64,000 nucleotides of DNA from Nitratireductor sp. (GTDB taxonomy: Bacteria > Pseudomonadota > Alphaproteobacteria > Rhizobiales > Rhizobiaceae), in contig NZ_CP051236.1 of the NCBI RefSeq assembly GCF_017794765.1, positions 174,430 to 238,429 on the forward strand. The letters run 5' to 3'. This document shows positions 1 to 64,000 of this stretch, one piece after another. The translations under genes and the position numbers were made by a program. Below the pieces are notes generated by a model, which had not been told where the DNA came from, did no database searches, and worked only from the letters and a program-made list of their open reading frames with translations. How positions within the stretch are numbered: the stretch's first letter is position 1; the number at the start of each line of letters is the position of its first letter.

Positions 1-224
<224 letters not shown>

Positions 225-229
225 GCCTG

Positions 230-1513
230 CTATGCCGCTTCCTGTGTGACGGCGACCGCAGTGAGTCGCTCCCCGTCGTGACCGGTAATCCTCGCCTCGA
301 CAATGTCTCCTGGCCGGCCACCTTCAAGTGCAGCCAGCGTGAACCCCTCGGTGCGGCCAAGCCCGGGCCGCTCGATCAAAATGCGCTGGCGCGTGCCATC
401 AAGCGAAGCAAGATGCCTTGCATACGCCACATCACCCACGGCGCGCAAACGCGCGGCCCGCTCCTTCACCAGCGCACGATCGAGCTGCGGCATGCGCGCT
501 GCCGGCGTGCCTTCCCGTGGGCTGAAGGGAAACACATGAAGATGTGTAAGCCCGCATTCCTCGACGATCTTCAACGAATTCCCGAACATCGCCTCGGTCT
601 CGGTCGGGAAACCCGCGATGATGTCTGCCCCAAACACCGCATCGGGCCTAAGCGCCCGCACGCGCTCGCAAAACTCGATGGCATCAGCGCGCAGATGCCG
701 GCGCTTCATGCGCTTCAGGATCATGTCGTCCCCATGCTGCAGCGAAAGGTGGAGATGTGGCATCAGCCGCTCCTCTTCCGCGAGCGCGCGCATCAGATCC
801 TCATCCGCCTCGATGGAATCGATGGAGGACAGGCGCAGGCGCCTCAGTTCCGGCACCTCGCGCAGAATGGTCGCCACAAGGCGCCCGAGGCGCGGGCTGC
901 CAGGCAGGTCGGCTCCGAAACTGGTCAGGTCTACACCGGTGAGCACCACCTCACCATAGCCATTGCCGACGAGCTGGCGCACCTGGTCCACGACCGCGCC
1001 CATCGGCACGGAACGGGAGTTGCCGCGTCCATAGGGTATGATGCAGAAGGTGCAGCGGTGATCGCAGCCATTCTGCACCTGCACGAAGGCGCGGGCACGA
1101 CCCTCAATGGATTCGACCATGTGTGAGGCGGTCTCGCGCACTTCCATGATGTCGTTGACACGCACCTTCTCGAACTGGTTCACGCCAAAGTCCGGCAGGG
1201 CGCGATAATTGTGGGCCTTGAGCTTTTCCTCGTTGCCGAGAACGAGATCGACCTCATCCATGGCATCGAAGGTGCCCGGCTCCGTCTGAGCGGCGCAGCC
1301 GGTGACGATGATGCGGGCATCGGGATTTTCACGACGCGCCTTGCGGATCGCCTGGCGCGCCTGACGCACCGCCTCGCCGGTGACGGCGCAGGTGTTGATG
1401 ACAACCGCTCCGCCCGCCAGCTCCTCAAGCCCGGCGACTTTCGCCTCGCGCTTGATGACCTCGGACTCGTAGGCGTTCAGCCGGCAGCCGAATGTCAGAA
1501 CATCCACCGCCAT
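230..1513 (-). CDS. mtaB: tRNA t6A37 methylthiotransferase MtaB
   Basis: A 427-residue radical-SAM methylthiotransferase that adds a methylthio group to N6-threonylcarbamoyladenosine at position 37 of ANN-decoding tRNAs. The N-terminal UPF0004 domain has its three cluster-binding cysteines at C10, C42 and C73. The radical-SAM CxxxCxxC triad is C150, C154, C157 (in NGCDHRCTFC), and a TRAM-like region closes the protein. It belongs to the MtaB rather than the MiaB subgroup, judged from the short N-terminus beginning VLTFGCRLN. The start codon follows the dapF stop by one base, so the two are translationally coupled. Confidence 0.9.
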   Translation of the reverse strand: MAVDVLTFGCRLNAYESEVIKREAKVAGLEELAGGAVVINTCAVTGEAVRQARQAIRKARRENPDARIIVTGCAAQTEPGTFDAMDEVDLVLGNEEKLKAHNYRALPDFGVNQFEKVRVNDIMEVRETASHMVESIEGRARAFVQVQNGCDHRCTFCIIPYGRGNSRSVPMGAVVDQVRQLVGNGYGEVVLTGVDLTSFGADLPGSPRLGRLVATILREVPELRRLRLSSIDSIEADEDLMRALAEEERLMPHLHLSLQHGDDMILKRMKRRHLRADAIEFCERVRALRPDAVFGADIIAGFPTETEAMFGNSLKIVEECGLTHLHVFPFSPREGTPAARMPQLDRALVKERAARLRAVGDVAYARHLASLDGTRQRILIERPGLGRTEGFTLAALEGGRPGDIVEARITGHDGERLTAVAVTQEAA

Positions 1514-1514
1514 T

Positions 1515-2396
1515 TTACGCTGCTCCCTCGGTCTCGCGCTCCCAGGCCCCGGTGGCGGGGTCGAAGCGACCGGAGAACTCCCACTCGGCGGGGCCGGTCA
1601 TGATGACGTGATCGTCCGCGCGCCAAAGGATATCGAGCGGCCCGCCCGGAACGGTGACCGTCACATGACGGCCCGTGCGCCCGGTTCGCGCAGCAGACAC
1701 CGCAGCGGCACAGGCCGCAGAACCGCAGGCGAGCGTAAGCCCAGCCCCGCGTTCCCATGTGCGCAGGTTCAGTGCATTTTCGGCTGTCACCTGTGCGATG
1801 GAGATGTTGGCACGTTCTGGAAAGATCGGGTGGTTTTCAAGCAGCGGCCCAAAGCGCTCCAGGTCGTAGAGATTAACGTCTCTCTCAACCCAGAAGACTG
1901 CATGGGGATTGCCCATGGATGCGACTGAGGGCGAATGCAGCACCGGCGCATCGATGGGGCCGGCCTGCAACTCGATCATACGCGTATCGCGAAACTCTTC
2001 GGCAAGCGGAATGTCCTGCCAGCCGAACCGTGGCTTACCCATATCGACGGAGATCAGCCCGTCCTCATGCTCCTCGGCGTTCAGAATGCCGGCAATGGTC
2101 TGGAAGGTGAAAACCTTCTCGCCCGTTTCGGCGGCAAGCGCCTGCACGACACAGCGTGTGCCGTTGCCGCAGGCCTGCGCCTGGCTGCCATCGGAATTGA
2201 TGATTTCGATATAGTTATGGGTGCCGGCAAGGCGCGGATCGTGGATCGCCATGATCTGATCAAAACGCGTTGCCGGGTCGGCATTGAGCGCAAGCGCGGC
2301 CTCGGGCGTAACCCGGTCCGCGCGACCGCGCATATCGGCAACGATGATCGCGTTGCCGAGGCCGTTCATCTTCGCGAATGCTGCCTCGAGCGCCAT
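1515..2396 (-). CDS. dapF: Diaminopimelate epimerase
   Basis: A 293-residue cytoplasmic PLP-independent epimerase that converts LL- to meso-diaminopimelate for lysine and peptidoglycan synthesis. Both catalytic cysteines are visible: C76 in QACGNGTRC and C224 in LACGSAACA. The substrate-binding GNG and GSA turns follow each of them. Length and duplicated-fold layout are normal for the family. It is the first gene of the run dapF-mtaB-ftsY on the minus strand. Confidence 0.95.
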
Positions 2397-2486
2397 GATG
2401 GCTCCAAAACCCTGTGTCTCAGGCGCCTATATGGCTGATGAGAGGCAAAATTACCAGACGAACGGCCTCATCAATCATGTGCGATG

Positions 2487-2648
2487 TCAGGCTATTGCCA
2501 CGATACCCAGAACCGCGAGGAGGAAGAGAACCAGCACCACGGCGATCAGCAGTTTGGCGCCGGTCATCGCCGCCCCTGCCAGACTGTTCATACCAAGCAG
2601 ACCCGCGACAGCCGCGACGATCAGCAGAATGAGAATCCATTTAAGCAT
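2487..2648 (-). CDS. DUF1328 small membrane protein
   Basis: A 53-residue peptide starting MLKWILILLIVAAVAGLLG with two hydrophobic segments separated by a small Gly/Ala-rich turn, the pattern of the YtjA/DUF1328 family. No molecular function is known for the family. The start is fixed by a good ribosome-binding site (GGAGG, seven bases upstream); a longer frame that begins further upstream has no such signal. An EcfG-type promoter lies about 45 bases upstream of the start, suggesting that the peptide belongs to the general stress response. It is separated from dapF by about 90 bases and probably has its own transcript. Confidence 0.85.
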   Translation of the reverse strand: MLKWILILLIVAAVAGLLGMNSLAGAAMTGAKLLIAVVLVLFLLAVLGIVAIA

Positions 2649-2690
2649 TGTTTGCCCTCCTTTTGGCGCTAGCGCCGGTTGAGAAGCTTC

Positions 2691-2715
2691 AACGTCGAAA
2701 GTGGTTCCCGGTTCC
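2691..2715 (-). promoter_or_regulatory. EcfG-type general stress promoter for the DUF1328 gene
   Basis: Read on the minus strand this is GGAAC, 16 bases, then CGTT. It matches the promoter consensus of the alphaproteobacterial general-stress sigma factor EcfG/RpoE2 (GGAAC-N16/17-CGTT). The start codon of the DUF1328 gene is about 40 bases downstream. Confidence 0.65.
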
Positions 2716-2898
2716 CAAAGGGCCCCTGCTGCCCCCGACAAGGTGTTGCCAATAAGAAACAGTCACGAAGCCAAGTGGCGGAAACAGGTTCTTAACCCTG
2801 GTTGGGCTGTTATAATTGCAAAAGTTCGCCACGATCTGGCGTTTCAAACGGAACTCATTTGTATTTCAGTGCATTGGACGCTGCAACGGAGAGACGGC

Positions 2899-3432
2899 AT
2901 GCCACATAGTAAGTTCGCAATTCTGGCCGTATCGCTTTTGGCCGTCGGTCTGGCCGGCTGCCAGAGCGACCGCTTCTCGCCGATGAGCGCAAGGGCTCCG
3001 GAACCACTGCCTTCCGCACCGTCTGGCACGGTAACCTCTAACCAGCTTCCGCCTCCTTCAAGCCCGGCCACCAATCCTTCGCAGTTCCCTGAAGCACCTC
3101 AGCAGGAAACCCAGGTGGCAGCGCTCGACCCGAATGCGGCGGCCAACGCACCGGATGTTTCCACCGGCAGTGTTGCCGGCGTGTGGAGTGTGAATGTGGC
3201 AGGCCAGTCGTGCCGGGTCGCCACACCGCAGACCAAGTTCGGCTCTGGCTATCGTGCCGGGCCGCTGCGCTGCCCGGCTCCCATCGACGGCGTCAAATCA
3301 TGGAATGTCGAAGGCAAGCAGCTCGCTTTTTACGATGCGAATGGCGGCGTGCTCGCACGTCTCTACTCATCCGGAGCGGGCCGTTTCGATGGCCAGACCA
3401 CGTCCGGCCAGCCCATCTCACTGTCGCGCTGA
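2899..3432 (+). CDS. Omp19-like outer membrane lipoprotein, protease inhibitor fold
   Basis: A 177-residue lipoprotein. A signal peptide ends in the lipobox GLAGC with C21 as the lipidated residue. Then comes a low-complexity Pro/Ser region (about 30-90) and a C-terminal domain from about 95 to the end: GVWSVNVAGQSCRVATPQTK, a second Cys in PLRCPAP, and YDANGGVLARLYSSG. The sequence closely follows my recollection of Brucella Omp19, whose C-terminal domain has the Inh/AprI protease-inhibitor fold; the two cysteines should form its disulphide. The ATG at 2899 is chosen because it gives the signal peptide directly and is preceded by GGAGA. It is likely monocistronic, with zapE 51 bases downstream. 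Confidence 0.85.
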   Translation: MPHSKFAILAVSLLAVGLAGCQSDRFSPMSARAPEPLPSAPSGTVTSNQLPPPSSPATNPSQFPEAPQQETQVAALDPNAAANAPDVSTGSVAGVWSVNVAGQSCRVATPQTKFGSGYRAGPLRCPAPIDGVKSWNVEGKQLAFYDANGGVLARLYSSGAGRFDGQTTSGQPISLSR

Positions 3433-3483
3433 GCGACCACCTTCAACATCCTTCGGCCAGACGGCCAAGTGTGAAAGCCTGAC

Positions 3484-4689
3484 ATGACATTGCGTGACGG
3501 ACTTGTAACCCATCCTTCCGTCACGCAGCGCTATGACCATATGGTCGAGACAGGCAGGATCGCCCGCGATCCCGCGCAGGAAAAAATCGCGGCAGCGCTA
3601 GACCGGCTGATCGGCGAGATCAGTGACAAGCGTCTGGCCCGCAAATCGAGCGCGCTCGGATGGTTGTTCGCCCGGCGAAAGACATCTCGCGAGCCGGTGC
3701 GTGGGCTCTACGTGTATGGCGGGGTGGGACGCGGCAAGACCATGCTCATGGACATGTTTCATGATTTGGTGCCCGTAGAGCACAAGCGGCGCGCCCATTT
3801 CAACGATTTCATGGCAGACGTTCATGATCGCATCGGACAACACCGTGCGGCGCTGAAAGCCGGAGAGACACAGGAAACGGACCCGATCCCGCCCGTGGCC
3901 GCGGCGTTGGCGAAAGAAGCATGGGTTCTGTGTTTCGACGAGTTCACTGTAACCGACATTGCCGATGCGATGATTCTCTCCCGCCTTTTCTCGGCCTTGT
4001 TCGACAAGGGCGTGGTTCTGGTGGCCACATCCAACGTCGCACCGGACGACCTCTACCGCGACGGGCTCAATCGCGGCCTTTTTCTGCCGTTCATCGGCAT
4101 TCTCAAGGAAAACACCCGCATTCTGGAGCTGGATATCGACACCGATTACCGGATGCAGAAGCTCAACCGCATTCCTGTCTATATCTCACCCGACGATGCA
4201 CCTGCCACAAAGCAGATGGACGAGGCCTGGGAGACAGTGACCGCCGGACAGCCAGTCGAGCCCTCGCAGCTGAAGGTGAAGGGCAGGACCGTGCCCGTGC
4301 CACAGGCGTCCGGCTCAGCTGCACGCTTTTCATTTGCGGATCTCTGCGAGAAACCGCTCGGCGCTCGCGATTATCTGGCCATCGCCGGCACGTTCGACAC
4401 GATCTTCATCGATCATGTCCCGGCAATGGATATGAGGCGACGCAACGAAGCGAAACGGTTCATTCTTCTCATCGACACACTATACGATGCCGGGGCACGG
4501 GTGTTCATATCCGCCGCTGCTCAGCCCGATGCACTCTACACGGCTTCAAACGGCACAGAAGCTTTCGAGTTCGATCGCACTGTTTCCCGGCTCATAGAGA
4601 TGCAGAGCCAGGACTGGCTGGAGCAAACCGGTCCGCGAAAGGATGAGAAATCTGTTCATGCCGGAGAGCAGGCGGAACAAGCGGGCTGA
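3484..4689 (+). CDS. zapE: Cell division ATPase ZapE (AFG1-like)
   Basis: A 401-residue AAA-type ATPase of the ZapE/AFG1 family. Walker A is GGVGRGKT at residues 79-86, Walker B is CFDEF at 150-154, and a sensor-1-type VATSN follows. In Escherichia coli ZapE acts at the Z-ring under stress, and the mitochondrial homologue AFG1 supports turnover of respiratory complexes. It lies just upstream of the mdh-suc operon, a common rhizobial order, but a 353-base spacer separates the two, so it is probably not co-transcribed. Confidence 0.92.
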   Translation: MTLRDGLVTHPSVTQRYDHMVETGRIARDPAQEKIAAALDRLIGEISDKRLARKSSALGWLFARRKTSREPVRGLYVYGGVGRGKTMLMDMFHDLVPVEHKRRAHFNDFMADVHDRIGQHRAALKAGETQETDPIPPVAAALAKEAWVLCFDEFTVTDIADAMILSRLFSALFDKGVVLVATSNVAPDDLYRDGLNRGLFLPFIGILKENTRILELDIDTDYRMQKLNRIPVYISPDDAPATKQMDEAWETVTAGQPVEPSQLKVKGRTVPVPQASGSAARFSFADLCEKPLGARDYLAIAGTFDTIFIDHVPAMDMRRRNEAKRFILLIDTLYDAGARVFISAAAQPDALYTASNGTEAFEFDRTVSRLIEMQSQDWLEQTGPRKDEKSVHAGEQAEQAG

Positions 4690-6008
<1,319 letters not shown>

Positions 6009-6021
6009 GAGTAGGCCTCCA

Positions 6022-7218
6022 ATGAACATTCACGAGTATCAAGCCAAAGAGCTTCTGAAGAGCTATGGCGCACCGGTGGCCGATGGCGTGCCGGTGTTTG
6101 AGAAGGGCGAAGCCGAAGCCGCTGCAAAAAAGCTTCCCGGTCCGCTCTATGTGGTGAAGAGCCAGATCCACGCCGGTGGACGCGGCAAGGGCAAGTTCAC
6201 CGAACTCGGGCCCGACGCCAAGGGCGGCGTGCGGCTTGCGAAAAGCGTTGAGGAAGTTGTCGCGCACACCAACGAGATGCTGGGCAACACGCTCGTCACC
6301 AAGCAGACCGGCCCGGCCGGCAAGCAGGTGAACCGCCTCTACATCGAGGACGGTGCGGACATCGACCGCGAGCTCTACCTCTCGATCCTCATCGACCGCA
6401 CGGTCGGCCGCCCGGCTTTTGTCGTTTCGACCGAAGGCGGCATGGACATTGAGGCCGTCGCCGAAGAGACGCCGGAGAAGATCCTCACGCTCGCCATCGA
6501 CCCGGAAACGGGCGTAACGGCTGACGACGTGAAGAAGCTCAACGAGGCGCTGAAGCTCGAGGGCGAGGCGGCAAAGGATGGTGAGACGCTGTTCCCGATC
6601 CTCTACAAGGCCTTCACCGAGAAGGACATGAGCCTTCTGGAAGTGAACCCGCTGATCGTCATGGAAAATGGCCGTCTGCGCGTTCTCGATGCCAAGGTCT
6701 CCTTCGACGGCAACGCGCTGTTCCGTCACGAGGACGTGGTTGCCCTGCGCGACACGACCGAGGAAGACGAGAAGGAAATCGAGGCTTCCAAATACGACCT
6801 CGCCTATGTCGCTCTCGAGGGCAATATCGGCTGCATGGTCAACGGCGCCGGTCTTGCGATGGCCACGATGGACATCATCAAGCTCTACGGAGCCGAGCCT
6901 GCCAACTTCCTCGATGTCGGCGGCGGCGCCACCAAGGAGAAGGTGACGGCAGCCTTCAAGATCATCACCGCGGACCCGGCCGTGAAGGGCATTCTGGTCA
7001 ACATTTTCGGCGGCATCATGCGCTGCGACGTCATTGCTGAAGGCGTTGTCGCTGCCGTCAAGGAAGTGGGCCTGAAGGTTCCGCTGGTTGTCCGCCTCGA
7101 AGGCACCAATGTCGATCTTGGCAAGAAGATCATCAACGAAAGCGGTCTCAACGTGATCGCCGCCGATGATCTCGACGACGCCGCCAAGAAGATCGTTGCA
7201 GCCGTTAAGGGAAGCTGA
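6022..7218 (+). CDS. sucC: Succinyl-CoA synthetase beta subunit (ADP-forming)
   Basis: A 398-residue ATP-grasp subunit that with SucD makes succinate, CoA and ATP from succinyl-CoA in the TCA cycle. It starts [12 protein letters not shown], the usual opening. The nucleotide-binding segment [12 protein letters not shown] and the C-terminal [14 protein letters not shown] and [10 protein letters not shown] are all present. Length is normal. The ribosome-binding site GGAG overlaps the spacer after mdh, and sucD begins six bases after its stop, so the pair is tightly coupled. Confidence 0.97.
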
Positions 7219-7224
7219 GCCAAG

Positions 7225-8127
7225 ATGTCCATTCTCGTCAACAAAGACACCAGGGTTCTCGTTCAGGGCCTGACCGGCAAGACCGGAACCTTCCACACCG
7301 AACAGGCGCTTGCCTATCATGGCACGCAGATGGTCGGCGGCATTCACCCCAAGAAAGGCGGCTCCACCTGGACCGGCCAGGGCGGTGAAGAGCTCCCGAT
7401 TTTCGCATCCGTCGCCGAAGGCAAGGAAAAGACCGGCGCCAACGCGTCCGTGATCTATGTCCCGCCGGCAGGTGCCGGTGCTGCCATCATCGAGGCCATT
7501 GAGGCCGAGATCCCGCTCATCGTCTGCATCACGGAAGGTATTCCGGTGATGGACATGGTCCAGGTGAAGGCGAAGCTTGACAAGTCCAGCTCGCGCCTGA
7601 TCGGCCCGAACTGCCCCGGCGTGCTGACGCCGAACGAATGCAAAATCGGCATCATGCCCGGCAATATCTTCCAGAAGGGTTCCGTGGGCGTCGTGTCGCG
7701 CTCCGGCACGCTCACCTATGAGGCCGTGTTCCAGACGACCAATGCCGGCCTCGGCCAGACGACGGCTGTCGGCATCGGCGGCGACCCGGTGAAAGGCACC
7801 GAGTTCATCGACGTTTTGGAGATGTTCCTGGCCGACGACGAAACCCAGTCGATCATCATGATCGGTGAGATCGGCGGTTCGGCGGAAGAAGAAGCAGCCC
7901 AGTTCCTCCGTGATGAGGCCAAGAAAGGCCGCAAGAAGCCGATGGCCGGCTTCATCGCGGGCCGTACCGCTCCTCCCGGACGCACCATGGGCCACGCAGG
8001 CGCCGTGATTTCCGGCGGCAAGGGCGGCGCAGAAGACAAGATCGCGGCAATGGAAGCAGCCGGCATCAAGGTTTCGCCCTCCCCGGCGCGCCTTGGCCAG
8101 ACGCTCGTTGAAGCGATCAAGGGTTAG
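7225..8127 (+). CDS. sucD: Succinyl-CoA synthetase alpha subunit
   Basis: A 300-residue CoA-binding subunit that carries the phosphohistidine intermediate. The N-terminal CoA-binding Rossmann domain is visible ([15 protein letters not shown]), and the phosphorylated His257 lies in [13 protein letters not shown]. It pairs with sucC just upstream. The gap to the next gene, sucA, is about 130 bases and is filled by a palindromic repeat, unlike the 6-30-base gaps elsewhere in this operon. Confidence 0.97.
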
Positions 8128-8142
8128 TTAAAGGTGAATAGG

Positions 8143-8221
8143 GAGTAGCGAATAGCGAATAGATCCATTGGGCGGCGCGATGATCGCGCTTCCCCTACTC
8201 GCTACTCGCTATTCGCTACTC
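8143..8221. repeat. Palindromic intergenic repeat between sucD and sucA
   Basis: Two 20-base arms (8143-8162 and 8202-8221) are reverse complements with one mismatch, joined by a loop of 39 bases. The arms are made of a repeating GAGTAGCGAATAG-type unit. Twenty-three bases of the left side (8137-8159) recur exactly at 54859-54881, so this is a dispersed element rather than a site private to this operon. In RNA it would form a large hairpin between sucCD and sucAB. Confidence 0.8.
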
Positions 8222-8261
8222 GCCCATGCAAGGAGCCGGAACGCGGGTTCCGGAAATCAAA

Positions 8262-11249
8262 ATGGCACGGCAAGATCAGGCCAACGACCAAATGTCGCTC
8301 ACCTCGTTCCTCTATGGTGGCAACGCTGCCTATATCGAGGAACTCTACGCCAGCTATCAGGACGATCCGTCTTCCGTCAGTGAAGACTGGCGCGACTTCT
8401 TCGGCGCGCTCAAGGATGACGCTGTTGATGTGAAGAAGAACGCCGCCGGTGCGTCCTGGAAAAAGAAGAACTGGCCTCAGGCCGCCAATGGCGAGCTTGT
8501 CTCAGCGCTTGATGGCGACTGGGGCGCAGTCGAAAAGCATTTCGACGGCAAGATCAAGGAAAAGGCAGCCAAGACCGGCGCGCAGCTCTCGCCTGAAGAG
8601 ACGTTGCAGGCGACGCGTGATTCCGTCCGTGCCATCATGATGATCCGCGCCTATCGCATGCGCGGTCATTTGCATGCCGACCTCGACCCGCTGGGCATTG
8701 CCAAGCCGCTGGAAGATTACAACGAGCTGTCGCCGGAGGCCTACGGCTTCACGGAAGCCGACTACGATCGCCCGATCTTCATCGATCATGTGCTCGGTCT
8801 GGAGACGGCCACGATCCGCCAGATGCTCGACATTCTAAAGCGGACTTATTGCTCGACGCTGGGCGTCGAGTTCATGCACATCTCCAACCCGGCCGAAAAG
8901 GCCTGGATTCAGGAACGCATCGAGGGTCCGGACAAGGGCGTCGAATTCACCGCCAACGGCAAGAAGGCGATCTTGCAGAAGCTGATCGAGGCAGAGGGCT
9001 TCGAGCAGTTCATCGACGTCAAATACAAGGGCACCAAGCGCTTTGGTCTCGACGGCGGTGAAGCGCTGATCCCGGCGCTCGAACAGATCATCAAGCGTGG
9101 CGGCCAGATGGGCCTCAAGGAAATCGTTCTCGGCATGGCCCATCGCGGTCGCCTGAACGTGCTCGCCCAGGTCATGGAAAAGCCGCATCGCGCCATCTTC
9201 CACGAGTTCAAGGGCGGCTCCTTTGCCCCTGACGATGTGGAAGGCTCCGGTGACGTGAAATACCATCTCGGCGCTTCCTCCGACCGCGCCTTTGATGGCA
9301 ACAATGTCCACCTCTCGCTGACGGCGAACCCCTCGCACCTGGAAATCGTGAACCCGGTGGTGATGGGCAAGGCCCGCGCCAAGCAGGACCAGGTGTTCGG
9401 CCGCAAGCGCGAGGAAGTGGTGCCGCCGGAAGAGCGGGCGCGCGTCATGCCGTTGCTCCTGCACGGTGATGCCGCTTTTGCTGGTCAGGGCGTTGTAGCC
9501 GAGTGCTTCGGCCTGTCGGGCCTGCGCGGCCACCGCGTTGCCGGCACCGTGCATTTCATCATCAACAACCAGATCGGCTTCACCACCAATCCGCGTTTCT
9601 CGCGCTCCTCGCCCTATCCTTCCGATGTGGCGAAGATGATCGAAGCGCCGATCTTCCACGTGAATGGCGACGACCCGGAAGCGGTGGTCTATGCGGCAAA
9701 GGTTGCAACCGAATTCCGCATGACCTTCCACAAGCCGGTCGTGATCGATATGTTCTGCTACCGTCGCTACGGCCACAACGAGGGCGACGAGCCGGCATTC
9801 ACGCAGCCGATCATGTATCGCAAGATCCGCAAGCACACGACGACCAGCGAGATCTACGCGAAAAAGATGCTCGAAGAAGGTCTTGTGACCGAAGCCGACA
9901 TCGAGAAGATGCGGGCGGACTGGCGCGCACATCTGGAAGCGGAGTTCGAGGCCGGTCAGGCCTACAAGCCCAACAAGGCCGACTGGCTGGACGGTGTCTG
10001 GTCAGGCCTGAAGAAGGCCGATCATGCGGATGAACAGCGCCGCGGCAAGACCGCTGTCCCGGTCAAGACGCTCAAGGAAATCGGCAAGAAGCTGACCGAA
10101 ATCCCGGAGGATTTCGAAGCTCACCGCACGATCCAGCGCTTCCTCAAGAACCGCAAGACGATGATCGACGATGGGGCCGGCATCGACTGGGCGACCGCCG
10201 AGGCCCTTGCCTTCGGCTCGATCCTGCTCGAGGGCAATCCGGTGCGCCTTTCCGGTCAGGACTCCGAGCGCGGCACCTTCTCACAGCGCCACTCCGTGCT
10301 CTACGACCAGCGCGACGAAAACCGCTACATCCCGCTCAACAATCTGGGACCGCAGCAGGCCTATTACGAAGTCATCAATTCGATGCTTTCAGAAGAAGCC
10401 GTTCTCGGCTTCGAATACGGCTTCTCGCTAGCAGAACCGCGCGCGTTGACGCTGTGGGAAGCCCAGTTCGGCGACTTCGCCAATGGCGCACAGGTGGTCT
10501 TCGACCAGTTCATCTCTTCGGGCGAGCGCAAATGGCTCAGGATGTCGGGCCTCGTGTGCCTGCTGCCACACGGCTATGAAGGCCAGGGTCCGGAACACTC
10601 TTCCGCCCGCCTCGAACGCTGGCTGCAGATGTGCGCGGAAGACAACATGCAGGTGGCCTACTGCTCGACACCTGCGAACTACTTCCACATCCTGCGCCGA
10701 CAGCTGAAGCGCGATTTCCGCAAGCCGCTCATCCTGATGACGCCGAAATCTCTGCTGCGCCACAAGCGCTGCGTGTCTACATTGGCTGAGCTTTCAGGCG
10801 AAAGCGCATTCCACCGTCTCTTGTGGGACGATGCCGAGCATCTGGACGGCGAGAAGATCAAGCTGGTGAAGGATTCGAAGATCCGCCGCGTGGTGATGTG
10901 CTCCGGCAAGGTCTATTACGACCTTTACGAAGAGCGCGAGAAGCGTGGCATCGACGATATCTATCTCCTGCGTGTCGAACAGCTCTATCCATTCCCGGCC
11001 AAGGCTTTGATCAACGAGCTTTCGCGCTTCAAGAACGCGGAGATGGTGTGGTGCCAGGAAGAGCCCAAGAACATGGGTGCCTGGTCCTTCATCGATCCAT
11101 ATCTGGAATGGGTTCTGCAGCACATCGAGGCCAAGAACACGCGCGTGCGCTACACCGGTCGTCCGGCCGCTGCATCGCCCGCGACCGGCCTCATGTCGAA
11201 GCATCTGGCGCAGCTCGAGGCTTTCCTCGAAGACGCGCTCGGCGAATAG
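8262..11249 (+). CDS. sucA: 2-oxoglutarate dehydrogenase E1 component
   Basis: The 995-residue TPP-dependent E1 of the 2-oxoglutarate dehydrogenase complex; it decarboxylates 2-oxoglutarate and transfers the succinyl group to lipoyl-SucB. The N-terminal segment [17 protein letters not shown] docks E1 on E2. [23 protein letters not shown] and NNQIGFTT belong to the TPP-binding core, and the C-terminal transketolase-like half is complete. I place the start at MARQDQAND (8262), which matches rhizobial SucA starts. An in-frame ATG at 8226 lies right against the upstream hairpin repeat and has no ribosome-binding site. sucB follows 20 bases downstream. Confidence 0.95.
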
Positions 11250-11269
11250 CAAGCGACGGAGAAAACGAC

Positions 11270-12811
11270 ATGGCGACCGAGATTCGGGTTCCCACACTGG
11301 GCGAGTCCGTGACCGAGGCAACCATTGCCCGCTGGATGAAATCGGTGGGTGACACGATCGCCACCGACGAGCCACTCGTTGAGTTGGAAACCGACAAGGT
11401 TTCCATTGAAGTGCCGGCGCCCGCTGCCGGCACCCTCGATGAGATCGCCGTCAAGGAAGGTGAAACCGTCGAAGTCGGCGCGCTTCTCGGCATGATTGCC
11501 GCAGGCGATGGCGCCGGCAAAGCAAAACCAGAAACCAGTCAGGCCGGCGAAAAGTCGACCGGTAGCAAAGAAACCCAGGAGGCAACCATGGCCGGCGGCG
11601 GAAAAATCGTCGAGGTGAATGTTCCATCGGCGGGCGAATCCGTCACCGAAGCCCAGGTCGGCGAGGTCTACAAGAAGGTTGGCGACGCGGTGAAAACCGA
11701 TGAAGCCATTCTCGAGCTCGAAACCGACAAGGCCGCCCAGGAAGTGATGTCGCCGGTCGATGGCGTGATTACTGAGATGGTGGTGAACTCGGGTGACGAG
11801 GTCGAAGTCGGGGCGCTTCTCCTGCGCATCGAGCAGGGAGCCTCTGCCGGCGCAGCGGCGCCCAAGGCCGACAAGCCGGCTGAGAAGGAAGCCCCCGCGG
11901 CGAAGAAGGACGACGATGGCGGACGTCCGCCCGCACCCTCTGCTCAGAAGCTGATGACAGAAAAGGGCATGAAGGCCTCGGACGTTGCCGGTTCCGGCAA
12001 AGACGGCCAGGTGCTGAAGGGCGATGTGCTGGCAGCGCTTGAAGGCGGCGCACCGAGTTCACCGGCTGAAAAGCCCAAGGCAGCCCGCCCCGCTTCTCCG
12101 GCCGAAGACGAGAACCGTGAAGAGCGCGTGAAGATGACGCGCCTGCGCCAGACCATCGCCCGCCGCCTCAAGGATGCGCAGGACACTGCCGCCATGCTCA
12201 CCACCTTCAACGAGGTGGACATGACGGCGGTCATGGAGATGCGTAAGAAATACAAGGAGCTCTTCGAGAAGAAGCATGGCGTCAAGCTTGGCTTCATGGG
12301 CTTCTTCACCAAGGCCGTCTGCCACGCGCTGAAGGAAATCCCGGCTGTGAATGCCGAGATCGATGGCACGGACATCATCTACAAGAACTTCTGCCATATC
12401 GGCGTAGCGGTCGGCACCGACCGTGGTCTCGTCGTGCCGGTGGTGCGCGATGCCGACCAGATGTCGATTGCCGAGGTGGAGAAGGAAATCGGTCGTCTGG
12501 GTCTTGCTGCCCGCGACGGCAAGCTCTCCATGGCCGATATGCAGGGCGGTACCTTTACCATCTCCAATGGCGGTGTCTATGGCTCGCTGATGTCGACCCC
12601 GATCCTGAACGCCCCGCAGTCGGGCATTCTGGGCATGCACAAGATCCAGGAGCGGCCCATGGTGGTCGGCGGCCAGATCGTCATCCGCCCGATGATGTAC
12701 CTCGCGCTTTCGTATGACCACCGGATCGTCGACGGCAAGGAAGCCGTGACCTTCCTCGTACGCATCAAGGACGTGCTCGAGGATCCCGAACGACTGGTCC
12801 TCGATCTCTAG
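11270..12811 (+). CDS. sucB: Dihydrolipoyl succinyltransferase (2-oxoglutarate dehydrogenase E2) with two lipoyl domains
   Basis: A 513-residue E2 core enzyme that passes succinyl groups from SucA to CoA. It has two lipoyl domains instead of the usual one: residues 1-78 with lipoyl Lys43 (ETDKVSIEV) and residues 112-188 with Lys154 (ETDKAAQEV), separated by a Gly/Lys/Ser-rich linker. The peripheral-subunit-binding domain is at about 222-258, and the catalytic domain ends with His484 and Asp488 in [10 protein letters not shown] typical single-lipoyl SucB is about 405-420 residues. An internal ATG at codon 107 would give a 407-residue protein and has its own ribosome-binding site. The ATG at 11270 is preferred because it opens a complete lipoyl domain. 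Confidence 0.94.
11577..11590 (+). promoter_or_regulatory. Perfect internal Shine-Dalgarno and in-frame ATG in sucB
   Basis: AGGAGG at 11577-11582 lies five bases before an in-frame ATG (11588) that opens [21 protein letters not shown], directly at the second lipoyl domain. Translation from here would give a normal-sized, single-lipoyl SucB of 407 residues. The site could be a working second start or a leftover from the fusion of an extra lipoyl domain onto an older gene. Confidence 0.55.
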
Positions 12812-12819
12812 AACAGCAG

Positions 12820-12850
12820 GGCGCGAAAGGCAGATGTCTTTCGCGCCTTT
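12820..12850 (+). terminator. Hairpin after sucB (weak terminator or processing site)
   Basis: A perfect ten-base stem (GGCGCGAAAG with CTTTCGCGCC) and an eight-base loop follow the sucB stop by eight bases. Only three T residues come after it, so termination is probably partial, lowering expression of the SDR and lpdA genes relative to sucAB. Confidence 0.55.
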
Positions 12851-12877
12851 CCGCATTAGCCAGCCTTGGGGACGGCA

Positions 12878-13633
12878 ATGACGCAGGCAGCAAAATCACT
12901 TCTGGTGACAGGCGGGAGCCGCGGCATCGGCGCTGCGATCTGCAGGCTGGCTGCGGGCGCAGGGTATCGCGTGGCGGTCAACTACGTCGCCAATCCGGAT
13001 GCTGCCGAAACGGTGGTCCGCGACATTGAGAAGGCAGGCGGCGAAGCCTTCGCCGTCAAGGCCGACATGGCCGAGGAAAGCGAAATCCTGGCCATGTTCG
13101 AGGCCGTTGATCAACGCTTTGGCAAGCTCGATGCGCTGGTCAACAATGCCGGCATCGTCGACCGCAAGGCACGCGTCGACGAAATGGATTTCGCCCGCTT
13201 CGAACGCATGATGCGCATCAACGTGATCGGCACGATGCTGTGTGCTCGCGAGGCAGTGAAGCGCATGTCCACACGCCATGGCGGAAAGGGCGGCGCCATC
13301 GTCAACATCTCTTCCATCGCCGCTGTGCTCGGTTCGGCGGGCGAATATGTCGACTACGCGGCCTCCAAGGCTGCGGTCGACACCTTTACCATTGGGCTTG
13401 CTCGCGAGGTCGCGGAGGAAGGTATCCGCGTCAACGCCGTGCGGCCCGGCATTACAGACACCGAAATCCACGCCTCTGGTGGTCAGCCTGACAGGGCGCA
13501 GCGGCTTTCGGGTCTTATCCCAATGAAAAGGCCTGGCACGGCGGAGGAAATCGCCCGCGCCGCGCTCTGGCTTCTCTCCGATGAGGCGTCCTATTCCACG
13601 GGCGCCATTCTCAATGTCAGCGGCGGCAGATAG
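12878..13633 (+). CDS. SDR-family oxidoreductase within the TCA operon
   Basis: A 251-residue short-chain dehydrogenase. The cofactor motif TGGSRGIG is at about residues 11-18, NNAG follows, and the catalytic Ser-Tyr-Lys is visible as ISS...[11 protein letters not shown]. The substrate is unknown; the sequence resembles glucose/ribitol-type or YgfF-like SDRs. A gene of this type between sucB and lpdA is also found in other rhizobial suc clusters as I recall, but its link to the cycle is not established. The ATG at 12878 has GGGGA upstream; an in-frame TTG four codons earlier is less likely. Confidence 0.85.
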
Positions 13634-13665
13634 CCGGCGCAACGGAATTCAGGAAAGGCAGGAAC

Positions 13666-15072
13666 ATGTCCTATGATCTCGTCGTGATCGGCACCGGCCC
13701 CGGCGGCTATGTCTGCGCCATCAAGGCGGCTCAGCTTGGCCTCAAGACAGCTGTGGTCGAGAAGCTCCCTACCCATGGCGGAACCTGCGTCAATGTGGGC
13801 TGCATCCCCTCCAAGGCGCTGCTCCATGCCACGGAAATGTTCGCGGAAGCCGGCCATGGCCTTGCCGATCTCGGCGTTGAGGTTGGCAAGCCCAAGCTGA
13901 ACCTCAAGAAGATGATGGAGCATCGCGTCAAGACGGTCGAGCAGAACACCAAGGGCCTCGACTTCCTGATGAAGAAAAACAAAATCGATGTCTATCGCGG
14001 CTTTGGCAGCATCGCCGGCAAAGGCAAGGTCAGCGTTAAGGGCGACGACGGCAAGGAACAGACCGTCGAGACGAAGAACATCGTCATCGCTACTGGTTCC
14101 GATGTCGCCGGCATTCCTGGCGTCGATGTGAAGTTCGACGAGAAGGTGATCGTCTCCTCCACCGGCGCTCTGGAGCTTTCCAGGGTGCCGGAGCGGATGG
14201 TGGTTGTCGGTGGCGGCGTGATCGGCCTGGAGCTGGGTTCCGTCTGGGCCCGTCTTGGCGCAAAGGTGACCGTGGTCGAATATCTCGACACCATCCTGGG
14301 CGGCATGGATGGCGAGGTGGCCAAGCAGTTCCAGCGCATGCTCGGCAAGCAGGGTTTCGAATTCAGGCTCGGCGCGAAGGTCACGGACGTAACCAAGGCC
14401 GGCAAGGGCGCGAAGGTCACTTTTGAGCCGGCAAAAGGTGGTGATGCGGAGACCGTCGAGGCAGACGTGGTTCTGGTTGCGACCGGCCGCAAACCCTACA
14501 CGGAAGGCCTTGGCCTGGACGCGATGGGCGTAGAGCTGGATGAGCGCGGACGCGTGAAGACAGACAAGCATTTCAAGACGAATGTCGATGGCATCTACGC
14601 CATCGGCGACGTGATCGCCGGTCCGATGCTCGCGCACAAGGCCGAGGATGAAGGCGTCGCCGTGGCCGAGATCCTCGCCGGACAGGCCGGGCACGTGAAC
14701 TATGATGTGATCCCCGGCGTGGTCTACACCAGCCCGGAAGTCGCCTCCGTCGGCAAGACCGAGGAAGAGCTGAAAAAGGCCGGCGTGGAGTACAACGCTG
14801 GCAAATTCCCCTTCTCGGCCAATGGCCGTGCACGCTCCATGCTGAAGACGGACGGCTTCGTGAAAGTGCTCGCCGATAAGAAGACGGACCGTGTTCTGGG
14901 CGTTCACATCATCGGCTTCGGCGCCGGCGAAATGATCCACGAGGCTGCGGTTCTGATGGAATTCGGCGGCTCGTCGGAAGATCTCGCCCGCACCTGTCAC
15001 GCCCACCCCACCATGTCGGAAACGGTCAAGGAGGCAGCGCTCGCCACCTTCGCCAAGCCGATCCACATGTGA
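13666..15072 (+). CDS. lpdA: Dihydrolipoyl dehydrogenase (E3)
   Basis: A 468-residue FAD-dependent disulphide oxidoreductase that reoxidises the lipoyl groups of SucB with NAD. The FAD motif GTGPGGYV is at 9-16, the redox-active disulphide is C41-C46 in [16 protein letters not shown], an NAD-binding [13 protein letters not shown] follows, and the C-terminal His-Glu pair is in HAHPTMSE. It is the last gene of the TCA operon, next to a strong terminator. Its position makes it the dedicated E3 for the 2-oxoglutarate dehydrogenase complex. Confidence 0.96.
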
Positions 15073-15097
15073 TCCGGCAGGAATTTTCAAACAATGT

Positions 15098-15128
15098 GGC
15101 CCTGAAGCAAAAGCTTCGGGGCCTTTTT
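15098..15128 (+). terminator. Rho-independent terminator of the mdh-suc-lpdA operon
   Basis: An 11-base stem (GGCCCTGAAGC with GCTTCGGGGCC, one G-T pair) with an AAAA loop is followed by TTTTT, 26 bases after the lpdA stop. Confidence 0.85.
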
Positions 15129-15332
15129 CTATCCGCCATCACCGGTAGGCACACTGTCGGAAACAGTGTCGGGAACTCGGACGCGGTCCTCCCCGAAAAA
15201 GCCGCTGCCTGAAATCGCCATGAAGACGAGTATAGCGATCGCAGCGCCGACGGCGCCGATCACAAAACCCCGCGTTCCCGCTGAGCTTGAGGAACGTTTT
15301 TCGGGATTCTCCTTTGGGTTATCGTTCGGCAT
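15129..15332 (-). CDS. Small single-span membrane protein of unknown function
   Basis: A 67-residue protein with a charged, Asn/Lys/Ser-rich N-terminus (MPNDNPKENPEKRSSSS), one membrane segment (about 22-42) and a short acidic C-terminus. I do not recognise the family. The start at 15332 is chosen because the protein then begins with a compact hydrophilic tail; an upstream in-frame ATG would add 17 residues without better support. It converges on lpdA, its stop adjoining the lpdA terminator. The gene could be real or a conserved-looking short frame. Confidence 0.5.
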   Translation of the reverse strand: MPNDNPKENPEKRSSSSAGTRGFVIGAVGAAIAILVFMAISGSGFFGEDRVRVPDTVSDSVPTGDGG

Positions 15333-15405
15333 GACGTCACTCCGAATGACGCTCCCCAACGCCATTGAAAAGATAACATGCAATTAATTAGCCGGAACCC
15401 CAAAA

Positions 15406-16479
15406 TTACAGAACGCCCTCAACAGTATAACCGTCCGCACGCAGGAGTTCGATGAGCCCTTCCTCACCGGGCAGATGCAGCGCCCCAACGGCAATAAAGG
15501 CGTTGCCCTCGTCCAGGATCGGTTGCGCCCGTTCGGCCATCGTACCGTTCCGCGCTCTGACCATGGCCTGATCGAAGGCGGTGTAGTCGCCGGGAGCGTC
15601 TTCCTGTTCAGGGAGCGCAACACGGATAAGCGGCCAGAACATTCCGGTTTCACCCTGCTCATAGAGTGAGACCATGGTTTCCATGACGTCATTTAGAGCG
15701 TCGCCCAGCGCCAACGTCTCGACGAGGCCCCGGACATGCATCTCCATCGGCAGGGAGGCCATGGCATCCAGTTGCTCGACCGCCGTCTCAAGACCAAGAA
15801 GCTCTTTGCCGGCGTTCTGTGCATCCTCGGCAAGCTTAAGGTCCAGGATCGGCATGCCGGCTTCCTTGCGCTGGATTTCGCAAGCTGGCAACGCAACCAG
15901 CGAGATCAACATCCAGGGCTTCATCTTCTTGACGCTCGCAAACGGAATGCCGCGCAGTTCGAGCGCATTTGCCACCGCCTGACGTTGGGCATCGTCAAGA
16001 TGATCTCCAAGGGTCTCCTCACCGGTGAACATCATCAGCTCTGGCCGTTTGAACATCGCCGCCGCCATTGTCGACTGATCGAGAATGTCGGTTGTTTCAA
16101 TGACAACCCGATCAGCTCCCTCAAAAGCCTTGTGGGCGTTGGCGGGGAGAGTCACCACGCGCGGATCGCTCATATGCATGGTGCCAAAAAGATAAGAGGG
16201 CGCCACGCCCTCCTTTTCGACCCGCCAAAGCAGGCCCTTGCCGTTGAGCGTTTCCGCGGCTTGTCGTCGAACGTCTTCGAGTGCCTCCGGGTTATCGTCC
16301 GCAAGTTCCGTCAGCAGATTCGTACCGGTACAGACGATCTCCTCCGCCTTGGCCGGCTTCGCCATGATCAGCCCGAGCATAAGCGCCAGCAGGAGAAACA
16401 GCGGAAAAGCTACTGCACACAAAAAAAGGCGATCGACAAGCCGCTCCGCGGCGGTGGTGGCTTTTGAATGCGTTTTCAT
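15406..16479 (-). CDS. TraB/GumN family protein
   Basis: A 357-residue protein with an N-terminal membrane anchor or signal segment (about 15-45, ending AKPAKA), then the TraB/GumN domain. The family's first conserved block appears as YLFGTMHMSDPRV and the last as FIAVGALHLPGEEGLIELL, with the conserved His/Gly residues of the predicted metal-dependent hydrolase fold (related to Tiki proteases). An ALPACE segment lies in the middle. It is predicted to act in the periplasm. No biochemical role is established for the bacterial members in general. It stands alone between a small membrane gene and xerC. Confidence 0.85.
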   Translation of the reverse strand: MKTHSKATTAAERLVDRLFLCAVAFPLFLLLALMLGLIMAKPAKAEEIVCTGTNLLTELADDNPEALEDVRRQAAETLNGKGLLWRVEKEGVAPSYLFGTMHMSDPRVVTLPANAHKAFEGADRVVIETTDILDQSTMAAAMFKRPELMMFTGEETLGDHLDDAQRQAVANALELRGIPFASVKKMKPWMLISLVALPACEIQRKEAGMPILDLKLAEDAQNAGKELLGLETAVEQLDAMASLPMEMHVRGLVETLALGDALNDVMETMVSLYEQGETGMFWPLIRVALPEQEDAPGDYTAFDQAMVRARNGTMAERAQPILDEGNAFIAVGALHLPGEEGLIELLRADGYTVEGVL

Positions 16480-16559
16480 GACCTCACGCTAGCTGCAAAT
16501 CACCGCGAAACTGTTAATCCGCCACCGCGAATTGCGCACAACCATTTCAGGCGTGGATT

Positions 16560-17510
16560 TCAGGCGCGCGGATGGGCGGCGTCATAAATTTCGAGCAACC
16601 GCGCCGTATCCACACCGGTATAGACCTGCGTGGTAGAGAGGCTTGCGTGACCCAGAAGCTCCTGGATTGCGCGCAGGTCGCCACCACGCCCCAGAAGATG
16701 GGTGGCGAAGGAATGCCTGAGCGCATGGGGTGTCGCCGTTTCCGGCAGGTTGAGAGCTGAGCGCATGCGTTTCATCTCACGCTGGATGATGGCAGGCTGC
16801 AACGCACCGCCACGCGCGCCGCGAAAGAGCGGCCTGTCGGGGTCCAGATGCCAGGGGCAAAGGCGCTGATACTCGGCAACCGCCGCGACGGATATCGGCA
16901 GCATCGGCACAAGCCGCGTCTTGCCGCCCTTTCCGGTGATCCTGAGCGCGCCCTGGCGCAACTCCCCGACCTGGCCGCCAAGAAGCCCCAGCGCCTCTGA
17001 AATGCGAAGCCCGGCTCCATAAAGCAGCGTGAAGACAGCGGCATTTCGCGCCGCGATCCATGGCTCTTCGGCAAGCTGCCCCTCGCCTGAGGCGACCTTG
17101 CGCGCGTCGGCAGCCGTCAGCGGCTTGGGCAGCGCGCGCGGTGCACGCGGCGCCTTCAGCGCTGCTGCGGCCGCCGCGTTCACCAGCCCCCGACGCTCCA
17201 GATGACGCAGAAACGAGCGCACACCGGCAAGCCCGCGCCCGAGCGTGCGCGCGCCCGCCCCCCGGCCCCGCCGAAAGGCCAGAAAGGCGCGCAAGTCCGC
17301 CGGGCGCAGTTCGGCAATGTCTGAAAGACCTGGCGCCTCGCCGCAATGGCCGGTGAGAAACTGCAGGAACTGCCGTGTGTCACGCTCATAGGCATCGACG
17401 GTCAGCGCGGAAAGACGACGCTCATCGGCCAGCGCGGAAAGCCAGGTAGCACGCGCTTTCTGCAGATCGGGCTTTGCGGAAATGAGGAAATCCTGGTCCA
17501 TGCGGCGCAT
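16560..17510 (-). CDS. xerC: Tyrosine recombinase XerC
   Basis: A 316-residue tyrosine recombinase that with XerD resolves chromosome dimers at dif. The N-terminal SAM-like core-binding domain covers about 15-120. The catalytic residues are all visible: R169 (GAGLRISEAL), a Lys in GKGGKTR (194-197), H262 and R265 in PHALRHSFATH, H288 in LGHASL and the nucleophile Y297 in TTQVYTGV. Length and context (single gene in core genome, no attachment site or mobile genes) favour XerC over a phage integrase. An alternative start is MDQDF at 17501. Confidence 0.92.
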   Translation of the reverse strand: MRRMDQDFLISAKPDLQKARATWLSALADERRLSALTVDAYERDTRQFLQFLTGHCGEAPGLSDIAELRPADLRAFLAFRRGRGAGARTLGRGLAGVRSFLRHLERRGLVNAAAAAALKAPRAPRALPKPLTAADARKVASGEGQLAEEPWIAARNAAVFTLLYGAGLRISEALGLLGGQVGELRQGALRITGKGGKTRLVPMLPISVAAVAEYQRLCPWHLDPDRPLFRGARGGALQPAIIQREMKRMRSALNLPETATPHALRHSFATHLLGRGGDLRAIQELLGHASLSTTQVYTGVDTARLLEIYDAAHPRA

Positions 17511-17619
17511 TCTGAACCAGTCTGGTTAGCGAGCGGTGAAGGCGATCGGAACGACGGCTTCCTTCTCCCTGCCTGTGTGGTGAATATCCCTTGAAACCGG
17601 AGCCAAGCAGCGAAAATCG

Positions 17620-19431
17620 CTAGGCGCCCTCGACCTCTTCGCGCAGCATCTCCAGTTCCAGCCATTCCTCTTCCATCTTCTCCCGGCTCGCGCGCTTTTC
17701 ATCAAGCTCTTTGGAATAGCACTGAAAAGCGGCGGTATCGCGCGTGTAGAGGTTCGGATCGGCAAGTTTCTGCTCCAGAGCCACGATCTCGTTAGCCAGC
17801 TCATCGATTTTCTTTGGCAACGTCTCCAATGCAAACTTCTGCTTGTAGGAGAGCTTCTTCGACGCTGCCTTGGGCGCACTCACATTGCCGGCAGGCTTTG
17901 CCTTCTGCTGCTCGGCACTGCGCGCCTTGCGCCGTTCCAGCTCTTCGCCCTTGCGCTGCGCCATCATGTCGGAATAACCGCCGGCATACTCGATCCAGCG
18001 ACCATCGCCCGCAGGCGCAATCGTGCTCGTTACCGTGCGGTCGAGAAAATCGCGGTCATGGCTGACAAGCAGCACAGTCCCCGGAAAGTCCTCGACCAGT
18101 TCCTGCAGGAGATCGAGCGTCTCCATATCGAGATCGTTTGTCGGCTCATCGAGAACCAGCAGATTCGCCGGCCGTGCGAGGAGTCGGGCCAGAACCAGCC
18201 GGGCGCGCTCACCGCCCGAAAGCTCGCGGATCGGCGTGCGCGCCTGCTCCGGTTTGAACAAGAAGTCCTTCATATAGGAAACGACATGCCGCTCCTGCCC
18301 GTTGACGACGACGCTGTCGCCGCGCCCATCGGTCAGGAAGTGAGAAAGCGTCTCCAGCGGATCAAGCGCTCGCTTCTGGTCCAGAATGGCGATTTCCAGA
18401 TTGGCACCGAGCCGCAGCGATCCCTCATCGGGCTCGAGCTTGCCTGTCAGAAGATTGATCAGCGTTGTTTTGCCGGCACCATTGGGCCCGACAAAGCCAA
18501 CCCGATCGCCCCGCAGGATGCGTGCGGAAAAGTCCTCCACCACCTGCAATCCGTCATACGATTTGGCAAGCCCCTTCGCCTCGATGACGAGCTTGCCGGA
18601 TTCGGCGGCGTCGCTTGCCGCCATGGTGGCCACACCCTCCGCGCCACGGTGGCTGCGGTGCTTTTCACGCAGCGCCTGCAACTCTCCCAGGCGGCGCACA
18701 TTGCGCTTTCGGCGGGCGGTGACGCCGTAGCGCAGCCAGTGCTCTTCACGCTCGATCTTGCGGGCAAGTTTGTGCTGCTCGCGCTCTTCCTCTTCAAGCA
18801 CCTGATCGCGCCAGTCCTCGAAATGGGCGAACCCCTTGTCGAGCCGGCGCGTCATCCCCCGGTCGAGCCACACGGTTGCGCGGCTTACCTTTTCCAGAAA
18901 TCGGCGGTCATGCGAGATGGTGACCAAAGCGGAAGAGGTCCGTTGCAACTCTTCCTCAAGCAACTCGATCGTGGCGAGGTCAAGATGGTTGGTCGGCTCA
19001 TCGAGAAGCAGCAAATCCGGCTCCGGCGCAAGCACGCGGGCCAGTGCAGCGCGCCGCGCTTCACCGCCAGAAAGCGTCGCCGGGTCTTCATCGCCCGTGA
19101 GCCCCAGCCGGTCGATGACCAGCGCCACGCGGTTGATGTCGTCGGCAGGACCAAGCCCCGCCTCCACATAGGCGCGCACGGTTGCGAAGCCCTGCCAGTC
19201 GGGCGCCTGCGGCAGATAGCGTATGGTTGCCGTCGGCTGGCGAAAGATCTCTCCGTCCTGCGGCTCGACGAGCCCGGCGGCGATTTTCAACAGGGTCGAC
19301 TTTCCGGAGCCGTTGCGCCCCACCAGCGCCAGCCGCTCACCGGGACCGACCATCAGCGAGGCACCGGCAAGAAGTGGCGTGCCACCGAAGGTCAGACGAA
19401 TATCATCCAGCTTTAAAAGTGGCGGCGCCAT
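17620..19431 (-). CDS. uup: ABC-F family ATPase, Uup-like
   Basis: A 603-residue soluble protein with two ABC ATPase domains in tandem and no membrane segments. Walker A motifs are GRNGSGKST (about 38-46) and GPNGAGKTT (about 315-323); signature motifs are TLSGGEARRAALAR and ELSGGERARLVLAR. An ABC-F linker lies between the domains, and a Lys/Glu-rich C-terminal coiled coil (about 525-600) is typical of Uup. ABC-F proteins act on ribosomes or, for Uup, on ribosome assembly and DNA structures. It ends 110 bases before xerC and follows the thiamine pyrophosphokinase gene by three bases, so it may share a transcript with it. Confidence 0.9.
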   Translation of the reverse strand: MAPPLLKLDDIRLTFGGTPLLAGASLMVGPGERLALVGRNGSGKSTLLKIAAGLVEPQDGEIFRQPTATIRYLPQAPDWQGFATVRAYVEAGLGPADDINRVALVIDRLGLTGDEDPATLSGGEARRAALARVLAPEPDLLLLDEPTNHLDLATIELLEEELQRTSSALVTISHDRRFLEKVSRATVWLDRGMTRRLDKGFAHFEDWRDQVLEEEEREQHKLARKIEREEHWLRYGVTARRKRNVRRLGELQALREKHRSHRGAEGVATMAASDAAESGKLVIEAKGLAKSYDGLQVVEDFSARILRGDRVGFVGPNGAGKTTLINLLTGKLEPDEGSLRLGANLEIAILDQKRALDPLETLSHFLTDGRGDSVVVNGQERHVVSYMKDFLFKPEQARTPIRELSGGERARLVLARLLARPANLLVLDEPTNDLDMETLDLLQELVEDFPGTVLLVSHDRDFLDRTVTSTIAPAGDGRWIEYAGGYSDMMAQRKGEELERRKARSAEQQKAKPAGNVSAPKAASKKLSYKQKFALETLPKKIDELANEIVALEQKLADPNLYTRDTAAFQCYSKELDEKRASREKMEEEWLELEMLREEVEGA

Positions 19432-19434
19432 GGC

Positions 19435-20082
19435 TCAGCGTTCTCCATCATTCAGCAGATGCGCCATGAACAGCGCCCGACCCTTCATCAGCGTTATCGA
19501 GAGGTCGCCCTTCACGACGTTGGAAAGCGTCAGCGACGATCCGAAGGGCACCTCCACGGCATCGAGCGGCCACTTCGCCCCTTCAACGGTGAGGCCGGAA
19601 AGCTCCGAGAAGCCGAGGATCGAAAACAGTGTGCCATCAGCATAGGCGAAGCTGTGGCGCCGCCCCGGGACGAGCGGCACGCCTTCCTGATCCCCGCTCG
19701 TCAGCTTCGCGGCAATGCCGCGCTCGGAGAGCTGCAATGCCTGAGCGAAATGCAGGAACATGTGGTCGGCCCGTTCGCCACCAAAGGCGCCGGCCAGCAG
19801 AAGGCTTGTCGCCCCGGCCTCCAGAGCTGCCGCAATCGCGATCTCGCCGTCGGTCTTGTCCTTCTCGGAGGGGAAGGTGCGGCGCGCCACATCGACATAG
19901 GAGTCCTCGAACCCATCGGGCACGGAATCGAAATCCCCAACCCAAAGCTCGGGTTTGACGCCGAGAAGTGCTGCGTGGCGTATGCCCGAATCCGCCGCGA
20001 TAATGCGGCTGTCGGCGATTTCGGCATCGAGGGCCGGTGTCCGGGTGAGGTCTCCACCTAGGAGAAGGGTAAATCGGCTCAT
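19435..20082 (-). CDS. Thiamine pyrophosphokinase
   Basis: A 215-residue protein starting MSRFTLLLGGDLTRTPAL with the family's substrate motifs AADSGIRHAALLGVKPELWVGDFDSV and DKTDGEIAIAAAL. It transfers pyrophosphate from ATP to thiamine, giving the active cofactor TPP. The start at 20082 fits the beginning of homologous sequences; ATGs 4 and 17 codons upstream are in frame. It lies back to back with the TPP-controlled thiBPQ thiamine uptake genes, so import and activation are side by side, although only thiBPQ sits behind the riboswitch. Confidence 0.9.
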   Translation of the reverse strand: MSRFTLLLGGDLTRTPALDAEIADSRIIAADSGIRHAALLGVKPELWVGDFDSVPDGFEDSYVDVARRTFPSEKDKTDGEIAIAAALEAGATSLLLAGAFGGERADHMFLHFAQALQLSERGIAAKLTSGDQEGVPLVPGRRHSFAYADGTLFSILGFSELSGLTVEGAKWPLDAVEVPFGSSLTLSNVVKGDLSITLMKGRALFMAHLLNDGER

Positions 20083-20179
20083 GGGCTGGCCCATATCATG
20101 CCGGCGAGCCAGCGCCAACGGCGTTTGCACCATTCCTGCCCCTTGCAGAATATCGCTCTGCGCCCTAATTTCCGGTTGC

Positions 20180-20276
20180 TCTAACGGGGTGCCGGCGCGT
20201 TGCCGGCTGAGAGGCCTGGGACAAACCAGGCCAACCCGCGGAACCTGATCCGGTTCATACCGGCGGAGGGATTAGA
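20180..20276 (+). promoter_or_regulatory. TPP riboswitch (THI element)
   Basis: The conserved parts of the thiamine pyrophosphate aptamer are all present: GGGGTGCC, then GGCTGAGA, then CCCGCGGAACCTGATCCGG and GGCGGAGGGA. The closing P1 stem forms between TCTAA (20180-20184) and TTAGA (20272-20276). The aptamer ends about 50 bases before thiB, whose ribosome-binding site AGGAGG could be sequestered when TPP is bound. Confidence 0.95.
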
Positions 20277-20325
20277 CGCTCTTGGAACAGCGCCTCATTC
20301 CCCAACCAGAAACGAGGAGGCGCAG

Positions 20326-21330
20326 ATGCGCACCATCACCCTGATTTCCACGCTGTCGATTGGCACCTTTATCCTGACGGGGCTGGCGGCAGCGCAGGAT
20401 AAACTCACCATTTACACCTACGAAAGCTTTACCTCGGATTGGGGCCCCGGCCCACAAGTGGAAAAGGCGTTCGAAGCCGAATGCGGCTGCGACGTGGAGT
20501 TCATTTCGGTAGCCGATGGGGTGGCGCTTCTGAACAGGGTGAAGCTGGAAGGCCAATCCACAAAGGCCGACATCGTGCTCGGCCTCGACAACAATCTGCT
20601 TCATGAGGCGCGGGAAACCGGCCTCTTCGCACCCCATGGAACAGACATGGCCAGGGTGAAGGTGCCGGGCGGTTTCGAGAACGACATTTTCGTCCCCTTC
20701 GACTATGGCTATTTCGCTTTCGTCTACGACACCGAGGCCATCGAGACACCACCGGCCAGCCTGAAGGAACTGGTGGAAAGCGATGGCGATTTGAAGATCG
20801 CAATACAGGACCCGCGCACCTCCACACCGGGGCTTGGTCTGCTGCTCTGGGTCAAGGCCGTTTACGGCGAGGAGGCTGCCGCCGCGTGGAGCAGCCTTCA
20901 GAACAAGGTGCTGACGGTGACACCCGGCTGGAGCGAAGCCTACGGGCTGTTTACCAGCGGCGAGGTCCCCATGGTGCTGTCCTACACCACCTCACCCGCC
21001 TACCACCGGATAGCCGAGGATACGGAGCGCTACAAGGCTGCCGGATTTGCCGAGGGCCATTACCTGCAGGTGGAAGTGGCAGCGCAAACGGTCAACGGCG
21101 CGAAGAATCCGCTGGCGCAGAAGTTCCTCGCTTTCATGACCGGTCCCGGCTTTCAGGATGCCATCCCCGAAACCAACTGGATGTTCCCGGCCGGAGAAAC
21201 CTCCAGCCCTTTGAACCCGGTATTCGAAGATCTGGTGAAACCTGAAAAGACACTCGAATTCACACCCGAAGAGGTGGCTGAGAACCGGAAGACGTGGGTC
21301 GATGAGTGGCTTTCGGTGATGAGCCACTGA
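20326..21330 (+). CDS. thiB: Thiamine ABC transporter substrate-binding protein
   Basis: A 334-residue periplasmic binding protein for thiamine and its phosphates. The signal peptide ends LAAAQ, and mature protein begins [18 protein letters not shown], characteristic of ThiB. The ATG at 20326 follows a perfect AGGAGG by five bases, just downstream of the TPP riboswitch, which represses it when TPP is plentiful. It is the first gene of the thiBPQ operon; thiP begins 20 bases after its stop. Confidence 0.94.
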
Positions 21331-21350
21331 CCATCCCCCGGGTCCCCGCC

Positions 21351-22949
21351 ATGGACAGACGCATAACAGCGGGACGCATCGCGCTTGCCGCCGTTGGCCT
21401 GCTTGTCGGCGGAGCCTTTGCCGGCCTCGCGGTAGAGGCGGCACGCCAGGGTTCTGGCGTGCTGGATGCGTTCGATGCATGGCTTCTGCGCATTGCCCGT
21501 TTCACGCTCTGGCAGGCCCTGCTTTCCACGCTGCTCTCGGTGATCCCGGCGACCCTCTTGGCGCGCGCTCTTGCACGACATCCGGTGTTTCCGGGCCGCG
21601 CCTTCATCCTGCGCCTGTTCGCCGTGCCGCTTGCATTACCGGCTATCGTGGCAGCCCTCGGCGTGCTCGCGCTCTATGGCCGCGCTGGGTTCTTTGCTCC
21701 CTATCTTTCGCTTGCTCTCAACGAACACTGGCCTGGCATCTATGGCCTTTCAGGAATTCTGGTCGCCCATGTCTTCTTCAACCTGCCGCTTGCGACACGG
21801 CTCTTTCTGAACGCGCTTGAAAGTGTGCCAGCAGACCAATGGCGTCTTGCAGCCCAGCTTGGCATGGGCGCGCGCGCCTCGTTCCGGTTTCTCGAATGGC
21901 CGGCCATGCGCGCTGCCCTGCCCGGCATTGCCGGGCTCGTCTTCATGCTGTGTGTCACTTCCTTCACCATTGTGTTGCTGCTTGGTGGGGGCCCGCGCGC
22001 GACCACGCTGGAAGTTGCGATCTATCAGGCATTGCGCTTCGATTTTGACCCTGCCCGCGCTCTGGTGCTCACCCTCATCCAGGTGACGCTGGCAGGCAGC
22101 ATCGTGTTGGCGATGAGCCGCCTCGGCGCGTCCTTCAGCGGCGACGCAAACCTGCCCGTCGCACCCCGCCGGATCGTCTGGCACACACCCGCAGAGACCG
22201 GTTTCAACGCAGCCCTTATTCTTATCGCCCTCTTCTTTGTTGCAGGGCCGATGGCAGCAACGGTATTTACCGGCCTGAAAGCCGACCTCGGGCGTCTTGC
22301 CACCGAAAGCGCGGTCTTTGCAGCCACGGCCACCAGCCTTGTTTTCGCAAGCCTGTCGGCCCTCCTGTGCCTCATCCTGTCGCTGGCACTGGTCGCAGCC
22401 CGGCGAGCGCTCGAAATGAAGCGGGGTGCATTACCGGCAGCCCTGCTCGAACGCGCCACCGACAGCGGGGCCGCCATGGTTCTCATCGTCCCGCCGCTGG
22501 TCATCGGTGCGGGCTGGTTCATTCTCCTGCGTCATGTGGGCAATGTCTTCGTCTTCGCGCCGGTCATGGTCGTCACGGTCAATGCAGTGATGGCCATGCC
22601 CTTTTCCATCCGCGCCATTCGCCCGGCCTATGATGCCGCAAGCGCCCGTCATGAAAAACTGTGCCTGTCGCTCGGCATCACCGGCTGGACCCGGCTGCGT
22701 CTTGTCGACTGGCCGGCGCTCAAACGCCCCGCCGCCACCGCGCTCGCCTTTGCCGCAGCGCTTTCGCTGGGAGACCTTGGCGTCATTGCCTTGTTCGGAT
22801 CAGATCAGGTGCAGACCCTGCCCTATCTGCTTCTGCAGCGCATGGGCAGCTATCGCACGGTAGATGCCGCCGGCCTCGCTCTTTTCCTGGGCCTTCTTTG
22901 CCTGGCATTGATGTTCATCGCCGATCGACTCGGCAGGGAGAAGACATGA
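21351..22949 (+). CDS. thiP: Thiamine ABC transporter permease
   Basis: A 532-residue inner-membrane permease made of two similar halves, each with about six membrane segments and an EAA-type loop ([19 protein letters not shown] in the first, [19 protein letters not shown] in the second). That fused layout is typical of ThiP. It forms the channel for thiamine taken up by ThiB. I chose the ATG at 21351, after the thiB stop; a GTG at 21306 inside thiB is the alternative. Its stop overlaps the thiQ start by four bases (ATGA). Confidence 0.92.
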
Positions 22950-23692
22950 ACAGAACCGCCACCGGACCTGGAGCACGCATCGCTTTGGAAGCGCTACAAT
23001 TCGCTTACCCTGGCGGGAGCCCAATGACGTTCGACACAACAATCGCGCCAGCCGATATCGTTGCCGTGATGGGCCCGAGCGGTTCGGGAAAATCGACGCT
23101 GCTCAGCCTGATCGCCGGCTTCGAAAGACCCACCTCGGGCCGTGTTCTCATAAACGGCGAAGATGTCTCCCGGCTCAATCCTCACCGCAGACCTGTTTCC
23201 ATGGTGTTTCAGGAAAACAATCTCTTCGCGCATCTCACCGTCGCCCAGAATGTGGGGCTTGGCCGCTCGGCTTCCCTGAGTTTGACCGACGAAGACCGGG
23301 CAGCAGTCTCGGATGCTCTTGCCCGAACCGGGCTTGCGGGCAAGGAAGACCGGTTGCCTCAAGCGCTCTCGGGCGGAGAGCGCCAGCGTGTGGCACTTGC
23401 CCGCGTGTTGATTCGCAGACGCCCCGTTCTTCTGATGGACGAGCCGTTCGCTTCGCTCGGACCGGCCCTGCGCGACGAAATGCTCGATCTCATTGTCGGC
23501 CTGCACAGCGCGCAGGAGATGACAATCCTGATGGCGACGCATGATCCGCGCGATGCTGAGCGGCTTTGCAAAACCATGATCTTCGTGGAAGAAGGACAGA
23601 TCTCCGCCACCGGCACAACCGATGCGTTCATCTCCGGCAGAGCGTCTGAAGCCTTCAACCGCTATATAGGCGCGCGCCGCGAAATCATTTAA
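22946..23692 (+). CDS. thiQ: Thiamine ABC transporter ATP-binding protein
   Basis: A 248-residue ABC ATPase powering thiamine import. Walker A is GPSGSGKST, the Q-loop is in [13 protein letters not shown], the signature is [13 protein letters not shown], and Walker B is [11 protein letters not shown]. The [15 protein letters not shown] stretch resembles ThiQ. It is translationally coupled to thiP. No clear terminator follows. Confidence 0.93.
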
Positions 23693-23863
23693 GCTCCAAG
23701 AAATGGATTCCCCTGTTGCAGCTTATGCGCTAGACGATGCCCCGGATGGGACATGATGAAATGCTGAGGGAACCAAAAGCGCGACTGGCGTGTTAAGGCT
23801 GGTCATGCTTTGGACAAGATCAACCGGAAGGACATTCACCTGTCCAATCGAGCGCCCGCTACC

Positions 23864-25351
23864 ATGAACTTCCTGCCGCACGCGCGGTCATCGTCGCGCA
23901 AAACTGTCCTGGCCCTGACGCTCACCGCGCTCCTGTCCGGCTGCCAGATGATCCCGACCGACACGGGCAGTTTCATGCCCTCTTCCAACCCGGTCACGGT
24001 GGACACGGTGACGCGTGGCGATCGTCTGGCGCGCCTTGCCCGTCAGCAGCATCCGCGCATCCTGCAGACCTACGGCGGCGAATACTCCGACGCGAAGCTC
24101 GAACGAATGGTAGCCAAGGTCGTCGGCTCGCTGACGCTGGACGAGCAAAACACCGGCGCGGCCTATCGGATCACGATACTCAACTCACCGAACGTGAACG
24201 CGTTTGCCCTGCCCGGCGGCTATCTCTATGTCACGCGCGGGCTCTTGGCGCTTGCCAATGATTCGGCGGAGCTTGCTGCCGTCCTTGCACATGAAATGGC
24301 ACACGTGACCGCCAATCATGGCATTGAGAGGCAGAAACTGGAGGCGGAAGAAAAATTTGCTTCCCAAGTGGTCAATGAAGTGGTGGGCGGGCGCGATCAG
24401 GCGGCTCAGGCCGCACTGGTCCGCGGCAAACTGCGGCTTGCCCAGTTCTCCCGCAACCAGGAGCTTGAAGCCGACCGAATTGGCATTCGCACCACCTCCC
24501 ACGCTGGCTACGACGCATTCGCCGCAGCTCGTTTCCTTCAGGCGATGGACGCCTATCAGGGCTTTCGCAGTGTCAGTGGTGCGACCGACGCCAGCCTCGA
24601 CTTTCTCGCCAGTCACCCAAATGCGCCGCGCCGCATCGAGCTCGCGCAACGCCACGCCCGTGAATTGCAACAGCCGAACGCGGCAGGCAAACGTGACCGC
24701 GAATCCTTCCTCGCCGGTATTGACGGCATGATCTACGGCGATTCACCGGAAGAGGGTTTTGTGCGCGGACGCGACTTTCTTCATCCGGGGCTTGGCGTCG
24801 CCTTCCGCGTCCCCCAGGGGTTCATTATCGACAATTCAGCAAAGGCGGTTACCGCCGTTGGACCTGACGACATCGCTGTCCGTTTCGATGGAGCAACCGT
24901 GCCGCAGGGTACATCCCTGACGGATTATCTGATGAGCGGCTGGGTTGCCGGGCTTGAGCCCGAAACAATCCGGACCCTGACCATCAATGGCTATCCGGCT
25001 GCCAAAGGTCGCGCCAGCGCCGATGGCTGGCAGTTCGATGTGACGGTGATCCGTTCGGGCGGGCAGGTTTATCGCCTGCTGACTGCCGCCCCGGCAACGA
25101 GCGGCGATCTTGAGAAGGTTGCCGATTCTGTTGGTCAGAGCTTCCGTGTGCTGAACCAGGCGGAGCGTGCTGCGCTCACACCCCTGCGTATCCGCGTGAT
25201 CACGGTCCAGCCCGGCGAAACACTTGCTTCGCTTGCCGCACGCATGCGTGGCGTCGATCGGAAAGTGGAGCTCTTCCGGCTGTTGAATGCTCTCGGCCCC
25301 GGCGCATCACCTTCAGCGGGAACCAGGGTGAAGATCGTCACCGATCAATAA
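23864..25351 (+). CDS. M48-family zinc metalloprotease lipoprotein
   Basis: A 495-residue protein with a lipoprotein signal ending in LLSGCQ. The M48 peptidase domain follows, with HEMAH at 143-147 as the zinc site and the third ligand in NQELEADRIG. A central domain of unknown type (about 300-420) and a C-terminal LysM-like segment (VITVQPGETLASLAARM) complete it. It is related to BepA/YfgC-type periplasmic proteases of outer-membrane assembly, but the added C-terminal part is typical of rhizobial members. The ATG at 23864 is chosen; a TTG 18 codons upstream would place a hydrophilic tail before the signal peptide. Confidence 0.88.
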   Translation: MNFLPHARSSSRKTVLALTLTALLSGCQMIPTDTGSFMPSSNPVTVDTVTRGDRLARLARQQHPRILQTYGGEYSDAKLERMVAKVVGSLTLDEQNTGAAYRITILNSPNVNAFALPGGYLYVTRGLLALANDSAELAAVLAHEMAHVTANHGIERQKLEAEEKFASQVVNEVVGGRDQAAQAALVRGKLRLAQFSRNQELEADRIGIRTTSHAGYDAFAAARFLQAMDAYQGFRSVSGATDASLDFLASHPNAPRRIELAQRHARELQQPNAAGKRDRESFLAGIDGMIYGDSPEEGFVRGRDFLHPGLGVAFRVPQGFIIDNSAKAVTAVGPDDIAVRFDGATVPQGTSLTDYLMSGWVAGLEPETIRTLTINGYPAAKGRASADGWQFDVTVIRSGGQVYRLLTAAPATSGDLEKVADSVGQSFRVLNQAERAALTPLRIRVITVQPGETLASLAARMRGVDRKVELFRLLNALGPGASPSAGTRVKIVTDQ

Positions 25352-25389
25352 CGGTAATCGCGCACCTTCACCGGAGCGCCCGCAAACGC

Positions 25390-26250
25390 TCAGGCTGCAC
25401 CCCCTGGGAGCGCAGGATGCTCGCGGAGAAGCACGCCGCGCAACTTCTCGATCGCCCTGCTTTCGATCTGGCGAACACGTTCCTTTGATATTCCGAGCGC
25501 GGTGCCGAGCGCCTCGAGTGTCGCCCCGTCGTCTGACAGCCGGCGCTCGCGTATGATCTTCAGTTCGCGCCGATCCAGAACATCAAGCGCCCTGGCAAGC
25601 CAGAGCGCACGACGTTCACCGTCGATCATATGTTCTACAGTCTCATCCACCGGCTCATCATCGGAAGGGATAAATTCCATACGCTCCGCGGAGGCCTCGC
25701 CTTCATCGCGCATCGGCGCGTTAAGGGAGAGGTCAGGTCCGGACAGCCTCGCATCCATCATCGCCACATCGGCTGGTGAAACACCGAGGAGCTTGGCTGC
25801 CTCTTCATGGATCTCACCAGAGGTTCCCATACTTTTCTGCAGCTTTGCCCGCAGACGACGAAACTTGAAGAAAAGCGCCTTCTGGGCTGAGCTCGTTCCG
25901 CCACGCACGATCGACCAGTTGCGAAGGACATAGTCCTGCATCGAGGCGCGTATCCACCATGTCGCATATGTTGAAAAACGCACACCGCGTTCGGGGTCAA
26001 ACCGGGCTGCCGCCTCCAGAAGCCCGATATGGCCTTCCTGTATGAGATCAGCCATTGGCAGCCCGAAATTTCGAAACCGGGCGGCCATCGCGATGACCAG
26101 CCGCATGTGAGCCACGGTCAGTTGATGCAGCGCCTGCTGATCGTTAGTTCTTGACCAGCGTTTCGCCAGGTCCTGCTCTTCTTCCAGCGCCAGATACGGC
26201 GCCTTCATCGCCTTTTCGATCAGTTTGCGTTCCGCCCGGTCTTGCATCAT
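25390..26250 (-). CDS. rpoH: RNA polymerase sigma-32-type factor (RpoH2-like)
   Basis: A sigma-70 family factor of 286 residues from MMQDRAERKLIEK. Region 2 is seen in FRNFGLPMADLIQEGHIGLL and the -10-recognition part in VRFSTYATWWIRASMQDYVL. The RpoH box QKALFFKFRRLRAKL is present, and region 4.2 ends TALGISKERVRQIESRAIEKL. The heat-shock sigma factor box makes RpoH secure; an EcfG-type promoter upstream resembles the arrangement of rpoH2 in Sinorhizobium meliloti, which RpoE2 controls. Start 26250 follows GGGAG; the next codon is also ATG. A long 5' leader of about 225 bases precedes the gene. Confidence 0.88.
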   Translation of the reverse strand: MMQDRAERKLIEKAMKAPYLALEEEQDLAKRWSRTNDQQALHQLTVAHMRLVIAMAARFRNFGLPMADLIQEGHIGLLEAAARFDPERGVRFSTYATWWIRASMQDYVLRNWSIVRGGTSSAQKALFFKFRRLRAKLQKSMGTSGEIHEEAAKLLGVSPADVAMMDARLSGPDLSLNAPMRDEGEASAERMEFIPSDDEPVDETVEHMIDGERRALWLARALDVLDRRELKIIRERRLSDDGATLEALGTALGISKERVRQIESRAIEKLRGVLLREHPALPGGAA

Positions 26251-26480
26251 GCACTCCCGCGTTACCGGCCCGCCACCTTCGACAGAAGGATCGCGAGCCA
26301 CCAAGCCCACACGCATTGGCCTCGCCCATGCGCTGTTCGATCATTCAGAGCATTCTCGACGCCCCGATCGAACATACGCGGCCGCGCCAAAGGCGGACGT
26401 CTCGCGAACTCTGCAAAGCCACTTTAAGGAACGTCGCAAACGGGGCTCCTCAGCCCCAACAACGAGACATCACTTAAAGT

Positions 26481-26506
26481 AACGAGTCGGAAACAGAAAA
26501 AGTTCC
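26481..26506 (-). promoter_or_regulatory. EcfG-type general stress promoter upstream of rpoH
   Basis: On the minus strand this reads GGAAC, 17 bases, CGTT, matching the EcfG/RpoE2 promoter consensus. It points toward rpoH about 230 bases away and lies clear of the carD terminator. Confidence 0.65.
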
Positions 26507-26534
26507 AACGGGGAACGGGATGAAGCCGGACAAC

Positions 26535-26560
26535 AAAAAACCCGGCTGAAAAGCCGGGCT
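26535..26560 (-). terminator. Rho-independent terminator after carD
   Basis: On the minus strand AGCCCGGCT-type stem (seven to eight GC-rich pairs), a four-base loop and then TTTTTT. It lies 27 bases after the carD stop. Confidence 0.85.
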
Positions 26561-26586
26561 CTTTGAAAACAGTCCGAGAGAGGCGT

Positions 26587-27159
26587 TTATGCCGCCTCGT
26601 CCTTCTCGGCTTCCTCATTGTCGGCCTTCGCGCCCCGGCGCGGGCCTTTGTTGAGGTTTGTCTCGATCAGGCGCACAGCCTCTGTCTCCGACATACGGTT
26701 GACGGCCGCGATCTCGCGCGCCATGCGGTCGAGCGCGGCTTCATAAAGCTGACGCTCCGAGTAGGATTGCTCCGGCTGATTGTCCGCACGATAAAGATCA
26801 CGCACGACTTCCGAAATAGAGATCAGGTCACCCGAATTGATCTTTGCATCATATTCCTGGGCGCGGCGCGACCACATGGTGCGCTTGACGCGGGCACGGC
26901 CCTGAACAACCTTGAGCGCACGATCGACATAATCAGTCTCGGAAAGCTTGCGCATGCCAATTGACGTCGCCTTGGCCACCGGCACCTTGAGGCGCATCTT
27001 GTCCTTTTGAAAATCGATGACGAACAATTCCAGCTTGTGACCGGCGACTTCCTGCTCTTCGATCGTAACGATCTGCCCGACGCCGTGCGCCGGATACACG
27101 ATATACTCGCCAGTCTTGAAGCCCTGACGCTGCGCCGATTTCTTCTGCTGGGTGGTCAT
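26587..27159 (-). CDS. carD: CarD/CdnL-family transcription regulator
   Basis: A 190-residue protein. The N-terminal RNA-polymerase-interacting Tudor-like domain starts at GFKTGEYIVYPAHGVGQIVTIEEQEVAGH, and the all-helical C-terminal DNA-binding domain includes RTMWSRRAQEYDAKINSGDLISISEVVRDLY. CdnL proteins stabilise open complexes at rRNA and housekeeping promoters. A short acidic/basic tail (GPRRGAKADNEEAEKDEAA) ends the protein. It has its own terminator and faces rpoH and fdxA on the same strand but with spacers of about 340 and 380 bases, so it is probably a single-gene unit. Confidence 0.92.
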   Translation of the reverse strand: MTTQQKKSAQRQGFKTGEYIVYPAHGVGQIVTIEEQEVAGHKLELFVIDFQKDKMRLKVPVAKATSIGMRKLSETDYVDRALKVVQGRARVKRTMWSRRAQEYDAKINSGDLISISEVVRDLYRADNQPEQSYSERQLYEAALDRMAREIAAVNRMSETEAVRLIETNLNKGPRRGAKADNEEAEKDEAA

Positions 27160-27539
27160 CCGCCTAACACTCCTGTTCTAGTGGGGCATGCAGATACCGC
27201 CTCGCCTCGACGATACCCCGTGCCCATACGCCTGCCGGCTTCTCGGACGCATGACAGATTTCAAGCTCTGGGAAATGGTGACAGCCCCTGTACCGCAGGC
27301 CCGCCACGCAAACCAATACACCCTGACCCAGATAGCCCCGGTCCGGATTTTGAGCCCCACCTTTCAGTGATTAGTCTGTGTGCGCCATCAAAAGACGTGT
27401 TGTCACCGGCATGATTTTACGAAGCTACCACAAAAAGCCGAAAGAATCAAGAATTTGACGCATGTGCGAAGATGTCGCGGCAGAATCCTGCGCGACCGCC
27501 CCGTCTTTCAGCGTTATGCCCCACGGACGAAAAGTGGGA
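27160..27539. other. Gene-free spacer between fdxA and carD
   Basis: A stretch of 380 bases that should contain the carD promoter and the end of the fdxA transcript. I see no credible gene, tRNA or terminator here. Short frames on both strands (60-135 codons) show no recognisable features. Confidence 0.45.
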
Positions 27540-27878
27540 TCAATCTCCTTCGCCAGGCTCCGGCGAAAAGTACTGCTCCAGCTTGTTTTCGACACCGTCG
27601 AATTCCTTGGCGTCTGCCGGAGGTTCTTTCTTGGCAGTGATATTGGGCCATTTTTCGGCATACTCGGAATTGAGCTGAAGCCAGCTATCCAGACCCGGCT
27701 CGGTGTCGGGCTTGATCGCCTCTGCCGGGCACTCCGGCTCACAGACGCCGCAATCGATGCACTCATCCGGGTGAATGACGAGCATGTTCTCGCCCTCATA
27801 GAAACAGTCCACCGGACAGACTTCTATACAGTCCATGTACTTGCACTTGATGCAATTGTCGGTGACGATATAGGTCAT
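27540..27878 (-). CDS. fdxA: Seven-iron ferredoxin FdxA
   Basis: A 112-residue ferredoxin starting [29 protein letters not shown], with a second cluster motif [16 protein letters not shown]. The spacing fits a 3Fe-4S plus 4Fe-4S protein of the bacterial FdxA group, including its C-terminal extension. It carries electrons in the cytoplasm; the partner is not indicated by the neighbours. A conserved rhizobial order places it beside an S4-domain protein and the helicase, as here. The start at 27878 is preferred to an upstream ATG that adds 23 unrelated residues. Confidence 0.93.
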
Positions 27879-28015
27879 TGGTGCTCTCGGCTGACAGCTT
27901 CTTCGAATGTCGAGAGGTGAGGTATCGCCTTTGAAGGGCCGTTGCAAGGCCCGTTATTGCGCGGCAATCGTCGCAGGCGAAATCCCATTCCAGCTTCGCA
28001 GAACTCGTTCGGGCC

Positions 28016-28405
28016 TCATCCGTCGTCACGCCAGCGATCCAGCGCGCGACGCTCCTTCTTCGTCGGGCGACCGGCTCCGGTGTCGCGCTTTGGCGGCAGC
28101 GTCGCGGCCACGATCTCTTTCGGCGGAGCGGGCGGTGTCATATCCTCGTAGAGCATACGCGCCTCTTCCGCAGGACCACGGCGCGTACCAGGCGCCAGAA
28201 CCCGGTAGACAAGGATGCGGCGGTCAAGAGAGATCGTGAGCACATCACCCACCTTGATCTGGTAAGCAGCCTGCTCGATCTTGTTACGATTGACCCGGAC
28301 GCGTCCCGCCTGTGCGAGCTTGGCGGCGAGTGAGCGTGATTTCACCACCCGCGCAAAGAACAGCCACTTGTCGATGCGCTGCCGTTCTAAAGCCGTCCCG
28401 ATCAT
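28016..28405 (-). CDS. S4-domain RNA-binding protein (Hsp15-like)
   Basis: A 129-residue basic protein with an S4 RNA-binding domain: RIDKWLFFARVVKSRSLAAKLAQAGRVRVNRNKIEQAAYQIKVGDVLTIS. It resembles heat-shock protein 15 (HslR), which binds free 50S subunits carrying nascent chains. A basic tail KKERRALDRWRDDG ends the protein. It lies nine bases downstream of the helicase stop and is likely co-transcribed with it, consistent with a role in RNA metabolism. Confidence 0.88.
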   Translation of the reverse strand: MIGTALERQRIDKWLFFARVVKSRSLAAKLAQAGRVRVNRNKIEQAAYQIKVGDVLTISLDRRILVYRVLAPGTRRGPAEEARMLYEDMTPPAPPKEIVAATLPPKRDTGAGRPTKKERRALDRWRDDG

Positions 28406-28414
28406 TGCATGGCG

Positions 28415-31400
28415 CTACTTTTTCAACTGGTCCTTCAGGGCAGCGAGCTTGGCAAAGGGCGAATCCGGATCGATCCGGGCCGGCCGCTCCTCGCGCGGAC
28501 GGTGAGGCGCGCCCTTGCGCTTGAAGCCTGGCTTGTCACCGTCCTTGCGTGGGGGCTTGCCGCGCTTCTGCGCACCGTCACGTTCCTGACGCCCACGCCC
28601 CTGCTGACGCGGATTTCCCTTGCCCGCACCATGACGTTTGCGCCCGTCAAAACGCGCCTGCCGCCAGATGATGACAGGTTTGGGCTCTTCTTCCTCGCCG
28701 GATGCACCGGATGCACCTGCATCCGGGGCTTCTGAAGCAGGTTCTTCATCCTTCCCGGCGTTTTCTGCATCCGGCTCGGCGTTTTCTGCATCCGGCTTGC
28801 TGGGATCTGCGGCCGGTGCCGCGTTTTCCACCGGGGCCTCCACCGCGTCTGCTGCGGCTGCGCCATCCACATCCGGTTCGGCAGTCTCTTTGTGCGCAGC
28901 TGTGTCGGAGCCTTCGGCGACTGGTTCGACGGCACCATCGCTCTGGGCTTTCTGCGCCGTTTCGGTCTGCGAAGCCGTCTCGTCCAGAGCCTTCAGATGC
29001 GCAGCCACCTCATCCGCGGGCTTTGGCTCTCCACGATAACCCAGCCCCTTGAGGATCGCTTCCATATCATCAGCGGTCGCGCCAAGAATCGACATCATCG
29101 CCGGTGTGACCACAAAGGCACCCCCGTCATAGCCGCCTTCAGGGCGCGCGCCTGCTCCCGGCTTCCAGGAAAGCGCGGGACGAATCAGATCCGCGAGGCG
29201 TTCGAGAATGTCGACACGCACCGCGCGGCGCCCAAGATTGCGATAGCCCGCGAGCCCGTAGAAGGCTTTCTCAAAAGTCGGATCGGTAACGATGGAGGTG
29301 CGTCCCGCGGCGAGCGCATTCACGACATCTCCATAGCCCGGCTTGTCCTTGGCATCGTTTATAAGCGCCCACAGAAGCGTCAGAAGGCCGGCAGGTGCGG
29401 GTTTGATCAGCGCAGGAACAAAGATGTGGTAGGCGCCAAAGCGGACACCGAGGCGGCGCAGCGAAGCGCGCGCATCCTGATCAAGAGCACGGACATCTTC
29501 GGCCACGTTGCGTCGATTGAGCACGCCGAAGTTCTCTGCAAGCTGGAAGGCGATGCCGCGTGCCATTCCCGAGAGACTTTCAGTGTTTCGAAGGTCCACC
29601 AGAGGCTTGAGAAGCGACTCGATCTGATATGACACAAAGCGCTCGGCGCGCGCAGCAACCTTGTCGCGTGCCGGCCCGGTAAGCTGCTCGTCTGCCAGAA
29701 GCACAACACGCGGTTTCAAAGCATCGTCGCCAGCCACGAGCGTACCGACAGGCTGCCCGAGCCAGCGCAGCAGGCCATCGGAATCGAGCGCCAGATCTCC
29801 ATTGCCTGACGAAGCAAAACGCTCAGCCCGGGTTTCAAACTCGGCTGCGAGCGCTTTTTGCGCGGCTGCCTTGACGGCTCGCGCGTCTTCGCCTTCCGCC
29901 GAACGGTCGGCAGTAAAGCGGAACCCTAGCATCTCACCAACATGGTGCCCCTCGACAAGGACTTCGCCAACGGGGCTGATTTCTGCTTCCGGCATTGCAT
30001 TCTCTCTCAGGCGCTTCATGAGCACGGAAGTCCTGCGGTCCACAAAGCGTTTCGTCAATCGCTCATGCAGCGCATCGGACAAACTGTCCTCAATCTCTCG
30101 TGTTTTTTCTTGCCAGTGTGTCGCGTTGGCCAACCATCCGGGCCGATGCGAAACAAATGTCCATGTACGGATCTGCGCGATCCGCTGCGATAAAGTATCG
30201 ATGTCCCCCTCGGTGGACGAGGCGCGTTTGACCTGTTCAGCCATATAGTCTTCATCGACATGGCCCATTCGCGCCAGATCAGAAAAGACTGCACCAACAA
30301 TTTCTGCGTGCTGGGCCGGTGCAATGCGCCGGTAATCGGGGAGCACGCAGGCTTCCCACAGAAGGCCGACACGTTCGCGCCCGTTCGCCAGCTTGCGAAT
30401 GTCCTCATCTCGCGACAGGAATTCGAGCACTTTGGCATCCGCGGCAGGCAGCGCGCGGGTGAGCCCCTCGACCGGAGGCGGCATATCAAGTGAGGCTCTG
30501 AGCGCGTCGATGCTTGAAAAGTCGAACGCTGCAGTACGCCATTGCAGCACCTTGACCGGATCGAATTCATGCGCCTCGATGCGATGGACGAGTTCATCGG
30601 CAAGCGGATCCACCTGGCCTGTCACACCAAACGTGCCGTCGCGCAAATGTCGGCCTGCACGACCGGCGATCTGGCCGAGCTCTGCCGGATTGAGGTCGCG
30701 ATACTGGAAACCATCGAACTTGCGGTTCTGCGCAAACGCTACGTGGTCGACATCGAGGTTGAGCCCCATGCCGATCGCATCCGTGGCGACAAGGTAATCG
30801 ACGTCGCCAGACTGGTAGAGTGCCACCTGAGCATTTCGTGTGCGCGGGCTCAACGCGCCAAGCACCACGGCGACACCGCCACGCTGACGACGGATCAACT
30901 CGCCGATCGCGTAAACCTCGTCTGAGGAGAACGCGACAATGGCCGAGCGGCGCGGTAGCCGCGTGATCTTGCGCGAACCGGAATAGGTAAGCACCGACAT
31001 GCGCGGCCGCGTGATGACGGAAAGGCCCGGCAGAAGCTTTTCCAGGATGCCGCGCATCGTGCCGGCACCCAGCAGCAGCGTTTCCTCGCGTCCGCGCAGA
31101 TGCAGGATACGGTCGGTAAAGATATGCCCACGCTCGAGATCAGCGGCAAGCTGCACTTCGTCGATGGCGACAAAGGCCACATCCGCCTCGCGCGGCATGG
31201 CCTCCACCGTGCACACGGAAAAGCGCGCTCCAGGTGGCGATATTTTTTCCTCGCCGGTAATCAGCGCCACATGCTGCTCGCCCACCTTGGCAACAACCCG
31301 CGTGTAAACCTCGCGTGCCAAAAGGCGCAGCGGCAGGCCGATGATACCGCTCGAGTGCGCCACCATGCGCTCGATGGCGAGATGCGTCTTGCCCGTATTG

Positions 31401-31474
31401 GTAGGGCCGAGGATGGCTGTGACGTTGCGCCCCGATAGTGACCGGGGACTGGCGTTCTGATTCTGGAAATTCAT
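28415..31474 (-). CDS. Suv3-like DEAD/DEAH-box RNA helicase (MgpS-like)
   Basis: A 1019-residue superfamily-2 helicase. Walker A is GPTNTGKT at 23-30, Walker B is DEVQ at 105-108 and motif VI is QIAGRAGRH. This short-N-terminal layout with GPTNTGKT is that of mitochondrial Suv3 and its alphaproteobacterial relatives, some of which are annotated MgpS. The C-terminal 170 residues are low complexity: an acidic Ala/Pro/Glu part with repeated DAENAEP, then a strongly basic Arg/Gly/Lys part (KRHGAGKGNPRQQGRGRQER) likely to bind RNA. The S4-domain gene follows at once. Suv3 works with PNPase-type exonuclease in mitochondria; such a partner is not encoded here. Confidence 0.85.
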   Translation of the reverse strand: MNFQNQNASPRSLSGRNVTAILGPTNTGKTHLAIERMVAHSSGIIGLPLRLLAREVYTRVVAKVGEQHVALITGEEKISPPGARFSVCTVEAMPREADVAFVAIDEVQLAADLERGHIFTDRILHLRGREETLLLGAGTMRGILEKLLPGLSVITRPRMSVLTYSGSRKITRLPRRSAIVAFSSDEVYAIGELIRRQRGGVAVVLGALSPRTRNAQVALYQSGDVDYLVATDAIGMGLNLDVDHVAFAQNRKFDGFQYRDLNPAELGQIAGRAGRHLRDGTFGVTGQVDPLADELVHRIEAHEFDPVKVLQWRTAAFDFSSIDALRASLDMPPPVEGLTRALPAADAKVLEFLSRDEDIRKLANGRERVGLLWEACVLPDYRRIAPAQHAEIVGAVFSDLARMGHVDEDYMAEQVKRASSTEGDIDTLSQRIAQIRTWTFVSHRPGWLANATHWQEKTREIEDSLSDALHERLTKRFVDRRTSVLMKRLRENAMPEAEISPVGEVLVEGHHVGEMLGFRFTADRSAEGEDARAVKAAAQKALAAEFETRAERFASSGNGDLALDSDGLLRWLGQPVGTLVAGDDALKPRVVLLADEQLTGPARDKVAARAERFVSYQIESLLKPLVDLRNTESLSGMARGIAFQLAENFGVLNRRNVAEDVRALDQDARASLRRLGVRFGAYHIFVPALIKPAPAGLLTLLWALINDAKDKPGYGDVVNALAAGRTSIVTDPTFEKAFYGLAGYRNLGRRAVRVDILERLADLIRPALSWKPGAGARPEGGYDGGAFVVTPAMMSILGATADDMEAILKGLGYRGEPKPADEVAAHLKALDETASQTETAQKAQSDGAVEPVAEGSDTAAHKETAEPDVDGAAAADAVEAPVENAAPAADPSKPDAENAEPDAENAGKDEEPASEAPDAGASGASGEEEEPKPVIIWRQARFDGRKRHGAGKGNPRQQGRGRQERDGAQKRGKPPRKDGDKPGFKRKGAPHRPREERPARIDPDSPFAKLAALKDQLKK

Positions 31475-31628
31475 AGGCCCGAAAAGCCGTCTACCTCAGC
31501 GAGAAAAGGCGGAAACACCGGTTAGCACGCTTTACCTCTCCATTCCAAGGCAAGACTGCCACTCCGCCGACAAAGCCTGCCAAAACAACCTGAAGATCAA
31601 TGTGTCCGTTAAGGTTTGGAACGAGTCT

Positions 31629-31654
31629 GGAACGAATCAGCGACGAATCACTGA
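31629..31654 (+). repeat. Direct repeat, copy 1
   Basis: A 26-base unit repeated at 31903-31928 with 24 of 26 bases identical. Each copy contains two GANTC sites eleven bases apart, and weaker similarity continues on both sides (a following GTTCAC-type sequence in both). Confidence 0.75.
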
Positions 31655-31902
31655 CTTTGAACGTTTCCTGTTTTGTTCACCCCCACATGCTGTACATCCC
31701 AGAGCGTACGGACCTAGATGCTGAATCAGCGTACCACCGAATGAACATGAATCGGGCAGCGAGTGTTAACTTTTGAACGCACGTCACAAAACCGCTCTTC
31801 TCAACTTCGACCAACCATAAGATTTTGTTAGGGAAATTTTCTGATCCGTTAATCGGGGCTCGACGCATTAATGAGCCGCGAGTTAACACTTCGACCAAAC
31901 CC

Positions 31903-31928
31903 GGAACGAATCGGCGACGAATCAGTGA
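31903..31928 (+). repeat. Direct repeat, copy 2
   Basis: Second copy of the 26-base unit at 31629-31654, with two base differences. The 274-base spacing and paired GANTC sites suggest a duplicated regulatory module. Confidence 0.75.
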
Positions 31929-32074
31929 TATCGGAATGTTCCCGATACGTTCACCACTACATCTGGTGTTTTCCACACCCTGTCGACAGATAACAAACAG
32001 CTTATCCACAGGCCGGATCCAACAGGATGAAAGCCTCGTTAACCAAATTGCTTCAAATTGATACAGAATCGATC

Positions 32075-32138
32075 AAAGCGCGACGCCGCTTTTTCTCCAC
32101 AGCACCCGGGAAGCCAGGCGCACGTCGCGCTTTTTTTT
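32075..32138 (+). terminator. Orphan plus-strand terminator-like hairpin
   Basis: Eleven paired bases (AAAGCGCGACG with CGTCGCGCTTT), a loop of 37 bases and a run of eight T, of which three are in the stem. The T run is on the plus strand, so it cannot end the minus-strand phbB transcript well; it would end a rightward transcript from the gene-free block. Confidence 0.5.
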
Positions 32139-32140
32139 CT

Positions 32141-32860
32141 TCAGACGAAGTATTGTCCGCCATTGACGGTCAATGTCGATCCGGTCACGAAGCCGGCATC
32201 GTCCGAGGCCAGAAACAGCACAGACCGTGCGATCTCTGACGCTTCGCCCAGCCGCCCCACCGGGATCTGGGCGATGATTTTCTCGCGCACCGCTTCCGGC
32301 ACAGCCATCACCATGTCCGTAGCGATATATCCCGGGCAGATAGCATTTACCGTCACGTTGAAACGCGCCCCCTCCTGGGCGAGCGCCTTGGTGAAGCCGA
32401 TTTCGCCTGCTTTTGCGGCCGAGTAATTGGCCTGCCCCATCTGGCCCTTCTGACCGTTGATGGAAGATATGTTGATGATCCGGCCGAACCCGCGCGAACG
32501 CATGCCGGCAAAAACCTGATGCGTCATGTTGAAGACGCCATTGAGATTGACATCGACAACCGCGCGCCAGTCTTCCACCGTCATCTTGTGAAACATCACG
32601 TCGCGGGTGATCCCGGCATTGTTTATCAGAATATCCACCGGCCCGAGATCGGCCTCGATCTTAGCAACACCCTCGGCACAGGCGTCATAGTCGGCAATCG
32701 ACCACTTATAGGCAGCAATGCCGGTATCCCCGGTGAACCGTGCCGCCGCCTCGTCATTGCCCGCATAATTTGCCGCGACCCGGTAGCCCGCATCCTTCAG
32801 GGCTGTTGCTATTGCCGCGCCGATGCCACGGGTTCCACCGGTAACAAGTGCCGTTTTCAT
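32141..32860 (-). CDS. phbB: Acetoacetyl-CoA reductase
   Basis: A 239-residue NADPH-dependent SDR that reduces acetoacetyl-CoA to (R)-3-hydroxybutyryl-CoA, second step of polyhydroxybutyrate synthesis. The cofactor motif TGGTRGIG is at 8-15, NNAGITRD follows, and the catalytic Ser-Tyr-Lys is seen in ISSINGQKGQMGQANYSAAKAG, a stretch typical of PhbB rather than FabG. The ATG at 32860 follows GGGAGG. It lies about 110 bases downstream of phbA on the same strand. Confidence 0.93.
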   Translation of the reverse strand: MKTALVTGGTRGIGAAIATALKDAGYRVAANYAGNDEAAARFTGDTGIAAYKWSIADYDACAEGVAKIEADLGPVDILINNAGITRDVMFHKMTVEDWRAVVDVNLNGVFNMTHQVFAGMRSRGFGRIINISSINGQKGQMGQANYSAAKAGEIGFTKALAQEGARFNVTVNAICPGYIATDMVMAVPEAVREKIIAQIPVGRLGEASEIARSVLFLASDDAGFVTGSTLTVNGGQYFV

Positions 32861-32968
32861 GCAGGTCGCCTCCCTGAAAATGAACTGTCCCCGCCGCCTT
32901 CGCCCCATTGTGCCTGAGCGATAAGCCGGCTGACGCGCGGCGTCTCCCGCCGCGTGCCGGCAAAGAAC

Positions 32969-34153
32969 CTACAGCGCTTCCACACACATGGCGACGCCCA
33001 TTCCACCGCCGATGCAAAGCGTGGCAAGGCCCTTCCTGGCGCCACGACGCCGCATCTCGAAAGCAAGCGTGTTGAAAATGCGGGTTCCTGAAGCCCCGAT
33101 CGGATGACCGATGGCAATCGCCCCGCCATTCACGTTCACGATCTCCGGGTTCCATCCCATATCCTTGTTGACGGCACAGGCCTGTGCGGCAAAAGCCTCA
33201 TTGGCTTCGACCAGGTCGAGGTCTTCCGCCTTCCACCCGGCCTTTTCCAGCGCGCGACGCGACGCGGGGATCGGCCCTGTGCCCATGATCGCCGGATCGA
33301 CCCCTGCCGTTGCCCAGGAGGCGATACGCGCCAGCGGTGTCAGGCCACGGCGCTCCGCCTCGCTTTCGCGCATCAGAACGACCGCGGCGGCACCGTCATT
33401 GATGCCTGATGCATTGGCCGCCGTCACGGTGCCCTCCTTGTCAAAGGCCGGACGCAGCTTCTGCATACCCTCAAGGGTCGCGCCATGACGGATATATTCA
33501 TCCTCGGAAACGACCGTCTCGCCCTTGCGGCTCTTCACCGTCACCGGCACGATCTCGTCCTTGAAACGGCCAGCCTTCTGAGCGGCCTCCGCCTTGTTCT
33601 GAGATGCCAGCGCGAACGCGTCCTGCTCGTCACGCGTGATCTGAAACTGCCGCGCCACATTCTCCGCCGTGATGCCCATATGATAGCCGTTGAAGGCATC
33701 CCAGAGACCGTCGCGGATCATCGTGTCGATCATGGCATAATCGCCCATCTTCACACCGGCGCGCAGATAGGCGCAATGGGGCGAGAGCGTCATGGATTCC
33801 TGCCCGCCGGCAACAATGATGTCGGCATCGCCGGTGGCGATCTGCTGCATGCCGATGGCGATGGTGCGCAGGCCCGAACCGCAAACCTGGTTGAGCACCC
33901 AGGCAGTCGTCTCCTTCGGTAGGCCAGCGGCGATCGACGCCTGGCGCGCGGGGTTCTGGCCCTGTCCCGCCGTCAACACCTGACCGAGTATCACCTCGTT
34001 CACCTCTTCCGGCGCCACTCCGGCGCGCGAAAGCGCTTCACGAATGGCCGTGGCACCCAATTCGTGGGCCGGAACGGTGGCAAACGATCCGTTGAAGGAA
34101 CCGACCGGTGTCCGAGCGGCGCTGGCGACGACGATGGCTTCAGCTGTCGACAT
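32969..34153 (-). CDS. phbA: Acetyl-CoA acetyltransferase (beta-ketothiolase)
   Basis: A 394-residue biosynthetic thiolase that condenses two acetyl-CoA. The acyl-binding Cys is in NQVCGSGLR, His in GHPIGASG and the second catalytic Cys in CIGGGMGVA. It is the first step of polyhydroxybutyrate formation and is followed by phbB. Start [16 protein letters not shown] at 34153 follows AAGGGAG; an in-frame ATG 33 codons upstream gives an unrelated tail. Confidence 0.95.
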
Positions 34154-34455
34154 GAAGGCTTCTCCCTTGAAAAGGCGATACGTATAAATGCGCAGTCCCT
34201 GCAACGGACTGACCTTATCCGCATTTGTCGCGGCTAATAAGTGCCGAGTCAAACGGTTGTGTGCAGCGCAACAACTCTTGCGCGTCGCCGAAGATAAGCG
34301 GCTGCGTCTTCGCCACTGCGAAAACCGCTTTCATTCGACCGGATTTTGCGCATATCCTGCCCCTGGTCCTTGAATCCAGGGCATCGTTATTCCAGGTCGA
34401 CGGAAGAGACGACCGGACGCGACGCCATAGACACCGTGCTACGGGGAGGTCAGTA
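34154..34455. other. Divergent regulatory spacer phbA-phaR
   Basis: 302 bases between the diverging phbA and phaR genes, holding both promoters. TGCAGCGCA at 34262-34270 has the TGC-N3-GCA form reported for binding by PhaR of Paracoccus, so PhaR may repress from here. The evidence is a short match only. Confidence 0.35.
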
Positions 34456-35067
34456 ATGCCAGCCAAGGACGACCCGATCGTCATCAAGAAATACGCCAAT
34501 CGCCGTCTCTACAATACCGGCACCAGCACCTATGTGACGCTGGAAGATCTCGCCGAAATGGTGAAGCGCGATGAAAATTTCGTCGTCCAGGACGCCAAGT
34601 CCGGCGACGACATCACCCATTCGGTTCTGACGCAGATCATTTTTGAACTGGAAAATGACCGCAACGGACAGAACATGCTGCCCGTATCCTTTTTGCGCCA
34701 GCTCATCGCGTTTTATGGCGATCAGATGCAGATGGTTGTTCCAAGCTTCCTGGAACAATCCATGATGGCCTTCTCAAAAGAGCAGGAGCGCATGCGCGAG
34801 CAGATGAACAAGGCTTTTGGGACGTCGTCCATGGACATGATGGGCATGTCCGCTCCGATGAAAATAGTGGAAGAGCAGACGCGCCGCAACATCGAGATGT
34901 TTCAGAACGCGATGCGCATGTTCACACCGGTGCCCGGAGCTTCCGAGCAGCCCGCGGCAACGGACAGGGAAGCGGGCAATGACACACACCGCTCCGACGA
35001 CCTGAAAGACTTACGGGAGCAGATCGCGGCGATGCAGCGCAAGATCGATTCAATGGGTGATTCCTGA
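34456..35067 (+). CDS. phaR: Polyhydroxyalkanoate synthesis repressor PhaR
   Basis: A 203-residue regulator. The conserved DNA-binding N-terminus is IVIKKYANRRLYNTGTSTYVTLEDLAEMV, followed by the PHB-accumulation domain (about 65-110) and a Met-rich, helical region EQERMREQMNKAF. PhaR senses PHB granules and controls phasin and synthesis genes. The start at 34456 follows GGGGAGG. It diverges from phbAB. Confidence 0.93.
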   Translation: MPAKDDPIVIKKYANRRLYNTGTSTYVTLEDLAEMVKRDENFVVQDAKSGDDITHSVLTQIIFELENDRNGQNMLPVSFLRQLIAFYGDQMQMVVPSFLEQSMMAFSKEQERMREQMNKAFGTSSMDMMGMSAPMKIVEEQTRRNIEMFQNAMRMFTPVPGASEQPAATDREAGNDTHRSDDLKDLREQIAAMQRKIDSMGDS

Positions 35068-35103
35068 TCCAGAACACCTCCGCAGACCACCCCCCACTCT
35101 GGA

Positions 35104-35538
35104 ATGCACGAAATGTCTGATCCCGTTCGCAACCGGCAGGCCATGCTTGAAGGCATGTCGCCGGTGCTGAGTGAGGGCGTCTATGTCTTCTGCAGCGTTA
35201 GACCGGATACCGCCGAGAAACTCCTCAAGGACGCCGTCGGAGCTTTCAAAGAGGAGGAGGGAACGACACTCGTCCTGAGCCTGGAACGCGCCGAAGCGCT
35301 TGGTTTCGATACAGACATGCCGATGCGCCGGATCGTCCTTAGCGTCTATTCGGCGCTAGACGGTGTGGGGCTAACCGCTTCCGTGGCCACGGCACTGGCA
35401 GAGGAAGACATTCCCTGCAATGTGATCGCCGCTTTTCATCACGACCATATCTTCGTGCCCGAGAAGCAGGCGGAAAAGGCCTTCTCGGTCCTTCTCAACG
35501 TTCAACAGCGCGCTGAGGCGAATGCGGTGAATGGGTAG
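35104..35538 (+). CDS. ACT-domain protein of unknown ligand (DUF2241-type)
   Basis: A 144-residue protein with two ACT-like halves: VLSEGVYVFCSVRPDTAEKLLKDAVGAFKEEEGTTLVLSLERA, and IVLSVYSALDGVGLTASVATALAEEDIPCNVIAAFHHDHIFVPEKQAEKAFSVL in the second. ACT domains bind amino acids and regulate enzymes; here no enzyme domain is attached. The function is unknown. A start at MSDP (35113) is also possible. A bidirectional terminator follows. Confidence 0.8.
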   Translation: MHEMSDPVRNRQAMLEGMSPVLSEGVYVFCSVRPDTAEKLLKDAVGAFKEEEGTTLVLSLERAEALGFDTDMPMRRIVLSVYSALDGVGLTASVATALAEEDIPCNVIAAFHHDHIFVPEKQAEKAFSVLLNVQQRAEANAVNG

Positions 35539-35545
35539 CCCAAAC

Positions 35546-35575
35546 AAAAAAGGCCAGTCAAAGACCGGCCTTTTT
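35546..35575. terminator. Bidirectional terminator between the ACT gene and rpmF
   Basis: AAAAAGGCC and GGCCTTTTT arms enclose a short stem-loop (AGTC-AAA-GACC with one mismatch). Runs of A and T on both flanks let it work for the plus-strand ACT gene and for the minus-strand rpmF. Confidence 0.85.
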
Positions 35576-35598
35576 CGCAATCCACTGGAGAAAGTCGC

Positions 35599-35781
35599 TT
35601 ATGCGTCCTTCGGCTCCAGAACCTGGCGACCGCGATACATGCCAGTCTTCAGGTCGATGTGGTGCGGACGACGCAGCTCGCCCGAGTTCTTGTCTTCGAC
35701 ATAGGTCGGCGCCTTGATGGCATCGGCCGAGCGGCGCATGCCGCGCTTCGAAGGCGTCGTTTTCCTTTTTGGTACAGCCAT
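35599..35781 (-). CDS. rpmF: 50S ribosomal protein L32
   Basis: A 60-residue protein beginning [20 protein letters not shown], the conserved start of L32, with a basic central part and [19 protein letters not shown] at the end. It is part of the large ribosomal subunit. It lies upstream of its own terminator. Confidence 0.97.
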
Positions 35782-35932
35782 TGTCCTGCTCCGCTAATCG
35801 GTCAAAGGCCGTTGCGGCCCCTTGATCCAGGGCCCAGCATCTCGGCCGGGAATTGGAAGTCGGCGTGCCTATACACCTCAAAACGGCCTTTGACCAGTGG
35901 GTCGCAGCGCATTTTTTGGAGAATTGCCGCAA

Positions 35933-36709
35933 TCAGGGTTTCAGACACCCCACATAACCGCCTGCCTTGCGCGCCCGCTGCTCGATATTTGCAGCGAGCC
36001 TGTTGAGACCGCCGGACGGCTTTGCCGGATTGCGCTCCAGCGGATTGGGCAACGTCACCGCCAGCAGCGCGGCCTGACGGCGCGTAAGCTCGGAAGCCCG
36101 CCGCCCGAAGTAATGCTGCGCCGCAGCCTCCGCGCCGTAAATGTTTGGGCCCCATTCGACAATGTTCAGATAAATTTCGAGGATACGTCGCTTGGAAAGG
36201 ACAAGATCGAGATAAACCGCCAGCGGAAGCTCCAGACCTTTGCGCAGGAAGGAGCGACCCTGCCAGAGATAGAGGTTCTTCACGGTCTGCATCGGTATGG
36301 TGGAGGCTCCACGCGCCTTTTCGCCCGACAGCGCATCATTGATGACGAGGTTCAACGCGGCCCAGTCGATCCCGTCATGCGCACAGAACTGCCCGTCCTC
36401 CGACATGACAACAGAATACTGGATCAGCGTTCCCATTTTATCGAGTGAGGTCCAGCGGCGGTCATATCCTTCAAGCGTTGCCAGATCGCGCATCATCAAA
36501 GTGGAAAGAGGGTGAACAAACGGGACCTTGTAAAGAAGCGTCAGTCCCGCCGGTATCAGGGCCAGAACGACGACGATGGTCACGACATGGCGCAAAAACC
36601 ATCTTCTCCAGCCACGCGCGGGTCCCGGCCGCGTTTTACCGCTGCGGCCACGACGCCGACTGCCCATGGTCGACGACTTTTTTTCCGGATCGACTGTCGG
36701 GCCGCTCAA
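35933..36709 (-). CDS. mtgA: Monofunctional peptidoglycan glycosyltransferase
   Basis: A 258-residue GT51 enzyme that polymerises lipid II into glycan strands in the periplasm. A basic cytoplasmic N-terminus ([22 protein letters not shown]) is followed by a membrane anchor at about 41-61. The first GT51 motif has the catalytic Glu in [17 protein letters not shown], the second is [16 protein letters not shown], and [13 protein letters not shown] follows. A start at MGSRRRG (about 36667) is possible. No transpeptidase domain is present. It diverges from ispA. Confidence 0.93.
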
Positions 36710-36832
36710 TCCTGTTTCCCCGTATCAGAGACGCCATAAAACTGCTTTTCGCATAACGCTCCAATGCCTGCGGCGCAATGGCACCTACAAACGGACTTGA
36801 CCCCGGCGCCCATTAACGGCATCGCTCCGGAC

Positions 36833-37753
36833 ATGGAAGAGACACCCACCCTCCCCTTCGAGGTTAAACTGGCCGCCGGCGCGAACCTGGTGGAGAAGAC
36901 CCTGCGCGACCTGCTCGGCACCCGGCCGCTCGAAGGCGAATTACATCGACCCGAACGGCTGCTGATGGCCATGCGCCATGGTGTTTTGAATGGCGGCAAA
37001 CGCTTGCGGCCTTTCCTCGTACTCGAGACTGCCGCGCTGTTCGATACGAGCAACCAGAGTGCTGCACTTCGCGTGGCGGCAGCGCTGGAATGCGTGCACT
37101 GTTACTCTCTCGTCCATGACGACCTGCCCGCAATGGACGATGACGACCTGCGCCGGGGCCAGCCGACGGTGCATCGCGCTTTCGACGAAGCAGCCGCAAT
37201 CCTGGCCGGCGACAGTCTTCTGACATTCGCTTTCGACATCATCAGCGCCGCGGAGACGGAACTATCCACCGAGGCAAAGCTCACGCTTGTCAATCGGCTG
37301 GCACGCGCCGCTGGCATGGGTGGCATGGCCGGAGGGCAGGCGCTGGATCTGGCTGCCGAAGGCTCGAGCCTCAGCGAAGAAGAAATACTCCTCCTCCAGT
37401 CCATGAAGACTGGCGCCCTCATCCGCTTTGCCTGCGAGGCCGGCGGCGTGGTGGGTGGCGCTCAACCCGCGGAGACAGAACGTCTCGGTGAGTTTGGATC
37501 CGCCATCGGCCTGGCTTTTCAGTTGGCCGACGATCTTCTCGACCTCACATCGAACAGCGAAACAATGGGCAAGGCGACCGGCAAAGACGCTGCTGCTGGC
37601 AAGGCCACTTTGGCAAGTCTGCATGGAGTCGAGTGGACACGTCGTCAACTCAATGGTCTCGTCGCCCAGGCCGAGGATATTCTGGACCCGTTCGGCGAAC
37701 GTGCCGAGACCCTGCGGCAGGCAGCCCGTTTCGTGGCTGACCGGCAGAAATAA
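36833..37753 (+). CDS. ispA: Polyprenyl diphosphate synthase (farnesyl/geranyl type)
   Basis: A 306-residue class I prenyl transferase. The first aspartate-rich motif is DDLPAMDDDDLRRG and the second is FQLADDLLDLT; GGKRLRP is near the N-terminus. The chain-length region before the first motif (ALECVHCYSLVHDD) fits short-chain synthases such as IspA. It makes farnesyl diphosphate for undecaprenol and quinone synthesis and uses products of the MEP pathway, to which ispG nearby belongs. The start at 36833 is uncertain; MPAAQW (36764) is in frame. Confidence 0.9.
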   Translation: MEETPTLPFEVKLAAGANLVEKTLRDLLGTRPLEGELHRPERLLMAMRHGVLNGGKRLRPFLVLETAALFDTSNQSAALRVAAALECVHCYSLVHDDLPAMDDDDLRRGQPTVHRAFDEAAAILAGDSLLTFAFDIISAAETELSTEAKLTLVNRLARAAGMGGMAGGQALDLAAEGSSLSEEEILLLQSMKTGALIRFACEAGGVVGGAQPAETERLGEFGSAIGLAFQLADDLLDLTSNSETMGKATGKDAAAGKATLASLHGVEWTRRQLNGLVAQAEDILDPFGERAETLRQAARFVADRQK

Positions 37754-37947
37754 CACTGAAGCCGCCCAGTTTTTGCTTAGAGACACGCGGCAGCACAAGC
37801 CGTTTTGCTGTTCTGTTCTTCAAACGTGACCGCGCATTCATATTCGCAGGTCACGAGGGCATGTAAAAGCTCATTCTTTTAGCGTTAATCACGCATTAAT
37901 CAGGATGCTCAATTCTTACGGGAAATGGGGACGTCTTGGGAATAGCA

Positions 37948-40029
37948 ATGCCTACCCTGGGGACACAACAATATATGCGCGGACGCCTGTTCGTGCTCCT
38001 GGCCGGGTTTGTCATCGCTGTTGCCATGGGAACCGGATTCTTGCTGTGGCAAACGCAGACCACCAAGAACCAGGTACGTTTCGGCGCATTCATCAGTCAC
38101 ATGGCGGACGCCACCAATGATGTAATTCATAACGCGCTGCGGCTTGAGCAGGCCGAGCTTCTTGCCAGCGGCGATGCGGCTGAGACCGAAGCGAGCCACA
38201 ACGAGCTCGAGATGGCGCTGACGCGATTGAACGCCGCCTATCAGGCGCTCGAATTCGCAATAAGCGGTGAAGTGACCACGCTCGAAAGCCAGCGCCTGAC
38301 CAATCTTCAGGGTGGCCTGGAATCAGATGCACCCGTCCCGCAGGCGATGCCGGTCGCCACGGACATCACGGGCCATGCCGTCCCGGCTTCTGTGCGGCGT
38401 ATCTGGCTTGGGCAGAATGAAGAGGCCGCGCTCCGCACGCAGATTCGCGACATCATCTCACTCGCCAACAGGCTTGAGGTGTTTACCGACTATGACAACG
38501 CCACGGCACGTCGCGTTTTCAAACAGCTTCAGACACTTGCCAACACCCAGGTGCGCCCGGAACTAAAACGCATTTCCGACCTTCTCAACGCGGGGATGAT
38601 TGAAAGCCATGGCACGCTCCAATGGGGTCTATTTGGCGTCGCGGTGGCCATGGTGACAGCGAGCCTCATCCTCGCGCTCCGGATTTTTGAGCCTATGATC
38701 CGTCGGATATCGAAGGCCCATCAGGATCTGCACAGCGCGAATATCTCGCTTGCAGCCGAAAAGATAAAGGCGCAGTCGGCCGATCGCACGAAATCGGAAT
38801 TCCTGGCTAACATGAGCCATGAAATCCGCACGCCAATGAACGGTGTCATGGGCATGGCAGAACTGCTGGCGCGCACCAATCTCGACCAGCGACAGGCGAT
38901 GTTCGTCGACGTGATTGTCAAATCGGGCACCGCTCTTTTGACCATCATCAACGACATTCTCGATTTCTCGAAGATCGATGCCGGCCAGTTGAAGCTGGAC
39001 GAAGCGCCGTTCAGGCTTGGCGAGGCAATTGAAGATGTGGCGGCTCTTGTTTCCTCGCGCGTGGCCGAAAAAGACCTGGAGCTCATTGTTCGTGTCGATC
39101 CGGAGCTCCCTGCCTCATTCATCGGCGATGTGGGCCGGTTCCGTCAGATCGCCACAAACCTGGTCGGCAACGCCGTGAAATTCACCGAGCGCGGTCATGT
39201 CCTGATCGATGTTTCGGGAAAATCGGACGGGGAAACCACCCAGGTCACGGTTCGGGTGGAAGATACCGGCATCGGCATTCCTCAAGAAAAGTTGAACGTG
39301 GTCTTCGACAAGTTCGCTCAGGTCGATTCATCGTCCACCCGCCGCCATGAAGGGACAGGACTGGGTCTGGCCATCGCCGTAAAACTGGCCGAACTGATGG
39401 GAGGCTCGATCGAAGCGACGAGTGAGGTGGGCAAAGGTTCCACATTTACCTTCACTGTGCCGTTTGCTGTGGACACGGCCAATGCCGTCCAGGCAACTGC
39501 GCCGGTGGATGTTTCGGGAGCACGCGTGTTTGTCATCGATGACAATCCGATCAACCGCGAGATTTTGCTGGAGCAACTGAACAGCTGGGGCTTTGAGTGC
39601 GCGGCGGCGGAAAGCGGCGCCGTCGGCCTCGCCTTCCTTCAGCGCTCCGCTCAACTTGATGCACGAGTGGATTGTGTCATCCTCGACTACCAGATGCCGG
39701 AAATGAATGGCGCTGATGTCGCCAGGAAAATCAAGGCCGACCCGGCGCTCACCGGCATTCCGCTCGTTCTACTCACATCAGTCGACCAGACCGATACGGC
39801 GCGCCTCATGAGCGAATGCGGGATCGCCGCTCATCTGAACAAGCCCACACGCGCCTCCATGCTTCTGGAAACGCTGGTTTCTGTGATGCAGGTGAGCCGC
39901 GCTCTTCCTGCACGGGACAACGCCGAAACTCCGAACCAGGCCAAACCGATTCAGATCCATGCTTCAACCCCCTGGAGCGGGGTCTCTCTGGATCGCGCGG
40001 CATCAACGGGCCACTCGATGTTCTGGTAG
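37948..40029 (+). CDS. Hybrid sensor histidine kinase, frameshifted before its second receiver domain
   Basis: A membrane hybrid kinase. Two membrane segments (about 15-37 and 230-252) bracket a helical periplasmic sensor domain. Then come a HisKA domain with His291 in NMSHEIRTPMNG, a HATPase domain (N-box NLVGNAVKFTE, DTGIGIP, GTGLGLAIA) and a receiver domain with Asp580 in ILDYQMPEMNG. The frame ends at 40029 with an unrelated tail, but a second complete receiver domain continues in another frame. Restoring one base, for example in the CCCCC run at about 39968-39972, joins them in one protein. It is either a damaged gene or a sequencing error. The TTG at 37936 is an alternative start. The signal is unknown. 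Confidence 0.8.
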   Translation: MPTLGTQQYMRGRLFVLLAGFVIAVAMGTGFLLWQTQTTKNQVRFGAFISHMADATNDVIHNALRLEQAELLASGDAAETEASHNELEMALTRLNAAYQALEFAISGEVTTLESQRLTNLQGGLESDAPVPQAMPVATDITGHAVPASVRRIWLGQNEEAALRTQIRDIISLANRLEVFTDYDNATARRVFKQLQTLANTQVRPELKRISDLLNAGMIESHGTLQWGLFGVAVAMVTASLILALRIFEPMIRRISKAHQDLHSANISLAAEKIKAQSADRTKSEFLANMSHEIRTPMNGVMGMAELLARTNLDQRQAMFVDVIVKSGTALLTIINDILDFSKIDAGQLKLDEAPFRLGEAIEDVAALVSSRVAEKDLELIVRVDPELPASFIGDVGRFRQIATNLVGNAVKFTERGHVLIDVSGKSDGETTQVTVRVEDTGIGIPQEKLNVVFDKFAQVDSSSTRRHEGTGLGLAIAVKLAELMGGSIEATSEVGKGSTFTFTVPFAVDTANAVQATAPVDVSGARVFVIDDNPINREILLEQLNSWGFECAAAESGAVGLAFLQRSAQLDARVDCVILDYQMPEMNGADVARKIKADPALTGIPLVLLTSVDQTDTARLMSECGIAAHLNKPTRASMLLETLVSVMQVSRALPARDNAETPNQAKPIQIHASTPWSGVSLDRAASTGHSMFW

Positions 40030-40406
40030 CCGAGGACAACGAAGTGAACCAGCTTGTTTTCAGTCAGATTCTCGATGGGATGGGTCTGAAATACAGGATT
40101 GCAGGCAATGGCAAGACGGCAGTCGAAATGCTGCGCACACTGAAACCCGGACTGGTTCTCATGGATGTCTCGATGCCGGAGATGAACGGCTATGAGGCGA
40201 CGGCTGCGATCCGGGAACTGGAAGCCGCCAACGGCACGCACACGCCGATCATCGGCATCACCGCCCATGCCTTGAGGGGCGACAGGGAGAAGTGTCTGGG
40301 TGCCGGCATGGACGATTACCTGCCCAAGCCGATTTCCCCCCAGAAACTCGCCGACAAGATCACTCACTGGCGAAACAGCGCTCAGCGACTTTCGGAGAGC
40401 GCCTGA
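40021..40406 (+). pseudogene. Detached C-terminal receiver domain of the hybrid kinase
   Basis: In the frame shifted from the kinase, a full receiver domain reads DVLVAEDNEVNQLVFSQIL, then the phosphorylatable Asp in LVLMDVSMPEMNG, then IIGITAHALRGDREKCLGAG and the Lys in DYLPKPIS. No start codon or ribosome-binding site lies suitably upstream, so it is not an independent gene. It is the natural continuation of the upstream kinase gene. Confidence 0.75.
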
Positions 40407-40453
40407 CATAGGCCCGCAGAGACCCGCAGAGGCTGACTTCAGGGTTCTGGCCT

Positions 40454-40789
40454 TTAAAGGTTTTCCTGCTGGATACGCCCTGACGCGTGGATGCAAACGA
40501 TATCGAGGCGCTCAGACCCCACATTGGCGAAGCTGTGCGGTGTATCGGCCGGAACCACAACGATATCTCCCGCATGCGCCCTCACCGTTTCGCCGTTCAC
40601 CGTGAACTCGGCTTCGCCCGAATGTAGAACCCAGGTTTCCGAATAGGGATGCTTGTGCAGACCGGTTGCGTGGCCGGGCGGGCTGTTCATGACGAACATG
40701 GAAACCTGCCCGCCATATGGCTCCCCCTCAAAGGTCACCGTGCCCTTGGGGCTCGGCTTCTGCTCAGAACGGCGAATGATTTCGAACAT
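40454..40789 (-). CDS. Cupin-domain protein
   Basis: A 111-residue single-domain cupin. Metal-binding histidines lie in GHATGLHKHPYSETWVLHSGEAEF and the second motif is GDIVVVPADTPHSFANVG. Substrate unknown; the ligand set fits a small metal-binding cupin. The start at 40789 follows AAGGGAG. It diverges from a MarR regulator, with two palindromes in the spacer, so the MarR protein probably represses this gene. Confidence 0.85.
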   Translation of the reverse strand: MFEIIRRSEQKPSPKGTVTFEGEPYGGQVSMFVMNSPPGHATGLHKHPYSETWVLHSGEAEFTVNGETVRAHAGDIVVVPADTPHSFANVGSERLDIVCIHASGRIQQENL

Positions 40790-40842
40790 TGCGGTTGCTC
40801 CCTTCTTCCTCAAAACGCCCTTCGCGACACTGGGCGCTGAAT

Positions 40843-40858
40843 ATCTTTGCGCAAAGAT
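40843..40858. promoter_or_regulatory. MarR operator candidate 1
   Basis: A perfect 16-base palindrome, ATCTTTGCGCAAAGAT, in the cupin-MarR spacer. It has the form ATCTT-N6-AAGAT shared with the second site. Confidence 0.7.
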
Positions 40859-40866
40859 AGTTGCAA

Positions 40867-40888
40867 TATATCTTAACGTCAAGATATA
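40867..40888. promoter_or_regulatory. MarR operator candidate 2
   Basis: An imperfect 22-base palindrome with the core ATCTT-N6-AAGAT. Its centre is 27 bases from that of the first site, so bound dimers would lie on roughly opposite faces of the helix. Confidence 0.7.
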
Positions 40889-40927
40889 TAATGGGCCTTT
40901 GATACCCGCAGACGATCAGGAGCTTTC

Positions 40928-41455
40928 ATGACCTTAGAAAAAACCGGGGCGGATCATGTCGACCGCCTGCGAGCGCAATGGGCACGCGAGCTTGCCGATC
41001 TGGACACGAGCCCCATGAGCATTCTCGGCCGCATCTACCGGCTATCAATGCTCGTTCGACCCGGTATCGAGGAAACCTTCGCCGCCTTTGGCCTTGATCG
41101 GGGCGAGTTCGACGTTATTGCCACACTGCGCCGCGCCGGAGCGCCCTACCGCCTGACGCCAACCGAACTCTACAGATCCCTAATGATCACTTCGGGTGGC
41201 CTGACACACAGGTTGAAACGGCTCGAAAAGGCAGGTTTGGTCAAGCGCGCGCCCTCCCCTGAAGACGGGCGCAGCATGATGGTTGAGCTGACATCCGCAG
41301 GCAAAACCCGCGCCGAGGAGGCGTTCAGGGCCGACATGGCCAGCGAGCTTGCACTTTTTGCCGCGATGCCCCAGGCGCGCCGCGAGCTACTTGAGGAGCT
41401 GCTGCGCGAACTGACCCATACGGTGATGTCATCCCTGGCTGATCGGCAAAAGTGA
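40928..41455 (+). CDS. MarR-family transcription regulator
   Basis: A 175-residue winged-helix regulator. The DNA-binding part has FDVIATLRRAGAPYRLTPTELYRSLMITSGGLTHRLKRLEKAGLVKRAPSPEDGRS, the usual MarR helix-turn-helix and wing. Dimer helices flank it. AGGAG precedes the ATG. The twin palindromes upstream are likely its operators, giving autoregulation and control of the cupin gene. The ligand is unknown. The gene ends four bases before the convergent ispG stop. Confidence 0.9.
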   Translation: MTLEKTGADHVDRLRAQWARELADLDTSPMSILGRIYRLSMLVRPGIEETFAAFGLDRGEFDVIATLRRAGAPYRLTPTELYRSLMITSGGLTHRLKRLEKAGLVKRAPSPEDGRSMMVELTSAGKTRAEEAFRADMASELALFAAMPQARRELLEELLRELTHTVMSSLADRQK

Positions 41456-41459
41456 CGTG

Positions 41460-42737
41460 CTATTCCGCTGTCTCGCGAGGACCGAAACGCTTTTCGATGT
41501 AGTCTGCGACCATTTTTTCAAACTCTGCCGCGATGTTCTCGCCCCGCAGCGTTGCTGCCTTCTTGCCATCCACAAACACCGGGGCAGCCGGCGTTTCTCC
41601 TGTACCGGGCAATGAGATACCGATGTCGGCATGCTTGGATTCACCGGGCCCATTGACGATACACCCCATTACCGCAACCTTGAGGCTCTCCACACCGGGG
41701 TATTTCTTGCGCCATACCGGCATGTTCTTGCGCAGATCGCCCTCGATCTTCTGGGCGAGCTCCTGAAAGACGGTCGATGTCGTCCGGCCGCAGCCGGGGC
41801 ACGCCGCAACAACCGGCAGGAACTGGCGGAATCCCATCGTCTGCAGAAGCTCCTGCGCCACCTGTACTTCACGGGTGCGGTCGCCGCCTGGCTCCGGCGT
41901 CAGGGAAATGCGGATCGTATCGCCAATACCCTGCTGCAGCAGAATGCCCATCGCGGCTGATGAGGCGACGATGCCCTTCGTGCCCATCCCGGCTTCGGTC
42001 AGCCCCAGATGCAGCGAATGATTGGAGCGTCGTGCAAGCTCGGTATAGACGGCGATCAGGTCCTGCACCTGGCTGACCTTGGCCGAGAGAATGATGCGAT
42101 CACGGCCGAGCCCGATTTCCTCCGCAAGCTCGGCCGACAGAAGCGCCGACTGCACAATGGCTTCGCGCGTCACTTCCTGAGCGGTCATGGGCGAGCCGTT
42201 GTTCTGGTTCTCGTCCATCAGGCGCGTCAACAACTCCTGATCGAGAGAGCCCCAGTTGACGCCAATACGCACCGGCTTGTCATACTTGATCGCCGTTTCG
42301 ATGATTGCCGCGAACTGACGGTCCTTCTTGTCCTTGAAACCGACATTGCCCGGGTTGATGCGGTATTTGGCCAAAGCCTCGGCGCATGCGGGATGATCGG
42401 CCAGAAGCTTGTGGCCGATGTAATGAAAATCCCCCACGAGTGGCACAAAAATACCCACCCGCTCCAGCCGCTCACGAATACGTGGCACGGCAGCGGCCGC
42501 CTCATCGCGGTCAACGGTAATACGCACCAGTTCAGAACCGGCGCGATGAAGAGCGGCAATCTGCGCGACCGTGCGGTCCACATCCGCCGTGTCCGTGTTT
42601 GTCATGGACTGGACGACCACGGGTGCGTCCCCACCGACAATCACATTGCCCACGGCAACACCCACGGCCTCGCGCCGCGGAAATGGTGAAGAGAAATAGC
42701 CGCTCACAGATTTGCTGGCCGTGAATGTTCCGGTCAT
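41460..42737 (-). CDS. ispG: 4-hydroxy-3-methylbut-2-enyl diphosphate synthase
   Basis: A 425-residue 4Fe-4S enzyme, the penultimate step of the MEP isoprenoid pathway. It has the TIM-barrel part with [19 protein letters not shown] and the C-terminal cluster-binding cysteines in ACPGCGR and [11 protein letters not shown]. Length fits the bacterial form. Together with the prenyl synthase at 36.8 kb it places two isoprenoid steps in the window, although not in one operon. Confidence 0.96.
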
Positions 42738-42911
42738 GGGGGAACTGTCCCGTTTTCAGCCGTATCGGGCTTGAGGTGGCCGAGACAGGCCGGAATGTCA
42801 ATGGCGCAGAAGTGCATTTGCGCAGATCGCCTCGCTTGACAGCGTCTCCATCCATCGCTTTGCTGCAATGCAACAACACTCCTTTTTCCAGCTTCAACAA
42901 AAGGCCATGCC

Positions 42912-43709
42912 ATGCAGGAAGAACCGGGCAAGCAAAATCGGACGGCTGTTATCACCGGTTCAACCTCGGGCATCGGCCTCGGGGCCGCCAAAGCACTGGC
43001 AGCCAACGGCTGCAACGTCGTGCTAAACTCGTTTACAGACAGCCCCGAGGACCATGCTGTTGCGAAAAAGCTTGCCGATGATCACGGCGTGGAAGCAGCC
43101 TATGTGAGCGCCGACATGTCCGACCCGAATGCCTGCCGCATGCTGATCGATGAGGCGGCGCAACGCTTCGGACGCCTCGACATACTCGTCAACAATGCCG
43201 GCATCCAGCATGTCGCCGCTGTCGAAGATTTTCCAGTCGAGAAATGGGATGCCATCCTGGCGATCAATCTTTCGTCATTCTTTCATACCATCGCAGCTGC
43301 GATCCCTCATATGAGGAAGGCAGGCTGCGGCCGCATCATAAACATCGCCTCGGCGCACGGCCTGCGCGCCTCGCCGTTCAAATCTGCCTATGTCGCCGCC
43401 AAGCATGGCGTGGTGGGCCTGACCAAGACAGTGGCTCTCGAACTCGCAGAGACCGGCATCACCTGCAACGCCATCTGCCCCGGTTACGTCCTGACACCTT
43501 TGGTGGAGGCGCAGATTCCCGACCAGATGAAGGTGCACGATATGGATCGTGAAACGGTGGTGCGCGAAGTGATGCTTGCCAGGCAGCCCACGCGGGAGTT
43601 TGTCACTGTCGAGGAACTGGGTGGTCTGGTCGTCTTTCTGTGTTCCGATCACGCATCGCAGATGACTGGCACGGCCCTGCCGATGGATGGCGGCTGGACG
43701 GCGCAATAG
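42912..43709 (+). CDS. bdhA: D-3-hydroxybutyrate dehydrogenase
   Basis: A 265-residue NAD-dependent SDR. The cofactor motif TGSTSGIG is at about 15-22, NNAGIQHVAAVEDF and ASAHGLRASPFKSAYVAAKHG (with the catalytic Tyr and Lys) are diagnostic of this enzyme. It oxidises 3-hydroxybutyrate from degraded PHB to acetoacetate, complementing phbAB ten kilobases away. It diverges from ispG. Confidence 0.93.
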   Translation: MQEEPGKQNRTAVITGSTSGIGLGAAKALAANGCNVVLNSFTDSPEDHAVAKKLADDHGVEAAYVSADMSDPNACRMLIDEAAQRFGRLDILVNNAGIQHVAAVEDFPVEKWDAILAINLSSFFHTIAAAIPHMRKAGCGRIINIASAHGLRASPFKSAYVAAKHGVVGLTKTVALELAETGITCNAICPGYVLTPLVEAQIPDQMKVHDMDRETVVREVMLARQPTREFVTVEELGGLVVFLCSDHASQMTGTALPMDGGWTAQ

Positions 43710-43741
43710 GACAAACGCAGATTTTAAGATACGACCCCGGC

Positions 43742-44356
43742 TCAACCGCGCCTGGGTTGCGCTGCGGCCATGGAAATCTCCAGAACCCGCACCAGTCGCC
43801 GCGCGCCGTCTATCGCCGGCTTGCCGCACAAACCGCGCATGCGCATGCCTTCAAGACCATCCAGCAGAATTTCTGCCAACCCCCGGGCCGAAAGCCCCTG
43901 CCCCTCAAGGTCGGCATTTGTCCGCGATGCCTCATCCGCCACCGCTGCCTCGACAATGGCTGTCAGCCCATCGCGCCACTCGGCGATGATATCGGCGGCG
44001 ATCTTGTTTTCCATGTCGAGAATTTCCTGTCCATGAGCCGACTGATCGATGGTCTCGATCAGCCCGAACAGGGCCCGGTCGAGTGCCGTCATCATTCGCT
44101 CGCCAAAGGTCCCCTCTTCGGCAAGCCCCTGCCGAGCTCCTTCCAGCGATTGCTCAAGAACGCATGCGCCGATGGCACGAAAAATATCTGCCTTGTTCCG
44201 AAACTGCAGGTAGAGCGCCGGCCGCGAAACATCTGCGGATCTGGCAATGTCATCCATTGTCGTTCGAGCGAAGCCATAGGCAAGAAACACCTTCATGGCG
44301 CCATCAAGGATGCGCTCCCGTTTGGGGTCATCGGTACATCGGGCAATCAAATTCAT
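43742..44356 (-). CDS. TetR-family regulator of the adjacent RND efflux pump
   Basis: A 204-residue TetR protein. The helix-turn-helix is in FLAYGFARTTMDDIARSADVSRPALYLQFRNKADIFRAI. The C-terminal ligand domain is undefined. It diverges from the RND pump genes and a 37-base operator palindrome lies between, so it probably represses both the pump and itself. A start three codons upstream (44365) is possible. The ligand is probably a pump substrate. Confidence 0.9.
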   Translation of the reverse strand: MNLIARCTDDPKRERILDGAMKVFLAYGFARTTMDDIARSADVSRPALYLQFRNKADIFRAIGACVLEQSLEGARQGLAEEGTFGERMMTALDRALFGLIETIDQSAHGQEILDMENKIAADIIAEWRDGLTAIVEAAVADEASRTNADLEGQGLSARGLAEILLDGLEGMRMRGLCGKPAIDGARRLVRVLEISMAAAQPRRG

Positions 44357-44376
44357 GGGTTGCACTTTCTTTCAAC

Positions 44377-44413
44377 GACATATTGACAAAATAACGAATT
44401 TTGTCAATATGTC
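44377..44413. promoter_or_regulatory. TetR operator, large palindrome
   Basis: Perfect 16-base arms (GACATATTGACAAAAT and its reverse complement) flank a five-base centre (AACGA). TTGACA -35-type hexamers occur on both strands within it (44383-44388 and complement of 44402-44407), so one bound repressor would block both the regulator and the pump promoters. Confidence 0.8.
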
Positions 44414-44565
44414 CCAACCTTCGCGCATCCAGCGCGCAAAGGGCGTTTTTATCTGCTCGCACTCTGGCACCGGGCCAACGTCCGTTGATGTCAGGAGCAT
44501 TGGCCGTTCGGCTTTTGTAAAGCGTGCGTGTGCGATATATGAGCGTTCTTTTGCCGCAAGATACC

Positions 44566-44607
44566 GCGTCTTGCCCTTGCGCTTTGGCGTCTTGCCCTTG
44601 TGCTTGG
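44566..44607 (+). repeat. Tandem repeat of 21 bases, two copies
   Basis: Both copies begin GCGTCTTGCCCTT; the second half differs slightly. It lies in the leader of the efflux adaptor gene, between operator and start, in a stretch of 323 bases with no other gene. Its role is unclear. Confidence 0.6.
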
Positions 44608-44688
44608 CGAATTGAACTCTGCGCGGGCAGTCCCCATATCGGGTCGGTCCTTAGTCGACAGGCCGGCTCTATCGCATCGGAAAACGAC

Positions 44689-45828
44689 ATGCCGAAGATT
44701 AGGTTGCACAAACTTGCCGCGATTGCCGTGCTTGTCGCGACAGCCGCCTGGATCGCCACCGGGGAGTTTTCCTCTGTCGGTAGCGCCAGCGAAGAACCAC
44801 AGACTGTGGCGCAAAGACCCGAAAACAAGCCGGCTGAAGCGCAGACGGTAACTGTTGCCACGCCACCGCGTATCGATCATTCAAGAACAATCCGCGTTTC
44901 GGGCAAGACCGCCGCTGACAAACGTTCGGCTCTGGCCCTGCGCGCTGGCGGCGTAGTCTCGGAGCTGCCGGTCTCCAAGGGCGACAGGGTATCCGCGGGC
45001 GACCTGATCCTGAGGCTCGAAACCGAAGGCAAAGAGGCTGCGGTGGAGACCGCGCGTCAGGTTTTGGCCCAGAGAGAGGCCGAGTCCGAAGCTGCTGCCC
45101 GCCTTGCCAAGTCCGGCAATCTTGCCCGCCTGCAGTTGGACAGCGCTCGCTCGGCGCTTGCCACCGCCCGTTCCCAGCTCGAGGCTGCTGAAGCCGATCT
45201 CGCACGCATTACCGTGCGCGCGCCCTTCGATGGCATTATTGACAAGGTCGACGTGGAGCTCGGCTCCTCTGCCATGCAGGGTCAGGAAGTTGCCACACTG
45301 ATCAAGCTCGACCCAGTGATTGCCGTGGGCGAGGTCAGCGAACATGATCTTGGGTCTGTAGATGTCGGTGACAAGGCGGATGTTCGGTTGGTCGACGGCA
45401 CGAAAGTCAGTGGTGAAGTCCGCTTCGTCAGCCGCGAGGCTTCGGAGCAGACCCGTACATTCCGCATCGAGGTAGCGATCCCCAATCAGGACGGCGATAT
45501 TCCCGCCGGCATGACCGCGGAGATCAACATTCACGCCGAGCCGGTGGAGGCTGTCGCCTTACCGCGTTCTGTGGTCACCTTGAACGAGGATGGCGAGCTT
45601 GGCGTTCGCGCCGTCAATGAAGACAGCAAGGTTGTGTTCTATCCCATCGATCTGGTCGACGACACGCCTCGGGCTCTCTTCCTTGCCGGAATCCCGGCCG
45701 ATGCTCAGGTGATCGTCGCCGGCCAGGATCTCGTGACCGAGGGTGATACGGTGAAGACAGAAATCGCCGATCAGAAGCTGATACGGGAACTGGCAGGCGT
45801 CCTCGCCTCCGAAATGACCGCCCGTTAA
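44689..45828 (+). CDS. RND efflux periplasmic adaptor subunit
   Basis: A 379-residue membrane-fusion protein. A membrane-anchor or signal segment is at about 8-28, followed by a barrel/lipoyl part (SGKTAADKRSALALRAGGVVSELPVSKGDRVSAGDLILRLE), a helical hairpin (about 115-165) and a beta-barrel domain. It bridges the inner-membrane pump and an outer-membrane channel that is not encoded here. The ATG at 44689 is chosen because it leads directly into the signal segment; upstream codons are Cys-rich and improbable. The pump gene follows 120 bases downstream. Confidence 0.9.
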   Translation: MPKIRLHKLAAIAVLVATAAWIATGEFSSVGSASEEPQTVAQRPENKPAEAQTVTVATPPRIDHSRTIRVSGKTAADKRSALALRAGGVVSELPVSKGDRVSAGDLILRLETEGKEAAVETARQVLAQREAESEAAARLAKSGNLARLQLDSARSALATARSQLEAAEADLARITVRAPFDGIIDKVDVELGSSAMQGQEVATLIKLDPVIAVGEVSEHDLGSVDVGDKADVRLVDGTKVSGEVRFVSREASEQTRTFRIEVAIPNQDGDIPAGMTAEINIHAEPVEAVALPRSVVTLNEDGELGVRAVNEDSKVVFYPIDLVDDTPRALFLAGIPADAQVIVAGQDLVTEGDTVKTEIADQKLIRELAGVLASEMTAR

Positions 45829-45948
45829 GACAGCCCACGGCGGCGGAGACCGGTTTTCGCCCAAAGGCTGCACAACAATGAAACAGAGCGCCTTCGGTAT
45901 CAGGAGAAATACTGAAGCGCGCTGACGGGACAAGACAGGACCTGCCCG

Positions 45949-48900
45949 ATGGACGTCGTCCGTATTGCAATTCAGAATGCCAGACTGACTTTATCCATCC
46001 TGCTCTTCTTCGTGGTTGCCGGATCACTGGCCTATATCAGTATCCCCAAGGAAGCCGAGCCGGATGTACCGATCCCGATCATCTATGTGAGTCTGACCTA
46101 TCAGGGCATCTCACCAGAGGATTCGGAGCGGCTCTTGCTGCGGCCGATCGAGACCCGGCTCAAAAGCCTTGAGGGCGTCAAGGAAATGCGCTCCTCCGCA
46201 TATCAGGGGGGCGGCTTTGTTCTCGTCGAGTTCCAGGTCGGCTACGACTTCTCCAATGCCATCGAGGACGTGCGCGCCAAGGTCGCCGACGCACGGCGCG
46301 AGCTGCCACAGGGGGCTGATGAGCCCTCGGTGCATGAAGTCAACATTTCAGAATTTCCCATTCTCGTCGTAACGCTTGCCGGCAATGTGCCCGAACGTGT
46401 TCTTTCCGCCGCAGCACGGGAGCTCCGAGACCGGATCGAAGAAATTCCTGGCGTGCTCGAAGGCACACTGCAGGGCTCGCGCGACGAACTGGTCGAGATT
46501 CTCATCGATCCGATGAAACTCTCTTCCTACGGCTTGCAACTCGACCAGATGATCAATGGCGTTAATGCCTCAAACAGTCTTGTCGCAGCCGGGTCGCTGG
46601 AAGGCGAGGCCGGACGCTATGCGGTCAAGGTGCCTTCGTTGATCGAGACTGTGGAAGATGTGGCCAATCTACCGATCGTTTCCAGCCCCGATGCCGTGGT
46701 GCGCGCGCGGGATCTGGCGGAAATCCGCTCCACTTTCAAGGATGCTGAAACGATCACCCGCCTGAACGGCAGAAACGCTATCGCCATCGAGGTCAAGAAG
46801 CGGGTAGGCGCAAATCTGGTTGATACGGTGGATGCTGTGAAGGCCGCCGCAACTGAATTCGAGAAAGTTACGGATGGCAACATCACCGTGTCCTACAGTC
46901 AGGACAAGTCGGTGATGATCCGTGACATGCTCAACGACCTGCAGAACCATGTCCTGATCGCGGTGATTCTGGTTTTCATCGTTGTCCTCTACACCCTCTC
47001 CGGGCGCGCTTCCCTGCTGATCGGCCTCGCCGTTCCCGCTTCCTTCCTGATGGGCATCTATGCTCTTTCGCTTGGAGGTTTCACCGTCAATATGGTCGTG
47101 CTGTTCAGCCTCATCCTGGCTGTCGGCATGCTGGTCGATGACGCCATCATCGTAACGGAGTTCGCCGAACGGCGCATGACCGAGGGCATGGACAAGGCGC
47201 AGGCCTTCGAGCTGGCAGCAAAACGCATGGCCGGCCCCGTCATTGCCGCCACCATGACCCGTATCGCTGCCTTCTCGCCCCTGCTTTTCTGGCCGGGCAT
47301 TGTCGGCGAGTTCATGAAGTACCTGCCGATCACACTGATCGTAACGCTAAGCGCTTCGATGATCTATGCGCTGATATTCACCCCAACACTGGGTGCAATC
47401 TTCGCCAAGGCGCATGTACAGGAGGAGCAGAAGCCAGACGGGTGGTATATGGGGCTTGTAAAACAGGCCGTCCGCTTTCCCATAACGGTTCTGCTGCTCA
47501 CGGTCGGCCTCCTGGGCGGCATCATCTATTCCTACTCGCAATACGGTGCCGGCGTTGAGTTCTTCCCCGATGTCGAGCCGGAATACGGTCTCATGTATGT
47601 GCATGCCCGTGGCAATCTTTCACTTGAGGAGATGGACCGGCTGACAAAACCTGCCGAGGATAAGCTGCTCAACTGGCCAGGCATTGAATCCGTCTATACA
47701 CGCGTCGGCAAGACCCGTGGCGGCGGGCAGGACATTGACGAAGATGTCATCGGTGTCATCCAATACGAATTTATTGACTGGCGGGAGCGCGAGCCTGCAA
47801 GCAAGATCCTTGATGATCTGCGGCGTGAGCTTGCCGGCACCCCTGGTGTCGAAATCGAGGTCCGCGTACCCGAAGGCGGTCCTCCGACCGGTCAGCCGAT
47901 CCAGGTTCGCCTTTCAGCTGCGGACCCGACAGACCTGAACAGCCATGCCGCGGAGGTCGCGCGGGCGATCGGAAACGTGCCGGGCGTGATCGACATATCT
48001 GACGGCCTCCCGCCACCCGGCATCGACTGGGCGATCAAGGTGGATCGCGCCAAGGCAGCGCAATACGGGATCAGCCCGGTGTCTGTCGGCACGGTGGTCC
48101 AGCTTGTGACCAACGGGTTGAAACTGTCAGAATACCGGCCCGCCGGTGTCGACGACGCTGTCGATATTCGCCTGCGCCTGCCCGAGGACCGGCGCACCCT
48201 CTCTGCCCTGGATCAGCTGCGGGTCCAGACATCACAGGGTCCGGTCCCAATCTCCAACTTCGTGTCACGCGAACCGGAACGCTCAACCGGCATTTTGAAC
48301 CGCATCGACGGACAGCGCACCATCGTCGTCACAGCCAATGTCGCCAGCGGCTATCAGGTCTCGGCCGTCCAGGCCGAAGTCACGCAGACGCTTGGCGACA
48401 TGGACCTTGGCGCCACACGCTGGAAACTCGCTGGATCGAACGAAGAAAGCGAGGAAGCGAGCGCCTTCCTGTCGAAAGCATTCGGTGCTGCAATCTTTCT
48501 GATTTTCGTGGTGCTTCTTGCCCAGTTCAACAAGTTCACCAGTGTGTTTCTGGTGCTGATGACCGTGGTGATGGCCACAATCGGCGTGTTCCTCGGGCTG
48601 CTCATAACCGGACAGCCCTTCGGTATTGTCATGTCCGGCATTGGTGTCATCGCACTCGCCGGCGTGGTGGTGAACAACAACATCGTGCTGATCGACACCT
48701 ATGACCGGCTGCGGCGCGAAGGCTGGAAAAAGCAGGAAGCCATCCTTCAGACCTGTCGCGAACGCGCGCGCCCGGTCATGTTGACCGCCATTTCCGCTGT
48801 ACTTGGTGTTGCGCCGATCGCGTTCGGTCTTGGCCTCGAACTGTTCCATCAGGAAGTGACCATCGGAGCGCCGTCGACCCAATGGTGGATTTCGCTGTCG

Positions 48901-49110
48901 GGAGCCATCGTCTACGGCCTGACCTTTGCCACAGCTCTGACGCTGATCGTCACGCCTTCCGCTCTGATGGTGTTCACGCGCGAAACATTGCCGGCCGGCC
49001 AGAAACGGCGCGGTCTGCTGGCTCGCCTGTTCCGGCGCGGCCAAAAAGACAAAGCTCCGGTGAAGACTTCCGACGTTCCGGAAGACCCCTTCCCCAATCC
49101 AGCGGAGTAA
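45949..49110 (+). CDS. RND efflux transporter, inner-membrane pump
   Basis: A 1053-residue protein with 12 predicted membrane segments and two large periplasmic loops, as in AcrB-type pumps. It starts MDVVRIAIQNARLTLSILLFF. The proton-relay aspartates are in the fourth membrane helix (LAVGMLVDDAIIVTEFAERR). The C-terminal half repeats the fold (GIGVIALAGVVVNNNIVLID). It most likely exports hydrophobic drugs or toxic compounds out of the cell. It forms an operon with the adaptor under the TetR operator and ends at a strong terminator; no outer-membrane factor follows. Confidence 0.93.
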   Translation: MDVVRIAIQNARLTLSILLFFVVAGSLAYISIPKEAEPDVPIPIIYVSLTYQGISPEDSERLLLRPIETRLKSLEGVKEMRSSAYQGGGFVLVEFQVGYDFSNAIEDVRAKVADARRELPQGADEPSVHEVNISEFPILVVTLAGNVPERVLSAAARELRDRIEEIPGVLEGTLQGSRDELVEILIDPMKLSSYGLQLDQMINGVNASNSLVAAGSLEGEAGRYAVKVPSLIETVEDVANLPIVSSPDAVVRARDLAEIRSTFKDAETITRLNGRNAIAIEVKKRVGANLVDTVDAVKAAATEFEKVTDGNITVSYSQDKSVMIRDMLNDLQNHVLIAVILVFIVVLYTLSGRASLLIGLAVPASFLMGIYALSLGGFTVNMVVLFSLILAVGMLVDDAIIVTEFAERRMTEGMDKAQAFELAAKRMAGPVIAATMTRIAAFSPLLFWPGIVGEFMKYLPITLIVTLSASMIYALIFTPTLGAIFAKAHVQEEQKPDGWYMGLVKQAVRFPITVLLLTVGLLGGIIYSYSQYGAGVEFFPDVEPEYGLMYVHARGNLSLEEMDRLTKPAEDKLLNWPGIESVYTRVGKTRGGGQDIDEDVIGVIQYEFIDWREREPASKILDDLRRELAGTPGVEIEVRVPEGGPPTGQPIQVRLSAADPTDLNSHAAEVARAIGNVPGVIDISDGLPPPGIDWAIKVDRAKAAQYGISPVSVGTVVQLVTNGLKLSEYRPAGVDDAVDIRLRLPEDRRTLSALDQLRVQTSQGPVPISNFVSREPERSTGILNRIDGQRTIVVTANVASGYQVSAVQAEVTQTLGDMDLGATRWKLAGSNEESEEASAFLSKAFGAAIFLIFVVLLAQFNKFTSVFLVLMTVVMATIGVFLGLLITGQPFGIVMSGIGVIALAGVVVNNNIVLIDTYDRLRREGWKKQEAILQTCRERARPVMLTAISAVLGVAPIAFGLGLELFHQEVTIGAPSTQWWISLSGAIVYGLTFATALTLIVTPSALMVFTRETLPAGQKRRGLLARLFRRGQKDKAPVKTSDVPEDPFPNPAE

Positions 49111-49135
49111 TAGGCTGATCAGATCAGCACTGCGG

Positions 49136-49170
49136 GCCGGCACGTCTCCCGCGACGTGCCGGCTTCTTTG
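49136..49170 (+). terminator. Rho-independent terminator of the RND operon
   Basis: A perfect 11-base stem (GCCGGCACGTC with GACGTGCCGGC), a six-base loop, then TTCTTT. It starts 26 bases after the pump stop codon. Confidence 0.8.
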
Positions 49171-49179
49171 CATTTTGAG

Positions 49180-49204
49180 GGAACCTGGGCGCGCCTGACA
49201 CGTT
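49180..49204 (+). promoter_or_regulatory. EcfG-type general stress promoter for the DUF3309 gene
   Basis: GGAAC, 16 bases, CGTT, exactly matching the EcfG consensus. The DUF3309 start is about 35 bases downstream. Confidence 0.65.
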
Positions 49205-49240
49205 GAAATGCAAAGCTTTCAACAAAGCGAGGAGAACGCG

Positions 49241-49399
49241 ATGTCGCTCGGCACAATCCTCATCATCATTCTGATCCTGATCCTGCTTGGCGCCATACCC
49301 GCCTGGCCGCATTCACGCGGATGGGGTTACGGACCATCGGGTATCCTTGGCCTGATTCTTGTTATCGTCCTGATACTGATGTTGATGGGAAGCATCTAG
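49241..49399 (+). CDS. DUF3309 small membrane protein
   Basis: A 52-residue peptide, MSLGTILIIILILILLGAI, then a conserved PAWPHSRGWGYGPSG centre and a second hydrophobic helix. This layout is that of the DUF3309 family, whose function is unknown. The ATG at 49241 follows GAGGAG, which fixes the start. An EcfG-type promoter upstream suggests stress induction. Confidence 0.88.
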   Translation: MSLGTILIIILILILLGAIPAWPHSRGWGYGPSGILGLILVIVLILMLMGSI

Positions 49400-49411
49400 C
49401 TCAGGGTAAGA

Positions 49412-50590
49412 TCAGGCACCACCCGCGGGCTCGACGGCGATCGTATCAGCGGATCTGACAAGATTGGCCAGCATCAGAACGCAGGCAAGCAGGATGGAAA
49501 ATGCCAGGAAAATCGGTGCAAATCCGGTGCGCTCGGCGATGAAGCCCACAAGCGATGGGGCGACGAGCATGCCGGAGTAGCCGATCGTGGTGGCAACGCT
49601 CATGCCAGCCCCCGGGGAAATCCCCGGTTGGTTGCCTGCCGCGGAAAAGACAATCGGCACCATGTTGGCTATTCCCATACCACTGAGTGCGAAGGCAATC
49701 GTCGCCAGCATAGGTGACGTAGCAAAGCCTGCTCCAAGCATGCCGATCGTGGCCACGATGCCCGAATAGCGCAAGGTACGCACTGCACCGAAACGATTGC
49801 GCAACCGGTCGCCGGCAAAGCGCATGATCGCCATGGCGCCGGAAAACGCGGTAAAAGCAAGGCTTGCCTCGGCTATCCCCGCGCCCATTTCCTGCCGCAG
49901 ATAGAGCGCTGCCCAATCGAGCACCGCTCCTTCCGGCAACATGCAGAAAAGTGCAACAAGGCCTGTCACATAGACCATCGGATTGCGCGGCAGTCCACTG
50001 CGCCCATGGCCGTTCTCTCCGGCCACGGGCCGGGCTTCTACAATGAGGAACGGAAGGGTGATCACCACAAGCGCAAAGGCAAATGCCACTACCATTCCGG
50101 CATGCGCCATGTAGCCAAAACGCTCCAGCAACAGGCCGCCGGCACCCGCACCAAAAAACCCACCAAGACTCCAGAACCCATGTGATGAGGACATCACCGC
50201 TCGCCCGAGCCAACGCTCCACCGCCACGGCATTGGCGTTCATGGAGATATCCATCGCACCCAGAAATGCGCCGAAGAAGATGAGAGCTGCAACCATTTGC
50301 CAGATCTGTGCGGCTCCAACGAGCCCACCAAAAGACAAGGCGCAAACAACAGCGGCAACCCGCAGCACAATGCGGGAACCAAACCGGCCAATCAGATAAC
50401 CGCAAAGCGGCATGACCGCTACGGCACCGCAGCCGAAAACCAGAATGAGCAAACCGAGTGCCGTTTCACTCAGCTCAAATCGTGAGGCGACAACCGGAAT
50501 CTGCGGCGCCCAACTGCCGACCATGAAACCATTGACGAAAAAGCAGGCCGCTACGGCCCAGCGCCCGATGGACGCATTGCGGGAGGACAT
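49412..50590 (-). CDS. Major facilitator superfamily transporter
   Basis: A protein of about 392 residues with 12 predicted membrane helices and a central cytoplasmic loop (EARPVAGENGHGRSGLPRNP). The first-repeat motif GYLIGRFGSR lies between helices two and three. It resembles MFS members of the FucP/YbjJ type. The substrate is unknown. A start six codons upstream (50608) is also possible. A GC-rich hairpin lies just upstream of the gene. Confidence 0.85.
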   Translation of the reverse strand: MSSRNASIGRWAVAACFFVNGFMVGSWAPQIPVVASRFELSETALGLLILVFGCGAVAVMPLCGYLIGRFGSRIVLRVAAVVCALSFGGLVGAAQIWQMVAALIFFGAFLGAMDISMNANAVAVERWLGRAVMSSSHGFWSLGGFFGAGAGGLLLERFGYMAHAGMVVAFAFALVVITLPFLIVEARPVAGENGHGRSGLPRNPMVYVTGLVALFCMLPEGAVLDWAALYLRQEMGAGIAEASLAFTAFSGAMAIMRFAGDRLRNRFGAVRTLRYSGIVATIGMLGAGFATSPMLATIAFALSGMGIANMVPIVFSAAGNQPGISPGAGMSVATTIGYSGMLVAPSLVGFIAERTGFAPIFLAFSILLACVLMLANLVRSADTIAVEPAGGA

Positions 50591-50609
50591 GACCGGCTCC
50601 AGGAACAAC

Positions 50610-50639
50610 GGCGCGAGTTGGATATTCCCAGCTCGCGCC
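50610..50639. terminator. Hairpin between pyc and the MFS gene
   Basis: Arms GGCGCGAG and CTCGCGCC enclose 14 bases. It follows the minus-strand pyc stop by about 40 bases and is near the MFS gene start. A T run is lacking, so it may be a weak terminator or an operator. Confidence 0.35.
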
Positions 50640-50680
50640 GCATTTAAATCGGTTTAATCGGGCTCGTCAATCCGTTCTCG

Positions 50681-53600
50681 TCAATCACCGCTCGCGAACA
50701 CGACAAGGAGGTCCTTGGCATCTATCTGATCGCCCGCGCCCACAAGAACCTCCGCGATCGTGCCATCGCGCTCGGCATGAAGCGCTGTTTCCATCTTCAT
50801 GGCCTCGATGGACAGGAGCACATCGCCTGACTGCACGTTCTGCCCCGGCTTGACGGCAAGCGTCGACACCACACCAGGCATCGGCGCCCCCACATGCGCT
50901 TCGTTGCCCGCCTCCGCCTTGCGACGGGCAGCGGCTGCGGATGCGCCGTGAACCCGATCAGGGACCTTGACGCGGCGCGGCTGGCCATTGAGCTCGAAAA
51001 AGACCGTGACCATGCCTTTCTCGTCAACATCGCCAACGGCAAGGCAGCGGATCACCAGCGTCTTGCCACGCTCGATCTCGACGAAAATCTCGTCCTCCGG
51101 TTCCATGCCGTAGAAATAGACCGGCGTGGGAAGAACGCTGACCGGACCGTAATTTTCCGATGCCGCTACGAAGTCCGTGAACACTTTCGGATACATCAGC
51201 CAGGAGGCAAACTCATACTCACTCACCTTGCGGCCGAGCTTCTCTTCCAGCGCCTTGCGATCTGCATCCAGGTCGGCCGGCTCAAGCAGTGAGCCGGGTC
51301 GTACCGTGATCGGCTTCTCCCCCTTCAAGACCTTCTTCTGCAGGGCCGCAGGCCAGCCTGCTGCCGGCTGCCCAAGGTCGCCATGCAGCATGGAGACCAC
51401 CGAATCCGGGAAGGCAATATCCTTCTCCGGATTCTGGACATCCGCGACGGTCAGATCCTGCGAAACCATCATTAGCGCCATATCGCCCACGACCTTGGAC
51501 GATGGCGTGACCTTGACTATGTCGCCGAACATCATGTTGACGTCGTGATAGGCGCGCGCCACCTCGTGCCAGCGGGTCTCCAGCCCCAGCGAACGCGCCT
51601 GTTCCTTCAGATTGGTAAACTGGCCACCCGGCATTTCGTGCAGATAGACCTCGGACGCCGGTCCTTTCAGATCGCTTTCAAAGGCGGCGTACTGGTTGCG
51701 CACGGCCTCCCAGTAGAAGGAGATACGGCGCACCCATTCGCGATCAAGACCGGTATCGCGGGCATCCCCCTTGAGCGCCTCGACGATGGAGCCGAGACAG
51801 GGCTGCGATGTGTTGCCGGAGAGCGCATCCATGGCTGCGTCGACGGCGTCGACCCCGCTTTCAACGGCGGCAAGCACCGTTGCGGCGGAAATGCCGGACG
51901 TGTCGTGCGTGTGGAAGTGCAATGGCAGATCGGTAGCCTCGCGGAGCGCCTTGAAAAGCACCCGCGCAGCTCCCGGTTTCAGGAGGCCGGCCATATCCTT
52001 GATGGCGATAATGTTTGCACCGGCAGCCTCAAGTTCTCCGGCAAGCCCGACATAGTATTTCAGATCGTACTTCGCGCGATCCGGATCGAGGAGATCGCCC
52101 GTATAGCAGATGGTCGCCTCGCAGAGCTTGCCTTCGGAGCGCACCGCGTCCATCGCCACGCGCATATTCTCCACCCAGTTGAGGCAGTCGAACACACGGA
52201 AGAGATCGATGCCGCCTGCGGCGGCCTGTTTGACGAAATGCTGCACCACATTGTCCGGATAGTTGGTGTAGCCGACGCCATTGGCCCCGCGCAGCAACAT
52301 CTGCAGAAGCAGGTTGGGCGCACCCTCGCGAATGCGCGACAGGCGCTCCCAGGGGTCTTCCGTCAGGAAGCGCATTGCGACATCGAAGGTCGCCCCGCCC
52401 CAGCATTCCAGCGACAGAAGCTCCGGCAGCGCCCGGGCATAGACGCCGGCAATGCGCGCCATGTCGAACGTGCGCATGCGGGTGGCGAGCAGCGACTGGT
52501 GCGCGTCGCGCATGGTCGTGTCGGTGACCAGCACACGCTCCTGCTCGCGCATCCATTTTGAGAAACCCTCGGCTCCAAGCCTGTCGAACGTCTGCTTGCT
52601 TCCATCCGGCACCGGCAGGTCCACATACGGCACATGGGGCGGTGCCGCCTCGGCATTGGGCAGTGCCCGGCCCCGCGCCTCGGGATGGCCGTTCACCGTA
52701 ACGTCGGCCAGATAATTCAGGAGCTTGGTCGCACGGTCCCGCCGCTTGACCTGCGTGAAGAGCTCAGGCGTCTCGTCAATGAACCGGGTCGTATAGGAGG
52801 CGTTGCGGAAATTCGGATGGCTGATGATCGCCTCAAGGAAGGTCAGGTTGGTCGCTACGCCGCGAATGCGGAACTCCCGCAGCGCGCGATCCATACGGGC
52901 GATGGCTTCTTCGGGCGTTGGCGCCCAGGCCGTGACTTTCTCCAGCAGCGGATCGTAGAAACGCGTGATGACCGCGCCGGAATAGGCCGTGCCGCCGTCC
53001 AGACGGATGCCGAAACCGGTCGCGCCGCGATAGGCAGTGATGCGACCGTAATCCGGGATGAAGTTCTGCTCCGGGTCTTCCGTGGTGATGCGGCACTGAA
53101 GGGCGTCACCATTCAGACGAATGTCTGCCTGCGCCGGCACGCCTGAAGCCTTGTCGCCGATTTTCGCCCCTTCAAGAATATGGATCTGCGCCTTCACGAT
53201 ATCGACGCCGGTCACCTCCTCGGTGACCGTGTGCTCCACCTGAATGCGCGGATTGACCTCGATGAAATAGAAGGCGCCCGTGTCTGCATCCATGAGGAAT
53301 TCGACTGTGCCAGCACCGATGTAATTCGTCGCCTCGGCGATCTTTAGAGCATATCCGCAAAGTTCCGCGCGCTTTTCATCGTTGAGATAGGGCGCCGGGG
53401 CACGCTCAACGACTTTCTGGTTGCGACGTTGAATGGAGCAGTCACGCTCGAACAGATGCACGGCATTGCCATGGGTATCACCCAGAATCTGCACTTCCAC
53501 GTGGCGGGCGCGCTCGACCAGCTTTTCGAGATAGACTTCATCCTTGCCGAAAGCGGCCTTGGCCTCGCGCTTTGCCTCGGTGACCTCGTGCTCCAGATCC

Positions 53601-54154
53601 TCGCGGCTGCGAATGACACGCATGCCGCGTCCGCCGCCGCCCCAGGAGGCCTTGAGCATGACAGGGAAACCCACCTCCTCTGCCATCTGGGCGACCTTTT
53701 CCATATCATCGGGCAATGGCTCGGTGGCGGGAACCACCGGCACGCCCACCTCCACCGCCAGATTGCGCGCAGCCACCTTGTTCCCGAGGCGGCGCATGGT
53801 ATCGGGCCTCGGACCGATGAAGACAATACCGTTTTCAGCGCAGGCTTCGGCAAATTCGGGGCTCTCGGACAGAAGGCCATAGCCGGGATGGATAGCGTCG
53901 GCTCCCGAAAGTTTGGCGACGCGGATTACCTCATCGATCGAGAGATAGCTCTCGATGGGGCCGAGATCACGCTCGAGATGCGGTCCACGCCCCACCTGGT
54001 AGGATTCGTCGGCCTTGAAGCGGTGCAGTGAATATTTGTCCTCCTCGGCCCAGATGGCCACCGTTCGGATGTCGAGTTCATTGGCTGCGCGAAAGACGCG
54101 GATGGCGATTTCGGAACGGTTTGCGACAAGGATCTTCTTAATCTGCACTGGCAA
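50681..54154 (-). CDS. pyc: Pyruvate carboxylase
   Basis: A 1157-residue single-chain biotin enzyme that carboxylates pyruvate to oxaloacetate, feeding the TCA cycle. The biotin-carboxylase domain (about 1-450) starts ILVANRSEIAIRVFRAANEL and has the ATP-binding SWGGGGRGMRVI. The carboxyltransferase domain (about 540-830) begins TDTTMRDAHQSLLATR. The biotinylated Lys1120 is in EAMKMETAL. It lies alone on the minus strand. A gene-free block of about 1 kb precedes it. Confidence 0.97.
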   Translation of the reverse strand: MPVQIKKILVANRSEIAIRVFRAANELDIRTVAIWAEEDKYSLHRFKADESYQVGRGPHLERDLGPIESYLSIDEVIRVAKLSGADAIHPGYGLLSESPEFAEACAENGIVFIGPRPDTMRRLGNKVAARNLAVEVGVPVVPATEPLPDDMEKVAQMAEEVGFPVMLKASWGGGGRGMRVIRSREDLEHEVTEAKREAKAAFGKDEVYLEKLVERARHVEVQILGDTHGNAVHLFERDCSIQRRNQKVVERAPAPYLNDEKRAELCGYALKIAEATNYIGAGTVEFLMDADTGAFYFIEVNPRIQVEHTVTEEVTGVDIVKAQIHILEGAKIGDKASGVPAQADIRLNGDALQCRITTEDPEQNFIPDYGRITAYRGATGFGIRLDGGTAYSGAVITRFYDPLLEKVTAWAPTPEEAIARMDRALREFRIRGVATNLTFLEAIISHPNFRNASYTTRFIDETPELFTQVKRRDRATKLLNYLADVTVNGHPEARGRALPNAEAAPPHVPYVDLPVPDGSKQTFDRLGAEGFSKWMREQERVLVTDTTMRDAHQSLLATRMRTFDMARIAGVYARALPELLSLECWGGATFDVAMRFLTEDPWERLSRIREGAPNLLLQMLLRGANGVGYTNYPDNVVQHFVKQAAAGGIDLFRVFDCLNWVENMRVAMDAVRSEGKLCEATICYTGDLLDPDRAKYDLKYYVGLAGELEAAGANIIAIKDMAGLLKPGAARVLFKALREATDLPLHFHTHDTSGISAATVLAAVESGVDAVDAAMDALSGNTSQPCLGSIVEALKGDARDTGLDREWVRRISFYWEAVRNQYAAFESDLKGPASEVYLHEMPGGQFTNLKEQARSLGLETRWHEVARAYHDVNMMFGDIVKVTPSSKVVGDMALMMVSQDLTVADVQNPEKDIAFPDSVVSMLHGDLGQPAAGWPAALQKKVLKGEKPITVRPGSLLEPADLDADRKALEEKLGRKVSEYEFASWLMYPKVFTDFVAASENYGPVSVLPTPVYFYGMEPEDEIFVEIERGKTLVIRCLAVGDVDEKGMVTVFFELNGQPRRVKVPDRVHGASAAAARRKAEAGNEAHVGAPMPGVVSTLAVKPGQNVQSGDVLLSIEAMKMETALHAERDGTIAEVLVGAGDQIDAKDLLVVFASGD

Positions 54155-54431
54155 AAACTCCGGGAAGAGAAGGTTTGTGCGGGATTGCCCGGCGCGAAAC
54201 TCCCCTCCGCGCCAAAACGACGCGTATGATTAGCGTGGACGATGCTGCGGTGCAAACTTTCTTGACGTGGAGGAAGCATCGCAGGTTCCGAAGCGGGCTT
54301 TTCCCCAACGCGTGTTTTTTTGCCAAGCCGGCTTTTTCATTTCACGCGTTTCGGCCAAGGGCTGCTTCCGCCCGATGGCCGCTCCCGCCTTCGTCCCTCC
54401 GGTCAGTGATGGCGCTCGCCCCTCATCCTCA

Positions 54432-54457
54432 CCTTCTCCCCGCTCACGGGGAGAAGG
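54432..54457. repeat. Palindromic repeat, CCTTCTCCCC type
   Basis: Ten-base arms (CCTTCTCCCC and GGGGAGAAGG) with a six-base loop. This sequence type is widespread between genes in rhizobia and related bacteria. Confidence 0.75.
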
Positions 54458-54858
54458 GGCGTTTGGTGCTGGTGCGCATTCTGCAGAGGGGGCGCGCGGG
54501 CATTTTGGACAGGCTCCTTCGTTGCCGCGCGGGGTTGCCGCCGGGGTTTGGATCGTTCGGGAAACGGGGCGCGTTTTTCGTGCCTCTCTGTTGGGTATTG
54601 AAGTGGCGCGAAAAGCGCGCCCCGCCGGCCGCTGTCCCGTCTGCCGGCCGGTCACTCGGGCGATCTGTGCCCTAGCGGCTTTTCCGCAACCGACATGATG
54701 CCGGCCGCCGACCTTTCGCGGGCCCTCACAGGCCCCGGGTTACCGAACCCGAGGGGGAGGCTGCCGTCGCCCCTCCTGATCCCCGGCTCCGGTCCCGGTT
54801 CCCGACAGGGGCGATGGGGGAAGTGTAGCGGAGGTTTTGAGGGTGGGGAGAAAAGAGC

Positions 54859-54889
54859 GAATAGGGAGTAGCGAATAGCGAGTAGGGAA
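54859..54889. repeat. Copy of the sucD-sucA palindromic repeat unit
   Basis: Twenty-three bases are identical to 8137-8159 (the left arm of the hairpin between sucD and sucA). Here it lies beside other repeats and no right arm is seen. Confidence 0.8.
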
Positions 54890-54908
54890 CGCGCTTCAAC
54901 TCCCTCGT

Positions 54909-55045
54909 GATCCCATGGCCTGATCATGGGATCCATGCCGTTGCGGTGGTGACGGGGTAGGAGTGAGAAAAAATGTACGTGCCCGGGACGGGCCGAAGTT
55001 TATCCCCGGCGTCCCGGCATGGATCCTCGGATCAGGTCCGAGGAT
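54909..55045. repeat. Composite repeat of two hairpins with inverted flanks
   Basis: Two perfect nine-base hairpins (GATCCCATG at 54909 with CATGGGATC at 54925; ATCCTCGGA at 55023 with TCCGAGGAT at 55037). Between them, GGATCCATGCCG (54929-54940) and its reverse complement (55015-55026) pair with each other. The layout resembles a small non-coding mobile element. No transposase or target duplication was found. Confidence 0.6.
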
Positions 55046-55106
55046 GACGAAAGGACTGGAATGCCAGCCGAATGAAATTGGGCGCCAGCCGCCTCACCAA
55101 AAGAAA

Positions 55107-55132
55107 GCGGCCCGGCATCACTGCCGGGCCGC
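55107..55132 (-). terminator. Rho-independent terminator of the liv operon
   Basis: An 11-base stem (GCGGCCCGGCA with its complement) and a four-base loop, followed on the minus strand by CTTTCTTTT. It follows the livJ stop by about 25 bases. Confidence 0.8.
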
Positions 55133-55156
55133 CAAACCTCACATCAAGCCAGTGGC

Positions 55157-56257
55157 TTACTGCTCGAGGTAGTCGTATTTGCCGTCTTTCCACTCGTAGA
55201 AGACATAGCCGGGCAGCGTGACGTCGCCCTTGTCATCGAAGGAAAGGTCGCCGAGGACTGTCGAGAAGGTGCCTTCATTCAGCGCGGCCACCACCGGATC
55301 ATAGTCGGTGGAACCGGCTGCCTCGACAGCGTCCTTCCATGCCTGAATGGCGGCATAGGTGTAGAGCGCGTAGCCCTCCGCCGTCTTGCCGGCAGCAAGC
55401 AGCTTGTCGACGACCGGCTTTGCGATCTCGTTCTTGCGCGGATCGGGCGAGAAGGTCATCAGCGTGCCCTCACCTGCTTCACCGGTGATGGCCCAGTACT
55501 CGTCTGTGACGAGAGCGTCACCGGAGACGAGAACCGTGTCCATGCCCTGCTCGCGCATCTGGCGTGCCATGAGGCCGGCTTCCGTGTGGTAGCCGCCAAC
55601 ATAAAGAACGCCAACGCCTTCCTGCTTCAGCTTGGAAACAAGCGCGGTGTAATCCTTTTCACCGGCGGTGTAAGCTTCGTAGAGGGCCGGTTTACCGCCA
55701 GCAGCCTCGTAAGCAGCCTTGGTCGCATCGGCGAGACCCTTGCCGTACGCAGTCTTATCGTGGACGAAGGCCACCTTCTTGTCGGCGAAGTTCTCGACGA
55801 GGAACTTGCCTGCCACATCACCCTGCTGGTCGTCACGACCGCAGACGCGGTAGACGCCCGGGCCAGGACGGTTGTCGGTGAAAGCCGGGTTCGTGGAAGC
55901 CGGCGAGATCTGGATGATACCTTCCTCGGCATAGACCGAAGATGCCGGAATGGATGAACCCGAGCAGAAATGGCCTGCAACGAAGGAAACACCGGAACCG
56001 GCGAACTGGTTGGCGACCGCGACAGCCTGCTTGGGATCGCAGGCATCATCGCCCACTTCCAGCTTCAGCATTTCGCCGTTGACGCCACCGGCCTCATTGA
56101 TGTCGGCGATGGCCTGTTCTGCGCCTGCCTTCATCTGCTCACCGAAGGAAGCGTATTGACCCGTCATGGGGCCAGCGACCGCAATCGTGATGTCCGCCCA
56201 TGCGGAACCGGTCATCATCAGGCTGAGTGCTGCGCCAGCCATAAGTGCCTTTTTCAT
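55157..56257 (-). CDS. livJ: Branched-chain amino acid ABC transporter substrate-binding protein
   Basis: A 366-residue periplasmic protein with a signal peptide ending SAWA and mature start DITIAVAGPMTGQYASFGEQM, the LivJ/BraC pattern. Type I periplasmic-binding folds follow, with the conserved VGDDACDPKQAVAVANQFA. It delivers leucine, isoleucine or valine to the LivHMFG transporter; specificity cannot be read from the sequence. It is the last gene of the operon livH-livM-livG-livF-DUF6867-livJ and lies about 160 bases after the DUF6867 gene. Confidence 0.93.
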   Translation of the reverse strand: MKKALMAGAALSLMMTGSAWADITIAVAGPMTGQYASFGEQMKAGAEQAIADINEAGGVNGEMLKLEVGDDACDPKQAVAVANQFAGSGVSFVAGHFCSGSSIPASSVYAEEGIIQISPASTNPAFTDNRPGPGVYRVCGRDDQQGDVAGKFLVENFADKKVAFVHDKTAYGKGLADATKAAYEAAGGKPALYEAYTAGEKDYTALVSKLKQEGVGVLYVGGYHTEAGLMARQMREQGMDTVLVSGDALVTDEYWAITGEAGEGTLMTFSPDPRKNEIAKPVVDKLLAAGKTAEGYALYTYAAIQAWKDAVEAAGSTDYDPVVAALNEGTFSTVLGDLSFDDKGDVTLPGYVFYEWKDGKYDYLEQ

Positions 56258-56417
56258 GACTTCTCCCTTAAAAACACCAGAAGTTCCCTTGGCTTTCCGG
56301 AAATGGTGTTTGGCTTTCCGGTTTGGCCTGTGCGGGCCGCACCGGCCCGCTTAATCGGCATGAAACCTCAATTCAAACAAGAAATAAAGGCTTCATACCG
56401 GTTAATCATGAATCCGT

Positions 56418-56771
56418 TCAGCCTGAACGCTCCCAACCGAGCGGTCCACTGCGCCGATACTGGAAGCTATACTGTGTCGCCATCTGCCCGGCGCGCGTAA
56501 TACGCTTGCCGATAAAGGCGATGATGAGCAGCACGAACAGATCGACAATGTAGTAGTGAAGCGAGAGCAGCGTACCGCTGAAAAGCGCGAAATGGATGAA
56601 ACGCGTGGCAGCCGCCAGAAGCACGATATAGAAGGCGAGATGCCCGTCGCCCTGCCAGGTGCGCGCCATGGCACGCCCGGTGAGATAGGCTGCGCTGCCT
56701 GCCAGAAGCACCGTGACAAAGAAGAACTCCCAGAAAGTAACTTCCCAGATGGGTCCGTTTGCGTGTTCCAT
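56418..56771 (-). CDS. DUF6867-type membrane protein of the liv operon
   Basis: A 117-residue protein with about three membrane helices (14-35, 45-62, 70-88) and a basic C-terminus. The start overlaps the livF stop by one base (TGATG), so it is co-translated. Proteins of this kind occur beside liv genes in related bacteria as I recall, which suggests an accessory role in branched-chain amino acid transport. No function is known. Confidence 0.75.
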   Translation of the reverse strand: MEHANGPIWEVTFWEFFFVTVLLAGSAAYLTGRAMARTWQGDGHLAFYIVLLAAATRFIHFALFSGTLLSLHYYIVDLFVLLIIAFIGKRITRAGQMATQYSFQYRRSGPLGWERSG

Positions 56772-57505
56772 CAGTGCCTCCCGCCTTCGAGATATGCAGC
56801 CCGCACTTCTTCTTTCTTGAGAAGTTCAGCGCCGGTGCCGCTCATGGTCACATTGCCGTTGACCATCACGTAGCCGCGATGAGCAAGCTTCAAGGCATGG
56901 AAGGCGTTCTGCTCGACCAGAAAGACCGTCAGTCCTTCCTTCTCGTTCAGCTCGCGAATGGCATCGAAGATCTGCTTCACGATCAGCGGAGCAAGGCCGA
57001 GCGACGGCTCATCGAGGAGCAGAAGCTTCGGCCGGCTCATGAGCGCACGCGCGATGGCCAGCATCTGCTGCTCACCGCCCGAAAGCGTGCCGCCGCGCTG
57101 GCTGATGCGCTCCTTGAGACGGGGAAACAGCTTGAAGACCTTGGCAAGATCCTCGTCGAAATGCTCGGGATCGACCAGCGCCGCACCCATCTGCAGGTTT
57201 TCCATCACCGTCATGCGCGGAAAGATGCGACGCCCTTCCGGCGATTGCGCGATCCCCAGGCTGACGATGTCATGCGTCGGCATGTTGGTGATGTCGACGC
57301 CGTCATAGACGATCTGGCCGTTGCGGGCACGCGGGTCGCCGCAGATGGTCATCATCAGCGTCGACTTGCCGGCGCCATTGGCGCCGATCATGGTGACGAT
57401 CTCGCCACGATGGACATCCATGTCGACGCCACGCAGTGCAACGATATTGCCGTAATAGGTCTCGACGCCGCGCACCGAGAGCAAGGGTTCGTTCTGAGAG
57501 CTCAT
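56771..57505 (-). CDS. livF: Branched-chain amino acid ABC transporter ATP-binding protein LivF
   Basis: A 244-residue ABC ATPase. Walker A is GANGAGKST, the signature is TLSGGEQQMLAIARALM and Walker B is LLLLDEPSLGL. It is the LivF-type partner of LivG in the same complex. The start overlaps the livG stop by four bases, so the two are translationally coupled. Confidence 0.95.
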   Translation of the reverse strand: MSSQNEPLLSVRGVETYYGNIVALRGVDMDVHRGEIVTMIGANGAGKSTLMMTICGDPRARNGQIVYDGVDITNMPTHDIVSLGIAQSPEGRRIFPRMTVMENLQMGAALVDPEHFDEDLAKVFKLFPRLKERISQRGGTLSGGEQQMLAIARALMSRPKLLLLDEPSLGLAPLIVKQIFDAIRELNEKEGLTVFLVEQNAFHALKLAHRGYVMVNGNVTMSGTGAELLKKEEVRAAYLEGGRH

Positions 57506-59190
57506 GCCTTGCCTCCCTTAGCGGTGGTCTTCTTTTTGGGCTGAGCGCCCCGTTTGCCTGGCACGCTTGTGGCCACCTGCCCCTTGTCGACGCGCTTGGA
57601 GAACTCGGTCTCACCTCCCTTTGCGAGAACCTTGGCCTGCTTGACCCACTCTTCGCGTTCGATACGGCCGGGGAAGGCGAGATAAGAGCCAACCCATTGC
57701 ACCTCGGCCTTCTTCCAGGCGGCGATCTGGTCGAAATGCCAGATGCCGAGCGCGTTCAGCTTTTTCTCATTGGCCGGCCCGATGCCCTTGACGCGGGTGA
57801 GGTTGTTGGCCCCGCCCGCGCGCGGCTTCTTCGTGCCGTGCGGCTGGCTGCCCGGATAATCGCCGGCATTGGCAATCTTGATCTCGCTGGCGGCGGGTGC
57901 GGCCTTGCTCGCAGCGGCGGCTTTCGGTTTCGCAGCGGTTTTGGGTTTTGCCGCCACGGTTTTCGGCGCAGCGGGAGCGGCAGCTTTTTCCGAAGATGCC
58001 GTGGTCGCGGCAAGCTTCGAGGTGGCGGGCTTCGAGGCAGACGATTTTGACGTCCGTGGTTTCGTGGCCTTTGCCGCAGAAGCCTTGGCGCCGGCTGCCT
58101 TTGCGGCAGACGTCTTTGTTGCGCCTGTCTTTTTCGACGCTGATCCCGACTTCTTCTCCGCCGCGCCTTGCTTCTTCGCAGCCGAAGCGGGTTTGGACGC
58201 TGAAGCCTTTTTCGCCGGCTCATCACCGGTGACCTTGGCCAGGTCTTCGCGCACCTCCGGCATGTCGATCTCGGCTTCGTCATCCACGCCCAGATAGGCG
58301 GCAATGACCTTCGGATCGTTTTTGACGAACTCGGCCGGCCCGTCGGAGATTTTCACACCGTAGTCGAGCACGATCACATGGTCGGAGATTTCCATCACCA
58401 CGCCCATGTCATGTTCGATGAGCAGCACCGAAACCTTGTGCTCGTCGCGGATATACTTCAGCAGCTCGTTGAGCTCGGCGGATTCACGCGGGTTGAGCCC
58501 CGCCGCTGGCTCATCCAGGCACAGAAGCTGCGGCTTGGTGCACATGGCGCGGGCAATCTCCAGACGGCGCTGGGCGCCATAGGGAAGATCGGCCGCAGGA
58601 TCGTCGGCACGATCCACGAGGTTCGTATGTTCGAGCCAGTACACCGCCCTGTCGACGGCCTCCTGCTGCGCCTTCTTGTAGCTTGGAAGACCCAGAATGC
58701 CACCGATGGAAAAGCCTGAAGCCACCATCAGCGGGTTGTGCTGGGCAACCAACAGGTTTTCCAGGACAGTCATGCCGCCGAACAGGCGAATGTTCTGGAA
58801 GGTGCGCGCCACCTTGGCCTTGTGCGAGATCTCGTGATCGGGCATGCGCTCAAGCAGGTAGACGGCACCGTTTCCGGTGGTCTTCCAGCGCTGTCCGCTG
58901 TCGGTCAGCGTTTCCACGTCATCCTGCTGCCGGCCTGGCCCGTGACGCATCACGATGCGCCCTTCGGTCGGCTTATAGAATCCGGTGACACAGTTGAAGA
59001 CCGTGGTCTTGCCCGCACCATTGGGTCCGATCAGGGCGGTGATATCGCCCCGACCGACATTGAAGGAGAGGTCCCCGACGGCCACAAGGCCGCCGAAGCG
59101 CATGGTCAGATGTTCGACGCTGAGGACCGGATCCCGGTCCCAGTTGGGCGTCGACTGATCAGAGTTTTTCATGGTCGTTGCCGCGTCCAT
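57502..59190 (-). CDS. livG: LivG ATPase fused to a Lys/Ala-rich linker and a helix-hairpin-helix domain
   Basis: A 562-residue protein. Residues 1-302 form a normal LivG ATPase: Walker A GPNGAGKT 55-62, signature LPYGAQRRLEIARA about 202-215, Walker B LLCLDEP 222-228, and the insert of about 30 residues (84-115) seen in rhizobial LivG. Residues about 325-435 are a Lys/Ala/Ser/Thr-rich linker like a histone H1 tail. Residues 463-525 (LTRVKGIGPANEKKLNALGI, then FDQIAAW) form a helix-hairpin-helix module like COG3743 or the C-terminal extension of rhizobial NuoE. A lone LivG is about 250-300 residues. The fusion is in one frame with no stop, so it appears genuine. Confidence 0.9.
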   Translation of the reverse strand: MDAATTMKNSDQSTPNWDRDPVLSVEHLTMRFGGLVAVGDLSFNVGRGDITALIGPNGAGKTTVFNCVTGFYKPTEGRIVMRHGPGRQQDDVETLTDSGQRWKTTGNGAVYLLERMPDHEISHKAKVARTFQNIRLFGGMTVLENLLVAQHNPLMVASGFSIGGILGLPSYKKAQQEAVDRAVYWLEHTNLVDRADDPAADLPYGAQRRLEIARAMCTKPQLLCLDEPAAGLNPRESAELNELLKYIRDEHKVSVLLIEHDMGVVMEISDHVIVLDYGVKISDGPAEFVKNDPKVIAAYLGVDDEAEIDMPEVREDLAKVTGDEPAKKASASKPASAAKKQGAAEKKSGSASKKTGATKTSAAKAAGAKASAAKATKPRTSKSSASKPATSKLAATTASSEKAAAPAAPKTVAAKPKTAAKPKAAAASKAAPAASEIKIANAGDYPGSQPHGTKKPRAGGANNLTRVKGIGPANEKKLNALGIWHFDQIAAWKKAEVQWVGSYLAFPGRIEREEWVKQAKVLAKGGETEFSKRVDKGQVATSVPGKRGAQPKKKTTAKGGKA

Positions 59191-60581
59191 CAGTGTCCCT
59201 CACCCTGAGCCACCATATCGGCGCCAATGCGTTTCTTTTCCTTCAGAACCACGGAGGGTTCCCGGGTCGAGATCAGACCGCGCGGCTTCCACACCATGAT
59301 GAGCACCATGGCGAGGCCGAAGATCAGCATGCGGTACTGCACCGGATCGAAACCGGAACCGAAGACCTGCTGAAGGAAGCCGAGATTGCGCAGCATCTCG
59401 ATGCCACCGATCATCACGACGGATGCGATCACCACGCCGACCTGCGAGCCGAGACCGCCCAGCACCACGATGGCGAGGATGATCGCCGATTCAAGGAAGG
59501 TGAAGCTCTCGGGCGAAATGAAGCCCTGCCGCGTGGCGAAGAAGGAGCCCGCGAAACCGCCGAACATGGCGCCAATGGAAAAGGCCGTGAGCTTTGTGTT
59601 GCGCGTGTTGATCCCCAGCGACCGACAGGCGATCTCATCTTCGCGCAGCGCCTCCCAGGCGCGCCCGATGGGGAGGCGGCGCAGGCGCATGGTCACGAAA
59701 TTGGTGATCAGCGCCAGGATGAAGATGATGTAATAGAGGAAAATGAAGCGCTGGATCGGATCATAGGCAATGCCGAAGAAATCGGCAAAGCCGCCCTCGC
59801 CCCGCTTGAGCTCCAGTCCGAAGAATGTCGGCTTCGGAATGCCCGAAATGCCGTCTGGGCCATTCGTGAACTCATACCAGTTCAACAGAACGACGCGGAT
59901 GATTTCACCGAAAGCCAACGTGACGATCGCAAGATAATCGCCGCGCAATCTGAGCACCGGAAAGCCGAGCACGATGCCCCAGCAGGCCGCCAAAATGCCG
60001 GCGAGCGGCAGGGCGAACCAGAAGCCGATGTCGAGATATTGCGCCAGCAGCGCGAAGGAGTAGGCGCCGACCGCGTAAAAGGCGACATAACCCAGATCGA
60101 GAAGACCGGCGAGCCCCACCACGATGTTCAGTCCCCAGCCGAGCATGATGTAAGTCATGATCAGGATAGCCAGGTCGATGAATTGACGATCCTTGCCCGG
60201 GAAGAAGGTGGTGAAGAAGAAGGGCAGCACCAGAGCGAAGGCAAAGAGCGCCCGCATCAGCCATTTGCCCGTTCCGGCAAAGCGCGTGCCGCTAGGCATT
60301 GCATCGGCAAACTTCCGCGTCAGCGGGCTGTCAGTCCTCAAAACAAAGAGATTGAGCAGGAGCCGCCCCGCAAAAACGACAAGGATCGAGATGATCCAGG
60401 CGCCCCAGCGCATCTTGAGATCAAGACCGCCGGGCGCGATGTCGGTGCGGATGCCGATGAAGAAGAAGCCGAGAACAGCAACCAGGAGGCCGGCAATGGC
60501 GGCGTCCTTGACCGAAGCGGCGAAGGAGTTGGGGTCGTTCTGCTGGGCAGCGACCGCCTTGTTCGAACCCGTCATCGCCAT
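59190..60581 (-). CDS. livM: Branched-chain amino acid ABC transporter permease LivM
   Basis: A 463-residue permease with about ten membrane helices and the LivM-specific long N-terminal part (about 1-120). The EAA-like cytoplasmic loop is RAWEALREDEIACRSLGINTRNTKLTAF. Its stop overlaps the livG start by one base and its own start overlaps the livH stop by one base, so livH, livM and livG are translationally coupled. Confidence 0.95.
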   Translation of the reverse strand: MAMTGSNKAVAAQQNDPNSFAASVKDAAIAGLLVAVLGFFFIGIRTDIAPGGLDLKMRWGAWIISILVVFAGRLLLNLFVLRTDSPLTRKFADAMPSGTRFAGTGKWLMRALFAFALVLPFFFTTFFPGKDRQFIDLAILIMTYIMLGWGLNIVVGLAGLLDLGYVAFYAVGAYSFALLAQYLDIGFWFALPLAGILAACWGIVLGFPVLRLRGDYLAIVTLAFGEIIRVVLLNWYEFTNGPDGISGIPKPTFFGLELKRGEGGFADFFGIAYDPIQRFIFLYYIIFILALITNFVTMRLRRLPIGRAWEALREDEIACRSLGINTRNTKLTAFSIGAMFGGFAGSFFATRQGFISPESFTFLESAIILAIVVLGGLGSQVGVVIASVVMIGGIEMLRNLGFLQQVFGSGFDPVQYRMLIFGLAMVLIMVWKPRGLISTREPSVVLKEKKRIGADMVAQGEGH

Positions 60582-61504
60582 CAGACCTTCTCCACTTCAG
60601 GCTGGCCGAGAAGGCCGGAGGGCAGGAAGATCAGCACGATGGCCAGGATCGAGAACGCTGCAACATCCTTGTATTCGACCGAGAAATAGCCTGACCAGAA
60701 CACCTCAATGAGGCCAATCAGAAGGCCACCCAGCATGGCGCCCGGAAGCGAGCCGATGCCGCCGAGCACAGCCGCGGTGAACGCCTTAACGCCGGCCAGG
60801 AAGCCAATGTAGAAGTCGATCACGCCGTAGAGCAGCACGAACATCAGACCGGCCACGGCCGCCAGTGCCGCCCCCATGACGAAGGTCAGGGAAATGGTGC
60901 GGTCGACATTGATGCCGAGAAGTGCCGCCATCTTGCGGTCCTGCTCACAGGCACGCTGCGCGCGACCGAGAGGCGTGCGGGTGATGAGGAGCGTAAAGCC
61001 CGCCATCAGCGCAACTGTCGTCAGGATGATGATGATCTGCATGTAGGAAAGCTGCACGACGATGCCGGTCGCACTTCCCTCCATCAGCGTGATGCCACCC
61101 TGGATCTGGGGCGGTAGCGGCTTGACGCGCGCGCCCTGCGTGATCTGCACGAAGTTTTGCAGAACGATCGACATGCCGATTGCGGTGATCAACGGAGCGA
61201 GACGGAAGGAGCCGCGGAGGGGCCGATATGCGAGCCGCTCGACGGTCCACCCCCAGGCGGAGGTGAAGAACATGGCCACGATGAGCACGATGAGCAACAC
61301 CACGGGCAGGAATGCAAAGCCGAGCACGGTCGTCAGGATGAGGAACATCGCCAGAGCGATGAACGCGCCGATCATGAAGACATCGCCATGCGCGAAATTG
61401 ATCATTCCGATGATGCCATAGACCATGGTGTAGCCAATGGCGATCAGCCCATAGATGGAACCCAGCGTCAGCCCGTTGATAAGCTGCTGGACGAAATATT
61501 CCAT
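60581..61504 (-). CDS. livH: Branched-chain amino acid ABC transporter permease LivH
   Basis: A 307-residue permease with about eight membrane helices, starting MEYFVQQLINGLTLGSIYGL. The family's GYTMVYGIIGMINFAHGDVFM and the loop RAQRACEQDRKMAALLGINVDRTISLTF are present. It pairs with LivM as the channel. It is the first gene of the liv operon. Confidence 0.95.
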   Translation of the reverse strand: MEYFVQQLINGLTLGSIYGLIAIGYTMVYGIIGMINFAHGDVFMIGAFIALAMFLILTTVLGFAFLPVVLLIVLIVAMFFTSAWGWTVERLAYRPLRGSFRLAPLITAIGMSIVLQNFVQITQGARVKPLPPQIQGGITLMEGSATGIVVQLSYMQIIIILTTVALMAGFTLLITRTPLGRAQRACEQDRKMAALLGINVDRTISLTFVMGAALAAVAGLMFVLLYGVIDFYIGFLAGVKAFTAAVLGGIGSLPGAMLGGLLIGLIEVFWSGYFSVEYKDVAAFSILAIVLIFLPSGLLGQPEVEKV

Positions 61505-61812
61505 GTATATGCAACTCCCCTGAAATGTCGCCCTTCAGGCGCATTTCTTATTTTTTCCCCTTGATAGTCGTAGAGGAATGACGCCCGATTGCAACGGCAA
61601 ATTTCCCACGACCGGCTCCAAACCGAAGGCCGGTTTTCCCGGCTCTTGTTGACGCGGGAAGCTAGCACTGGACCAATGCAATGTCATTGCATTGAAGTGG
61701 AAAAATTGCCGATATCTCGCGAATTTTATCGAAATTTGCCGCGAACGCGCATCAATATTGCAAGTTTGATACAAAAAAGAACAAAACAGTTCTACACCCA
61801 TCAGCAAATGAA
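61505..61812. other. Gene-free promoter region of the liv operon
   Basis: About 300 bases, AT-rich between about 61670 and 61800, upstream of livH on the minus strand. It contains a 21-base palindrome (see next entry) and probably the promoter; I could not assign -35/-10 elements with confidence. No gene seen. Confidence 0.5.
61674..61694. promoter_or_regulatory. Operator-like 21-base palindrome upstream of livH
   Basis: Perfect ten-base arms (CAATGCAATG and CATTGCATTG) around a single T. It lies about 170 bases before the livH start, in the AT-rich part of the spacer. The binding protein is unknown; no regulator gene adjoins it. Confidence 0.55.
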
Positions 61813-61841
61813 AAGCCCGCACCGACAACCGGTGCGGGCTT
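61813..61841 (-). terminator. Rho-independent terminator of mmsA
   Basis: A perfect 12-base stem (AAGCCCGCACCG with its complement) and a five-base loop, followed on the minus strand by TTTT. It lies about 35 bases after the mmsA stop. Confidence 0.85.
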
Positions 61842-61875
61842 CTCTCCAAACTGGAGAATGGGTGTGAAAACCCGC

Positions 61876-63372
61876 TTAATTCATTGTCGGAATGACGAAT
61901 TCTGCACCGTCCTTCACACCTGATGGCCACCGCGAGGTGACTGTTTTGGTTTTCGTGTAGAAGCGGAATGCGTCCGGCCCATGCTGGTTCAGATCGCCAA
62001 AGGAAGACGCCTTCCACCCTCCGAAAGTATAATACGCGATCGGCACGGGAATGGGGACATTCACCCCCACCATGCCGACATCGACACGGGCAGCAAAATC
62101 ACGTGCGGCGTCCCCGTCGCGGGTGAAGATGGCAACGCCATTGCCGTATTCGTGATCATTGGGCAGAGCGAGCGCTTCTTCATAGGTGTTGGCGCGTACG
62201 ACCGAGAGGACGGGACCAAAAATCTCTTCCTTGTATATCCGCATGTCTTGGGTGACGTTGTCGAAGAGGCAGCCGCCCATATAGTAGCCGTTCTCATAAC
62301 CCTGCATCTTGAAATCGCGCCCATCGACAAGGAGCTTTGCGCCCTCCTTGACGCCGAGGTCGACATAGCCCTTCACCCGCTCCAGTGCCTGTTGGGTGAC
62401 GAGCGGACCGAAATCGGCCGAGGCGTCGGTTGACGGGCCGACCTTGAGGCTTTCAACGCGCGGAATAAGCTTCTCGACCAGCCTGTCGGCGGTCTCCTTG
62501 CCGACCGGCACCGCGACGGACACCGCCATGCAGCGCTCGCCTGCGGAACCATAGCCCGCTCCGATAAGCGCATCGACCGTCTGATCCATATCGGCATCGG
62601 GCATGATGATGAGATGGTTCTTCGCGCCGCCAAAGCACTGGGCGCGCTTTCCGTTGGCGGTCGCGCGGCTGTAGATGTATTGTGCGATCGGGGTGGAGCC
62701 CACGAAGCCGACAGCCTTGATGTCCGGATCGTCGAGGATGGCGTCGACTGCTTCCTTGTCGCCATTGACCACGTTGAGCACGCCCTCGGGCAAACCGGCC
62801 TCAAGGAACAGTTCTGCAATGCGCATCGGTACGCCCGGATCACGCTCGGAAGGCTTCAGCACATAGGCGTTGCCGCAGGCGATGGCCGGCGCGATCTTCC
62901 AGAGAGGGATCATGGCCGGGAAGTTGAACGGCGTGATCCCGGCAACAACGCCGAGCGGCTGGCGCATGGAATAGACATCGATGCCCGGGCCCGCACCCTC
63001 GGTGTACTCACCCTTCATCATGTGCGGCGCACCGATGCATACCTCGACCACTTCGAGCCCGCGCTGAATGTCGCCCTTGGCATCCGGAATGGTCTTGCCA
63101 TGTTCGCGGGCGAGAAGCTCGGCAAGCTCGTCATAATCGCGATGCACGAGTTCAAGGAACTTCATGAGAACACGCACGCGGCGCTGGGGATTGGTCTTTG
63201 CCCAGCCGGGCTGTGCTGCCTTGGCGTTCTCGACGGCGGCGCGCACTTCTGCAGCGCTGGCAAGCGCAACCTTGCATCGCACCGTTCCATCCATGGGCTG
63301 CATGACATCCTGGCTGCGCCCACTCGTACCGGCGACATGCTTGCCGCCAATGAAATGACCGAAATCCTCCAT
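61876..63372 (-). CDS. mmsA: Methylmalonate-semialdehyde dehydrogenase (CoA-acylating)
   Basis: A 498-residue aldehyde dehydrogenase of the MmsA type, acting in valine (and thymine) breakdown, where it converts methylmalonate semialdehyde to propionyl-CoA. The catalytic Cys281 is in GSAGERCMAVSV. FGGAKNHLIIMPDADMDQ and PFNFPAMIPLW are typical of this CoA-dependent subgroup. It lies next to the branched-chain amino-acid uptake genes, in keeping with valine use, and diverges from a LysR gene. Confidence 0.95.
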   Translation of the reverse strand: MEDFGHFIGGKHVAGTSGRSQDVMQPMDGTVRCKVALASAAEVRAAVENAKAAQPGWAKTNPQRRVRVLMKFLELVHRDYDELAELLAREHGKTIPDAKGDIQRGLEVVEVCIGAPHMMKGEYTEGAGPGIDVYSMRQPLGVVAGITPFNFPAMIPLWKIAPAIACGNAYVLKPSERDPGVPMRIAELFLEAGLPEGVLNVVNGDKEAVDAILDDPDIKAVGFVGSTPIAQYIYSRATANGKRAQCFGGAKNHLIIMPDADMDQTVDALIGAGYGSAGERCMAVSVAVPVGKETADRLVEKLIPRVESLKVGPSTDASADFGPLVTQQALERVKGYVDLGVKEGAKLLVDGRDFKMQGYENGYYMGGCLFDNVTQDMRIYKEEIFGPVLSVVRANTYEEALALPNDHEYGNGVAIFTRDGDAARDFAARVDVGMVGVNVPIPVPIAYYTFGGWKASSFGDLNQHGPDAFRFYTKTKTVTSRWPSGVKDGAEFVIPTMN

Positions 63373-63517
63373 GAGGCTTCTCCCTGATTATGAAGTCGGC
63401 GTCATTGTCACCACTCATGCCCGGATTTGCAACGCGACGCGAACAGCAACCGTTGTGCGAAAATTAAAGTCGAAATAATATGTCGCGTGCGAAAAGTATC
63501 GAACGCGGGAGCAGTGA

Positions 63518-64000
63518 ATGAACTGGGACGATGTGCGCGTGTTTCTCGCCGTGGCGCGGGCAGGCCAGATTCTGGGTGCGGCGAAGCGACTTGGACTCAA
63601 TCATGCGACGGTCTCGCGCCGTGTTGCCGCGCTGGAAGATTCCATTGGTGCGAAGCTCTTTCACAGGCTGACAACGGGTACCGAACTGACGACCGCAGGC
63701 GAACAACTGCTTGCGACGGCAGAGCGTATGGAAGCCGACATGATAGCCGCGCGGGCCGAAATCGCAGGCGAGAGCGAGGATGTGACCGGCACTGTACGTA
63801 TCGGCGCCCCGGACGGATTTGGCGTAGCGTTCCTCGCCTCACGCCTGGGCGCGCTCACAGAACGCCACCCCGGCTTGTCGGTCCAGCTCGTCCCCGTCCC
63901 GCGCTCGCTTTCACTGTCGCGCCGCGAGGCCGACATTGCCGTGACGGTGGATCGCCCCACGGAGGGGCGACTGGTGGCCGCCAAGCTGGTGGACTATACG
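63518..64000 (+). CDS. LysR-family regulator, N-terminal part (cut by window edge)
   Basis: 161 codons are in the window. The helix-turn-helix is in VFLAVARAGQILGAAKRLGLNHATVSRRVAALEDSIGAKLFHR, followed by the linker helix and the start of the effector domain. It diverges from mmsA with 145 bases between, the usual placing of a LysR activator and its target, so it may respond to a valine-pathway intermediate. The spacer has two GTGCGAAAA sequences (about 63455 and 63487) that could be binding half-sites. Confidence 0.85.
   Translation, partial: MNWDDVRVFLAVARAGQILGAAKRLGLNHATVSRRVAALEDSIGAKLFHRLTTGTELTTAGEQLLATAERMEADMIAARAEIAGESEDVTGTVRIGAPDGFGVAFLASRLGALTERHPGLSVQLVPVPRSLSLSRREADIAVTVDRPTEGRLVAAKLVDYT

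Follow-up and report, generated by a model that had tools for sequence, protein, structure and literature searches.

The sucB gene of this Nitratireductor strain encodes two lipoyl domains and carries, in the linker between them, what looks like a complete translation start. Does it supply one kind of E2 chain to its complex, or two? Within the window (the whole stretch of 64,000 nucleotides analysed here; all features below lie on its forward strand), the frame at 11270–12811 is open throughout and encodes 513 amino acids. The protein scores well above the curated cut-offs of both TIGR01347 (sucB; 656.8 bits against 378.65) and NF004309 (725.5 bits against 449), and the Pfam Biotin_lipoyl model matches it in two stretches (140.2 bits). 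The first lipoyl domain (D1, residues 4–76; 11279–11497) is of DKV type and contains Lys43 (codon 11396–11398); the second (D2; 11612–11830) is of DKA type and contains Lys154 (codon 11729–11731), and both lysines lie within ETDK motifs. The inter-lipoyl linker (11498–11611) is variable among relatives apart from its last part. An E3-binding (peripheral subunit-binding) domain (residues 223–254; 11936–12031) and the catalytic acyltransferase domain (residues 282–510; 12113–12799) complete the order typical of E2o, but with two lipoyl domains instead of one. Translation and Pfam thus bear out the original prediction of a 513-residue dihydrolipoyllysine succinyltransferase with two lipoyl domains.

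As is usual for E2o genes, sucB adjoins a frame directly upstream (8226–11249) that we take to be sucA (E1o). The other frames around it are presumably mdh, sucC, sucD, a short-chain dehydrogenase and lpd, the dehydrogenase-like frame lying between sucB and lpd (12866–13633). The sucA frame as listed starts at 8226 with no Shine–Dalgarno (SD) sequence (duplex energy +1.9); the Met of MARQDQ, 12 codons downstream, is a candidate and may be the real start.

The putative internal start consists of AGGAGG at 11577–11582, five bases (CAACC) and an in-frame ATG at 11588–11590, from which translation to 12811 would give a 407-residue form with D2 (its residues 9–81) and the core. These elements had all been read correctly, although the ATG does not lie exactly at the start of the second domain, as had been claimed, but about 8 codons before the Pfam match (residue 107 versus 115). 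The duplex energy with the anti-SD is −10.3 kcal/mol for the internal ATG, compared with −6.6 for the native sucB start; the neighboring starts give −8.9 (mdh), −6.8 (sucC), −5.2 (sucD) and −4.9 (lpd). The mRNA around the internal ATG falls in the least structured 6–12% of the gene in all five sequences tested, and low structure is likewise usual at the native start. An in-frame start codon with an SD sequence inside the gene is the first feature expected of dual-start genes of the ClpB type.

We rejected SD strength alone as proof of a start, because AGGAGG–ATG sites inside frames turn up repeatedly in this genome. AGGAGG followed after four to eight bases by ATG occurs five times in the 64-kb window, where 2.26 are expected (five or more were seen in 4 of 100 shuffles), and 190 times genome-wide, against 44 for the reversed pattern. 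Among the first 30 genome sites listed, with that of sucB included, eight are flanked on each side by 60 or more open codons. A single such site is unremarkable by itself, since other long frames contain comparable ones. These lend some weight to a reading in which the linker ends in QEATM by accident, with the residues at the domain start conserved for the sake of the protein. We consider this coincidence unlikely in view of the comparisons described below.

Two questions about the origin of the signal are (i) which of the two lipoyl domains is the added one and (ii) whether the signal is older or younger than the two-domain arrangement. For the first question, a search for the SucB family matched 384 of 394 genomes, with coordinates for about 150 genes among the matches listed. 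All 50 listed genes whose match or frame suggested two lipoyl domains were read and do have two, so that two-lipoyl SucB occurs in at least 50 of the 394 genomes; 20 of the remaining listed genes were read and are all single-lipoyl. Six duplicate rows were dropped from the genes compared, as was L001, which has the same place as L084. In a tree of 129 lipoyl domains, every one of the 31 second domains taken from the order of Nitratireductor falls in one clade (100/100), 13 second domains from Rhodobacteraceae form a clade of their own (100/97) and three from families f54 and f127 form a third (100/95). This tree, whose 78 columns are a small number for its rows, suggests that two-lipoyl SucB arose at least three times, the second domain of the Rhodobacteraceae having apparently arisen separately. 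The original prediction was right that two-lipoyl forms exist in other Alphaproteobacteria.

The D1 domain of Nitratireductor groups among the domains of single-lipoyl Rhizobiaceae, for which 17 of 19 rows lie among the first domains and outside the D2 clade (88/73 for the larger group); the other two (L160 and L162) belong to the D2 clade. Because the D2 domains of the order form a single clade and the single-lipoyl Rhizobiaceae are mostly of D1 type, D2 looks like the added domain. The 407-residue form would therefore be a D2-only protein carrying the derived domain, and not the common single-lipoyl SucB with which it had been equated. A derivation of D2 from another E2 was considered and rejected: the two lipoyl domains of other E2 proteins included, one each from L002 and L003, branch outside all SucB domains (100/95), so that the DKA motif looks convergent. 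The tree also contains some unusual motifs. In Notoacmeibacter marinus and its relatives (L014, L154 and L155) both SucB lipoyl domains are of DKAAQE type, and the first domains of L014 and L154 lie inside the second-domain clade, as would be expected if a copy of D2 had taken the place of D1. Three single-lipoyl SucB genes (L157, L159 and L161, from G188, G010 and G118) have an odd DKVAQE motif; the L157 and L159 domains are found among the first domains.

For the second question, the original prediction had offered, as one of two alternatives, an extra lipoyl domain added upstream of an older D2–core gene, whose start signal would survive without present use. The internal site does resemble a true start (ATG GCC behind a good SD). 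However, the single-lipoyl relatives mostly carry a domain of D1 type; moreover, 81 of the 93 two-lipoyl genes outside Nitratireductor lack a Met in the proximal linker and hence the signal. In this lineage the two-domain arrangement therefore probably came first and the signal later. Relatives with both domains and no signal had been named in advance as evidence against the proposal; such relatives exist, and they count against a surviving relic but not against a start that evolved later. An upstream addition of D1 is thus unsupported, and on the domain tree we hold a relic to be quite improbable for Nitratireductor.

Where a Met does occur in the proximal linker of these 93 genes (12 cases), it is usually accompanied by an SD: 10 of the 12 have an SD energy of −5.9 or below, compared with 20% of the 3685 codons in all linkers of the set. 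The hyphomicrobial genus g82 speaks less clearly for a start: of the four two-lipoyl genes read from it, one (L145) has an internal ATG with a strong SD, and the SDs of the D2-only genes L160 and L162 are no more than moderate (−5.4 and −5.1).

Within Nitratireductor the signal is conserved. All 10 distinct sequences compared have the internal ATG with an SD energy of −7.4 or below (a further genome, G009, matched over no more than a short stretch close to the end of a contig and lies outside the 10). The assignment of this strain to the genus agrees with SucB itself: two genomes placed in the same genus as the strain (L090 and L092) have a SucB that shows no difference, over the part compared, from that of named Nitratireductor records (L004 and L006). 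CAG GAG and the ATG are present in every one of the 10 and AGGAGG in full in nine, while the 12 linker codons displayed immediately upstream of the signal all vary. Nitratireductor indicus is instructive in this respect: it reads AGGAGA-CAAAG-ATG, so that the residues between SD and ATG are altered (ACA AAG) and the SD and ATG are kept. Synonymous changes were counted on a neighbor-joining tree in 443 windows of 15 codons. The 15-codon window at the internal start has two, where 11.9 are expected (ratio 0.17, 10 informative columns), and is the lowest of the 443; 14 residues of it are encoded by 11576–11617. The permutation p is 0.0008 for this block, which was picked after inspection, and 0.06 scan-wide. 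A second low window lies in D2, 27 codons downstream (ratio 0.22). Given the scan-wide value and this nearby low stretch, recombination or a wider constraint is a possible cause of the low synonymous change.

Comparison with other places and groups points in the same direction as the conservation. Synonymous change is not suppressed at the native sucB start of the Nitratireductor set (ratio 1.24–1.34), nor, where the internal start would lie, in a Roseibium group (seven sequences; 0.97 on only five informative columns), in an Aurantimonas-like set of two genera (six sequences; 0.95 on only three columns) or in the related genus g90 (four sequences; 1.25 on only six columns). The contrast between Nitratireductor and these three control groups appears clear in direction, with few columns behind it. 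Genus g90 (L115–L118) has an SD-like sequence with an in-frame ATG or GTG 56–57 codons before the Lys of D2, i.e. elsewhere in the linker, about 10 codons upstream of the place used in Nitratireductor; it is perhaps a separate internal start. Although the scan-wide p of 0.06 leaves some room for a coincidence with protein constraint, synonymous as well as protein change is low, the signal is kept in N. indicus where the protein differs, and the other groups, on few columns, lack the suppression. Nor would suppressed synonymous change be expected of a useless remnant.

Further comparisons come from the Rhodobacteraceae-like family of G414, sampled at one genome per genus, in which 183 of 198 genomes were matched. 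The two-lipoyl genes read were the better-scoring matches, and 124 of them were used in the linker count (G739 and G769, listed as two-lipoyl matches, were left out, and G738, G751, G724 and G783 had no locus). The SD cut-off of −5.9 had been set on the first gene set and was then applied to this one; the two sets share at least one genome (L261 and L045). The 124 linkers contain 15 Met, of which 14 lie 40 to 45 residues before the Lys of D2, where this domain starts. An SD at or below the cut-off precedes 12 of the 15. The same strength is reached by 16.8% of the 3697 remaining linker codons, by 26% of the 444 codons in matching positions and by 14.8% of the 2108 Met codons downstream. Rank tests of the linker Met against these controls give p-values from 1e-7 to 1e-5, which are too small because the rows are related. 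An SD so much more common at Met before D2 than at other codons in the same positions is a further argument against coincidence. It also bears on the idea that an SD-like sequence slows elongating ribosomes between the lipoyl domains to allow folding, with no initiation at all. The location at a domain boundary would suit such a pause, but pausing needs no ATG, and the SD goes with the Met and not with other residues at that position; together with the genes described next, which begin at this very place, this leaves us giving pausing very little credence.

Two side observations in this family concern unusual genes. A two-lipoyl SucB (L244, from G795) has ETHK in place of ETDK as its second lipoyl motif, and its lipoylation may be affected. 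Three SucB matches (L412, L413 and G751 C139:21-809) have open frames of 265–269 amino acids without a lipoyl domain; they may be broken or split genes or reflect sequence errors.

Single-lipoyl genes in this family show what may follow from an internal start. In 11 of them the domain scores 11 to 22 bits better as D2 than as D1, and the others read are of D1 type, including L402, where D1 is favored by 7 bits. The 11 D2-only genes begin with MTDVMVP or MVDVMVP, have SD energies of −6.3 to −10.9 at their starts, and start at the position that corresponds to the internal-start place of their relatives. No other in-frame ATG, GTG or TTG lies upstream in 10 of the 11, and in the remaining one (L340) there are four, all without an SD. 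The leader of the D2-only gene L341, AACGAGGTCAAG-ATG, resembles the linkers of L249 (AATGAGGTCAAA-ATG) and L252.

A core tree was built quickly from 198 rows and leaves many forks open (L412 and L413 were left out of it; L386 has no usable frame and L348 ends at a contig end). In this tree all 11 D2-only genes fall in one clade of 21 (SH-aLRT 87). The same clade holds nine two-lipoyl genes, eight with an internal start and one without, and a single D1-only gene; the 23 other D1-only rows lie outside it. The internal start is thus present in eight of nine two-lipoyl genes inside the clade and in 12 of 150 outside, counted at a cut-off of −5.8, which adds L306 and L316; L316 counts only at this value, and at −5.9 the clade figure is seven of nine. 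In one gene, L326, the internal start is accompanied by a third motif match. The D2-only state requires four changes on the core tree, of which the starred branches force two. For seven of the 11 D2-only genes the nearest two-lipoyl gene is L259, which has no internal signal, and the D2-only state and the internal start are therefore linked by clade and not by nearest neighbor.

A functional internal start would permit such a pattern, since a gene that had D1 deleted could still be translated from it. The opposite order, in which a D2-only gene regained D1, is possible in Rhodobacteraceae because the D2-only genes share their first residues and have leaders similar to the linkers, and this likeness also speaks for the relic history considered above. 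D2 has been lost as well, many genera being D1-only (L334, L387–L414), so that within a single family some members have lost D1 and others D2.

Of the two alternatives in the original prediction, two proteins from one gene is therefore the one we favor, given the conserved signal and the pattern of D1 loss elsewhere, and it is probable that Nitratireductor sucB has a functional second start that supplies long and short SucB to one complex. In this arrangement the two-domain gene would have come first; the internal start would have arisen later in its linker, and selection would have kept it. Ribosomes initiating at 11270 would make the 513-residue E2o with D1, D2, the binding domain and the core, and those initiating at 11588 behind the internal AGGAGG would make the 407-residue E2o with D2 as its sole arm. 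Both forms keep the core and the E3-binding domain and should for this reason enter the same 24-mer, giving complexes with mixed numbers of arms. The two open frames, the signal and its conservation, the low synonymous change and the matching pattern in Rhodobacteraceae are seen in the sequences; production of the short protein, its co-assembly and any effect on flux are predictions.

A precedent for such an arrangement is ClpB95/ClpB80 of Escherichia coli, where one gene with two translational starts yields a short form without the N-terminal domain, and the two forms make hetero-oligomers (PMC6941012). SucB differs in being a metabolic E2 core protein in which the skipped part is one of two similar catalytic arms, and its short form and mixed assembly are predicted. 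Salmonella likewise has N-terminal proteoform pairs from annotated and alternative in-frame starts, which were measured there for other genes; the terms sucB, aceF and lipoyl are not found in the text of that study (PMC11005335). E2 chains with one to three lipoyl domains have been described, and Nitratireductor SucB resembles them in its repeated domains joined by linkers (PMC6270654).

In Nitratireductor, unlike in these multi-lipoyl E2 chains, the number of domains may vary between copies in one cell. We know of no second start in a multi-lipoyl E2 gene. The protein shares with single-lipoyl SucB (TIGR01347) its catalytic core, E3-binding domain, operon place and family score, and differs in the added DKA-type lipoyl domain and the internal start. 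Both dual-start genes and multi-lipoyl E2 chains are thus already known. Among the matches listed in the open-access literature (titles and abstract openings, with few subscription papers), neither a two-lipoyl SucB nor an internal start in an E2 gene was found, and within that limited scope their combination is new.

The two arms of Nitratireductor SucB differ beside the lipoyl-lysine (DKV in D1, DKA in D2), and in the pyruvate dehydrogenase of Bacillus stearothermophilus the residue beside the lipoyl-lysine motif was thought to help specify the E1 contact (PMC6270654). It is tempting to speculate, tentatively, that Alphaproteobacteria have repeatedly made two-lipoyl SucB a dual-start gene, with the proportions of E2 chains carrying two arms and one arm in a 2-oxoglutarate dehydrogenase complex set by a single message; the ratio of starts could also set which E1 is served, and the internal start would provide the exit by which D1 is repeatedly lost while the gene survives.

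If the conserved second start is real, the make-up of lipoyl arms could be tuned within a single cell and a single complex, and domain loss would have a simple evolutionary route, with the start coming first and the deletion after. The role of extra lipoyl domains would then become testable in an environmental bacterium through a single start signal.
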